The translations under genes were made by a program, and so were the position numbers. A stretch of 43,136 bases of DNA, taken from the NCBI GenBank assembly GCA_900314765.1, contig OMWN01000027.1, positions 1-43,136 of the forward strand, in the 5' to 3' direction. This DNA comes from an uncultured Selenomonadales bacterium. Its GTDB lineage: Bacteria; Bacillota; Negativicutes; Selenomonadales; Selenomonadaceae. The notes beneath the pieces are model-generated. The model was not told the DNA's origin, made no database searches, and was given only the letters and a program-made list of their open reading frames with translations. Of this stretch, positions 1 to 43,136 are shown in pieces (positions within the stretch are counted from its first letter, which is position 1; each line of letters starts with the position of its first letter).

Positions 1-105
1 GCTCTATTATGCTTGCAGTTATTTGATTGAAAAGAAGGCTATAAAGCTTGTCACAACGGAGCTTTGCTGTTATTGAACTTACACTAATATAAATGAGGTT
101 ATATT

Positions 106-1140
106 TTGAAAAATACGGAACAAATGCTGACGCTCGGCATAGAGTCGAGCTGCGATGAGACGGCGGCGGCCGTGCTGCGCGGCGGGCGGGAGCTCCTGTC
201 GAACGTCATATCGACGCAGATACCCGTGCACAGAAAATTCGGCGGCGTCGTGCCCGAAATCGCCTCGCGAAAGCACATCGTGAATGTCATGCCCGTCATA
301 GACGAGGCGCTCAGCGACGCGCATGTGAAGCTCAGCGACATCGACCAGATTGCTGTGACGTATGGGCCGGGGCTCGTCGGCGCGCTGCTCGTCGGCGTGT
401 CGGTGGCAAAAGCGCTCGCGTTCGCGCAGAACGTGCCGCTCATCGGCATCAATCACCTCGAGGGTCACATATTCGCGAATTTCCTCTCGTCGCCGGAGCT
501 CAAGCCGCCGTTCATGGCGCTTGTCGTGTCGGGCGGCCACACGGCGCTCGTCCACGTGAAGGACTACAACCATTTCCGTATGATGGGGCAGACGCGCGAC
601 GACGCGGCGGGCGAGGCTTTCGACAAGGTCGCGCGCGTCATGGGACTGCCGTACCCGGGCGGGCCGCAGATAGACGCGCTCGCGAAAGAGGGCAATCCCG
701 ACGCCATAGATTTTCCGCGCGCGCTGGCGGAGAAAAATAATTATGAGTTCAGCTTCAGCGGGCTCAAATCCGCCGTTCTCAATTATCTCAACGCGCAGAA
801 GATGAAGCATATCGAGATCAATCGCGCCGATGTGGCGGCATCGTTTCAGAAGGCGGTCATCGAGGTGCTCGTGGCCAAGGCGCTCGACGCGATGCGCGAG
901 ACGGGGCTCGATACGCTCGTGCTCGCGGGCGGCGTCGCGGCAAACAGCGCGCTCGAGGTGAGACTGCGCGAGGCGGCAGCGGAGAACGGCATCGCGTTCT
1001 ACTACCCGAGCAAAATCCTCTGCACGGACAACGCGGCCATGATAGCGTGCCGCGGCTACTACATGTCGCGCGTCGGCGAATTCGCCGATCTCTATCTCAA
1101 TGCGGTGCCGGGCCTATCGCTCACGGACAAAGGCGAGTGA
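106..1140 (+). CDS. tsaD: tRNA N6-adenosine threonylcarbamoyltransferase TsaD
   Basis: TsaD transfers the threonylcarbamoyl group from threonylcarbamoyl-AMP to A37 of ANN-decoding tRNAs, acting in the cytoplasm with TsaB and TsaE. The 344-residue protein is full length for the Kae1/Qri7/YgjD family of the ASKHA fold. Visible motifs are GIESSCDETAAAV (residues 11-23), the metal-binding pair H117/H121 in NHLEGH, a SGGHT loop, and LAGGVAANSAL in the C-terminal half. The start chosen is TTG at 106, because GAGG at 95-98 is 7 nt upstream; an ATG at 124 has a poorer ribosome site. Upstream partners such as tsaE/tsaB would lie outside the window. The next gene starts 5 nt downstream, so the two are probably cotranscribed. 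Confidence 0.97.
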   Translation: MKNTEQMLTLGIESSCDETAAAVLRGGRELLSNVISTQIPVHRKFGGVVPEIASRKHIVNVMPVIDEALSDAHVKLSDIDQIAVTYGPGLVGALLVGVSVAKALAFAQNVPLIGINHLEGHIFANFLSSPELKPPFMALVVSGGHTALVHVKDYNHFRMMGQTRDDAAGEAFDKVARVMGLPYPGGPQIDALAKEGNPDAIDFPRALAEKNNYEFSFSGLKSAVLNYLNAQKMKHIEINRADVAASFQKAVIEVLVAKALDAMRETGLDTLVLAGGVAANSALEVRLREAAAENGIAFYYPSKILCTDNAAMIACRGYYMSRVGEFADLYLNAVPGLSLTDKGE

Positions 1141-1145
1141 CGCGC

Positions 1146-2582
1146 ATGAGGAATACGACAGATGATTTGATAAAAACGTCGAAGAATACGACGATGACGA
1201 TGATGCAGGTGCAGTACGTCAAGCGGTTTGTGCTCGTGCTGCCGTTCATCGCCGACATGACGCAGGCGCAGATTTCGATATATGCGGCGGTGGCAGGCGG
1301 CAGGCGTTTCGTCGTGCTTGCGCACGCGATGCCGCACACGGCGCTGATGGGCGAGCCGCTGACCGAAGCGGGCGACGTGGTGCCGCGCATCGAGGAGCCG
1401 CTCATTGAGCGGACGTTTGAGACGGGGCGCAGCATGCGCGGGCGGCGCGAATGGGAGATTGGCGCGCCCGACTATGAGATGATCACGCTGCCGATACATG
1501 ACGCGCTCAAGGGCGGCGTCATCGCGGTCATGAGCCTCGAGCGACAGATGACGGACGAGCGCGACAGGCGCGACGAGCTGCTGAAGACGACGAAGCTCAT
1601 ACTGGAGAATGTTCACGTCGATGTCAATGAGGCGATGATGAGCCCCATAAAGGCGAACGACGCCATCATCATAGCGGACGGCTACGACCGCATCATTTAC
1701 GCGAATGAGGCGGCCATCCATATATTTCGCGTGCTCGGCGTCGTGAGGCTCATCGGCATGCCGCTGTTTGACCTCGCGCTGAGCTGCCACGTGACGCGTG
1801 AGACCGTCTCGCGCGATCGACCATTTGTGAAGGAAGTCGAGGCGGGCGGCAGGACGATACTCTATCGCAGCGTGAAAATCGAGGCGGGCGGCACGATGCT
1901 CCGCCACATCATCGTGGCGACGGACGTCACGGAGATACGCAAAAAGGAGCACGAGATACGCGTCAAGTCGGCCGTCATCAAGGAGATACATCACCGTGTC
2001 AAAAATAATCTTCAGACGATAGCGAGTCTCCTGAGACTGCAGGCGCGCCGCTCAAAGGAGCAGTCCGTCAAGGATGCGCTGCAGGAGGCCGTGAACCGCA
2101 TCCTCAGCATTTCTGTCGTTCACGAATTTTTGTCGCAGGAGAGCTCGTCGAACATCGATGTGAAAAAAATCACGGGCAATATTCTCGACATGCTGCGCCC
2201 GATGATGCTCGCGACGGACTTCAACCTCAAGCGCGAATTCACAGGCGACGACATCGTGCTGCCGTCCGACATGGGGACGAACATGGCGCTCGTCATAAAC
2301 GAGCTCATCATCAATGCCATAGAGCACGCATTCGAGGGACGCAGCGAGGGGCTTATCGGCCTCGACGTGAAGTCGAGCGGCGAAGGCTACGCGATTGACC
2401 TCTACGACGACGGCGGGGGGCTCCCAGACGATTTTGACATCGCGCGGACGAAGTCACTTGGGCTCTCGATCGTGAAAATGCTCATAGAGGACGACCTCGG
2501 CGGCACATTCGCGCTCGAGAGCGGCGACGGCGGAGGCACCCACGCGAAAATGACGATACCGAGGGACAGGATTATAAGTTGA
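1146..2582 (+). CDS. Sensor histidine kinase, HisKA_2 type (PdtaS/EutW-like)
   Basis: This is a soluble-looking sensor kinase of 478 residues that probably autophosphorylates and passes phosphate to the ANTAR regulator downstream. Order of parts: an N-terminal GAF-like sensor of the H_kinase_N type (about residues 20-160), a PAS-like region (about 170-270), and a HisKA_2 box with EIHHRVKNNLQTIASLL, where the double histidine is residues 282-283. A HATPase domain follows, with an N-box in VINELIINAIEHAF and G-boxes DDGGGLP and SLGLSIV. No membrane segment is evident. The ATG at 1146 lies 5 nt after tsaD. The reading frame is open further upstream inside tsaD, but that extension is not family-like. 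ATG codons near 1194-1203 are alternatives. The signal sensed is unknown. Confidence 0.9.
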   Translation: MRNTTDDLIKTSKNTTMTMMQVQYVKRFVLVLPFIADMTQAQISIYAAVAGGRRFVVLAHAMPHTALMGEPLTEAGDVVPRIEEPLIERTFETGRSMRGRREWEIGAPDYEMITLPIHDALKGGVIAVMSLERQMTDERDRRDELLKTTKLILENVHVDVNEAMMSPIKANDAIIIADGYDRIIYANEAAIHIFRVLGVVRLIGMPLFDLALSCHVTRETVSRDRPFVKEVEAGGRTILYRSVKIEAGGTMLRHIIVATDVTEIRKKEHEIRVKSAVIKEIHHRVKNNLQTIASLLRLQARRSKEQSVKDALQEAVNRILSISVVHEFLSQESSSNIDVKKITGNILDMLRPMMLATDFNLKREFTGDDIVLPSDMGTNMALVINELIINAIEHAFEGRSEGLIGLDVKSSGEGYAIDLYDDGGGLPDDFDIARTKSLGLSIVKMLIEDDLGGTFALESGDGGGTHAKMTIPRDRIIS

Positions 2583-2649
2583 TGGAATAGATTTGCAGTG
2601 ATGATGAATTTAGCAATGAATCGCCGAACCGATACGTACGTGCATGCGC

Positions 2650-2913
2650 AACCCTCTCCGCCCCCTGTGGGGGCACCTCCCCCAAAGTGGGAGGCATAGT
2701 ACGAGAGCTTTTGCGCTAAAATCAGACTAAAGAGTAAAAGACGCCACACTTTCATGAGTTGATAATTTAGCTAGTGTAAAAGCCTCACGTTTTCATTTGC
2801 ACATCGATTCAGCTAGTGTAAATAATCTCAGCGTCTGTAACGCTAGCCTCCCCAATGGGGGGCAAACATGCCAGTGGCATGTTTGCGCGAGCGAATGCGA
2901 GGCGGAGAGGGTT
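2650..2913. repeat. Repeat A1: 264-bp element with terminal inverted repeats (subfamily I)
   Basis: The ends are AACCCTCTCCGCC (2650-2662) and its exact complement GGCGGAGAGGGTT (2901-2913). Each end module also folds on itself (CCCCC-TGT-GGGGG and CTCCC...GGGAG on the left). The right module carries an extra palindrome, ACATGCCAGTGGCATGT, near 2866-2882. The AT-rich interior encodes nothing but aligns along its whole length with the interior at 21867-22106, including AGCTAGTGTAAATAATCTCA-type sequence just inside the right end. It fills the gap between the sensor kinase and its regulator. No target-site duplication is evident. It resembles a non-autonomous MITE-like element, which is an inference. 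Confidence 0.85.
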
Positions 2914-2980
2914 AGGTTGATAGACTGCATTTCTATGAAGCGCACTGCTCGCAAAAAATTTTATTGAAAGGAAACTTTTT

Positions 2981-3568
2981 ATGAGGCCGCTGAAAATTGT
3001 AATCGCAGACAACGAATCCATTATACGAATGGACTTAAGGGAAATACTCGAGGGCGCGGGGCACGAGGTCGTCGGCGCGGCCATTGACGGCAAGCGCGCC
3101 GTCGAGCTCACGCGGAAATATCGGCCAGACCTCGTCATCATGGACATAAAGATGCCCGTGATGGACGGCATCACGGCGGCGAAGGCCATTGCGGACGAGG
3201 AGCTCGCGCCCGTGCTTTTGCTTACGGCATTCAGCCAGCAGGACATCGTCGACGCGGCGAAGGACTCGGGCGTGCTCGCGTACCTCGTGAAGCCCATCAG
3301 CGAGGCGAGCCTCTTTCCCGCGATGGAGATAGCGCTCTCGCGGTGGGACGAGATAAAAAAGCTCGAAGGCGAGCTCATGGAGGCGCGCGACTCGCTCGCG
3401 GCGCGAAAGACGCTCGACCGCGCGAAAGGCGTGCTCATGACGGCGTACGGCATCACGGAGAGTGAGGCGTATCGCCGCATGCAGCGCTACAGCATGGTGA
3501 AACGTCGCTCGATAAAGGAAATCGCCGAGGCCATCGTGAGGAGCGGGCTGAAAAAGCGTGAGGGTTGA
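2981..3568 (+). CDS. ANTAR-domain response regulator (RNA-binding antiterminator)
   Basis: The 195-residue protein has a receiver domain (about 1-118) with an acidic pocket near D10, phosphoacceptor D55 in VIMDIKMPVMDG, and conserved K104 in LVKP. A short coiled coil and a C-terminal ANTAR domain (about 130-190; LDRAKGVLM, SEAYRRMQRYSM, IKEIAEAIV) follow. ANTAR proteins bind paired hairpins in nascent RNA and prevent termination. The start follows GAAAGGAAA by a normal distance. Its expected partner is the HisKA_2 kinase at 1146-2582, as in the EutW/EutV and PdtaS/PdtaR pairs, although repeat A1 separates them. I did not recognise a convincing dual hexaloop ANTAR target in the window, so its regulon is unknown. 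Confidence 0.93.
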   Translation: MRPLKIVIADNESIIRMDLREILEGAGHEVVGAAIDGKRAVELTRKYRPDLVIMDIKMPVMDGITAAKAIADEELAPVLLLTAFSQQDIVDAAKDSGVLAYLVKPISEASLFPAMEIALSRWDEIKKLEGELMEARDSLAARKTLDRAKGVLMTAYGITESEAYRRMQRYSMVKRRSIKEIAEAIVRSGLKKREG

Positions 3569-3604
3569 GTCTGACACTTATGTGAGCGAGGAAAGGAGCG
3601 CATC

Positions 3605-4357
3605 ATGGACGGCGAGATTGAAAGGCTGACCGAGATTTTGAAGGACAGCAAAGATCACGGGATTGTTTTCTTCGGCGGCGCGGGCGTGTCAACGGAGTCG
3701 GGCATACCGGACTTTCGCAGCGCGCACGGCATTTATAATGAAAAAATCGGCAAAAATCTTTCGCCGGAGGAGCTCGTCTCGCACACGTATTTCAAGAAAT
3801 TTCCAAAAGAATTTTTCGATTTCTACAGAGACAAGCTCGTCTATCAAGGCGCGAAGCCGAATGGGTGTCACAAGGCGCTTTTCGAGCTCGAGCGCATGGG
3901 AAAGCTCTCGGCCATCGTCACGCAGAACATCGACGGACTTCATCAGGCGGCGGGCTCGACGAATGTGTACGAGCTGCACGGCTCGACGCTCAGGAACTAC
4001 TGCGAGGCGTGCGGCGAGCAATACAGTGTCGACTTCGTCATGGACGCCGCGCCCGATGTGCCGCGCTGCACGAAATGCGGCGGCATCGTGCGCCCTGACG
4101 TCGTGCTCTACGAGGAGGCGCTCGACGAAGACGTCATACAGGACAGCGTCGATGCCATAGAGACGGCGGACACGCTCATCATCGGCGGCACGTCGCTCGT
4201 CGTCTACCCTGCGGCGGGCTTCATACGATATTTCGGCGGGCGGCACATCGTCGTCATAAACATGAGCGAGACGCAGGCAGACAACGCCGCCGAGCTCGTG
4301 ATAAGACAGCCCATCGGCAAAGTGATGAGCGAGGCCGTTGCGCTCATGAAAAAGTGA
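3605..4357 (+). CDS. cobB: NAD-dependent protein deacylase, sirtuin family
   Basis: The 250-residue sirtuin removes acyl groups from lysines using NAD, releasing nicotinamide and O-acyl-ADP-ribose. Motifs seen: GAGVSTESGIPDFR (25-38), TQNIDGLH (106-113), catalytic H125 in ELHGS, a four-cysteine zinc site (C133, C136, C155, C158), and IIGGTSLVVYPA in the Rossmann half. The start ATG follows GGAAAGGAG. It sits 36 nt after the ANTAR regulator and could be cotranscribed with it. A strong intrinsic terminator follows. The next gene, on the opposite strand, is a nicotinamidase-like hydrolase that could consume the nicotinamide this enzyme releases. Substrates (acetyl or longer acyl chains) cannot be told from sequence. 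Confidence 0.95.
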   Translation: MDGEIERLTEILKDSKDHGIVFFGGAGVSTESGIPDFRSAHGIYNEKIGKNLSPEELVSHTYFKKFPKEFFDFYRDKLVYQGAKPNGCHKALFELERMGKLSAIVTQNIDGLHQAAGSTNVYELHGSTLRNYCEACGEQYSVDFVMDAAPDVPRCTKCGGIVRPDVVLYEEALDEDVIQDSVDAIETADTLIIGGTSLVVYPAAGFIRYFGGRHIVVINMSETQADNAAELVIRQPIGKVMSEAVALMKK

Positions 4358-4373
4358 AAATGGAATTTGCGCA

Positions 4374-4408
4374 TAAAAAATGCACGCTGCTCCGGCGTGC
4401 ATTTTTTA
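4374..4408 (+). terminator. Intrinsic terminator after the sirtuin gene
   Basis: An AAAAAATGCACGC arm pairs with GCGTGCATTTTTT around a short TGCTCCG region. It begins about 17 nt after the sirtuin stop. The A-run upstream makes it potentially bidirectional, but the opposite-strand gene ends about 370 nt away. Confidence 0.9.
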
Positions 4409-4447
4409 GTGTGTGAATTGTCAACATTATCAAGCATTATGCGAACC

Positions 4448-4642
4448 GCTCAGGCGCGCAAATTTTTTGCGCTAAATGGCTCACTTTGATACATGAGCTT
4501 CGTATGACAGCGGTCTTTCGACCGCTTCTATGTCTTTGCAGACGCTTTTTCATCTGCGTTAGCCGTTCGCCACCCTACGGGTACGTCCATGCCTGCGGCA
4601 TGTCCTACGCGCAAAAAAATTTGCGTCGCCTTCGCTTACAAT
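4448..4642. repeat. Repeat C1: about 195-bp element with AT-rich inverted ends
   Basis: The ends GGCGCGCAAATTTTTTGCGC and GCGCAAAAAAATTTGCGTCG are near-exact inverted repeats. Inside lie a perfect hairpin AGCGGTC-TTTC-GACCGCT, the string GTTCGCCACCCTACGGG, a CATGCC/GGCATG palindrome and, at the right, CCTTCGCTTACAAT. The same order of blocks is found at 31708-31905. It encodes nothing, and a single B-type end follows immediately. Together with that end it accounts for most of the 421-bp gap between the sirtuin and nicotinamidase genes. Confidence 0.75.
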
Positions 4643-4699
4643 CTGCAAGCATATTTTGTTAGCCCCTTGAGGTTATAACAAAGCGTGCGCACAGGCAAG

Positions 4700-4772
4700 T
4701 TCAGTCCGCCCCTTGAGGGGCGGGGGAAGACATGCCAGTGGCATGTCTTCCCGTAGGCGGTGGTGGGGTGAC
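4700..4772. repeat. Repeat B1: single right-hand end module
   Basis: This stretch contains TCAGTCCGCCCCTTGAGGGG and ends in GGTGGTGGGGTGAC, matching the right end of the complete element at 39605-39837 and the complement of the single left end at 11644. It carries an inserted palindrome (GAAGACATGCC, 3 nt, GGCATGTCTTC; 4726-4750). No matching left end is seen; repeat C1 occupies the place where one would be expected. Confidence 0.75.
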
Positions 4773-4778
4773 TTCACC

Positions 4779-5294
4779 TCACTCCACAATATCAATCTGG
4801 CACATCTTCATGACCTCGAGCGCATTTTTGTGGCTCTCGGGCGTGACGCCGGCGCAGCAGTTCGCGTCGACCGCGATTTTTTTCTCGGGATAGAACGCTT
4901 TGAGGAGCAGCGCATTCGAGATGACGCATATATCCGTGCAGAGTCCGACGAGCGTGATATCGTCCGCGTCTTTCACCGCAGCGGGGAGCTCCGTCGAGCC
5001 GAACGTCGGCTTCTCGATGACCGCCGCGCGGCCTGCGTACTCTTTGAGCGCGTCGCAGATTTCCCAGCCCTTCGTCGGTTTTATGCAGTGCTTTACGGGG
5101 AGCTTTTTGCCCTCGGCTGTCTCGAGGTAGTTCTCGGGGTGCGTGTCCATAGTGAATACGACGATGTCGTGCTCGGCCATCGCGGCCGCGATGCGTGCCT
5201 TGACATTCGGCACGATTTTGACGGCCTCCTTCGTGCCGAGCGAGCCATCTATGAAATCGTTTTGCATGTCGATGACGACAAGAGCTTTTTTCAT
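4779..5294 (-). CDS. Isochorismatase-like cysteine hydrolase, probable nicotinamidase
   Basis: The 171-residue protein belongs to the nicotinamidase/isochorismatase fold. The catalytic triad is visible as D9 (VVIDMQNDF), K95 (EKPTFGS) and C123 (LCTDICVISNA). D50, H52 and H69 fit the metal site of PncA-type nicotinamidases, which favours nicotinamide deamidation to nicotinate over isochorismate hydrolysis. The enzyme would act in the cytoplasm, feeding nicotinate to NAD salvage. A ribosome site AAAGGGA precedes the ATG. It is convergent with a sirtuin gene, whose reaction releases nicotinamide; the functional pairing is inference. Substrate assignment within this fold is always less certain than the fold itself. 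Confidence 0.85.
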   Translation of the reverse strand: MKKALVVIDMQNDFIDGSLGTKEAVKIVPNVKARIAAAMAEHDIVVFTMDTHPENYLETAEGKKLPVKHCIKPTKGWEICDALKEYAGRAAVIEKPTFGSTELPAAVKDADDITLVGLCTDICVISNALLLKAFYPEKKIAVDANCCAGVTPESHKNALEVMKMCQIDIVE

Positions 5295-5391
5295 TGAAAA
5301 TCAATCCCTTTGTAAAGTATATGATGTTACAAATTTTCACGTTGCTGAAAATATTTTAACATCATCGTCAAGCGACAACGCATGAAAATTC

Positions 5392-5420
5392 TTGACTAAT
5401 CCATTATTATCAATTAAAAT
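5392..5420 (+). promoter_or_regulatory. Promoter of glmS
   Basis: TTGACT at 5392-5397 and TAAAAT at 5415-5420 are 17 nt apart, a good match to a sigma-70/sigma-A promoter. Transcription should begin near 5427, giving a leader of about 65 nt before glmS. Confidence 0.75.
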
Positions 5421-5431
5421 TGTTCCTATAT

Positions 5432-5464
5432 AGCAAAGGGGCTGTCAGATAGCATACCTTTGCT
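5432..5464 (+). promoter_or_regulatory. Hairpin at the 5' end of the glmS leader
   Basis: AGCAAAGG (5432-5439) pairs exactly with CCTTTGCT (5457-5464) around a 17-nt loop. The second arm is followed by TTGTTTGTG. The hairpin lies at the predicted transcript start, just before the ribosome site GGAGG. It could stabilise the mRNA or attenuate transcription. It does not resemble the glmS ribozyme, which is far larger. Confidence 0.4.
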
Positions 5465-5490
5465 TTGTTTGTGTTAGGAGGCAATCTATT

Positions 5491-7320
5491 ATGTGTGGCA
5501 TTGTTGGATATGTTGGCGACGGGCAGGCCGCGCCGTTCCTTTTGGAGGGACTCACGCGTCTCGAGTATCGTGGCTACGACTCGGCGGGCATCGCCGTGTA
5601 TGACGGTGAGAAAATCCGCATCGAGAAAAGCGTCGGGCGTCTCTCCGAGCTGAAAAAGAAAATAGAGGGCAATGTGCCGGTCGGCAGCACGGGCATCGGT
5701 CATACGCGCTGGGCGACGCATGGCCGTCCGTCGGATATGAACGCGCATCCTCACGCCGACTGCCACGGCGATTTCGCCGTCGTGCACAACGGCATCATCG
5801 AGAACTACATGACGCTCAAGGAAGACCTCATCGCGAAAGGTCATATATTCGTCTCGGAGACGGACACGGAGGTGCTCGCTCATCTCCTCGAGGAAGTTTA
5901 TGACGGCGATTTCGAGTCGTCGGTGCGCAAAGTCCTATCCATGGTCGAGGGCTCGTATTCTCTCGTGTTCATGTCGCGCCGCGACCCAGGCATGCTCATT
6001 TGCTCGAAGCAGGACAATCCGCTCGTCATCGGCCTCGGCGACGGCGAGAATTTCATCGCGTCTGACATTCCGGCCATCATCAACCGCACGCGTCGCACGT
6101 ATATCCTGAGCGATGGCGAGATTGCCGTCGTGAAGAAGGACGCTATATGGGTCACGAATCACGCGGGCGAGCCCATCACGAAGAAGGTGTTCGAGGTCAA
6201 CTGGAACGCTGAGGCCGCTGAAAAGGGCGGCTACGAGCACTTCATGCTCAAGGAAATCCACGAGCAGCCGAAGGCTGTCCGCGCAACGCTGTCCTCGCGT
6301 CTTGCGAAGGATGACAGCGCCGTCGTGCTCGATGAGCTCAAGTGGAATCGCGGTTTCCTTGACTCCGTCAATCGCATATTCATCGTCGCCTGCGGCACGG
6401 CGTATCATGCGGGCCTCGTCGGCAAATACTACATAGAGCGCATGGCACGCATCCCTGTCGAGTGCGACATCGCCTCGGAGTTCCGCTATCGTGCGCCGAT
6501 TGTCGATGACCATACGCTGACCATCGTCATCAGCCAGTCCGGCGAGACCATCGACACGCTCGCCGCGCTCAAGGAAGCAAAGCGTCTCGGCTCGCGCACG
6601 CTCGCGGTGACGAATGTCGTCGGCTCGTCCATAGCGCGCGACGCCGATCAGGTCATATACACATGGGCAGGCCCGGAGATTGCCGTCGCCTCGACGAAGG
6701 CATACACGACGCAGCTCATCGTCATGCTGCTTATTGCGCTCTACATGGCGGGCATCAAGGAAACAATGCCGCAGAAGCGCATTGCGGAACTCATTCGCGG
6801 CGCGCGTGAGATACCGACGCAGATAGGTAAGACGCTCGAGGATGTAGACCCTATAAAGACATTCGCGAAGCAGTATGGCTTCAACGAGGATGTGTTCTTC
6901 ATCGGCCGTTCGCTTGACTATGACGTTGCGCTCGAGGGTGCGCTGAAGCTCAAGGAAATCAGCTATATCCACGCCGAGGCATACGCTGCGGGCGAGCTCA
7001 AGCACGGCACACTCGCGCTCATCGTCGAGGGTGTGCCGGTCATAGCGCTCGCGACGCAGAAGAGCGTCTATGAGAAGACGCTCAGCAACATAAAGGAAGT
7101 CAAGGCTCGTGATGCCGTCGTCATCGGCATAGCGGCAGAGGGCGATACCGAGCTCAAAAAATACGCTGACCACGTCATATACGTGCCGGAGGCGGACGAG
7201 ATGCTCATCCCGCTGCTCACGGTCGTTCCGCTCCAGCTGCTCGCTTACTATGCGGCGCTGACACGCGGCTGCGACGTGGACAAGCCGCGCAACCTCGCGA
7301 AGTCTGTCACGGTCGAATAA
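5491..7320 (+). CDS. glmS: Glutamine-fructose-6-phosphate aminotransferase (isomerizing)
   Basis: GlmS makes glucosamine-6-phosphate from fructose-6-phosphate and glutamine, the first step of amino-sugar supply for peptidoglycan. The 609 residues match the family length. The glutaminase domain begins with the catalytic cysteine right after the initiator Met (MCGIVGYVG), followed by RLEYRGYDSAG and GHTRWATHG. Two SIS domains follow, with SQSGETIDT and TKAYTTQ in the first and AGELKHGTLALI in the second; the C-terminus is the family-typical KSVTVE. The ribosome site TTAGGAGG is well placed. It has its own promoter and a strong terminator, so it is probably monocistronic. Confidence 0.98.
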   Translation: MCGIVGYVGDGQAAPFLLEGLTRLEYRGYDSAGIAVYDGEKIRIEKSVGRLSELKKKIEGNVPVGSTGIGHTRWATHGRPSDMNAHPHADCHGDFAVVHNGIIENYMTLKEDLIAKGHIFVSETDTEVLAHLLEEVYDGDFESSVRKVLSMVEGSYSLVFMSRRDPGMLICSKQDNPLVIGLGDGENFIASDIPAIINRTRRTYILSDGEIAVVKKDAIWVTNHAGEPITKKVFEVNWNAEAAEKGGYEHFMLKEIHEQPKAVRATLSSRLAKDDSAVVLDELKWNRGFLDSVNRIFIVACGTAYHAGLVGKYYIERMARIPVECDIASEFRYRAPIVDDHTLTIVISQSGETIDTLAALKEAKRLGSRTLAVTNVVGSSIARDADQVIYTWAGPEIAVASTKAYTTQLIVMLLIALYMAGIKETMPQKRIAELIRGAREIPTQIGKTLEDVDPIKTFAKQYGFNEDVFFIGRSLDYDVALEGALKLKEISYIHAEAYAAGELKHGTLALIVEGVPVIALATQKSVYEKTLSNIKEVKARDAVVIGIAAEGDTELKKYADHVIYVPEADEMLIPLLTVVPLQLLAYYAALTRGCDVDKPRNLAKSVTVE

Positions 7321-7321
7321 A

Positions 7322-7371
7322 ACAAATAGAACAAATTTGTACCCGACGGGTACAAATTTGTTCTATTTTTG
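7322..7371 (+). terminator. Intrinsic terminator after glmS
   Basis: A long perfect stem (AGAACAAATTTGTACCC with GGGTACAAATTTGTTCT, loop GAC) is followed by ATTTTTG. It starts two bases after the glmS stop codon. Confidence 0.9.
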
Positions 7372-7412
7372 ATATGATATAAATTATATTTTTATTAAAA
7401 GGCGGGATTAGG

Positions 7413-8930
7413 ATGGCACAGACAGCTTGGGCGGTATTTCCGCCGGTGCTCACGATCGTATTGGCACTGGCGACGAAGGAAGTCTACATGTCGCTTCTGA
7501 TTGGTATTTTCTCAGGGGCGATGCTCTTCACGAATTTCAGCGTTATCAATTCAATACTTACGATGTTCGCCGTCATGGAGGAAAAGGTCGGCAGCAACGT
7601 GAATATCCTCGTTTTCCTCGTCATACTCGGCATACTCGTCGCGGCAATCACGAAATCCGGCGCGACGGCTGCATACGGCGAGTGGGCGGGCAGCCAAATC
7701 CACGGCAAAAAAAGTGCGCTTCTTCTCACGGCGCTTCTTGGCGTCGTCATCTTCATCGACGACTATTTCAACTGCCTCACCGTCGGCACGGTCATGCGCC
7801 CGATAACGGACAGGTTCAAGGTCTCGCGTGCTAAGGTGGCGTACATCATCGATGCGACGGCTGCGCCGGTCTGCATACTCGCGCCTGTCTCGAGCTGGGC
7901 CGCGGCTGTCGGCTCCTCGCTCCCTGAAGGCAGCAGCATCGACGGCTTCGGGCTGTTCCTGCAGACGATACCCATCAATCTCTACGCCATACTCACGATG
8001 ATATTCATGATTTTCATCGCATGGACGGGCCGTGACTTCGCGACGATGGGCAAAGTCGTGCGCGAGAACAACGAGCATTTCATCATTGCCGACGAATACA
8101 AGAGCGACGACGCCGACAAATCAAAGCTCGGCAATGGCAAAATTTACGATCTGTTGCTCCCAATCATCGTGCTTATCGTCGCATGCGTCTACGGCATGCT
8201 CTACACGGGCGGCATCAATGAAGGCAAGACGATAGCCGATGCATTCGCGAACTGCGACTCCGCAAAGTCTCTCGCGCTCGGCTCATTCATCGCGTTCGTG
8301 TTCACGGGTCTCCTGTATCTGCCGCGCCGCGTCATCTCGTTTGGCGAGTTCTGCGAATGCTTCGTCGCAGGATTTAAAGCAATGGTCCCTGCAATATTTG
8401 TTCTCTGTCTCGCGTGGACGATGTCGGGCATCGTCAGCGCCAAGTACCTCAATCTCGGCGGCTACGTCGGCCAGATAGTCGGCCAGAACGCGTCGCTCGC
8501 GCTGTTCCTGCCCGCGATATTCTTCATCGTTGCTGCGTTTCTCGCATTCGCGACGGGCACGTCATGGGGCACGTTCGGCATACTCATCCCTATAGCGGTC
8601 GCCGTCGTCGGCATCGACAACTATCAGGGTCTCGTCCTCGCCGTCGCGGCTATCCTCTCGGGCGCCGTCTCGGGCGACCACGCTTCGCCAATATCCGACA
8701 CGACGATCCTCGCGTCTGCGGGCGCTCAGTGCCATCACATCGACCACGTCTCGACGCAGCTCCCATACGTCATACTCGTCGTGTGCTGCTCGTTCGTCGG
8801 CTACATCGTGGACGGCTTCACGCAGAATGGCTTTGCGGGCCTCGCCACGGGTGTCGTCCTGCTTGCAATCGCTTGCGCATTTATAAAAGCAAAATTCCCT
8901 GCCGTCGAAGTCGACCATCCAAATGAATAA
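7413..8930 (+). CDS. NhaC-family Na+/H+ or substrate antiporter
   Basis: The 505-residue polytopic membrane protein has about 11-12 hydrophobic segments and the family sequence features KSGATAAYGEWA, IDDYFNCLTVGTVMRP and GAVSGDHASPISDTTILAS. NhaC relatives exchange Na+ for H+, and some exchange organic acids (for example malate/lactate) or amino acids. The ribosome site AGGCGGGATTAGG precedes the ATG. The stop overlaps the next gene, a DapF-fold racemase-like enzyme, by 8 nt. That translational coupling suggests transport of the enzyme's substrate or product instead of plain sodium homeostasis; this is inference. Confidence 0.88.
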   Translation: MAQTAWAVFPPVLTIVLALATKEVYMSLLIGIFSGAMLFTNFSVINSILTMFAVMEEKVGSNVNILVFLVILGILVAAITKSGATAAYGEWAGSQIHGKKSALLLTALLGVVIFIDDYFNCLTVGTVMRPITDRFKVSRAKVAYIIDATAAPVCILAPVSSWAAAVGSSLPEGSSIDGFGLFLQTIPINLYAILTMIFMIFIAWTGRDFATMGKVVRENNEHFIIADEYKSDDADKSKLGNGKIYDLLLPIIVLIVACVYGMLYTGGINEGKTIADAFANCDSAKSLALGSFIAFVFTGLLYLPRRVISFGEFCECFVAGFKAMVPAIFVLCLAWTMSGIVSAKYLNLGGYVGQIVGQNASLALFLPAIFFIVAAFLAFATGTSWGTFGILIPIAVAVVGIDNYQGLVLAVAAILSGAVSGDHASPISDTTILASAGAQCHHIDHVSTQLPYVILVVCCSFVGYIVDGFTQNGFAGLATGVVLLAIACAFIKAKFPAVEVDHPNE

Positions 8931-9747
8931 ACACATGGGAAATATGAAACTCCACTTCATCAAGGCAAGTACGCAGGGAAATACGACCGCTTTTTTCGAT
9001 GATGACGTGTCGTCCAAAGACTATGCGCTGATTGCTCGGTACGCGATGGACAGCGACTACCTCGCGGCAGAGCAAGTCGGATTCATCGTCGCGCCTCATG
9101 AAAAGAATACGCTCATGCGCCTGGAGATGGCGGGCGGCGAATTTTGCGGCAATGCCACGCTTGCGCTCGCCGCGCTTGCGGTGAGACGTGGTGACGCGCG
9201 GACAGGCGATGACATCGTGCTCGAATGCTCAGGCGCGCCAGAGCCTATGCGTGCAATCGTGCTCGAGCAAAAGGGCGCGAGCTACCACGTGCGCTCATCG
9301 ATGCCGAAAGGCGCAACGATAGAGCAGGCCAATTTCATCGTCAGAGGCAAGACCTACACGGGCGGCCTCATCGACATGAATGGCATCGTTCATCTTTGCA
9401 TCGAGTCGGACGAAGGCATCTCCGCCGCTGAGTACGACAGACTCATGGACGCGCTCATAGAGCGTACGGAGTCCGACGCCTACGGCATCGTCTGCTATCG
9501 TCGTGAGGGCAAAGGGCTCTACGCCATCCGCCCATATATTTGCGTCCCCGCCGAGGAGAGCAGAGTCTACGAAAAAGCCTGCGGCTCAGGCAGCCTCGCG
9601 CTCTCCATGTGGCTCCATCGCGAGGGCGCAGGCGACGCATTCGACATCGCCCAGCCGTGCGGCACCATCCACGTCGATATCGGCGATACAGACTACATCA
9701 CCGCCTGCGTCCACTTCCCCTGCGAAGGCACGATGGAGATAGAGTAA
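8923..9747 (+). CDS. DapF-fold amino acid racemase/epimerase-like protein
   Basis: The 274-residue protein has the double-domain diaminopimelate epimerase fold, with the two catalytic cysteines of a cofactor-independent racemase: C75 in GGEFCGNAT and C220 in KACGSGSLAL. Overall sequence is more like CntK/histidine-racemase-type relatives than true DapF, because the usual GNPHxV substrate loop appears as DMNGIVHLCI. No cntL/cntM (nicotianamine-like synthase) genes are nearby, so a metallophore role is not supported. The substrate is unknown. ATGs at 8923, 8935 and 8944 are possible starts; 8944 (MKLHFIKAS) fits the family N-terminus best, 8923 gives overlap with nhaC. A terminator follows. Confidence 0.8.
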   Translation: MNKHMGNMKLHFIKASTQGNTTAFFDDDVSSKDYALIARYAMDSDYLAAEQVGFIVAPHEKNTLMRLEMAGGEFCGNATLALAALAVRRGDARTGDDIVLECSGAPEPMRAIVLEQKGASYHVRSSMPKGATIEQANFIVRGKTYTGGLIDMNGIVHLCIESDEGISAAEYDRLMDALIERTESDAYGIVCYRREGKGLYAIRPYICVPAEESRVYEKACGSGSLALSMWLHREGAGDAFDIAQPCGTIHVDIGDTDYITACVHFPCEGTMEIE

Positions 9748-9762
9748 TAGAATAGAGACAAA

Positions 9763-9800
9763 ATAAAAAGTGTCAGCTCGGGTTCGGGCTGGCACATTTT
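9763..9800 (+). terminator. Intrinsic terminator after the DapF-like gene
   Basis: A GTGTCAGCTCG arm pairs with CGGGCTGGCAC, with A-run and T-run flanks. It closes the nhaC/racemase unit. Confidence 0.85.
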
Positions 9801-9851
9801 TATGCTGAGGTGAAAAGTTTTCTATGAGACTGTTCTTCCATGATCATCACA

Positions 9852-9894
9852 CCAAAAAAGAGGTTCTCGCGAGCTGCGAGAACCTCTTTTTTAT
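9852..9894 (-). terminator. Intrinsic terminator after rpmB (bidirectional)
   Basis: The near-perfect stem AGAGGTTCTCGC...GCGAGAACCTCT is flanked by AAAAA and TTTTTT, so it can act on both strands. On the minus strand it lies about 40 nt past the rpmB stop. Confidence 0.85.
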
Positions 9895-9933
9895 GTGCGT
9901 CTTTTATTGTGCGATTGTTTTCAGCTTCAGTGA

Positions 9934-10122
9934 TTATGCACGATCGACTTTGCCGGAGCGGAGGCAGCGTGTGCATACGTAGATGTGCTTTACCTCGCCG
10001 TCAACAACAGCGCGGACACGCTGAATGTTTGGCTTCCACTGGCGACGGGTTTTGCGATGGGAGTGGCTGACGTTGTTGCCGCTCATGATGCCTTTGTGGC
10101 AGACCTGACAGAAATTTGCCAT
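9934..10122 (-). CDS. rpmB: 50S ribosomal protein L28
   Basis: This 62-residue basic protein matches L28 (MANFCQVCHKG, SHSHRKTRRQWKPN, IQRVRAVVDG). It keeps two CxxC pairs (FCQVC and CTRC), so it is the zinc-binding version of L28. The ATG at 10122 is chosen because TAAGGAGG sits 8 nt upstream. A GTG 9 nt further upstream is part of the ribosome site and is rejected as start. It has its own promoter and terminator. Confidence 0.96.
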   Translation of the reverse strand: MANFCQVCHKGIMSGNNVSHSHRKTRRQWKPNIQRVRAVVDGEVKHIYVCTRCLRSGKVDRA

Positions 10123-10190
10123 GAAAAACACCTCCTTAGATTTAGCTCTTGTTTAATATTTATTCATATTAGTCGTAAACAATACAAGAT

Positions 10191-10220
10191 ATTGTAGCAC
10201 AGTTACGAGTGATTTTGCAA
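10191..10220 (-). promoter_or_regulatory. Promoter of rpmB
   Basis: On the minus strand TTGCAA (10215-10220) and TACAAT (10191-10196) are 18 nt apart, with a TGC extended -10 just before TACAAT. The leader would be about 60 nt. Confidence 0.6.
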
Positions 10221-10266
10221 GATGAAAATGATTTAATTTTGGAATTTGGAAGATTGGTTACAGATT

Positions 10267-11514
10267 TTAGTTGCTGTGCTTCTTTTGGCCGATGTAGTAG
10301 TCGACGAATTGCTTTGCGGTTCTGCCGTTGCGGCCGGAGTGCTCCATCTCCCAGCGCTGGCCCACGATGCGGAGCTCCTCAGCGTCGAGTATGATGCCAT
10401 GTTGCCTGAGACCGTGGTCGATGATGGCTAGGTATTCGTTTTGGTTCGGCGCGTAGTAGTTGATGATGAGGCCAAACCTGTCGGAGAGGGATATGGTCTC
10501 GTTGGCGTTGTCAGCCTGATAGAGTTCGTCGCCGTTTGTGCGGTCGGCCCACGTCTCTTTGATGAGGTGACGGCGGTTCGACGTGGCGTATATGAGCACG
10601 TTGTCGGGGCGCGACTCGACGCCGCCTTCGATTGAGGACTTGAGGTATTTGTACTCGGGCTCGTTGTCCTCGAATGAGAGGTCGTCAAGGAATATGATGA
10701 ATTTTTTCGCGGCGAAGCGGCGGAGCGTCGTCATGATGTCGGGCAGCATGGAGAGCTGCGGCTTCGTGATCTGCAGCAGGCGCAGTCCCTGCGTAAAGTA
10801 TTCGTTCGCGAGCGCTTTGACAGATGAGGATTTGCCAGTGCCGCGCGCGCCGACGAGCAGCACGTTGTTGGCGGGGAGTCCCGAGAGAAATGCAAGCGTG
10901 TTGGCCGTGAGGCGGCTCTTTTGGTCGGTGTAGCCGATGAGGTCGGCAAGTTTTATGGGCTCAAAATTTTCGATGCCGACGAGGCCCTTGCCGCTTTCCC
11001 AGCGGAACGCGCGATAGACGGCGATGTCGCCGCTGCCGAAACGACGGTAGTAGTCGAGCAGCGCGTCAGCGAATATTTTTGGCGTCCACGGGCGGCTGAA
11101 TATCGACATGAGCGCCGCGGCGCCCTCGCGCTTCTGTTTGAGCGGCGTCTTTGTCGGCTCGTAGTTGTCGAGGATGTCGGTTGAAAGATATTCGCTTGGC
11201 AGGTGCCTGAAAAATGGCTCTAGCAGCTCGATGTCGTGCATGAACGCGACGTTCAGGGATTTTCCCATCTTGCCGTCTTCGAGCTCGATCATCTGCGCCG
11301 TGATGTTGTCGTCGATGATGAGACGATAGATGATGTAGGCGCGCACGAGATTGCCCGTGAGCCCGAGGTGCTCGGCGCTTTCAATGAGGCGCGATGCTAG
11401 GCGATATTGTACAGCCATGTCGCCAGGCCGTTCGATGGCCAATGACAGGTCATCAACGGCGGGGTCTTTGAGGATAGAACGATACACGAGGAGCTTTTCA
11501 AGTCGGTTTGACAT
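10267..11514 (-). CDS. DUF815-family ATP-binding protein (AAA-like)
   Basis: The protein has 415 residues. The N-terminal 180 are helical and have no recognised function. The C-terminal half is a P-loop ATPase with Walker A GARGTGKSS (about 222-230) and Walker B-like FIIFLDDLSF. An ATSNRR sensor-1 region and a C-terminal sensor-2-like helical region follow. This is the DUF815 family, widespread in bacteria, of unknown role. ATG at 11514 is preferred over the GTG at 11523, because GAAAGGG lies 8 nt before the ATG and the GTG overlaps it. The gene stands alone, downstream of tRNA-Pro on the same strand. Confidence 0.85.
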   Translation of the reverse strand: MSNRLEKLLVYRSILKDPAVDDLSLAIERPGDMAVQYRLASRLIESAEHLGLTGNLVRAYIIYRLIIDDNITAQMIELEDGKMGKSLNVAFMHDIELLEPFFRHLPSEYLSTDILDNYEPTKTPLKQKREGAAALMSIFSRPWTPKIFADALLDYYRRFGSGDIAVYRAFRWESGKGLVGIENFEPIKLADLIGYTDQKSRLTANTLAFLSGLPANNVLLVGARGTGKSSSVKALANEYFTQGLRLLQITKPQLSMLPDIMTTLRRFAAKKFIIFLDDLSFEDNEPEYKYLKSSIEGGVESRPDNVLIYATSNRRHLIKETWADRTNGDELYQADNANETISLSDRFGLIINYYAPNQNEYLAIIDHGLRQHGIILDAEELRIVGQRWEMEHSGRNGRTAKQFVDYYIGQKKHSN

Positions 11515-11643
11515 GCGATGCACCCTTTCTCAAATGATAATACATATTGTCATTATAAGGCAGGAAACTAGCCTTTTGTACAAAAAATTCGCATATTAAC
11601 GATGTCATCATAAACAAAAAATTTTTATCACAATAATGCCAAA

Positions 11644-11697
11644 GTCACCCCACCACTGCGCAAGCGCGGTCCCTCGCCCATCAAGGGGCGGACAAAA
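11644..11697. repeat. Repeat B3: single left-hand end module
   Basis: GTCACCCCACCACTGCGC followed by a GCGCAAGCGC hairpin and AAGGGGCGGACAAAA matches the left end of the complete B element at 39605. No right end follows; the tRNA terminator begins about 23 nt later. Confidence 0.75.
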
Positions 11698-11719
11698 TTG
11701 CAAGCTAAAATTTTATACG

Positions 11720-11751
11720 AAAAAACCGCTTACCCATTACCAGGCAAGCGG
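11720..11751 (-). terminator. Intrinsic terminator downstream of tRNA-Pro
   Basis: Read on the minus strand, CCGCTT pairs with AAGCGG around a loop and is followed directly by six Ts. It begins about 15 nt after the tRNA 3' end. Confidence 0.75.
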
Positions 11752-11765
11752 CTGAGAATTCAAAG

Positions 11766-11842
11766 TGGTCGGGATGACAGGGTTCGAACCTGCGGCCTCA
11801 TCGTCCCGAACGATGCGCGCTACCAAGCTGCGCCACATCCCG
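11766..11842 (-). tRNA. tRNA-Pro, anticodon CGG
   Basis: The minus strand folds as a complete cloverleaf of 77 nt. The acceptor stem is CGGGATG/CATCCCG, the D arm GCGC/GCGC, and the anticodon stem CATCG/CGATG with loop TTCGGGA (anticodon CGG, reading CCG proline codons). The variable loop is short, the T arm has loop TTCGAAC, and the discriminator A is followed by an encoded CCA. Confidence 0.97.
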
Positions 11843-11935
11843 ACAACGATAGATATTATAATACAACAAAATTTAAAACGCAATAGGAAAGCAAAATAAA
11901 ATTATCGAACGCACAAAACTCAATAACTCAATCGC

Positions 11936-12412
11936 TCAATCAAGCATGGGCGAGTGCTTTCTGTGCGCGAGGAAGCGTATTACTTTCGCGCCCGTGCTGT
12001 TGATGCGCTTGAGCGGCGCGATTTTCGTTTTCGTGCGCGGCTTCATGTCGACGAGTCCCGTGAAGTCGCCGCGCTTCAAGTACGTCGTCCTGAGTTTTTC
12101 AGGCTTGAAAATCGCGCGTATGCCTTTCACGAGTTTCTCAGGCTCTGCCGTGTGGTTGCAGATGAAAAGATCGGCCGCGACGTATGCGATGTGCGGGTAG
12201 ATGTGGATGGCGAAGTGGCCTTCCTTCAAAAGAAGCAGTATCGCAACGTGGTCAGGCTCGAGCCTCTCGACGTCCGACGCGAGAATGTGAAACCCCGTCT
12301 CCTTCAAAAGATTTGGGAGCTCTGTTTTTATGCCGCCTTGGCCAAGGAGCTGTTCGACTTTGCAGTTGTAGAGATCCATTGTCTGATGTCTGGCAATGAT
12401 TTTTTCTTCCAT
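11936..12412 (-). CDS. S-adenosylmethionine decarboxylase-like protein (SpeD-related), pyruvoyl serine absent
   Basis: The 158-residue protein has the SpeD fold signature: KEGHFAIHIYPH (63-74) aligns with the ESHLTIHSFPE block of Bacillus SpeD, and C85 in DLFICN matches the conserved catalytic cysteine. Canonical SpeD cleaves itself before a serine that becomes the pyruvoyl cofactor. Here that position is Gly65 (codon GGC at 12218-12220), so standard cofactor formation looks impossible. H66, H70 and C85 remain. It has a C-terminal basic extension (about 110-158) not seen in Bacillus SpeD. AAGGAG precedes the ATG, and a good promoter lies upstream. It may be a neofunctionalised or regulatory SpeD homolog; decarboxylase activity should not be assumed. 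Confidence 0.8.
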   Translation of the reverse strand: MEEKIIARHQTMDLYNCKVEQLLGQGGIKTELPNLLKETGFHILASDVERLEPDHVAILLLLKEGHFAIHIYPHIAYVAADLFICNHTAEPEKLVKGIRAIFKPEKLRTTYLKRGDFTGLVDMKPRTKTKIAPLKRINSTGAKVIRFLAHRKHSPMLD

Positions 12413-12555
12413 GGCAGTCTCCTTTTATGATAGAAATAATATGAATGCGATTGAATCATCTGTGAAAAATTTTGTGAGCGTTAAATTAAATCGCCGTCGG
12501 AAATTTTCACCGTCAAAAATTTAATTTCACTCAAGAATGAAAATGAAATTTGTAT
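12413..12555 (-). promoter_or_regulatory. Leader of the SpeD-like gene
   Basis: The predicted transcript carries about 140 nt before the start codon. It contains a hairpin with arms AAATTAAAT and ATTTAATTT enclosing two GACGG boxes. It may be a regulatory leader; no known riboswitch class is recognised. Confidence 0.3.
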
Positions 12556-12561
12556 CTATTC

Positions 12562-12590
12562 ATTATAATAAAAATTACATCATCGGTCAA
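12562..12590 (-). promoter_or_regulatory. Promoter of the SpeD-like gene
   Basis: On the minus strand TTGACC (12585-12590) and TATAAT (12562-12567) are separated by exactly 17 nt. This is one of the best promoter matches in the window. Confidence 0.75.
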
Positions 12591-12631
12591 TTAATGAAAA
12601 GTTTTTGTGGTTGTGAATGTTACGTGCGAGG

Positions 12632-13471
12632 TTAATTTTTTCCTTTCGCACGATTTCGATTGGGACGATGGATTTGCTCGTCCTCTTTTTGCGCAGTTCT
12701 CCAGCGCGCGTGAAAGCCGAGCGCGAGCCACGCGATGAGCGCGATGGAGAATGTGACGACGCTCGTCATCTGCGCCGATTTGAATATGCCGAGCACGAGA
12801 TTGGTGTAGTCGCCGCGGAGATACTCGAGGCAAAATCTCGCCGCCGAGTAGAGCATGACGTAGAGCGCGAATGTCTGTCCCTTCACGTGGGGACCGACGG
12901 CGCGATAGATGAGGAGCAGCGCGAATATGACGAAGTCGAGCTGTCCTTCCCACACTTCCGCAGGCCACAGCGGCTGAGCACCGTACGTCTGATACGCGAG
13001 CGTCGTCGATGGGTAGAGTATGCCAAAAGAGCCGCCCGTCGGCGCGCCGAAAGCGTCGCCATTCAAAAGATTAGCGCAGCGTCCGAGTCCCTGCCCGAGC
13101 ACGATGGCGGGGCAGACGATGTCGGCGAATGCCCACGTGTCGATGCCATGCCGCTTCGTGTAGATGAAGCCGACGATGACGCCGAGGAGCACGCCGCCCT
13201 GTATCGCCATGCCGCCCTGCCAGACGTTGAGGAGCTCCGTGAGGTGGTCGTGGTAGTACGCCCAGTCAAAGAAAAAAACGTCCCAGAGGCGCGCGCCGAG
13301 TATGCCCGCGAGTCCGCAGTATATGCCCATATCGACGACGTGCTCATGCCAGCGCCCGTCGGCTTTGGCGAGGTAGTAGGCGACGCCTGTCGCGAGTATG
13401 ATGGAGAGACTCAGCACGAGCCCATACGCCCTTATGGGGAAATCCCCGATGAAAAAAAGATATTGATGCAA
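12632..13471 (-). CDS. lgt: Prolipoprotein diacylglyceryl transferase
   Basis: Lgt moves diacylglycerol from phosphatidylglycerol to the lipobox cysteine of prelipoproteins in the inner membrane. The 279-residue protein has about seven membrane helices, the N-terminal IGDFPIRAYGL, a WQGGMAIQGGVLG-type block, the Lgt signature GQGLGRCANLLNGDAFG, and a basic C-terminal tail. The start is TTG at 13471 (protein then begins with HQYLFFIG), because GGAAGGAG lies 7 nt upstream. A longer frame to 13552 adds a non-hydrophobic stretch that Lgt proteins lack. Lipoproteins in this window (PotD and the flavodoxin lipoprotein) are likely clients. Confidence 0.95.
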   Translation of the reverse strand: MHQYLFFIGDFPIRAYGLVLSLSIILATGVAYYLAKADGRWHEHVVDMGIYCGLAGILGARLWDVFFFDWAYYHDHLTELLNVWQGGMAIQGGVLLGVIVGFIYTKRHGIDTWAFADIVCPAIVLGQGLGRCANLLNGDAFGAPTGGSFGILYPSTTLAYQTYGAQPLWPAEVWEGQLDFVIFALLLIYRAVGPHVKGQTFALYVMLYSAARFCLEYLRGDYTNLVLGIFKSAQMTSVVTFSIALIAWLALGFHARWRTAQKEDEQIHRPNRNRAKGKN

Positions 13472-13532
13472 TGTGTGACTCCTTCCCGATGAGAGTTCAT
13501 CGCTGTTTGTTTGCGCCGAAAAATTCCCTATC

Positions 13533-13538
13533 ATTATA
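13533..13538 (-). promoter_or_regulatory. Probable -10 element of lgt
   Basis: TATAAT on the minus strand lies about 60 nt upstream of the lgt TTG start. The -35 is weak (TTAATG at 18 nt). Confidence 0.45.
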
Positions 13539-13601
13539 CAACATTTAGTCACGTCGCATTAAATTTGTTTTCATTGAATCGATAAATTTAGCCTCTTTTC
13601 A

Positions 13602-13630
13602 TTGACTTTGCCTAGAATTTTCTGTATCAT
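13602..13630 (+). promoter_or_regulatory. Promoter of gap
   Basis: TTGACT (13602-13607) and TATCAT (13625-13630) are 17 nt apart, giving a leader of about 70 nt. It diverges from the lgt promoter. Confidence 0.75.
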
Positions 13631-13707
13631 TAAGAAATGAAAGTAATTTTTTTCGTTTACAATTTTCGCTTCATTTCATAAAAATATATTCTAGGGAGGC
13701 TTTTCTA

Positions 13708-14718
13708 ATGGCAGTAAAAGTTGCAATCAACGGTTTTGGCCGCATTGGTCGTCTTGCGTTCCGCAAAATGTTCGACGCGGAGGGTTTCGAGGTCGTCGCG
13801 ATCAATGATCTCGCGCAGCCGAAAATGCTCGCACATCTTTTGAAGTATGACTCGACGCAGGGCGCGTACAGGGGACATGAGGTCACGTTCGATGACAACG
13901 ACCTTTTTGTCGACGGAAAGAAAATCAAAAAGTACGCAGAGCCGGACGCGGCAAATATTCCTTGGGGAGAGAATGACATAGACGTCGTGCTCGAGTGCAC
14001 GGGCTTCTACACGTCGAAGGAGAAATCGCAGAAGCACATCGATGCCGGCGCGAAGAAAGTTGTCATCTCGGCGCCTGCCGGCAATGACCTCCCGACGATT
14101 GTCTACAATGTCAACCATGAGACGCTCAAGGCGAGCGACAAAATCATATCCGCCGCATCGTGCACGACGAACTGCCTTGCACCGATGGCAAAGGCGCTTA
14201 ATGATCTCGCTCCAATCGAGAGCGGCATCATGACGACGATTCACGCGTACACGGGCGATCAGATGACGCTCGACGGCCCACAGCGCAAGGGTGACCTCCG
14301 TCGCTCGCGCGCGGCCGCTATCAACATCGTGCCGAACTCGACGGGCGCGGCGAAGGCCATCGGCCTCGTCATCCCAGAGCTCAAAGGCAAGCTCATCGGT
14401 GCTGCACAGCGCGTGCCGACGCCGACAGGCTCGACGACGATACTCATTGCCGTCGTCAAGGGCAAGGTCACGGTCGACGAAGTCAACGCCGCGATGAAGA
14501 AGGCCGCGAATGAGTCGTTTGGCTACAACGAGGATCAGATCGTCTCGAGCGACATCATCGGCATGGAGTATGGCTCACTGTTCGATGCGACGCAGACGAT
14601 GGTCAACCCAATCAACGATGACCTCACGCAAGTGCAGGTCGTTTCGTGGTACGACAACGAGAACAGCTACACATGCCAGATGTGCCGCACGATAAAGTAC
14701 ATCGCGAGCCTCAAATAA
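13708..14718 (+). CDS. gap: Glyceraldehyde-3-phosphate dehydrogenase, type I
   Basis: GapA oxidises glyceraldehyde-3-phosphate with NAD and phosphate to 1,3-bisphosphoglycerate. The 336 residues are full length. Seen: the Rossmann start [15 protein letters not shown]34 after the second strand (consistent with NAD preference), the catalytic [12 protein letters not shown] with C152, and the C-terminal [19 protein letters not shown] precedes the ATG. It opens the glycolytic cluster gap-pgk-tpiA-gpmI, but a terminator and repeat ends separate it from pgk, so gap can be transcribed alone. Confidence 0.98.
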
Positions 14719-14751
14719 GAACATCATATAGGAAGCTCTGTAGTTTCAGTA

Positions 14752-14796
14752 TTGGCAGAGGTCCGGCCATGAGTGGGCCGGGCCTCTTTATTTTGT
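14752..14796 (+). terminator. Intrinsic terminator after gap
   Basis: AGAGGTCCGGCC pairs with GGGCCGGGCCTCT around ATGAGT and is followed by TTATTTTG. This GC-rich stem should end most gap transcripts before pgk. Confidence 0.85.
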
Positions 14797-14823
14797 GGAA
14801 AAATAATTTCTGGGATAGGAGTG

Positions 14824-15024
14824 CCTGCCTCCCCTGTTAAGGGGAGGTGCCGAGCGTAGCGAGGCGGAGGGGTTCGGTTTTCATTCGCTGTCTTGACATA
14901 TTTTATTTTTGAGTCAGATGCAATAAAAAAGGTTCAATGAGTGTAAATTTTATAGATTTTTCAATTAAAAGCGAACCCTCCCACCGTCTACGACGGTCCC
15001 CCCTCCCTTTACAGGGAGGGCAAG
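14824..15024. repeat. Repeat A5: two A-type end modules facing tip to tip
   Basis: Around 14824-14877 there is a right-type A end (GCCTCCCC...GGGGAGGTGCCGAGCG, ending GGCGGAGGGGTT). Around 14983-15024 there is a left-type end (AACCCTCCC...). Compared with A1-A4 the order is reversed, so the conserved tips face each other across about 105 bp of AT-rich DNA. That spacer contains a perfect -35 hexamer TTGACA (14893-14898) without a convincing -10. This and the pgk ribosome site fill the 372-bp gap between gap and pgk. Confidence 0.65.
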
Positions 15025-15090
15025 CAGAGCCTCTATTTTACAGACTCACTAAACAATCAAAGTTGAATCATCAGAATGGGGGAGAACGAC

Positions 15091-16284
15091 ATGGCAAAAA
15101 AGACGATTGAAGATATTGACGTCAAGGGCAAAAAGGTGTTTGTCCGCGCGGATTTCAATGTGCCACTCGATGAGCATCAGAACATCACGAACGACAAGCG
15201 CATCCGCGCGACACTGCCAACGATAAATTATCTTTTGGAGCATGGCGCGGCTGTCATACTTGCAAGCCATCTCGGCAGGCCAAAAGGGAAGGTGAAGCCG
15301 GAGCTATCAACGAAGCCTGTTGCTGCGCGTCTGTCGGAGCTTTTGGGGCGTCCTGTTGCTTTTGCGACGGACTGCGTCGGCGAGCCCGCGAAGAAGGCTG
15401 CCGAGGCGATGAAGCCCGGCGATGTGCTGCTCCTCGAAAATCTGCGTTTCCATCCCGAGGAGGAAAAGAACGACCCAACATTTGCGAAGCAACTCGCTGA
15501 TCTCGCCGATGTCGTCGTCGATGACGCGTTTGGCTGCGCACATCGCGGCCATGCGTCGAATGAGGGCATCACGAAGTTCAAGGAGACAGTCGCGGGCTTC
15601 CTCATCGGCAAGGAGCTCAATTTCATCGGCAAAGCGCTTGAGGCACCGGAGCGTCCATTCGTTGCGATACTCGGCGGAGCGAAAGTCTCGGACAAAATCG
15701 GCGTCATATCGAATATGATAGACAAGGTCGATACCATCATCATCGGCGGCGGCATGGCGAACACGTTCCTTGCGGCTGAGGGCAAGAAAATCGGCAAATC
15801 GCTGACGGAGCCGGACAAGTACGATCTCGCAAGGGAGCTTCTCGATAAGGCGAAAGCCAAGGGCGTCAAAATGGTACTGCCCGTCGATGTCGTCGTGGCG
15901 GACGATTTCAAGGCCGATGCAAATCACAAGGTCGTATCGGCTGACAATATAGAGGACGGCTGGCAGGCGCTCGACGCGGGCCCCGAGACGGAGAAGCTCT
16001 ACGCGGAGGCGCTCAAGGGTGCAAAGACCATCGTCTGGAACGGGCCGATGGGCGTGTTCGAGTTTGACGCGTTCGCACATGCGACGGAGGCCGTAGCGAA
16101 GGCCGTGGCAGACGCGACAGAGGCAGGAGCCGTGAGCATCGTGGGCGGCGGCGACTCCATCAGCGCGCTCAAAAAAACGGGTCTCTCCGACAAGATCAGC
16201 CACATATCGACGGGCGGCGGCGCAACGCTTGAGTATCTCGAGGGCAAAGTGCTGCCAGGACTTGCGGCCATCGCTGATAAATGA
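15091..16284 (+). CDS. pgk: Phosphoglycerate kinase
   Basis: Pgk transfers the acyl phosphate of 1,3-bisphosphoglycerate to ADP. The 397-residue protein has the N-terminal [12 protein letters not shown], the substrate loops ASHLGRPKG and [11 protein letters not shown], and the hinge [10 protein letters not shown]. The C-terminal nucleotide site includes GPMGVFE and the glycine-rich [14 protein letters not shown] at 15091 is chosen over 15076 because GGGGGAG sits 7 nt before it and pgk proteins begin close to [12 protein letters not shown]. tpiA follows after 12 nt, so they are cotranscribed. Confidence 0.98.
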
Positions 16285-16296
16285 GGGGTGATTAAA

Positions 16297-17055
16297 ATGA
16301 GAAGACCGATTATCGCCGGCAACTGGAAGATGAACAAGACGAACAGCGAGGCAATGAGCCTCGTGAAAGAATTCGTGCCGCTCGTGAGCGGTGTCGATGA
16401 TGTTGACATCGTGATTTGTCCGCCCGCCACGGCCATTGCGGCTGTCGCGGACGCCGTGAAGGGCACGAATGTCGCCGTGGGAGCGCAGAACGTGCATTGG
16501 GAAGAAAGCGGCGCATATACGGGCGAGATTGCGCCAGCGATGCTCACGGAGCTCGGCGTCACGTACTCCATCATCGGCCATTCAGAGCGTCGTCAGTATT
16601 TCGGCGAGACGGACGAGGGCGTGGGCAGGCGCGCGCATGCGGCGCTCGCGCATGGCATCACGCCGATTATCTGCGTCGGCGAGTCGCTCGAGATTCGCGA
16701 GAAGGGCACATATCTTGATTTCGTCGCAGCGCAGGTGAAGGCTGCACTCAAAGGCTTTAAGCCCGACGAGGTCAAAAAGCTCGTCATAGCGTATGAGCCG
16801 ATATGGGCCATCGGCACGGGCAAGACGGCGACGTTTGAGCAGGCCGAGGAGGTCTGCGCGCACATCCGCGAGACGGTGAAGGCTGAGGCGGGCGCCGAGG
16901 CCGCTGACGCGATGCGCATACAGTACGGCGGCAGCGTGAAGCCCGCGACGATAAAGGGGCTCATGGAGAAGCCGAATGTCGATGGCGCGCTCGTCGGCGG
17001 CGCGGCGCTCAAAGCGAAGGATTTCTCTGAAATCGTGAAATTTAAGGAGCAGTGA
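16297..17055 (+). CDS. tpiA: Triose-phosphate isomerase
   Basis: TpiA interconverts dihydroxyacetone phosphate and glyceraldehyde-3-phosphate. The 252 residues form the usual TIM barrel. Visible: N9 and K11 in IIAGNWKMN, the catalytic histidine in IGHSERRQYFGE, the catalytic glutamate in VIAYEPIWAIGTGKTA, and the phosphate-binding QYGGSVKP and VDGALVGGAAL. ATG at 16297 follows GAGGGG by 8 nt; a GTG at 16288 lies inside that ribosome site and is rejected. The stop is one base before the gpmI start. Confidence 0.98.
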   Translation: MRRPIIAGNWKMNKTNSEAMSLVKEFVPLVSGVDDVDIVICPPATAIAAVADAVKGTNVAVGAQNVHWEESGAYTGEIAPAMLTELGVTYSIIGHSERRQYFGETDEGVGRRAHAALAHGITPIICVGESLEIREKGTYLDFVAAQVKAALKGFKPDEVKKLVIAYEPIWAIGTGKTATFEQAEEVCAHIRETVKAEAGAEAADAMRIQYGGSVKPATIKGLMEKPNVDGALVGGAALKAKDFSEIVKFKEQ

Positions 17056-17056
17056 A

Positions 17057-18619
17057 ATGGCAAAGCTTGAAAATGCGCCAATCATGCTGATCATCATGGA
17101 CGGCTGGGGCATAGGCGACCCGCACTCGAAGACGAATGCTGTGGCCGTGGCGAAGACGCCTGTCATAGATGCGCTTTTCGCGGAAAACCCAAGGACAGAG
17201 CTTTTGGCCTCGGGCGAGGCGGTAGGGCTCCCCGATGGGCAGATGGGCAATTCGGAGGTCGGCCATACGAACATCGGCGCGGGCCGCGTCGTCTATCAGG
17301 ACCTCACGCGCATCACGCGCGCGATACGCGACGGCTCCTTCTATAAAAATGAGGCGTTCAACAAGGCCATCGACGTGGCGAAGGAAAAGGGCGGCGCGCT
17401 TCATCTTTTCGGGCTGCTCTCGACGGGCGGCGTTCACAGCCACATCGATCACCTTTTTGCGCTGATAAAGCTCGCGCACGACAAGGGACTCGAAAATGTC
17501 TGGGTGCATGCGTTTCTTGATGGGCGCGACGTGGCGCCGAAGAGTGCGCTCGGATTCGTCGAGGCGCTTGAGAAGAAGATGGGCGAGATGGGTACGGGCA
17601 AAATCGCGACGGTCTCGGGCAGATTTTACGCGATGGACCGCGATAAAAGGTGGCCGCGCGTTGAGAAGGCGTATAATGTCATCGCTCATGCGGATGGGCC
17701 AAAGGCGAAGTCAGCGGGCGAGGCGATAAAGTCGTCGTACGATGAGGGCGTGACGGACGAATTCGTCGTGCCTGTCGCCATAGATGGCTACGCAGGCATG
17801 AGCGAGAATGACAGCGTGATTTTCTACAATTTCCGCCCAGACAGGGCGCGCGAGATGACGCACGCTTTCACCGATGAGACGTTTGACGCTTTCCCGCGCG
17901 ATGATAAGCTCCGCCGCACGCCGGAGCAGTACGCGACGATGACGCAGTACGAGGCGGGGCTCGGCGTGACGATTGCATATCCGCCCGAGGAGCTCACGAA
18001 GACGCTCGGCGAAATCATCGAGGGTGAGGGCATGACGCAGCTCCGCATCGCGGAGACGGAGAAATACGCGCACGTGACGTTTTTCTTCAACGGCGGACTT
18101 GAGAAGCCGTACGCAGGGGAGGACCGCATCCTTGTGCCGTCGCCGAAGGTCGCGACGTATGACCTCAAGCCAGAGATGAGCGCCGTGGAGGTCACGGACA
18201 AAGTCGTCGCCGCGATTGACTCGGGGAAATACGACTTCATCATATTGAACTACGCAAATGGCGACATGGTCGGCCACACGGGCGTGATGGACGCGGCGGT
18301 GAAGGCCGTCGAGACGGTCGACACGTGCGTGGGGCGCTGTGTCGATGCAGTGAAGCGCGCGGGCGGCATCGTGCTCATCACGGCCGACCACGGCAACTGC
18401 GAAGTGATGGTGGAGCCGAAGACGGGCGAGCCATTCACGCAGCATACGACGAACCCCGTGCCGTTCACGATTGTCATGAGCGACGCGGCGAAGAGTGCGC
18501 GCGCGAAAGCGATGACGCTTCACAAAGGCAAGCTCTCGGACATCGCGCCGACGATGCTTGAGCTTGCGGGCATAGCAATTCCAAAAGAAATGACGGGCAC
18601 GTCTCTGATTGAAGATTGA
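17057..18619 (+). CDS. gpmI: Phosphoglycerate mutase, 2,3-bisphosphoglycerate-independent
   Basis: GpmI converts 3-phosphoglycerate to 2-phosphoglycerate through a phosphoserine and two Mn2+ ions. The 520 residues fit the alkaline-phosphatase-like family. Motifs: LIIMDGWGIG with metal ligand D15, GQMGNSEVGHTNIGAGR with nucleophile S66, HAFLDGRDVAP, NYANGDMVGHTG, and ITADHGNCEVM near the C-terminus. The ribosome site AAGGAG overlaps the end of tpiA. Enolase, often next in such clusters, is not present in the window. No terminator follows at once; the first strong one is at 18849. Confidence 0.98.
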   Translation: MAKLENAPIMLIIMDGWGIGDPHSKTNAVAVAKTPVIDALFAENPRTELLASGEAVGLPDGQMGNSEVGHTNIGAGRVVYQDLTRITRAIRDGSFYKNEAFNKAIDVAKEKGGALHLFGLLSTGGVHSHIDHLFALIKLAHDKGLENVWVHAFLDGRDVAPKSALGFVEALEKKMGEMGTGKIATVSGRFYAMDRDKRWPRVEKAYNVIAHADGPKAKSAGEAIKSSYDEGVTDEFVVPVAIDGYAGMSENDSVIFYNFRPDRAREMTHAFTDETFDAFPRDDKLRRTPEQYATMTQYEAGLGVTIAYPPEELTKTLGEIIEGEGMTQLRIAETEKYAHVTFFFNGGLEKPYAGEDRILVPSPKVATYDLKPEMSAVEVTDKVVAAIDSGKYDFIILNYANGDMVGHTGVMDAAVKAVETVDTCVGRCVDAVKRAGGIVLITADHGNCEVMVEPKTGEPFTQHTTNPVPFTIVMSDAAKSARAKAMTLHKGKLSDIAPTMLELAGIAIPKEMTGTSLIED

Positions 18620-18848
18620 CGATTGATGATTGATGAACGACGACGGCGGCTATCGATTGAAAAAATTTGATTGCGATTCAATCGATGACATTGCAAATAA
18701 AATTCGCAAAGAAAGTTGAATCGAATTTGAAATTTGCAAACGCAAAAAATTTGCGCTGAAAATTTTGCGAGAGTCGTCACAATTTCATAACGAGCGACAA
18801 AATAAACAGTTTGGATTTTGATGCGTCAAAATTTTTGAGCTGTTAAGG

Positions 18849-18894
18849 AAACGCTGATTAATTGAAGTGGAAATAATCAGCGTTTTCTTTTTTT
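18849..18894 (+). terminator. Terminator and hairpin E1, upstream of potA
   Basis: AAACGCTGATTA pairs exactly with TAATCAGCGTTT and is followed by TCTTTTTTT. It lies 230 nt past gpmI and may end gpmI read-through. The same CGCTGA...TCAGCG sequence recurs 100 nt downstream and at 29842. The stretch from 18620 to 18848 holds AT-rich DNA with TTGATGATTGATG-like repeats and no gene. Confidence 0.7.
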
Positions 18895-18921
18895 ATTCTT
18901 TATTTTTGTGTGCGAAATAGG

Positions 18922-18927
18922 TATAAT
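18922..18927 (+). promoter_or_regulatory. Probable -10 element of potA
   Basis: A perfect TATAAT lies about 95 nt upstream of potA; the -35 is poor (TTTATT at 17 nt). Transcripts would carry hairpin E2 in their leader. Confidence 0.4.
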
Positions 18928-18948
18928 ATGATGAAGTTTTGTTTAAGA

Positions 18949-18990
18949 AAACGCTGACGAATAGATTGAACGAATTGGAATAATCAGCGC
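18949..18990 (+). repeat. Hairpin E2 in the potA leader
   Basis: AAAACGCTGA...TAATCAGCGC resembles E1 closely, but the stem is shorter and no T-run follows. It is a near-duplicate of E1 in the predicted potA 5' leader. Function is unknown. Confidence 0.5.
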
Positions 18991-19024
18991 TTCTTATGCT
19001 AATCGTGTTTGAAGGGGATGGATC

Positions 19025-20068
19025 ATGGAAGTTACGCCTATCATCAATTTGGTGAATCTGACGAAAAAATTTGAGGACCATACGGTGCTCGATCACATAA
19101 ATCTCACGGTGAGAAAAAATGAATTTCTCACGCTCCTGGGGCCGTCGGGCTGCGGCAAGACGACGACGCTGCGCATCATAGCGGGATTTGAGAAGCCGAC
19201 GGAGGGCGAGGTGCTTTTCGGCGGCGAGGACGTCAGCCACGTGCCGCCGTATCTGCGCCCCGTCAACACGGTGTTCCAGCGTCACGCGCTTTTCCCGCAC
19301 ATGAACGTGTTCGAGAATGTCGCTTTCGGTCTCGCGGTCAAAAAGACGCCGAAGAGTGAGATAAAGGAGCGCGTGGGCGAGATGCTCGCGCTCGTCAATC
19401 TCGCGGGATTTGAAAATCGCGAAATCTCATCGCTGTCGGGCGGCCAACAGCAGCGCGTCGCCATTGCGCGCGCGCTCGTGAATGATCCAGAGGTGCTGCT
19501 CTTAGATGAGCCGCTCTCAGCGCTCGACATGAAGCTCAGGAAAGACATGCAGGTCGAGCTCAAGCGCATACAGCAGCGCGTGGGCTCGACGTTCATCTAC
19601 GTGACGCATGACCAAGAGGAAGCGCTGACGATGAGCGACACCGTCGTCGTCATGAACGGCGGCGTCATTCAGCAAATCGGGCGTCCAGAGGACATATACA
19701 ACGAGCCGCGCAATCCGTTTGTCGCGGACTTCATCGGCGAGAGCAACATATTGCCGGGTCGCATGATACGAGACGAGCTCTGCGAATTCGCGGGGCGTGA
19801 ATTCGTCTGCGTCGACAAAAATCTCGGCGAGGACATGCCGGCGGACATCGTCGTGCGCCCTGAGGACATCGTCATCGTCGCGCCCGAGGCGGGAATGCTG
19901 CGCGGCGTCGTCACGTCCGTCACGTTCAAGGGCGTCCACTACGAGATGATCATCAAGGCGCCCGATGGCTATGAGTGGCTCGCGCAGAGCACGGCGATGA
20001 CGCCTGAGGGCACGGAGGTCGGCATGAACATCGGCCCGAACGAGATACACGTGATGATAAGGAGGTAA
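19025..20068 (+). CDS. potA: Spermidine/putrescine ABC transporter ATP-binding protein
   Basis: PotA powers polyamine import. The 347-residue protein has Walker [15 protein letters not shown] (about 38-51), the signature [17 protein letters not shown], Walker [13 protein letters not shown], and the H-loop [13 protein letters not shown]-terminal TOBE-type domain (about 240-345) is usual for PotA/MalK-like subunits. The Q-loop reads [15 protein letters not shown], as in PotA. The ATG follows GAAGGGGATGG. potB starts 6 nt after the stop. Polyamine specificity is assigned from the gene order potABC plus potD. Confidence 0.95.
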
Positions 20069-20074
20069 TCACCA

Positions 20075-20890
20075 ATGGAAAGACGTTGGCTGGTTTATCC
20101 GTATCATCTGTGGATGCTCATTTTCACGGTCATACCGCTTGCGCTGATTTTCTTTTTCGCATTCACGGAGCCATCGACGTACGCGTTCACACTCGAGAAC
20201 ATCAAGAGAGCCGCAGAGCCTGTGTATCTTCAGGTGCTCGGCCACTCCGTGTGGCTCGCCGCCGTATCGACGTTTCTGTGCTTTCTGATTGGCTACCCGA
20301 TGGCGATGATACTCGTGAGCTCGCGCGTGAAATACCGCAACATGATGGTGATGCTCGTCATCATCCCGATGTGGATGAATTTTCTTCTGCGCACATACGC
20401 GTGGATGACGCTTTTGGAGAAAAACGGCCTCATAAATGCCATCGTGAAATTTTTTGGCGGCGCGACGGTGCAATTTCTCTACACGGACGGCGCGGTGCTC
20501 CTCGGCATGGTCTACAATTTCCTGCCGTTCATGATACTGCCGATATATTCTGTGCTGATGAAAATGGACAAAAGCCTCGTCGAAGCGGCAGAAGACCTCG
20601 GCGCAGACGCGTTCACGACGTTTCGCCGCGTGACGTTCCCGCTGTCGCTCCCGGGCGTCTACGCGGGCATGCTCATGGTGTTCATGCCGGCCGTCACGAC
20701 GTTCGTCATATCGAGGCTCCTCGGCGGCGGCCAGTACATGCTCATCGGCAATGTCATAGAGCAGCAGTTCCTCGCCATAGGCAACTGGGGCTTCGGCTCG
20801 GCGCTCTCCGTGCTCATGATGGTGCTCATCATGATAAGCATGGCGTTCCTTTCGCGCTACAATAAGGCGGGAGGTGGCATGTACTTATGA
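20075..20890 (+). CDS. potB: Spermidine/putrescine ABC transporter permease PotB
   Basis: The 271-residue inner-membrane permease has about six membrane helices. Near residues 165-195 it has the EAA loop for PotA contact (LVEAAEDLGADAFTTFRRVTFPLSLPG). The family N-terminus (YHLWMLIFTVIPLALIFFFAF) is present. The start follows an AAGGAGG ribosome site at the end of potA. The stop overlaps the potC start as ATGA (4 bp), indicating translational coupling. Confidence 0.95.
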   Translation: MERRWLVYPYHLWMLIFTVIPLALIFFFAFTEPSTYAFTLENIKRAAEPVYLQVLGHSVWLAAVSTFLCFLIGYPMAMILVSSRVKYRNMMVMLVIIPMWMNFLLRTYAWMTLLEKNGLINAIVKFFGGATVQFLYTDGAVLLGMVYNFLPFMILPIYSVLMKMDKSLVEAAEDLGADAFTTFRRVTFPLSLPGVYAGMLMVFMPAVTTFVISRLLGGGQYMLIGNVIEQQFLAIGNWGFGSALSVLMMVLIMISMAFLSRYNKAGGGMYL

Positions 20891-21669
20891 TGAGATTTTT
20901 GAGACGCTTTTACGCGCTGATTATTTTCGGATTTCTCTATCTGCCGATTTTCGTGCTGATTATTTTCTCGTTCAATGCGTCGAAGTCGCGCGCCACATGG
21001 GAAGGCTTCACGCTGCGCTGGTATGAGGAACTTTTCGACAGCAGCGCAATACTCGGGGCACTCGAGAACACGCTGACGGTCGCAGTCATTGCGTCCATAT
21101 GCGCGACGGTGATTGGCACGCTCGCGGCATTCGCGATGTACAAGGACATGAAGCCGTGGGAGCAGAAAGTCGTGATGAACCTCACGTATCTCCCCGTTCT
21201 GAACCCGGACATCGTGACGGGCATATCGCTGATGCTGCTGTTCATATTCGTGAAGCTCAATCTTGGCCTCGTGTCGCTCCTTTTGGCGCATACGGTGTTC
21301 AACGTGCCGTACGTCATGCTCACGGTGCTGCCGAAACTCAAGCAGTTCGACAGCAGCCTGTACGAGGCGGCACTCGACCTAGGCGCGAGCCCGTCGTACG
21401 CGTTTCGCCGAATCGTGTTCCCAGAGATACTGCCCGGCATCATAACGGGCGCGCTCTTCGCGTTCACGCTCTCGATTGATGATTTCGTCATCAGTTTTTT
21501 CACGACGGGCTCGGGCGTGAATAATCTCTCGATACTCATCTACTCGATGGCAAGGCGCGGCATTCATCCGACAATCAACGCGCTCTCGACGCTGATGTTC
21601 CTGACGGTGCTCGTGCTTTTGCTCCTCGTGAACAAGCGTGTCGTAGAGGGGGAAAATAAGAATAAGTAA
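20887..21669 (+). CDS. potC: Spermidine/putrescine ABC transporter permease PotC
   Basis: This 260-residue permease pairs with PotB. It has six membrane helices, YLPIFVLIIFSFNASKS near the N-terminus, and the EAA loop SLYEAALDLGASPSYAFRRI. The segment FAFTLSIDDFVISFFTTG is characteristic of PotC. It overlaps potB by 4 bp. The partner potD lies 525 bp downstream on the same strand, with two repeat elements in between; in most genomes potC and potD are adjacent. Confidence 0.95.
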   Translation: MMRFLRRFYALIIFGFLYLPIFVLIIFSFNASKSRATWEGFTLRWYEELFDSSAILGALENTLTVAVIASICATVIGTLAAFAMYKDMKPWEQKVVMNLTYLPVLNPDIVTGISLMLLFIFVKLNLGLVSLLLAHTVFNVPYVMLTVLPKLKQFDSSLYEAALDLGASPSYAFRRIVFPEILPGIITGALFAFTLSIDDFVISFFTTGSGVNNLSILIYSMARRGIHPTINALSTLMFLTVLVLLLLVNKRVVEGENKNK

Positions 21670-21686
21670 ATTAAAAATATAAAAAA

Positions 21687-21838
21687 TGACTCGGTGATGC
21701 CTGTCCTCATCCACTGCGCAATTTCGACAGGCTCTAAGGCTTTACTCCTCGCGGCAAAAGCGAAAACACGCCGCTTCGGAGCAAGCCAAAGAGCCTATAT
21801 GAAATTGCTAAGTTACTTCTGACAGGCATCGCCTCGGG
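21687..21838. repeat. Repeat D1: 152-bp covarying multi-stem palindrome
   Basis: The sequence folds almost end to end. An outer stem GGTGATGCCTGTC/GACAGGCATCGCC is followed inward by GCAATTTC/GAAATTGC, AGGCTCT/AGAGCCT, then GGCTT and CTCC with GGAG and AAGCC. The apical stem is GCGGC/GCCGC around a loop AAAAGCGAAAACAC. The copy at 42217-42367 keeps the same fold with compensatory changes in at least two stems. It starts 17 nt after the potC stop, encodes nothing, and could act as RNA or as a DNA hairpin. Confidence 0.85.
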
Positions 21839-21866
21839 AATAATCTGGAACTCACACGTTTGTAAA

Positions 21867-22106
21867 GACCCTCTCCGCCCCTGCGGGGCACCTCCCCCAG
21901 AGTGGGAGGCAAAGTATGAGAGTCTTAATGCTAGAACCTAACGAAAGAAGAAAACATGTTACACTTTCAATAATCGATTTTTTTCTAGAGTAAAGGATTT
22001 CATGCTTTCATGTGTGGATTTTCAGCTAATGCAAATAATCTCAGCATCTGTGACGCCAGCCTCCCCAATGGGGGAGGTGCCGAGCGACTGCGAGGCGGAG
22101 AGGGTC
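21867..22106. repeat. Repeat A2: 240-bp element with terminal inverted repeats (subfamily I)
   Basis: The ends are GACCCTCTCCGCC (21867-21879) and its exact complement (22094-22106). The interior aligns with that of A1, including CAGCTAATGCAAATAATCTC near the right end. Unlike A1 it lacks the CATGCC/GGCATG insertion; the right module reads GGGGGAGGTGCCGAGCGACT. It lies between D1 and potD. Confidence 0.85.
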
Positions 22107-22145
22107 ACTTCACCGTCGCGCTAGTCAACAAAAAATAGAAATAAA

Positions 22146-22163
22146 TTGTATAAAATTATACAA
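22146..22163. promoter_or_regulatory. Perfect palindrome upstream of potD, possible operator
   Basis: TTGTATAA and TTATACAA form exact 8-bp inverted arms around AA, 32 nt before the potD start. The position and symmetry suit a dimeric repressor site overlapping a promoter. This is inference only. Confidence 0.35.
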
Positions 22164-22194
22164 ATTTAAAACAAATGAGAGGGGTCTTGTTATT

Positions 22195-23250
22195 TTGAAA
22201 AAAACGGCTAAAATCATGTCGCTCATTCTGATGGTCGTCATTTGCGCGATTGCGCTCGTCGGCTGTGGCGGCGGCAAGAAGGCTGAGCGAGAGCTCAAAG
22301 TCTACAACTGGGGCGACTATATCGATCCCGATGTGCTCGCTGACTTCGAGAAGGAGACGGGCATCCACGTCATCTACGACACGTTCGCGACGAATGAGGA
22401 CATGTACGTGAAAATCAAGTCGGGCGGCAGCGACTACGATGTGGCCATCCCGTCGGACTACATGATTTCGCGCATGATACGCGACGGCCTGCTCGAGAAA
22501 ATCGACACGTCGAAAATCGAGAACTACAAGCTCATCGGAAAAGACTACAAGGATTTGCCGTTTGACCCGAAAAATGAGTACTCCGTGCCGTATATGTGGG
22601 GCACGGTCGGCATCGTCTACAACACGAAAATGGTGACGGACCCCGTCGACAGCTGGTCGATACTCTGGAATCCAAAATACGCGAAGCAGATATTCATGCT
22701 CGACAGCCCGCGCGACTCCATCGGCATCACGCTCAAATATCTCGGCTACTCGCTCAACACGGGCAATGAGGCAGAGCTCGAGGCGGCAGGCAAGAAGCTC
22801 ATAGAGCAGAAGCCGCTCGTGCTCGCGTATGTCGTCGATGAGGTCAAGGACAAGATGATAGCGGGCGAGGGCGCGCTCGCCGTCGTATGGTCGGGCGACG
22901 CCGTGTTCATGATGGAGAAAAATCCTGATCTCGCGTACGCAATCCCAAAGGAAGGCACGAACTATTGGTTTGACTCGATGGTCATCCTCAAGGGCGCAAA
23001 GCACAAGGCAGAGGCCGAGGAATTCATCAATTTCATGACGCGTCCGGACATTGCGAAGCGCAATGTCGAGTACATCGGCTACGCGTCGCCAATCCCTGAG
23101 GTCGTGAAGATGCTCGACCCAGAGGTGCAGAAAGACCTCGCGTCATATCCGCCGAAGGAAATGTTCAAGAACTGGGAAGTGTTCAGCGATCTCTCGGAGA
23201 ATCTGCCGAAGTATGACAAAGTCTGGACAGAGGTCAAGGTCGCGCAATAA
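22195..23250 (+). CDS. potD: Spermidine/putrescine-binding lipoprotein PotD
   Basis: The 351-residue solute-binding protein captures polyamines outside the inner membrane for PotABC. A lipoprotein signal peptide is clear (basic start, hydrophobic core, lipobox LVGC with C24). The mature part has the type-II binding-protein motifs KVYNWGDYIDPDVL, SDYDVAIPSDYMISRM, VPYMWGTVGIVYNT and GALAVVWSGDAV. The start is TTG, preceded by GAGAGGGG at a rather long spacing of about 13 nt; no better start is present. It has its own leader, so it may be regulated separately from potABC. Confidence 0.94.
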   Translation: MKKTAKIMSLILMVVICAIALVGCGGGKKAERELKVYNWGDYIDPDVLADFEKETGIHVIYDTFATNEDMYVKIKSGGSDYDVAIPSDYMISRMIRDGLLEKIDTSKIENYKLIGKDYKDLPFDPKNEYSVPYMWGTVGIVYNTKMVTDPVDSWSILWNPKYAKQIFMLDSPRDSIGITLKYLGYSLNTGNEAELEAAGKKLIEQKPLVLAYVVDEVKDKMIAGEGALAVVWSGDAVFMMEKNPDLAYAIPKEGTNYWFDSMVILKGAKHKAEAEEFINFMTRPDIAKRNVEYIGYASPIPEVVKMLDPEVQKDLASYPPKEMFKNWEVFSDLSENLPKYDKVWTEVKVAQ

Positions 23251-23346
23251 TTCTGCGGCCAGCAATTTCATGCAAAAATAGGCAGGGCGGATGAAATCTC
23301 ATATCCGCCCATGCTTTTTTCACATCATATTTAAGGGGTATCAATT

Positions 23347-24963
23347 TTGAACGAAGAACTCGAAAAAGAAATTAAAAAGCGTCGCACGTTTGCCATCATA
23401 TCGCACCCAGATGCCGGCAAGACGACGCTGACGGAGAAACTGCTGCTTTACGGTGGCGCCATACACCTCGCAGGCTCGATAAAGTCGCGCAAGACGCAGC
23501 GCCACGCCGTATCTGACTGGATGGAGATAGAGAAGCAGCGCGGTATCTCTGTCACGTCGAGCGTGCTGCAGTTCGACTATGGTGGGTGCCGCATCAATAT
23601 CCTCGACACGCCGGGCCATCAGGACTTCTCCGAGGACACGTACAGGACGCTCATGGCCGTCGACAGCGCCGTCATGGTGCTCGACGCGGCGAAAGGCGTC
23701 GAGGCGCAGACGAAGAAGCTGTTCAAAGTCTGCAGCGACAGGCACATACCAATTTTCACGTTCATCAACAAGCTCGACCGCTACGGCAAAGCGCCGATCG
23801 ACCTCATGGACGAGCTGGAGAATGTGCTCGGCATTCGCTCGTATCCGATGAACTGGCCTGTCGGCTCTGATGGGCGCTATCGCGGCATATACGACCGCCA
23901 GACGAAGAAGGTCGAGCTTTTCGAGGCCGACACGACGCACGGACAGAAGGCGCGTGCGTCGACGCAGTACGATGTGGACTCGCCCGAGCTCAGGGCGGCG
24001 CTCGACGAGGAGACGTACGGCGCACTCATCGACGACATAGAGCTCCTCGATGAGGCGGGCGAGACGTTTGACAAAGAGCGCATCGACCGCGGCGAGCTGA
24101 CGCCGATGTTCTTTGGCTCGGCCATGACGAATTTCGGCGTGCAGAATTTCCTCGAAGAATATCTGCGCCTCGCGCCGTCGCCATCGCCGCGCAGTTCGTC
24201 AGATGGACTCATTCAGCCAGACGACGAGAAGTTCTCCGCATTCGTTTTCAAGATACAGGCCAATATGAACCCCGCGCACCGCGACAGGCTCGCGTTCATT
24301 CGCATCGTCAGCGGCAAGTTCGAGCGCAATATGACGGTGTGGCATGAGCAGGAGAAAAAAGCGATAAAGCTCGCACAGCCGCAGCAGTTCCTCGCTCAGG
24401 ACAGGCAAATCATCGACACGGCGTATCCGGGCGACATCGTCGGACTTTTTGACCCAGGTGTGTTCGGCATTGGCGACACGCTCTGCGATGAGAGACAGAA
24501 ATTCCGCTTTGCCGATTTCCCTGTGTTCCCGCCGGAGAAATTCGCTCGCGTCAGTGCGCATGACACGATGAAGAGGAAGCAATTCATCAAGGGCATAGAG
24601 CAACTGACGCAGGAAGGCGCGATACAGCTTTTCGTGCAGCCGGGCGCGGGCTCTGAGAGCTACATCGTCGGCACGGTCGGCACGCTGCAGTTCGAGGTGC
24701 TTGAGTATCGCCTCAAAAATGAGTACGGCGTCGACATCGACATGGTCATGCAGCCGTTTGAAGTGGCGCGCTGGCTCGCATACAAAGATGGCCGCGAGGT
24801 GACGCCTGCGTCGCTGCATGGCGCGGACAGGGGCATGTTCGTCTACGACAGGAAAGAAAATCCTGTGCTGCTCGTGAGCAACGAGTGGGCGCTCGGCTGG
24901 ATCATGGACAACAATCCAGACCTCGAGCTCTACAATGTGCCGCTGGATAAAAAAGAAGCATAA
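23347..24963 (+). CDS. prfC: Peptide chain release factor 3
   Basis: RF3 is a GTPase that recycles RF1/RF2 from the ribosome. The 538 residues are full length. The G domain shows ISHPDAGKTTLTEKL (G1), KQRGISVTSSV (G2), DTPGHQDFSEDT (G3) and FINKLDR (G4), followed by domains II and III. NPAHRDRLAFIRIVSGKFER and the C-terminal DRKENPVLLVSNEWALGW are typical of RF3 and not of EF-G. The start is TTG at 23347 with AAGGGG upstream. A terminator follows directly. Confidence 0.97.
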   Translation: MNEELEKEIKKRRTFAIISHPDAGKTTLTEKLLLYGGAIHLAGSIKSRKTQRHAVSDWMEIEKQRGISVTSSVLQFDYGGCRINILDTPGHQDFSEDTYRTLMAVDSAVMVLDAAKGVEAQTKKLFKVCSDRHIPIFTFINKLDRYGKAPIDLMDELENVLGIRSYPMNWPVGSDGRYRGIYDRQTKKVELFEADTTHGQKARASTQYDVDSPELRAALDEETYGALIDDIELLDEAGETFDKERIDRGELTPMFFGSAMTNFGVQNFLEEYLRLAPSPSPRSSSDGLIQPDDEKFSAFVFKIQANMNPAHRDRLAFIRIVSGKFERNMTVWHEQEKKAIKLAQPQQFLAQDRQIIDTAYPGDIVGLFDPGVFGIGDTLCDERQKFRFADFPVFPPEKFARVSAHDTMKRKQFIKGIEQLTQEGAIQLFVQPGAGSESYIVGTVGTLQFEVLEYRLKNEYGVDIDMVMQPFEVARWLAYKDGREVTPASLHGADRGMFVYDRKENPVLLVSNEWALGWIMDNNPDLELYNVPLDKKEA

Positions 24964-24965
24964 AA

Positions 24966-25017
24966 GAAAAAGCGGGCTCGCTTGACGTGATGAACGTCAG
25001 CGAGCTCGCTTTTTGAT
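24966..25017 (+). terminator. Intrinsic terminator after prfC
   Basis: AAAAAGCGGGCTCGCTTGACG pairs with CGTCAGCGAGCTCGCTTTTT with few mismatches; a T-run ends the stem. Confidence 0.88.
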
Positions 25018-25071
25018 TCGATTGAAAATGAATTGGAGAAAATTTCACAAGCCTCACAAATTTTGCAACAC

Positions 25072-25824
25072 TCAAAGCGTTTTCTTTAGTCGCTCAATCA
25101 AATCGTCGAGCGATGGGGGCAGGAGCCTGATGCCGTAGCCGATGAGAAGCGGCGATGTGATCATGCGCGGCAAAACTTTTATGGCGATTTTGTCGTCGAG
25201 GTGATAGAAGAAGATGTTGTAGCTGTCGCCGCTGTGTTTGAACTGGCTCACGATGAACGCGACCGTTTTCTGCAAGTAGTCCGCCATCGCGTCGAGTGAT
25301 TCTTTTTTGCCGATGATGTTGAACTCACCGTAGCCATGACGCGGCTTCGTTGCGACGCTGAGCACGGCGCCGTCCTTCTCCGCGATGGTGATGCCCTCCA
25401 TGCTCTCGCGGTCGATCATGAGCGATGGGTCGGCGTGATGGAACGCGACAATCTGCATGTGCGCGTGGCGCATCGTGCCGCCCGAGAGATGGCCATGATT
25501 TTTGTAGAATATCACGGCTTCGTATCGGCCGGAGTCTCTGAGCGCCTCCCAGTGCCTCACGCCGAATCGAATGAGCGCCCTCATGTGCTCGGGCGTGTAG
25601 TCGGGCATGTCGACGCCGCAGCGGTCCGCCTCGACGAGCACGAACATGTCGCTGTCCCTCATGACGTTGTATTTGTTTCTGAGGAAAATGAATTCGCCCT
25701 CGCGGTCTATGATGTTCGTGAGCGATGAGACGTCGCAGAATGGGCACGCGTTCTGCGTCTGCACGATGTTCTCCGGCTTCTTTCGCCCGAGTGAGAAGTC
25801 GTAGTTGATGAGATTGATGGCCAT
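25072..25824 (-). CDS. DUF4931 family protein, GalT/HIT-like fold
   Basis: The 250-residue protein resembles DUF4931 proteins of Firmicutes, related to galactose-1-phosphate uridylyltransferase and other HIT-superfamily enzymes. Seen: a CPFC metal-site motif near the N-terminus, FYKNHGHLSGGTMRHAHMQI with the H-A-H-x-Q catalytic-type motif, and KPRHGYGEFNI. Such enzymes act on nucleotide phosphoryl bonds, but the substrate here is unknown. ATG at 25824 (MAINLINYDF) is preferred over a longer frame to 25860, because GAAGGGA lies just before it. It stands alone between convergent prfC and a divergent flippase gene. Confidence 0.8.
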   Translation of the reverse strand: MAINLINYDFSLGRKKPENIVQTQNACPFCDVSSLTNIIDREGEFIFLRNKYNVMRDSDMFVLVEADRCGVDMPDYTPEHMRALIRFGVRHWEALRDSGRYEAVIFYKNHGHLSGGTMRHAHMQIVAFHHADPSLMIDRESMEGITIAEKDGAVLSVATKPRHGYGEFNIIGKKESLDAMADYLQKTVAFIVSQFKHSGDSYNIFFYHLDDKIAIKVLPRMITSPLLIGYGIRLLPPSLDDLIERLKKTL

Positions 25825-26019
25825 TTGATCCCTTCTTATTATTGCGCTTATATTGTGCAATGAATTAGTAGTAGAATAGTTGACGAATAAATGATATAAT
25901 TGCTTATTGTGGTATCATGTGAAAATATGTCTCCACACGATTTCTAAAGTTTTCTTAAATGACTCTTATATATTATATAATGAGTTGAATTTCATTTCAA
26001 TTCATCAGGCGGTGAAATC

Positions 26020-27675
26020 ATGGAGGAAAAGCCAACCGAAAGCAGCATAGAGAAGCCTAAGACAAAAGGCGAGTCGCTGATGAAGGGGACGCTCATTCTC
26101 ACAATCGCGGGTCTCGTTGTCAAGGTCATCGGCTCGCTGAACTGGATATTTGTATCGCGCATACTCGGCGGCGAGGGCATCGGGCTTTATCAGATGGCCT
26201 TCCCGATATATTTCTTCGCGCTGTCGGTCTCGACGGCGGGCGTGCCTGTCGCCATATCCATCATCACGGCGGAGCGCGTGGCCGTGAAGGACATCTTCGG
26301 TGCGCGGCGCGTGTTCCATATCTCGATGGTGCTGATGTTCATCACGGGACTGTTCTTTTCGCTTTTGACGTATTTCGGCGCGGGGTGGCTCATAGAGTAT
26401 CACTTCATCCGCGACCCGAGAGCGTATTGGTCCGTGGTCGTGCTCGCGCCGACGGTGTTTTTCGTGACGCTGCTCGCGAGCTCGCGCGGCTACCTGCAGG
26501 GCTGGCAGCGCATGACGCCGACGGCCGTGTCGCAGATTGTCGAGCAGATTTTCCGCGTCGTCACGATGATCGCGCTCGCGGACCTGTTCCTGCCGTACGG
26601 CCTCGAGTATGCGGCGGCGGGCGCGAGCCTCGGCGCGGGCGCAGGCGCCGTGACGGGCCTCATCGTACTCGTCTACTATCATTGGCAGCTCGACCGCGAC
26701 ATCCTGCGCGACTATACGCCCAATGAGCTTTTGCCGAAGCCCGACGCACCTCAGGAGTCATGGCAGAGCATCATAAAGCGGCTTTTTAAGCTTGCATTGC
26801 CTGTCTCGGCGGCCAGCATCATGCTCCCCGTCGTGTCGAATCTCGACCTCGCCATCGTGCCGCAGCGCCTCGAGGTCGCGGGCTACACGGTCAACGAGGC
26901 GACGGAGCTTTTCGGCTACCTCACGGGCATGGCGGTGCCGCTCATCAATCTCTCGACCATCATCACGGCGTCGCTCGCCGTGTCAATCATCCCAGCGCTC
27001 TCTGAGGCAAAGGCGCTCAAGGACATGTCGAGCGTCTACGACAATACGGCGCAGGGCATTCGCATATCGAATTTCGTCTGCTTCCCCGCTTTCGTCGTCG
27101 TCTGCGTGCTCGCGACGCCGATTTCGACGCTCATATACAATGCGCCGGGCGCGGGTCCTGCGGTCTGGGCGTGCTCGTTCTCCATCGTGCTTCTCGGCCT
27201 TCATCAAGTCTCGACGGGCATACTGCAGGGCCTCGGCCATCCGTCCATCCCAATGGTGAACATGGTGATTGCGGCGGCGGCTAAGGTCGCGCTGAACTGG
27301 ACACTGACAGCCATACCGAGCCTCGGCATCATCGGCGCGTCGTTCGCTACGGCGGCGGACATGGGCGTCGCGGCCATCATCAATATGTTTTTCATTGCAA
27401 AATACATCGGCTACCACATGGAGTGGGGCCATCTCATGAAGGCCATCGGCGCGTCGGCTGTCATGGCCGTCGCCGTCAAAGGCTTTTACGAGCTCACGCT
27501 ATCGTGGTGGCATTTGGGCGTCGTCTCGACGTTTGGCGCGGTGTTCTTCGGCTGCGCGGTCTATATCGCCACGATGATTGCCATCGGCGGCATCGGCGAG
27601 CGCGACATGGAGCATGTGCCGATGCTCGGCAGGCCGTCGATTAAATTCTTGAAACGCATAGGAGTTTTCAAATGA
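26020..27675 (+). CDS. Polysaccharide biosynthesis/flippase protein, SpoVB (MVF) type
   Basis: The 551-residue polytopic protein has about 14 predicted membrane helices and a short charged cytoplasmic N-terminus. GLVVKVIGSLNWIFVSRILGGEG and YQMAFPIYFFALSVSTAGVPVAIS (shown here in part) are typical of SpoVB/YtgP members of the MOP flippase superfamily. These proteins move lipid-linked precursors, such as lipid II or polysaccharide units, across the membrane. Whether it is the lipid II flippase of this organism cannot be told. AGGCGGTG precedes the ATG. Its stop overlaps the next gene by 4 bp. Confidence 0.9.
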   Translation: MEEKPTESSIEKPKTKGESLMKGTLILTIAGLVVKVIGSLNWIFVSRILGGEGIGLYQMAFPIYFFALSVSTAGVPVAISIITAERVAVKDIFGARRVFHISMVLMFITGLFFSLLTYFGAGWLIEYHFIRDPRAYWSVVVLAPTVFFVTLLASSRGYLQGWQRMTPTAVSQIVEQIFRVVTMIALADLFLPYGLEYAAAGASLGAGAGAVTGLIVLVYYHWQLDRDILRDYTPNELLPKPDAPQESWQSIIKRLFKLALPVSAASIMLPVVSNLDLAIVPQRLEVAGYTVNEATELFGYLTGMAVPLINLSTIITASLAVSIIPALSEAKALKDMSSVYDNTAQGIRISNFVCFPAFVVVCVLATPISTLIYNAPGAGPAVWACSFSIVLLGLHQVSTGILQGLGHPSIPMVNMVIAAAAKVALNWTLTAIPSLGIIGASFATAADMGVAAIINMFFIAKYIGYHMEWGHLMKAIGASAVMAVAVKGFYELTLSWWHLGVVSTFGAVFFGCAVYIATMIAIGGIGERDMEHVPMLGRPSIKFLKRIGVFK

Positions 27676-28547
27676 AGCGCTTTGTGCTTGTGTACAATCC
27701 CATATCGGGCCACGCGTTTGTGAAAACGCAGCTCGACTATATGATAGACGCTTTCGAGCGCCGTGATGCCATGCTCATACCGTACAGGACGCGGCTCGCC
27801 GACACGAAGATGGCGGAGTTCATCCGCGAGGCCGACCCCGTCGGCGTGCTTGCGATGGGCGGCGACGGCACACTCAATGAAGTCGTCACGACGGTGCTCA
27901 AAAATGAGCTTCATGTGCCGATTGCCGTCATTGGCAGCGGCACGTCGAACGATTTTGCGACGCATCTCGGCGTAACGGAGAACCTTGAGGAATATTTCGA
28001 CCACATCGTTGCGGAGAATACGACGCCGAGCGACGTCGGCATGGTGAACGGCAATTATTTCGTCAACGTGGCGAGCGCAGGCATGTTCACAGCCGTCGCG
28101 CATGAGGTGAACGCGCGGCTCAAGCACGCGATGGGCAAGGCGGCGTACTACTTAAGGGGCATCGGCGAGCTGCCGAAGTTTCACACGATGAAGCTCCATG
28201 TCGTCGCCGACGGAGAGGCGCATGACCTCGCGGCGTATTTCTTCATCATTGTGAACAGCACGATAGCGGGCGGCGTCAAAAATGCCGCGCCGCTTGCGAA
28301 GATTGACGACGGCAAGCTCGACCTCGTCGCCGTGAAGCAGTGCTCGATGAAAGACTTCGTGACGCTCGCGGCCGAGGTCATAGGCGGCAGGGTGAAGCCC
28401 GACGACCCGAATATTTTTTACGTGCAGGCGTCGAGCTTTGACATGATGACGGATGAGCCCGAGGAAAGCGACCTCGACGGCGAGAGAGGGCCAATGCTCC
28501 CGCTCCACATCGAGACACTTCACCATGCCATAGATTTGTTTGTGTGA
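27672..28547 (+). CDS. Diacylglycerol kinase family lipid kinase (YegS/DagK-like)
   Basis: The 291-residue protein has the DAGK catalytic fold: VYNPISGHAF at the N-terminus, the nucleotide-binding GGDGTLNEV (63-71), GSGTSNDFATHLG, and a C-terminal beta domain with KNAAPLAKIDDGKLDLVAV. The family phosphorylates diacylglycerol or related lipids in phospholipid turnover. The start overlaps the flippase stop by 4 bp (ATGA), so the two are translationally coupled and may serve the same lipid-linked pathway; for example, recycling undecaprenol or diacylglycerol is a guess. A terminator follows. Confidence 0.92.
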   Translation: MKRFVLVYNPISGHAFVKTQLDYMIDAFERRDAMLIPYRTRLADTKMAEFIREADPVGVLAMGGDGTLNEVVTTVLKNELHVPIAVIGSGTSNDFATHLGVTENLEEYFDHIVAENTTPSDVGMVNGNYFVNVASAGMFTAVAHEVNARLKHAMGKAAYYLRGIGELPKFHTMKLHVVADGEAHDLAAYFFIIVNSTIAGGVKNAAPLAKIDDGKLDLVAVKQCSMKDFVTLAAEVIGGRVKPDDPNIFYVQASSFDMMTDEPEESDLDGERGPMLPLHIETLHHAIDLFV

Positions 28548-28565
28548 AATAAATATCGATTTTCA

Positions 28566-28592
28566 GGGCGCTTTTGAGCGCCCTTTTTTAAA
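28566..28592 (+). terminator. Intrinsic terminator after the lipid kinase gene
   Basis: AGGGCGCT-TTTG-AGCGCCCT is followed by TTTTT, about 20 nt after the stop. Confidence 0.9.
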
Positions 28593-28614
28593 ATAAACAA
28601 AGGAGCTGAACATC

Positions 28615-29676
28615 ATGCCGAAAACCATTCTTGACTACGACACTGTCGCGCTCGACGACGGTGACTCGTCGCTCATCATCATCGACCAGACAAAGCTGCC
28701 AAATGACCTCGTGATGCTTCATCTGAGGACGCAGAAGGAGATATACGACGCCATCTATCTGCTCGAGGTGCGCGGCGCGCCCGCGATAGGCGTTGCGGCG
28801 GCGTACGGCATTTACCTCGCGGCCAAGGGCATCGACACCGATGACTACGATGAATTCGCGACGCAGTTTGACGCTGCGAAGGACTATCTCGCGTCGTCGC
28901 GTCCGACCGCGGTCAATCTCACGTGGGCGCTCAATCGCATGAGGGACGTCGTAACGGCGAACAAAACGGAAAGCGTCGCGCACATAAAAGAGCTCCTTCT
29001 GGCGGAGTCGAGAAAAATACAGCAGGAGGACATCGACACGTGCAGGATGATTGGCGAAAATGGGCTCACGCTGCTTCACAAGGGCGACGGCATCATCACG
29101 CACTGCAACGCGGGCCAGCTCGCGACAAGCAAGTACGGCACGGCGACGGCACCAATGTATTTGGGGCAGAAGAGAGACTATGGATTTCACATTTACTGCG
29201 ACGAAACGCGGCCGCTCCTGCAGGGTGCGCGGCTCACATCGTACGAGCTCATGAGCGCGGGCCTCGATGTGACGCTCATGTGCGACGGCATGGCGGCGTC
29301 CATCATGAAGCGCGGGCTCGCTCAGGCTGTCATCACGGGCTGCGACAGGGTGGCGGCGAATGGCGACGCCGCGAACAAGATTGGCACCATGCCGCTCGCG
29401 ATTGCGGCGAAGCATTTCGGCGTGCCGTTTTACATCTGCGCGCCGTCATCGACAATCGACATGAAGACGGCGACGGGCGACGACATCGTCATAGAGGAGC
29501 GCAAGCCGTCCGAAGTGACGGACATGTGGTACGAGCACCCAATGGCGCCAAAAGGAATCAAGGTCTTTAATCCCGCGTTCGACGTGACGGACGCGAGTCT
29601 CATAACGGCGATCATCACAGAAAAAGGTGTGATTTATCCACCATTTGACAAATCAATAAAGAAAATTATGGGATGA
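28615..29676 (+). CDS. mtnA: S-methyl-5-thioribose-1-phosphate isomerase
   Basis: MtnA isomerises methylthioribose-1-phosphate to methylthioribulose-1-phosphate in methionine salvage. The 353 residues match the eIF2B-like family. The catalytic residues are C164 in THCNAGQLATSKYGTA and D244 in TGCDRVAANGDAANKIGT; RGAPAIGVAAAYG and APSSTIDMKTATG are also conserved. AAAGGAG precedes the ATG. No other salvage genes (mtnK, mtnB, mtnC, mtnD) are in the window. In organisms without the full pathway MtnA relatives can work on other 5-substituted ribose phosphates, so the in vivo substrate is not certain. Confidence 0.93.
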   Translation: MPKTILDYDTVALDDGDSSLIIIDQTKLPNDLVMLHLRTQKEIYDAIYLLEVRGAPAIGVAAAYGIYLAAKGIDTDDYDEFATQFDAAKDYLASSRPTAVNLTWALNRMRDVVTANKTESVAHIKELLLAESRKIQQEDIDTCRMIGENGLTLLHKGDGIITHCNAGQLATSKYGTATAPMYLGQKRDYGFHIYCDETRPLLQGARLTSYELMSAGLDVTLMCDGMAASIMKRGLAQAVITGCDRVAANGDAANKIGTMPLAIAAKHFGVPFYICAPSSTIDMKTATGDDIVIEERKPSEVTDMWYEHPMAPKGIKVFNPAFDVTDASLITAIITEKGVIYPPFDKSIKKIMG

Positions 29677-29841
29677 TATGTCTAAACCATAAACTTCATT
29701 AATCTCAACACAAAAAATCTGTTACTTTTTGCTTAAATATGCGAAAATTTTCAAAATTTTTCTGTAAAAATACTGAAAATGTGATAGAATAATAAATATA
29801 TTAACAATGTTACACGTTCGTAGCATTGATCAAAATTGGGG

Positions 29842-29868
29842 AAACGCTGATTGAACGAATAATCAGTG
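29842..29868 (+). repeat. Hairpin E3 upstream of the chemoreceptor
   Basis: AAACGCTGATT and AATCAG form a short stem with the same sequence as E1 and E2 near potA. It lies about 30 nt before the chemoreceptor start. The preceding 160 bp are AT-rich, with a possible -10 TAGAAT near 29785 and no gene. Confidence 0.45.
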
Positions 29869-29895
29869 AGTCCTGAGCTCAAAGGAGTGGGAGAA

Positions 29896-31581
29896 ATGAA
29901 GCTGAGGCAAAAGGCAATTTTGGCATTCAATGTGGTAGCCATCATTGTATGCGTGTGTATTGGCGTGCTGAGCTACCGAAGCGCGAACAATGGATTTCAG
30001 GTCGCGCTCGAGAACAAGGCCACCAATGATTTGAATCAAGTGCTGGAGATTGTCGACAAGACGTATGCGGGCAACTGGGCGTACAGGGATGGCGCGATAT
30101 ACAAGGGCAGCCAGAAGCTCAATGACAATTTTGATTTCGTGGATCACCTCGGGAAACTTTGCGGCAACAACGTGACGATTTTCGCGGGCGACACGCGCGT
30201 GGCGACGACGTTCAAGGACGGCGCCGGCAAGCGCTCCGTCGGCACGAAGGCGTCACAGGAAGTCATAGAAAAAGTCCTCAAGGGCGGCGGCAATTTCAGC
30301 GGCGAGGCTGAGGTCCTCGGCAACAAGTATCTCTGCGCGTATCGTCCGATAAAGGACAATGGCGGCCAGGTCATCGGCATGATGTTCGTCGGCATCCCGA
30401 CGCAGGAAATACAGGAAATACAGAGCGCATTCATCGGCAAGACTGTTGTGACGTCAATCATTCTCATCATCATCGTCGCTGTGCTTTCGTGGATGCTCAT
30501 CGGCAAGGCCATAGCGCCGCTTGAAAAAGTCTCGCTGGCTCTCGGACGCGTCGCTGATGGCGACCTCACGGGCGAGGATATTCCGGACGCGGGCGAGGAC
30601 GAGATTGCAGAGCTCGCTCATTCGTCGAACGAAGTGCAGAGAAAGCTCCGCACGCTGATGTCGAAGGTCTCGGAGTCGGCGCAGCAGGTCGCGGCGGCGA
30701 GCGAAGAGCTCACCGCGAGCGCGGCAGAGACGGCGAAGAGCGTCCAGCAGGTCGCGGAGAACATCGTCTCCATGGCAGAGGGCGCGGGCGAGCAGTCCGT
30801 TGCGCTCGATGATGTCGCTCAGCAGACGGACAGCATGAATACGCAGATGAAAGAGCTCTATGATGACTCGCAGGCCATGAAGCAGGCGGCACAGGCGAGC
30901 CGTGATGGCTCTGCTGAGGGCAAGGCGTCTGTCGATGAGGCGGTAGGCTCCATGCAGGATATGGCAAAGCAGATGGCAGACGCGACGAAAGTCGTCGCAT
31001 CGCTCGGCGATCGCTCGAATGAAATCGGTCAGATTGTCGATACGATTTCCGGCATAGCGGCGCAGACGAATCTGCTCGCGCTGAACGCCGCAATAGAGGC
31101 TGCGCGCGCGGGCGAGGCTGGCCGTGGATTTGCGGTCGTCGCCGAGGAAGTCAGGAAGCTCGCTGAGCAGTCGGCAGAGGCGGCGTCGAGCATTTCGACG
31201 CTGATTGGCGAGATACAGCGTGACACGGTCGAGGCGGTCGAGGCCATGCAGAAAGGCAATGACTCCGTGCAGGCGAGCACGAAGGTCGTTGACAATGCAG
31301 GCGTCGCGTTCGCGAAAATCAATGACCTCGTCGAGGATCTCGACGCGCACATCGTGAAATCGATCGACAGCATCGAAGTATCGACGAAGAGCAGCCAGAG
31401 CGTGCTCGACAACGTGACGAAGATCAAGAAAGTCAGCACGAACACGGCGAACGAGGCACAGAGCGTGTCGGCGTCGACGGAGGAGCAGGCATCGATGATG
31501 CACGAGATGAGCGAGGCAAGCCAGAGCCTTGCGGAAATGGCGCAGAAGCTTCAGAACGAGATAGCGAAGTTCAAGCTGTAA
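29896..31581 (+). CDS. Methyl-accepting chemotaxis protein with single Cache sensor
   Basis: This 561-residue chemoreceptor has a first membrane helix (about 8-26) and a periplasmic single-Cache sensor (about 30-180; [20 protein letters not shown] and [19 protein letters not shown] are sCache-like). A second helix (about 182-206), a HAMP domain and a long coiled-coil signalling domain follow. The CheA/CheW-binding tip reads [25 protein letters not shown]. No C-terminal CheR pentapeptide is seen. The ATG at 29896 follows AAAGGAGTGGGAG; the frame is open 30 nt upstream, but those codons precede the ribosome site. The ligand is unknown. Its presence implies a motile, chemotactic cell. Confidence 0.95.
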
Positions 31582-31609
31582 TAAATGTAAATCGAATAGC
31601 ACATAATAA

Positions 31610-31649
31610 AACAGGGCATCGCGAATTTTCGCGATGCCCTGTTTTTGAT
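31610..31649 (+). terminator. Intrinsic terminator after the chemoreceptor gene
   Basis: AACAGGGCATCGCGAA pairs with TTCGCGATGCCCTGTT and is followed by TTTG. It lies about 30 nt after the stop. Confidence 0.92.
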
Positions 31650-31707
31650 TCGGAATATTACATCTTGACAAATAAATTTTTTTCGTGGAGAAAAACGTCA
31701 TGTGCGT

Positions 31708-31905
31708 CGCTCAGGCACACAAATTTTTTTGCGCTTAATGGCTCACTTTGATGCGAGAGCTTAGTATAACAGCGGTCTTTCGACCGCTTCTTATTCGTGC
31801 AGACGCTATTTCCTTTATGTTATTTGTTCGCCACCCTACGGGCTACACCATGCCTACGGCATGGTTAAGCGCTCCAAAAAATTTGTGCGGCCTTCGCTTA
31901 CAATT
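31708..31905. repeat. Repeat C2: about 198-bp element with AT-rich inverted ends
   Basis: It shares with C1 the blocks CGCTCAGG, AATTTTTTTGCGC, ATGGCTCACTTTGAT, the hairpin AGCGGTCTTTCGACCGCT, GTTCGCCACCCTACGGG, a CATGCC/GGCATG palindrome (ACCATGCC, 3 nt, GGCATGGT) and CCTTCGCTTACAAT. The AT-rich ends pair with each other, although their bases differ from C1 in places. Repeat A3 begins about 10 nt after it. Confidence 0.75.
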
Positions 31906-31915
31906 AGCTTTGCGC

Positions 31916-32192
31916 GACCCTCTCCGCCCCCTGCGGGGGCACCTCCCCCAAAGTGGGAGGCATAGCGAAAGCGGTGCTTCACGATATGATAAAAAGTGAA
32001 CGATAGCTAATCTCTTTACAAACCTGCAATATGCACAATTTCAATTACGATGAAAATTTGTGATTGCGGTGTTGCTAATAAATCGATTTTGCTAGAGTAA
32101 ATAATCTCAGCATTTGTAACGCCAGCCTCCCCAATGGGGGGCAAACATGCCAGTGGCATGTTTGCGCGAGCGAATGCGAGGCGGAGAGGGTT
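31916..32192. repeat. Repeat A3: 277-bp element with terminal inverted repeats (subfamily II)
   Basis: The ends are GACCCTCTCCGCC (left) and GGCGGAGAGGGTT (right). The right module has the same CAAACATGCC/GGCATGTTTG insertion as A1. The interior aligns over its full length with the reverse complement of A4 at 37017-37273 (for example GCTTCACGATA near the left and CAATTACGATGAAAA in the middle), and less well with A1/A2. Together with C2 it fills the 626-bp gap between the chemoreceptor and the convergent sulfhydrylase gene. Confidence 0.85.
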
Positions 32193-32207
32193 GGCTTTAG
32201 CTCTTAC

Positions 32208-33470
32208 TCACACTTTTGCAAATGCCTGCTCGAGGTCGGCGATGATGTCGTCGATGTTCTCGAGGCCGACGGAGAGGCGTATCATGCCGGGATGGATGCC
32301 GCAGGCGAGGAGCTGCTCATCCGTAAGCTGACGGTGCGTCTCGCTCGCAGGATGCAGCACGCATGTCCTGATGTCGGCGACGTGCACTTCGTTCGACGCG
32401 AGCTTCAGGCTGTCCATGAATTTCACGGCCGTCTCCTTGCCGCCCTTTATGATGAACGAGATGACGCCGCTCGATTTGCCGCCGAGATATTTCACGGCAA
32501 GCTGATGATGCTTGTCGCTCGGGAGCCCTGGGTATGTCACGGACTCGACCTTTGGATTTGCTGCGAGATATTCCGCCGCTTTCATGGCGTGCTCGCAATA
32601 GACGGGCATTCTGACGGCCAGCGTCTCGAGTCCGAGGTTTAGGAGGAACGCGGAGTGCGCCGCAGGGTACGCGCCGAAATCGCGCATGAGCTGCATGCGC
32701 GCCTTTATGATGTATGCCGCTTTGCCGAACTCCTTCGTGTAAATGGTGCCGTGATACGATTCATCTGGCTCCGTGAACTCGGGGAAGTTGCCGTTCGTCC
32801 AGTCGAATTTGCCGCTGTCCACGATGACGCCGCCGCCCTGCAGAGCGTGGCCGTCCATGTATTTCGTCGTCGAATGCACGACGATGTCAGCGCCAAACTC
32901 AAACGGCTTGCAGAGTATCGGCGTCGCGAATGTGTTGTCGATGATGAGCGGAACGCCGTGAGCGTGTGCCACGTGCGCGAGCTTCTCGATGTCGCAGACG
33001 ATGAGCGCCGGGTTCGCAAGCGTCTCGCCGAACACGAGCTTCGTGTTCGGCTTCATCTTCGCGGAGATTTCCTCTTCGCTCGCCTCGGGGTCGAAGAAAA
33101 TGCACTCGATGCCGAAGCGCTTGAGCGTGACGGCGAAAAGATTGATGGTGCCGCCGTAGACCGTCGATGAGCAGATGATGCTGTCGCCCGTCTTCACGAG
33201 ATTCAGCACGGAGAAAAGCGTCGCGGCCTGCCCTGATGACGTGCACATCGCGCCCACGCCGCCCTCGAGGTCGGCGATTTTCTTCTCGACGGCGTCGACG
33301 GTCGGATTAGCGAAGCGCGAATACATCGGCTCTGTCGGTTTGTCGAACAGCGCCGCGATGTGCGCCGTTGAGTCGAAGCGGTACGTCGTGCTCTGGACGA
33401 TGGGCATGACGCTGGGCTCGCCGTTTTTGGGCGTGTAGCCCGAGTGCAGACATTTTGTTTCGTCTTTCAA
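32208..33470 (-). CDS. O-acetylhomoserine aminocarboxypropyltransferase/sulfhydrylase type PLP enzyme
   Basis: This 420-residue enzyme belongs to the Cys/Met-metabolism PLP family. It probably makes homocysteine (or methionine) from O-acetylhomoserine and sulfide (or methanethiol). Visible: YSRFANPTVDAVEKKIADLEG, the cofactor-stacking STVYGGTINLF, DNTFATPILCKPFEFGAD, the PLP lysine K203 in HSTTKYMDGH, and SVGLENIDDIIADL at the end. Methionine gamma-lyase is an alternative in this family. TTG at 33470 is chosen as start because AGGAG lies 8 nt before it; a GTG at 33479 is inside the ribosome site. No SAM riboswitch is recognised upstream. Confidence 0.88.
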   Translation of the reverse strand: MKDETKCLHSGYTPKNGEPSVMPIVQSTTYRFDSTAHIAALFDKPTEPMYSRFANPTVDAVEKKIADLEGGVGAMCTSSGQAATLFSVLNLVKTGDSIICSSTVYGGTINLFAVTLKRFGIECIFFDPEASEEEISAKMKPNTKLVFGETLANPALIVCDIEKLAHVAHAHGVPLIIDNTFATPILCKPFEFGADIVVHSTTKYMDGHALQGGGVIVDSGKFDWTNGNFPEFTEPDESYHGTIYTKEFGKAAYIIKARMQLMRDFGAYPAAHSAFLLNLGLETLAVRMPVYCEHAMKAAEYLAANPKVESVTYPGLPSDKHHQLAVKYLGGKSSGVISFIIKGGKETAVKFMDSLKLASNEVHVADIRTCVLHPASETHRQLTDEQLLACGIHPGMIRLSVGLENIDDIIADLEQAFAKV

Positions 33471-33704
33471 TGAAATCACTCCTATGAAAATATTTGGAAA
33501 ATATTAGGAAATGTTACAAAACATACTAACAATACATACTAACAATACATACAATGATAGCGAATTACCTTGATGTATTCAAGTCACAAAAAAATTTTTT
33601 GTGTCATGCTTGTGATGATGTGAAATGGATTTTGTGAGTTATGCTTGCGACGCATAACAAAAAATTTTATAATTGGAAATAAAATGCAAAATTGGAAGTG
33701 AAAT

Positions 33705-35036
33705 TTGAATATGGAAGAGGACTCACTTTTCGCGCCGCGCGATGAGGACACACAGCCGCTCGCGGAGAGGCTTCGCCCGCGCACGCTCGATGAATTTGTC
33801 GGGCAGCGTCATCTCGTCGGCGAGGGGAAAATACTGAGGCGGCTCATTGAGGGCGACCACGTGTCGTCGATGATTTTCTGGGGGCCGCCTGGCGTCGGCA
33901 AGACGACGCTTGCGCGCATCATCGCACATTCGACGAAGTCGTCGTTCATAAATTTTTCGGCGGTGACGAGCGGCATCAAAGAGATACGCACGGTCATGCA
34001 GCAGGCTGAGGAAAATCGCCGCTACGGCGACAGGACCATCGTGTTCGTCGACGAAATTCATCGCTTCAACAAGGCACAGCAGGACGCTTTTTTGCCGTTC
34101 GTCGAGAAGGGGAGCATCGTGCTCATCGGCGCGACGACGGAGAACCCGTCGTTCGAGGTGAACGGCGCTCTTTTGTCGCGGTGCAAAGTGTTCGTGCTGA
34201 AGGCGCTGACGACGGACGACATCGTGAATCTTTTGAAGCGCGCGATACATGACGAGCGCGGCTTTGGCAAGCAAAACGTCAGCATCGACGACGAACTGTT
34301 GTCAGCGATAGCGACGTTTGCGAACGGCGACGCGCGCATGGCGCTCTCGACGCTCGAGATGGCGGTGCTGAACGGCGACGAAAACGGCGGCGTCACAGTA
34401 ATTTCGAGCGAGACGATAGAGCAAATCACGTCGAAGAAGTCGCTGCTCTACGACAAAAAAGGCGAGGAACACTATAATCTTATCTCGGCACTGCATAAAT
34501 CGATGAGGAACTCTGACCCCGACGCGGCCGTGTACTGGCTCGCGCGGATGCTCGAGGCGGGCGAGGACCCGCTCTACATCGCGCGGCGCGTGACGCGGTT
34601 CGCGGCGGAGGACGTGGGGCTCGCCGACCCGCGCGCGATCGAGATTGCCGTCGCGGCGTATCAGGCGTGTCACTTCATCGGCGTGCCCGAGTGCAACGTC
34701 CATCTGACCGAGGCCGTCATCTACATGTCGCTCGCGCCGAAGTCGAACGCGATGGAGTCCGCGTACTTCGCCGCGCGAGACGATGCCATGAACATGCTCG
34801 ACGAGCCCGTGCCGCTCGTCATACGCAACGCGCCGACGCGCCTCATGAAAAACCTCGGCTATGGCGATGGCTACCAGTATGCGCACGACTACGCCGACAA
34901 GCTCACGACGATGCAGTGCCTTCCCGATTCACTCGTCGGTCATGAATATTATCACCCAACAGAGCAGGGCGTCGAAGGCCGCTTCAAAAAGCGTCTCGAG
35001 GACATAAAAGAATGGAAGAAGAATCATGCGAAATAA
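33705..35036 (+). CDS. rarA: Replication-associated recombination protein A (AAA+ ATPase)
   Basis: RarA/MgsA acts at stalled replication forks. The 443-residue protein has PLAERLRPRTLDEFVGQ, Walker A WGPPGVGKTTLA (G60-T68), Walker B VFVDEIHRFNKAQQD, sensor-1 IGATTENPSFEV, and the MgsA C-terminal tetramerisation domain (APKSNAMESAY, LPDSLVGHEYYHPTEQG). TTG at 33705 is supported by GGAAG 6 nt upstream; ATG at 33711 is the alternative and changes little. The 225 bp before it (33480-33704) hold short CATACTAACAATA direct repeats and AT-rich DNA, but no gene. Confidence 0.95.
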   Translation: MNMEEDSLFAPRDEDTQPLAERLRPRTLDEFVGQRHLVGEGKILRRLIEGDHVSSMIFWGPPGVGKTTLARIIAHSTKSSFINFSAVTSGIKEIRTVMQQAEENRRYGDRTIVFVDEIHRFNKAQQDAFLPFVEKGSIVLIGATTENPSFEVNGALLSRCKVFVLKALTTDDIVNLLKRAIHDERGFGKQNVSIDDELLSAIATFANGDARMALSTLEMAVLNGDENGGVTVISSETIEQITSKKSLLYDKKGEEHYNLISALHKSMRNSDPDAAVYWLARMLEAGEDPLYIARRVTRFAAEDVGLADPRAIEIAVAAYQACHFIGVPECNVHLTEAVIYMSLAPKSNAMESAYFAARDDAMNMLDEPVPLVIRNAPTRLMKNLGYGDGYQYAHDYADKLTTMQCLPDSLVGHEYYHPTEQGVEGRFKKRLEDIKEWKKNHAK

Positions 35037-35068
35037 AGCTGAAAATATAAGCAAATGAGGTGAGCAAA

Positions 35069-35944
35069 ATGGAAATTCGTGTGCTGCGGTATTTTCTCGC
35101 GGTTGCGCGCGAGGAGAACATTTCGCGGGCGGCGGAGAAGCTTCATGTCACGCAGCCGACGCTGTCGAGGCAGCTTGCGGACCTCGAGGATGAGATTGGC
35201 ATGATGCTTTTCAGACGCGGCCGCCGCATAACGCTGACGGAGGCGGGCATGATACTGCGCCGCCGCGCGGAGGAGGTCGTCGCGCTCATGGACAAGATAG
35301 AGACGGATTTCGCTGAGGCCGATGACGTGAGCGGCACCATATCCATCGGCAGCGGCATATATGACGCGTTTGCGCCGCTCAGCGCGCTCATGGACGAATT
35401 CGTGGAGCAGTATCCGAAGGTGCAGTACGATGTGTTCACGGGCACGGCTGACATTTTGAAGGAGCGGCTCGATCATGGTCTCCTCGATTTTGCAGTGCTT
35501 CAGGAGCCGATAGACGTGAGCCACTATGATTATTTCAGACTGCGCGAGAAAGAGTTTTGGTGCCTTGCGATGAATGCTCAAAATCCGTTAGCGTCAAAGA
35601 AAACGATAAAGCGTGAGGATATCGTCGGCCATCGGCTGTTTCTTCCTGCACGCCTCGCCGTGCGTCACGAGGTGGAGAATTGGCTCGGCAATCTTGACGA
35701 TTTCTCCGTCGTCGTCTATCAAAATCTTGCTGGCAATGGTCTTTCGAGCGTCGAGCGCGGCTTTGCTGAGATGATAACGCTCAAGGGCTCGGTGAAATAT
35801 GTTGATCCTGCAAGATTTGCCGTGAGGCCGCTCGCCCCTGCGCTTACGTCGTCCGTTGTGCTCGCGTGGAAGAAGATGAGCCCCATATTTGGCGCTGCGA
35901 GCAAATTTCTTGATTTCGTACAGGAACGCAAAACGTCTGAATGA
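35069..35944 (+). CDS. LysR-family transcriptional regulator
   Basis: The 291-residue protein begins with a LysR winged HTH (RVLRYFLAVAREENISRAAEKLHVTQPTLSRQLADLE, here cited in part as LHVTQPTLSRQL) and a GRRITLTEAG wing. A periplasmic-binding-like effector domain (about 90-290) follows. ATG at 35069 is chosen because GAGG is 8 nt upstream; an earlier GTG overlaps the ribosome site. The next gene on the same strand, a flavodoxin-like lipoprotein, has its own promoter in the intervening 146 bp and is a plausible target. LysR proteins usually control an adjacent gene; the ligand is unknown. Confidence 0.92.
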   Translation: MEIRVLRYFLAVAREENISRAAEKLHVTQPTLSRQLADLEDEIGMMLFRRGRRITLTEAGMILRRRAEEVVALMDKIETDFAEADDVSGTISIGSGIYDAFAPLSALMDEFVEQYPKVQYDVFTGTADILKERLDHGLLDFAVLQEPIDVSHYDYFRLREKEFWCLAMNAQNPLASKKTIKREDIVGHRLFLPARLAVRHEVENWLGNLDDFSVVVYQNLAGNGLSSVERGFAEMITLKGSVKYVDPARFAVRPLAPALTSSVVLAWKKMSPIFGAASKFLDFVQERKTSE

Positions 35945-36002
35945 TGTGCACGAAAGAGGCTAATCATAGACGAAAGGCATAAGAAAATATTTTGCATGAG
36001 TA

Positions 36003-36032
36003 TTGGACGAATGAAGTATTTCCCCATATAAT
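36003..36032 (+). promoter_or_regulatory. Promoter of the flavodoxin-like lipoprotein gene
   Basis: TTGGAC (36003-36008) and TATAAT (36027-36032) are 18 nt apart. The leader would be about 50 nt. Confidence 0.65.
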
Positions 36033-36090
36033 GAGGGTACAGTCAATCGTGGCTGTGATTGGTGATTGTTTTAAATGGGGAGGAATGAAC

Positions 36091-36723
36091 ATGAAGAAGA
36101 TTTTCGCAATCATTTTGGCGGCGGTCATGGCGCTGGCTGCGCTGGGCTGCGGCGGTGGCTCTGACAAGAAATCGAGCAGCGCACCTGCACCGCAGACGAA
36201 AACGAGCAGCGGGACGACGGCGAAGGCGTCTGCCGCGCCGCAGAGTCTTGCAGGAAAAAAGGTGCTCGTCGCGTATTTCTCGTGGAGTGGCAACACGCGC
36301 GCCGTGGCGGAGCGCATAGCGAGTGAGACGAACGGCGAGATTTTTGAAATCGTGCCGGCAACGCCGTATCCATCAGACTACAGCGAGACGGCCGACCAAG
36401 CGAAGCAGGAGCAGTCGGAGAATGCGCGCCCTGCCATTGCGGGCGACGTCGCTGACTTCGCGAGCTACGATGTCGTCATGCTCGGATTTCCGATTTGGTG
36501 GTATCGTGAGCCAATGATTATCGACACGTTCCTCGAGACACACGATTTCGCGGGCAAGACCATCGTGCCGTTCTCGACGAGTGGCGGCTCCGACATCGCC
36601 GACGCCGTGTCGTACATCAGGAGCATGGCGGGCGGCGCGACGGTGCTCGACGGCATAAATTTCACGGACAGGAACAACCTCGATGGGCTCGAGGACTGGC
36701 TCTCCGCATCGGGCCTTCGCTGA
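36091..36723 (+). CDS. Flavodoxin-like lipoprotein
   Basis: The 210-residue protein has a lipoprotein signal (KKIFAIILAAVMALAALGC, lipobox cysteine C20) and a low-complexity Ser/Thr/Ala-rich linker (about 24-52). A flavodoxin_4-type domain follows, with the FMN phosphate loop FSWSGNTRAVAERI and the aromatic-rich GFPIWWYREP. It is probably anchored outside the inner membrane and may bind FMN, an unusual place for a flavodoxin. ATG at 36091 follows GGGGAGGA; an in-frame ATG at 36085 overlaps the ribosome site. A cytosolic relative lies at 39954. Redox partners are unknown. Confidence 0.88.
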   Translation: MKKIFAIILAAVMALAALGCGGGSDKKSSSAPAPQTKTSSGTTAKASAAPQSLAGKKVLVAYFSWSGNTRAVAERIASETNGEIFEIVPATPYPSDYSETADQAKQEQSENARPAIAGDVADFASYDVVMLGFPIWWYREPMIIDTFLETHDFAGKTIVPFSTSGGSDIADAVSYIRSMAGGATVLDGINFTDRNNLDGLEDWLSASGLR

Positions 36724-36726
36724 TGG

Positions 36727-36987
36727 GTGACAAAATTGACGATGGCAAAAGAGGCAAGGACGGTGGACGAGAGCGAGGCGAAGCTCCTTTCGCTCTTTGG
36801 CATGACAGAGGACGAGACAGCGAGGTTTTTTGCGTCGAGCACAATGATCAAAGAGAAAATGTTGCGCCGTCATCGCGCGCGGCTCCTTGAGAGCATCCAC
36901 GCCCAGCAGGAGACGCTTGATAAGATGGACTACATGATTTGGCGGATGAGAGACACGCAAAATCCACAGAAAGACGTGAACTTGTAA
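36727..36987 (+). CDS. Small coiled-coil protein resembling a MerR C-terminal helix
   Basis: The 86-residue product has a charged N-terminus and a long amphipathic helix (about 45-80; RRHRARLLESIHAQQETLDK, then MDYMIW). This resembles the C-terminal dimerisation helix of MerR-family regulators. No helix-turn-helix is present, so it is either a stand-alone small protein or a remnant. GTG at 36727 is 3 nt after the lipoprotein stop, ATG at 36742 is the alternative, and neither has a strong ribosome site. It is probably cotranscribed with the lipoprotein. Function unknown. Confidence 0.55.
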   Translation: MTKLTMAKEARTVDESEAKLLSLFGMTEDETARFFASSTMIKEKMLRRHRARLLESIHAQQETLDKMDYMIWRMRDTQNPQKDVNL

Positions 36988-37016
36988 AAGTTGTGTCCGG
37001 GTTTTGCTACTATGCT

Positions 37017-37273
37017 ACCCTCTCCGCCTCGCATTCGCTCGGCACCTCCCCCAGAGTGGGAGGCTGCCTCCACAGATTCTGGAATTATTTACTCAAGCTG
37101 AATCGATTCATTAGTAAAAGCCTGATTACAAGTTTTCATCGTAATTGAATTGTGTAGCTTGCTTTATCCTGTAAAATTAAGAACTATTGTTCACTATTGA
37201 TTGTATCGTGAAGCATTGATTTCGCTATGCCTCCCACTCTGGGGGAGGTGGCCCCGAAGGGGCCGGAGAGGGT
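37017..37273. repeat. Repeat A4: 257-bp element, inverted orientation (subfamily II)
   Basis: The ends are ACCCTCTCCGCC and GGCCGGAGAGGGT. Reverse-complemented, the whole interior matches A3 (GCTTCACGATA, CAATTACGATGAAAA and GAGTAAATAAT blocks in the same order). It occupies the gap between the coiled-coil gene and the infC promoter, leaving that promoter intact 64 bp downstream. It lacks the CATGCC/GGCATG insertion. Confidence 0.85.
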
Positions 37274-37337
37274 CTTCACAGACTCATAAGATTTTGGATT
37301 TATGAGCTCCAAGTTGCAATTTATTTCGATTTCCCTA

Positions 37338-37366
37338 TTGACGAGGCACGGCGGCTGTGGTATCAT
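37338..37366 (+). promoter_or_regulatory. Promoter of the infC-rpmI-rplT operon
   Basis: TTGACG (37338-37343) and TATCAT (37361-37366) are exactly 17 nt apart. The transcript would begin near 37373, leaving a leader of about 140 nt. Confidence 0.8.
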
Positions 37367-37374
37367 ATCCAAGT

Positions 37375-37487
37375 ATTAGCAAAGCAGAGGCCACCGCTTC
37401 TCACCTTGGCGACATGGGTCGTCGGGTTTGATATTGGGATTTGGAATCAATGAGGGTGGCGTTTTGCGCCGCCCTTTTTCGTTTGTA
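37375..37487 (+). promoter_or_regulatory. infC operon leader with attenuator (L20-leader-like)
   Basis: The leader ends in an intrinsic terminator (GGGTGGCG-TTTTG-CGCCGCCC then TTTTT, 37455-37482) placed just before the infC ribosome site. Upstream is GC-rich structured sequence (GAGGCCACCGCTTCTCACC, GGCGACATGGGTCGTCGGG). In Bacillus subtilis L20 represses this operon by attenuation in such a leader. Assignment to that class rests on position, the terminator and gene order, not on a covariance-model match. Confidence 0.6.
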
Positions 37488-37511
37488 TTTTTTCATCGGA
37501 GGTGTGTTGTT

Positions 37512-38099
37512 ATTAGCAAGGGCAGTTTGAGAATCAATGAGGAGATTCACATCAGGGAAGTGCGCGTGACAAGCGCGACTGGCGAGCAGCTCGGAATAAT
37601 GCAGACGCGTGACGCGTTGAGATTGGCCGAGGAGCAGCATCTTGACCTCGTTGAGGTGGCTCCGAAGGCGAGGCCACCAGTATGCCGCATCATGGATTTC
37701 GGAAAGTATCGTTATGAGCAACAGAAACGCGAAAAGGAAGCCAAAAAGAAGCAGAAGGTCATCACGATCAAGGAAGTAAAGCTTCGTCCCAATATCGAGC
37801 AGCATGATTTTGATGTCAAGCTGAAAAATGCTTTGCGCTTTGTAGAGGAAGGCAACAAGGTCAAGGTCACGATCATGTTCCGTGGCCGTGAGATGAGCCA
37901 TCAGGAGCTCGGCCGCGACGTGCTTGACCGCGTCGCCGAGTGCATGAAGGACAAAGTGCAGATAGAGCGCGGGGCAAAGGTGGAGGGCCGCAACATGACG
38001 ATGGTCCTCGCGCCGAAGCCAGCGGGCAAGACGCCGAAGGCGAAGCCCGAGCGCAGTGAGTCAAACAATGAAGAGCAAGGAAATGGAGGAGACAAGTAA
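37512..38099 (+). CDS. infC: Translation initiation factor IF-3 (AUU start)
   Basis: IF-3 binds the 30S subunit and enforces initiator tRNA and start-codon choice. The protein is 195 residues: an N domain ([46 protein letters not shown]), a lysine-rich linker ([10 protein letters not shown]), and a C domain ([30 protein letters not shown]). The C-terminal tail is longer and polar. The start is ATT at 37512: GGAGG lies 9 nt before it, no ATG/GTG/TTG fits in frame, and AUU is the conserved, self-regulating infC start. The frame is open further upstream, but it runs into the leader terminator. Confidence 0.95.
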
Positions 38100-38296
38100 T
38101 GCCAAAGATGAAAACCCGTCGTGCCGCCGCAAAGCGTTTCACGACCACGGGATCAGGAAAGTTCAAGCGCAACAAGGCTTTCAAGAGCCATATTCTGGAG
38201 AAGAAATCGCCAAAGCGCAAGCGCAATCTGCGTAAAGCAGCTATCATTACGGCGGCGGATCACAACCGCGTTCGTCGCATGCTGCCGTACGCCTGA
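38099..38296 (+). CDS. rpmI: 50S ribosomal protein L35
   Basis: The 65-residue, strongly basic protein matches L35 ([41 protein letters not shown]). The ATG shares its first base with the infC stop (TAATG), and GGAGGAG lies upstream, so translation is coupled to infC. Confidence 0.98.
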
Positions 38297-38323
38297 GTCG
38301 TGATTTGAGGAGGATACTGTAAA

Positions 38324-38677
38324 ATGGCAAGAGTAAAAACTGGTGTGACGGCGCATCGTCGTCACAAGAAGATATTGAAGCTCGCTAAGGGCTATCGTGG
38401 TGCACGCAGCAAGCAGTTCAAGAAGGCCAATGAGCTCGTGATGAAGGCTCTCTTCTATGCGCGTCGTGACCGTCGCAAGAAGAAGGGCGAGTTCCGCAAG
38501 CTCTGGATCACCCGCATCAATGCCGCTGCGCACATGAACGGCATTTCCTACAGCCGCTTCATCTGCGGTCTCACGAAGGCCGGCGTCGAGGTCGACCGCA
38601 AGATGCTCGCAGACCTCGCCGTGAACGATGCAAACGCGTTCGCAAAGATGGTCGCTGTCGCGAAAGAAAATCTGTAA
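38324..38677 (+). CDS. rplT: 50S ribosomal protein L20
   Basis: The 117-residue protein matches L20 in length and sequence ([54 protein letters not shown]). It is needed early in 50S assembly and, in Bacillus, represses its own operon through the leader. GAGGA precedes the ATG. A terminator follows within 20 nt. Confidence 0.99.
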
Positions 38678-38693
38678 TACATAACGAAAACGA

Positions 38694-38724
38694 AGGGGAC
38701 GGATGTATGCCGTCCTCTTTTTTC
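38694..38724 (+). terminator. Intrinsic terminator after rplT
   Basis: GGGGACGG-ATGTATG-CCGTCCTC is followed by TTTTTT. The T-run is followed at once by the ribosome site of the next gene, so some read-through into the methyltransferase is possible. Confidence 0.85.
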
Positions 38725-38738
38725 ATAAGGAGGACAAA

Positions 38739-39575
38739 ATGGAGCGGATAGAGAGTCTGGCGAATGGGCGGATAAAGCTAGCGGCGAGTCTTCATCAGCG
38801 GAGGACGCGCGAGCAGACGGGGAAGTTCATCGCTGAGGGTGTGCGCCTCGTCGAGACGGCGGTGGCGTCGAGCTGGCGCGTTGATTTCATGATTGTGACG
38901 GACGATGCTCTCAAAAACGAGCGCGTCAAAAGCATCGCGGAGAAGCTCGAGGCGCGTCGTGTGCCTGTGCTTGTGGCGTCGCGAGAGCTTTACAAGAAGG
39001 CTGCGGCGACGGACACGCCGCAGGGCGTGCTCTGTGTGATGGAGCGCCGCGCGTGGACGATGGACGACATTGCCGCGTCAATGGGCACTGGGGAGGGCGC
39101 GGCAGAGAAAGCGCCGCTCATCGTCGTGCTTGACGGCGTGCAAGACCCCGGCAACGCGGGAACCATCCTTCGCACGGCTGATGCCGTCGGCGCGACAGGC
39201 GTGATTGCGATGAAGGGCACGACGGACTTTTTTTCTGACAAGGTCGTGCGTTCGGCGATGGGCTCGCTGTTTCATTTGCCCGTCGTGACGTCGGTCGATA
39301 CGGCGGATTTATTGACGTTCGTCGAGCAGCAGAGCCTCAGCGTGTTCGTGACGATGCTCGACGATACGGCTCGGCCACATTTTGATGCGGATTTCACGGT
39401 GCCGTCGGCTATCGTTTTCGGCAACGAGGGGAGCGGCGTTTCGGGCGCGCTTCGCGATGTCGGCGAGAAAATTTTCATACCGATGAGAGGTCAGACGGAG
39501 TCGCTGAATGTTGCCACGTCGGCTGCAATCGTGCTGTATGAGGCCGTAAGACAGAGATATTATATGAGTTTATGA
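38739..39575 (+). CDS. SpoU/TrmH-family (SPOUT) RNA methyltransferase
   Basis: The 278-residue protein has an N-terminal substrate-binding domain (about 1-100; RTREQTGKFIAEGVRLVE). The C-terminal SPOUT fold with the three motifs of 2'-O-methyltransferases follows: DGVQDPGNAGTILRTADAVG, FGNEGSGVS and IPMRGQTESLNVATSAAIVL. It uses SAM to methylate a ribose in rRNA or tRNA; the target is unknown. ATG at 38739 follows AAGGAGG; a longer frame to 38703 is rejected because it runs through the terminator. The order after rplT is common in Firmicutes, as with ysgA. Confidence 0.93.
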   Translation: MERIESLANGRIKLAASLHQRRTREQTGKFIAEGVRLVETAVASSWRVDFMIVTDDALKNERVKSIAEKLEARRVPVLVASRELYKKAAATDTPQGVLCVMERRAWTMDDIAASMGTGEGAAEKAPLIVVLDGVQDPGNAGTILRTADAVGATGVIAMKGTTDFFSDKVVRSAMGSLFHLPVVTSVDTADLLTFVEQQSLSVFVTMLDDTARPHFDADFTVPSAIVFGNEGSGVSGALRDVGEKIFIPMRGQTESLNVATSAAIVLYEAVRQRYYMSL

Positions 39576-39604
39576 AATTATGGGTTTGCAAAATAATTTG
39601 TTAG

Positions 39605-39837
39605 GTCACCCCACCACCGCGCTTTGCGCGGTCCTCCGCCCCTCAAGGGGCGGACAAAAACAGGACGTTCGATACGATTATAACCTTTAAGGATATGCCT
39701 AAAGTGATAGTTGAGATGATACAATCGTAGCGTTAAAAGTAAATCAAAAGCGGTAGAGTATTACGTAAAGCCTGCTTTCGCGTTCAGTCCGCCCATTGAG
39801 GGGCGAGGAACCATGCGTAGTATTGTGGTGGGGTGAC
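39605..39837. repeat. Repeat B2: complete 233-bp element with terminal inverted repeats
   Basis: The left end GTCACCCCACCACCGCGC (39605) is matched by TGGTGGGGTGAC at the right (to 39837). Inner arms are CCCCTCAAGGGGCGGAC at left and GTCCGCCCATTGAGGGG at right. The interior is AT-rich and encodes nothing. Single ends of this family are found at 4700-4772 and 11644-11697. It fills most of the 378-bp gap after the methyltransferase gene. Confidence 0.85.
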
Positions 39838-39953
39838 TTAAAAGCCTCTTTCTCAAACCCATAAATAGATAAATTTCATATTCGAGTGAGACAATACGAA
39901 TTAGCACAGAATTGCGTTAGCAAATGAAGCAGGTTTTGTAGGAGGAATGAAGT

Positions 39954-40433
39954 ATGTCAAAAACGTTGGTAGCTTATTTTTCTGCGTCCGGTGTCACGAG
40001 GGCTGTTGCAAAGTCGCTCGCGGCGGCCGCAGATGCGGATCTTTTTGAGATTGAGGCGGCGCCGCACTACTCGGAGGCCGATGTGAATTGGCGCGACAAG
40101 AACAGCCGCGCATCGCGTGAGAATGCGGACCCGTCGTCGAGGCCAGAGATTGCGAAGAAAGTCACTGACATGGGGCAGTACGATGTCGTCTACCTCGGCT
40201 ATCCTATCTGGTGGGGCGGCGCGCCGAGGATTATCAATTCATTCCTTGAGTCGTATGATTTCGAGGGCAAGGTCATCATCCCATTCGCGACGAGCGGCGG
40301 CAGCTCTCTCGGCAGGAGCGGTGACGTGCTGCGCGAGGCGTCGGCGCCGAAGGCGACATGGCTCAAGGGCAAGCTCCTCAATGGCAATCCGTCCGTTTCC
40401 GACCTCAAGGCGTGGACAGACAGCGTAAAATAA
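39954..40433 (+). CDS. Flavodoxin (cytosolic)
   Basis: The 159-residue flavodoxin_4-type protein has the FMN phosphate loop YFSASGVTRAVAKSL at the N-terminus and GYPIWWGGAP near the isoalloxazine site. Unlike the lipoprotein at 36091 it has no signal peptide. TAGGAGG precedes the ATG. The stop is one base before the ribF start, so flavodoxin and the FMN/FAD synthetase are made from one message. Its electron-transfer partners are unknown. Confidence 0.93.
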   Translation: MSKTLVAYFSASGVTRAVAKSLAAAADADLFEIEAAPHYSEADVNWRDKNSRASRENADPSSRPEIAKKVTDMGQYDVVYLGYPIWWGGAPRIINSFLESYDFEGKVIIPFATSGGSSLGRSGDVLREASAPKATWLKGKLLNGNPSVSDLKAWTDSVK

Positions 40434-40434
40434 A

Positions 40435-41367
40435 ATGAGCGCTCATGGATTTCGTGAGTTTATGGGCGGCGTCGTCGCGCTCGGCATGTTTGACGGCGTG
40501 CATCTCGGCCATCAGAAAGTGATAGGCGATACGCGGGCGATGGCGCAAAGGCTTGGCGTGCCGCTCTCCGTCATGACGTTCAGCAGTCACCCGTTGGCCG
40601 TCATTGCACCAGAGCGAGTGCCGCCTGTCATCACGGACGAGGCAGAGCGCTCGGCGCTCTTTTCGGAGCTCGGTGTTGACTATCTGATGGAGCTTGATTT
40701 TAATGAGGCGTTTTCGCGCATGAGCCCATCGGATTTCATCGACATGCTTAGCGAGACGATGAGGCCGCGCGCCGTCGTCGTCGGGCCAAATTATTCTTTT
40801 GGCGCGGGCGGGCGCGGCACGCCTGAAATGCTGCGCGATGTGGGCGAGCGCCTCGGATTCGATGTGGTGGTGTCGAACGCCGTCTTCGTCGGCGCGGAGA
40901 TGGTGTCGAGCACGCGCGTGAGGCGAAGCCTCGCGGCGGGCGATGTGCGCGACGTGACGGCCTGCCTTGGCAGAATGTTTAGCGTGAATGGCGTCGTGTG
41001 CCACGGCGATGAGCGCGGCAGGACGATAGATTTCCCGACGGCGAACATAGAGCTCAGCGATGGGCGTGCGATGCTCGCTGATGGCGCGTATGCCGTGCTT
41101 GTCACGATAGAAAGCGGGCAATACAAAGGAAGCCGCCATGACGGCATGGCGAACATCGGCTATAATCCGACGTTCGGCGCATCGTCAAAGCGGCTCGAGA
41201 CGCATTTATTTGATTTCAGCGGCAACATATACGGCGAGAAAATGACCGTGAGCTTCGTCGAAAAGCTCAGAGGCGAAGTGAAATTTTCGTCGATAGAGGC
41301 GCTGTGCGATGAGCTTCAAAAGGACAAACTCATCGCGCGAAAGATTCTTGATGAACGTGACGACTGA
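40435..41367 (+). CDS. ribF: Bifunctional riboflavin kinase/FAD synthetase
   Basis: RibF phosphorylates riboflavin to FMN and adenylates FMN to FAD. The 310-residue protein has the N-terminal nucleotidyltransferase domain (VVALGMFDGVHLGHQKVI, FSSHPLAVI, VVGPNYSFGAGGRGTPE, SSTRVRRSL). The C-terminal riboflavin-kinase domain follows (GRTIDFPTANIEL, MANIGYNPTFGASSKRLETHLFDF in part). ATG at 40435 lies immediately after the flavodoxin stop, and its ribosome site would be within that gene. The N-terminal 10 residues are less conserved. The usual neighbours truB/rbfA are absent. A terminator lies 86 nt past the stop. Confidence 0.96.
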   Translation: MSAHGFREFMGGVVALGMFDGVHLGHQKVIGDTRAMAQRLGVPLSVMTFSSHPLAVIAPERVPPVITDEAERSALFSELGVDYLMELDFNEAFSRMSPSDFIDMLSETMRPRAVVVGPNYSFGAGGRGTPEMLRDVGERLGFDVVVSNAVFVGAEMVSSTRVRRSLAAGDVRDVTACLGRMFSVNGVVCHGDERGRTIDFPTANIELSDGRAMLADGAYAVLVTIESGQYKGSRHDGMANIGYNPTFGASSKRLETHLFDFSGNIYGEKMTVSFVEKLRGEVKFSSIEALCDELQKDKLIARKILDERDD

Positions 41368-41373
41368 GTTGAC

Positions 41374-41415
41374 TGAAAAAATGATGAGCGCGTCGATATA
41401 ATGCGGCGTTCATTG
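41374..41415 (-). terminator. Possible terminator after thiN
   Basis: On the minus strand ATGAACGC pairs imperfectly with GCGCTCAT and is followed by CATTTTTTC. It has one mismatch and a long loop, so it is weak. Confidence 0.35.
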
Positions 41416-42156
41416 ATTGAGACAAATATAAAGACCGAGAATTCCATTTTTCAAAGCGACGGTGAATGTGCCGTCGCTTTCTTTTTTTAGTTTGTTGCTG
41501 ACGGCGTATGGCTCGTACGCTTTGAGCACGGCGTCATGAAGCGGCCAATGCGTGCCTGTGATGGTGACGCCGTCGCAAATGGGTGAGAGCGCGATGAGCG
41601 ATATGGCGAGCGGGGCGCTGTCGAGGCGAACGCTGACTTCATCATTTTGACGCATGACGAGAAGCATCTCCCTGTCGTCGGCCATCATGCCGTCGAGACC
41701 AGAGCCGATGAGCGAGAAGACATTGGCGAGCGCGTGGTCGAGCCGCCCGCCGAATGACGCCGCCATGATGACGAACGGCGCGCTGTGTTCGCTATTTCCG
41801 TTACGTACGCTGTCTGCTTTTATTTTTTGCAGCACGAGCTGCGTATCGGTGTAGTCTTTTTCTACGGAAAATTTTTCTTTTATGATATTTTTTTCATTTG
41901 CCCACGTGAGTGCGTCATCACTCACGCTGTCGTCATCGCCCATCATGAGCGTCGGGACAATGCCGTCACATCGCAGCGCGTCGAGTCCCCTGTCGGCGGC
42001 GATGATGGTTTCTATGTTGTTGCTCTCGACGACGGACGCGAGCCATCCTTTCTTTGGCGCGCGTCCACCGATGACCATCAACGTGGGCGGCAACGTCAAA
42101 GAGTGTGAGAGCGCCATCGTTATTTGTGGCAGATAGATATTTGAGCAGTTCGTCAA
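41410..42156 (-). CDS. thiN: Thiamine pyrophosphokinase
   Basis: ThiN pyrophosphorylates thiamine with ATP to give thiamine diphosphate. The protein (248 residues) has PTLMVIGGRAPKKGWLA, AADRGLDALRCDGIVPTLMMGDDDSV, the catalytic EKDYTDTQLVLQK, and AASFGGRLDHALANVFSL, followed by the C-terminal thiamine-binding beta domain. TTG at 42156 is chosen because GGAGG lies 8 nt upstream. ATG at 42171 overlaps that site but would only add five residues. The gene is convergent with ribF, and its 3' end contains the ribF terminator on the other strand. Confidence 0.9.
   Translation of the reverse strand: MTNCSNIYLPQITMALSHSLTLPPTLMVIGGRAPKKGWLASVVESNNIETIIAADRGLDALRCDGIVPTLMMGDDDSVSDDALTWANEKNIIKEKFSVEKDYTDTQLVLQKIKADSVRNGNSEHSAPFVIMAASFGGRLDHALANVFSLIGSGLDGMMADDREMLLVMRQNDEVSVRLDSAPLAISLIALSPICDGVTITGTHWPLHDAVLKAYEPYAVSNKLKKESDGTFTVALKNGILGLYICLNQ
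41453..41488 (+). terminator. ribF terminator located inside the 3' end of thiN
   Basis: GCGACGG-TGAATGTG-CCGTCGC followed by TTTCTTTTTTT is a strong plus-strand terminator. It lies within the last codons of thiN, which is read on the minus strand, so the same bases serve coding and termination. Confidence 0.8.
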
Positions 42157-42216
42157 TATGGTGACCTCCATATTCGTATAGTTTTATAAAGCACAGTATG
42201 AGAGCGACGGTAGAAA

Positions 42217-42367
42217 TGACTCGGTGATGCCAGTCCTCATTCACTGCGCAATTTCAACAGGCTCTAATGCTGGCTGCCTAGCGGCAAAAGCGAAAACACG
42301 CCGCTTCGGCGCCAGCCAAAGAGCCTGTATAAAATCGCTAAGCTACTTCGGACTGGCATCACCTCGG
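42217..42367. repeat. Repeat D2: 151-bp covarying multi-stem palindrome
   Basis: This is the second copy of D1, in the same orientation relative to the plus strand. The outer stem is GGTGATGCCAGTC/GACTGGCATCACC, then GCAATTT with AAATCGC, ACAGGCTCT/AGAGCCTGT, then GCTGGC and GCC with GGC and GCCAGC. The identical apical hairpin is GCGGC/GCCGC. Several pairs differ from D1 on both sides of the stem. It lies between thiN and the DUF3592 gene. The rest of this 395-bp gap (42368-42566) is AT-rich, with no gene seen. Confidence 0.85.
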
Positions 42368-42566
42368 CAACTTTAGTAGCATAAATTTTACAAGATTACA
42401 TTTTCCTTTATTTTATCATTAATCAACAATTTAATCGACGATGAAGCAGGAATAAAAAAATCTTTGTCGAATAAAAATATTAGGTGAATTGTTGCCAATT
42501 TGTGACTAAAATTTCTAAAAATGTCATAGCATAGATTTGAGATAGTTTATAGCGGGAGGTTGTCGG

Positions 42567-43079
42567 ATGAATGTGATAAAGCGTTGGGTGCCTGTTGCGC
42601 TTTTGATTTTCATAGGGGCGTATCTGCTCCAATGGTATGTGTCGACGACGGGCGGGCCGTACGAGCGGTGCCGCGAGGAGAGGTACGGCATCGTGACGAA
42701 TGTGGAGGCGTGGCCGCTCGGGCGACTGCCAGAGCTCAGCGGCGATGAGAGCCGCGTCACGGTGACGTTCGAGTATATCGGCGCAAAGTACAAGGCACCT
42801 ATATATATGAAGACAAAGAGGCCGCCCGACATCGGCGACAGGATGAAGATACGGTTTGACCCAGAGAATCCGACGTGGGCCGTCGACGCGAATACGCCGC
42901 TGCCTGCCAGCCGATGGGTGCTTTTCTTCGGCATCGTGACGATGGCGGCGGGGCTCATGCTCGTGCGGCGTGGCATCAAGCTCACGCAAAAGGAACATGA
43001 GGCGGCGCTTGAGGCAAAGGCGAAGGAAGAGGCCGCAAACAGCGAGAAAAATGGAGGCTTCCCCCATAACTGTGGGTAA
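42567..43079 (+). CDS. DUF3592-type membrane protein
   Basis: The 170-residue protein has one membrane helix near the N-terminus (about 8-24) and a second at about 116-136. A soluble beta-rich segment between them contains RVTVTFEYIGAKYKAPIYM and GDRMKIRFDPENPTWAVD, typical of DUF3592. A charged C-terminal tail (about 137-162) follows. GGGAGG precedes the ATG. The function of this family is unknown. The last codons run into a small CCCA...TGGG hairpin. The remaining 57 bases to the window end show no gene. Confidence 0.8.
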   Translation: MNVIKRWVPVALLIFIGAYLLQWYVSTTGGPYERCREERYGIVTNVEAWPLGRLPELSGDESRVTVTFEYIGAKYKAPIYMKTKRPPDIGDRMKIRFDPENPTWAVDANTPLPASRWVLFFGIVTMAAGLMLVRRGIKLTQKEHEAALEAKAKEEAANSEKNGGFPHNCG

Positions 43080-43136
43080 AACAGCATAAAAAGAAACCAC
43101 TTGCACACTCTGCTATAGTAGAAGCTGCTAAACCAA

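Follow-up and report, generated by a model that had tools for sequence, protein, structure and literature searches.

Among the closest described systems are the bcr1 repeats of the Bacillus cereus group (together with bcr2–bcr18), which are MITE-like elements of ~150 bp that are taxon-restricted, intergenic and multi-copy, form a hairpin and contain no ORF, and which often lie in UTRs and in the gaps of operons (PMC2267715; PMC3446304). In two B. cereus strains, 40–51% of the bcr repeats are found within an mRNA, and bcr3 correlates with a longer half-life (PMC3446304). The ERIC/IRU repeats of enterobacteria and Vibrio and the YPAL repeats of Yersinia are dispersed, intergenic elements of 127–170 bp, ERIC being predicted to form a single long stem-loop, and ERIC RNA hairpins change the expression of neighbouring genes in Yersinia (PMC2267715). 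It is an old question whether hairpin repeats of this kind in bacteria are selfish debris or RNA or DNA structures that are maintained. In the present study we describe a family of long hairpins, here called repeat D, two copies of which (D1 and D2) lie in the window, i.e. the whole stretch of 43,136 nt that was analysed, and we conclude that D is very probably a new bcr1/ERIC-like repeat with a maintained hairpin.

The two window copies

The core hairpins of D1 and D2 are located at positions 21687–21838 and 42217–42368 respectively, both on the + strand, and each is predicted to fold as one long interrupted hairpin. A first-pass annotation of this DNA had placed two almost completely folding hairpins here, and both the placement and the folding were borne out, with z-scores near −9. 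D1 has a predicted energy of −70.3 kcal/mol compared with a mean of −39.4 for dinucleotide shuffles (z −8.76), and D2 (42217–42367) has −75.7 compared with −41.1 kcal/mol (z −8.93); for neither copy was any of 200 shuffles as good. Both also match a covariance model of the repeat that was trained on 46 copies (176 bits for D1 and 182 bits for D2), and D1 has 94% identity to the copy at C33:22169. The paired differences that had been read between the two copies are likewise present: the outer stem is CCTGTC/GACAGG in D1 and CCAGTC/GACTGG in D2, the T-G pair beside GATGCC in D1 is a T-A pair in D2, and the sub-apical stem has been rebuilt between them, while the apical loop is identical. The nearest relative of D1, copy L039, carries CCAGTC with GACAGG and so has an A-A mismatch in this stem, which indicates that the change to CCTGTC was stepwise, with the 3′ arm altered first and D1 compensated afterwards.

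The limits given in that annotation leave out weaker inverted repeats on the outside, the conserved unit being ~26 nt longer on the left and ~18 nt longer on the right. By a position profile of 52 copies, the outer segments lie on the + strand at 21661–21686 (left; consensus ATGAGTTTGTAAAATTATAGNNAAAA) and 21839–21856 (right; consensus AATATTCACAAACTCATA) for D1 and at 42191–42216 and 42369–42386 for D2. These extensions are degenerate in both copies, and the left one has diverged strongly in D1.

A dispersed family restricted to one sampled species

D had been described as a pair of copies, but BLASTN and the covariance model together identified 52 near-full-length copies in the host assembly (G000; 2.33 Mb in 103 contigs). 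The same assembly also contains a single very divergent copy, two deletion forms (L114 and L115) that retain the outer hairpin alone, and several copies that another repeat has interrupted or cut short. Pairwise identity of the core among D copies averages 0.89, with a range of 0.81 to 0.97. The element measures ~195 nt overall, of which the core makes up 152 nt. From the outside inwards, the core consists of an outer stem (GGYGATGCCAGTCC/GGACTGGCATCRCC), an internal loop in which TCATYC lies opposite the non-complementary TTACTTC and which is retained in nearly all copies, two further stems (GCAATTTC/GAAATTGC, then ACAGGCTCT/AGAGCCTGT), a sub-apical stem and, at the tip, an apical hairpin whose loop is A-rich. 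A 10 bp terminal inverted repeat, ATGAGTTTGT/ACAAACTCAT, is seen in about a dozen copies and is degenerate in the rest. We considered and rejected insertion of D into a pre-existing ATGAGTTTGT palindrome, as no empty palindrome of that form was found in its own genome or in 20 relatives; the outer segments were therefore taken as the ends of the element and not as its target.

Other repeats are found in and around D. A fourth repeat, with ends GGAAACGCTGATTAATT or GGAAACGCTGATTAATTGA/TCAATTAATCAGCGTTTCC, is inserted at preferred points in the D hairpins L112 and L113, with TTTA on both flanks in L113, and is met by at least six further D copies (L106–L111); these eight copies lie on contigs C31, C60, C22, C32, C93, C29 and C6 of the same genome. 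A third hairpin family of 240–280 bp, ACCCTCTCCGCC...GGCGGAGAGGGT, occurs in the window at 2651–2912, 21867–22105, 31916–32191 and 37017–37274; it lies directly 3′ of D1, and its start, ACCCTCTCC, is also found shortly after several other D copies. A 310 bp giant hairpin at 39564–39873 (GGTCACCCCACCACC...GGTGGGGTGACT) is a member of a second dispersed family, fragments of which occur at ~20 genomic sites, and sits within a ATGAGTTTATGAAA-type palindrome resembling the D ends.

Comparison of the PotC protein encoded beside D1 places the host, a bacterium of rumen type, in the Selenomonadaceae near Schwartzia, the best match (88% amino acid identity) being a Schwartzia MAG from goat rumen. D was absent from the sister species and from all 188 other genomes of the family (189 including its own), and from a 380-genome sample of the class, in which a single weak 26-nt match was taken as chance. 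DNA pattern scans gave no matches in viral contigs or in a collection of genome contigs that possibly lacks the window's own genome, and distant BLASTN searches of plasmids and phages found none. The first-pass annotation had recognised no named family, and in agreement with this the Rfam covariance models gave no relevant match to D at gathering or relaxed thresholds. As far as these sequence searches reach, D is new in sequence and restricted to one species among the genomes sampled. Elsewhere in the window, a ribosomal protein L20 leader was recognised at 37376–37486 (Rfam RF00558; 63.3 bits).

Paired changes between the arms of the hairpin

The 52 copies were examined with an R-scape-like test using a tree-based null over all 11,628 column pairs. 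No single pair reached E < 0.05 at this scale, which is attributed to the high conservation of the copies (89% identical on average). The R-scape type of check proposed earlier gives a mixed result, positive in aggregate but not singly, where 1 of 53 pairs passes and only within the structure set. In aggregate, Watson-Crick cells lie above and mismatches below the expectation of the tree-aware null: 48 cells are double-changed and still Watson-Crick (12.4 ± 4.9 expected) and 20 pairs show a double change (7.1 ± 2.0 expected), neither value being reached in any of 400 simulations.

Linkage between sites gives the same picture. Paired variable sites (12 site pairs) have a mean r2 of 0.168, which none of 100,000 random sets reached (Mann-Whitney p 1.5e-6), whereas unpaired variable sites (1069 site pairs) have an r2 of 0.026 against an expectation of 0.020 and are near independence at all distances, so that each D copy can be treated nearly as an independent sample. 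Independence is almost as complete for unpaired sites that are close neighbours (r2 0.040), so common descent is not the cause of the paired association, and sliding the partner sites by 1–3 columns lowers r2 to 0.008–0.068. With linkage among the 52 copies so close to zero, common descent confounds the analysis far less than is usual, and the paired changes stand out cleanly.

The very divergent copy (C67:13765–13918; L007:269–422, minus strand) has the same loops on largely rewritten stems. Of its 53 pairs, 17 have been altered at both positions yet remain paired, three have been altered at one position, 26 show no change and seven are unpaired; it retains TCATCCACTGC and GTTACTTCGG, and its A-rich apical loop resembles that of the other copies. 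No second copy of this type was found in the 189 family genomes.

These data clearly show that paired change between the arms of D is real, and the evidence for maintenance of the hairpin is unusually clean. The core has an identity to consensus of 0.930, compared with 0.68–0.73 for the outer ends, which also have more indels per base. Neither core identity nor the number of mismatches per copy is related to decay of the flanks (rho −0.02 and −0.09 respectively), so the core does not follow a simple course of rot after insertion. Such conservation could stem from selection that acts on fold and loops, from gene conversion between D copies, or from correction templated by the hairpin itself. 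We consider selection on the fold to be the most natural cause of the paired changes; as many single changes still break pairs, any selection would be moderate. The earlier argument from covariation to selection on the fold gains the aggregate signal of 52 copies, D1 and D2 alone being insufficient for it, but arm-to-arm correction would also yield compensatory changes.

Genomic context and orientation

D1 lies 17 nt after a PotC-like ABC permease gene (20887–21669, + strand; PF00528), whose product has 78–88% amino acid identity to Selenomonadaceae relatives, and is followed by a PotD-like solute-binding protein gene (22195–23250, start codon approximate, + strand; PF13416). D2 has a thiamin pyrophosphokinase gene on its left (41410–42171, − strand; PF04263 and PF04265). 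The DUF3592 assignment of the first-pass annotation has no Pfam support in the two ORFs tested. A potD homologue lies closely downstream of potC, with no hairpin between them, in eight of nine relatives, the ninth having a different gene there; on the contig of the sister species (G001) a different gene follows potC, so that comparison with an empty site gave no clean boundary there.

Across the family, copies adjoin many unrelated genes, which bears out the earlier view that D is no simple regulator in cis of a single gene. By our own ORF scoring, none of the confidently predicted coding ORFs runs across a D copy, while L120 is overlapped by a single ORF of low score. In 36 of 50 copies the gene to the left lies on the D+ strand (p 0.003), with an upstream stop codon within 60 nt of D in 23 of these 36, and the co-directional contexts are 22 (++) compared with seven (−−) (p 0.008). 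Position and orientation would fit transcription of D within an mRNA, although the orientation bias could instead be a trace of where insertions survive and not of function.

Proposed origin and maintenance of the hairpin

Taken together, we interpret D as a species-restricted, non-autonomous, dispersed stem-loop repeat, bcr1/ERIC-like in general character, whose copies were probably dispersed in the past by an enzyme that has either been lost or escaped recognition. Intergenic positions are where most copies would have been tolerated or retained, frequently no more than 60 nt 3′ of a stop codon and in the direction of the gene. At such positions they may form part of the transcribed mRNA, in which the hairpin may serve as a stability or processing element. 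We give this reading as a whole a probability of roughly 0.55. Within it, action at the mRNA level as the main reason for maintenance is a tentative proposal, to which we would give slightly less than even odds. New mismatches read on the D+ strand are more often A-C than G-T (62 compared with 27 events; 21 compared with ten when counted per pair, p 0.07), but the cell counts are equal. The A-C excess hints weakly at the complementary strand and fits poorly with action as sense mRNA; this hint being inconsistent, RNA-level action of D is something that we infer. That the >50 copies form a joint post-transcriptional regulon, in which a partner protein or RNA would read the internal and apical loops in mRNA gaps and 3′ ends and each copy would be selected at its own locus, we regard as unlikely.

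The principal rival, which we judge a real possibility though somewhat unlikely, is that the fold is kept only for a mobilising enzyme, through single-strand or MITE-type transposition, the copies being selfish and their paired changes inherited from varied active sources. The dispersed, species-restricted distribution of D, its outer inverted repeats, the existence of deletion forms with the outer hairpin alone and its absence between potC and potD in the eight relatives with the same gene order would all be expected if so. However, the Y1 transposase domain PF01797 (IS200/IS605/REP-associated) is absent from the assembly, the same search being positive in five of 14 control genomes, and no mobile-element parent was identified in a transposase search that covered PF01797 only. 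No consistent target-site duplication was found in the 12 copies with good ends, four of which have direct repeats of at least 5 nt compared with 1.5 by shuffling. Moreover, several compensatory doubles are confined to one copy each, and the hairpin is no worse preserved in copies with decayed ends than in fresh ones.

A second alternative dispenses with selection: quasipalindrome repair or template switching would copy one arm onto the other, making the paired changes mechanical. The conserved pairs 20/138, 45/112, 67/90 and 71/86 are double-changed with the single-change intermediate absent from the sample, as such correction would predict. Arm copying would nevertheless tend to erase the TCATYC/TTACTTC loop, which is kept even in the divergent copy, loops are conserved like stems, and L039 is an explicit single-change intermediate for an outer-stem pair; we therefore think this distinctly improbable.

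It is very improbable that D is a family of genes for trans-acting small RNAs, each copy giving its own RNA. Its loop sequences are deeply conserved on variable stems and its complementary strand is slightly more stable as RNA, which would suit such genes, but at D1 and D2 we found neither a promoter-like site upstream on the D+ strand nor a terminator-like site ending the element, and >50 copies lie at unrelated places. Finally, chance palindromes or an assembly artefact are refuted, since in spite of the fragmented assembly (103 contigs) and two copies 9 nt from contig ends, the z-scores are near −9 and most of the >50 copies lie inside contigs with unique flanks.

Comparison with known repeats

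D falls within the 50–300 bp range of stem-loop repeat families and is, like them, multi-copy, dispersed, intergenic and possessed of a common predicted hairpin fold; it also has terminal inverted repeats (ATGAGTTTGT/ACAAACTCAT), as MITEs do. D is set apart from bcr1 and ERIC by their descriptions and by the Rfam search, and Rfam may not contain these repeats. REP/BIME elements are, like D, intergenic palindromes and can stabilise mRNA, but they measure 20–40 bp and REPs are associated with a tyrosine transposase, whereas D has no PF01797 in its assembly. ERIC/IRU and YPAL share with D their length class and their dispersed intergenic placement, and ERIC also its predicted long stem-loop; ERIC differs in sequence and phylum, and is found in many genera whereas D is found in the genome of one species. 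Finally, bcr1 is reported to duplicate TTTAT at its target, and the D copies showed no duplication of this kind; no sequence similarity between the two is known. They are nevertheless alike in size class, taxon restriction, intergenic multi-copy placement, conserved hairpin and lack of an ORF, and the D family may prove useful for testing which forces preserve such repeats once they have spread.
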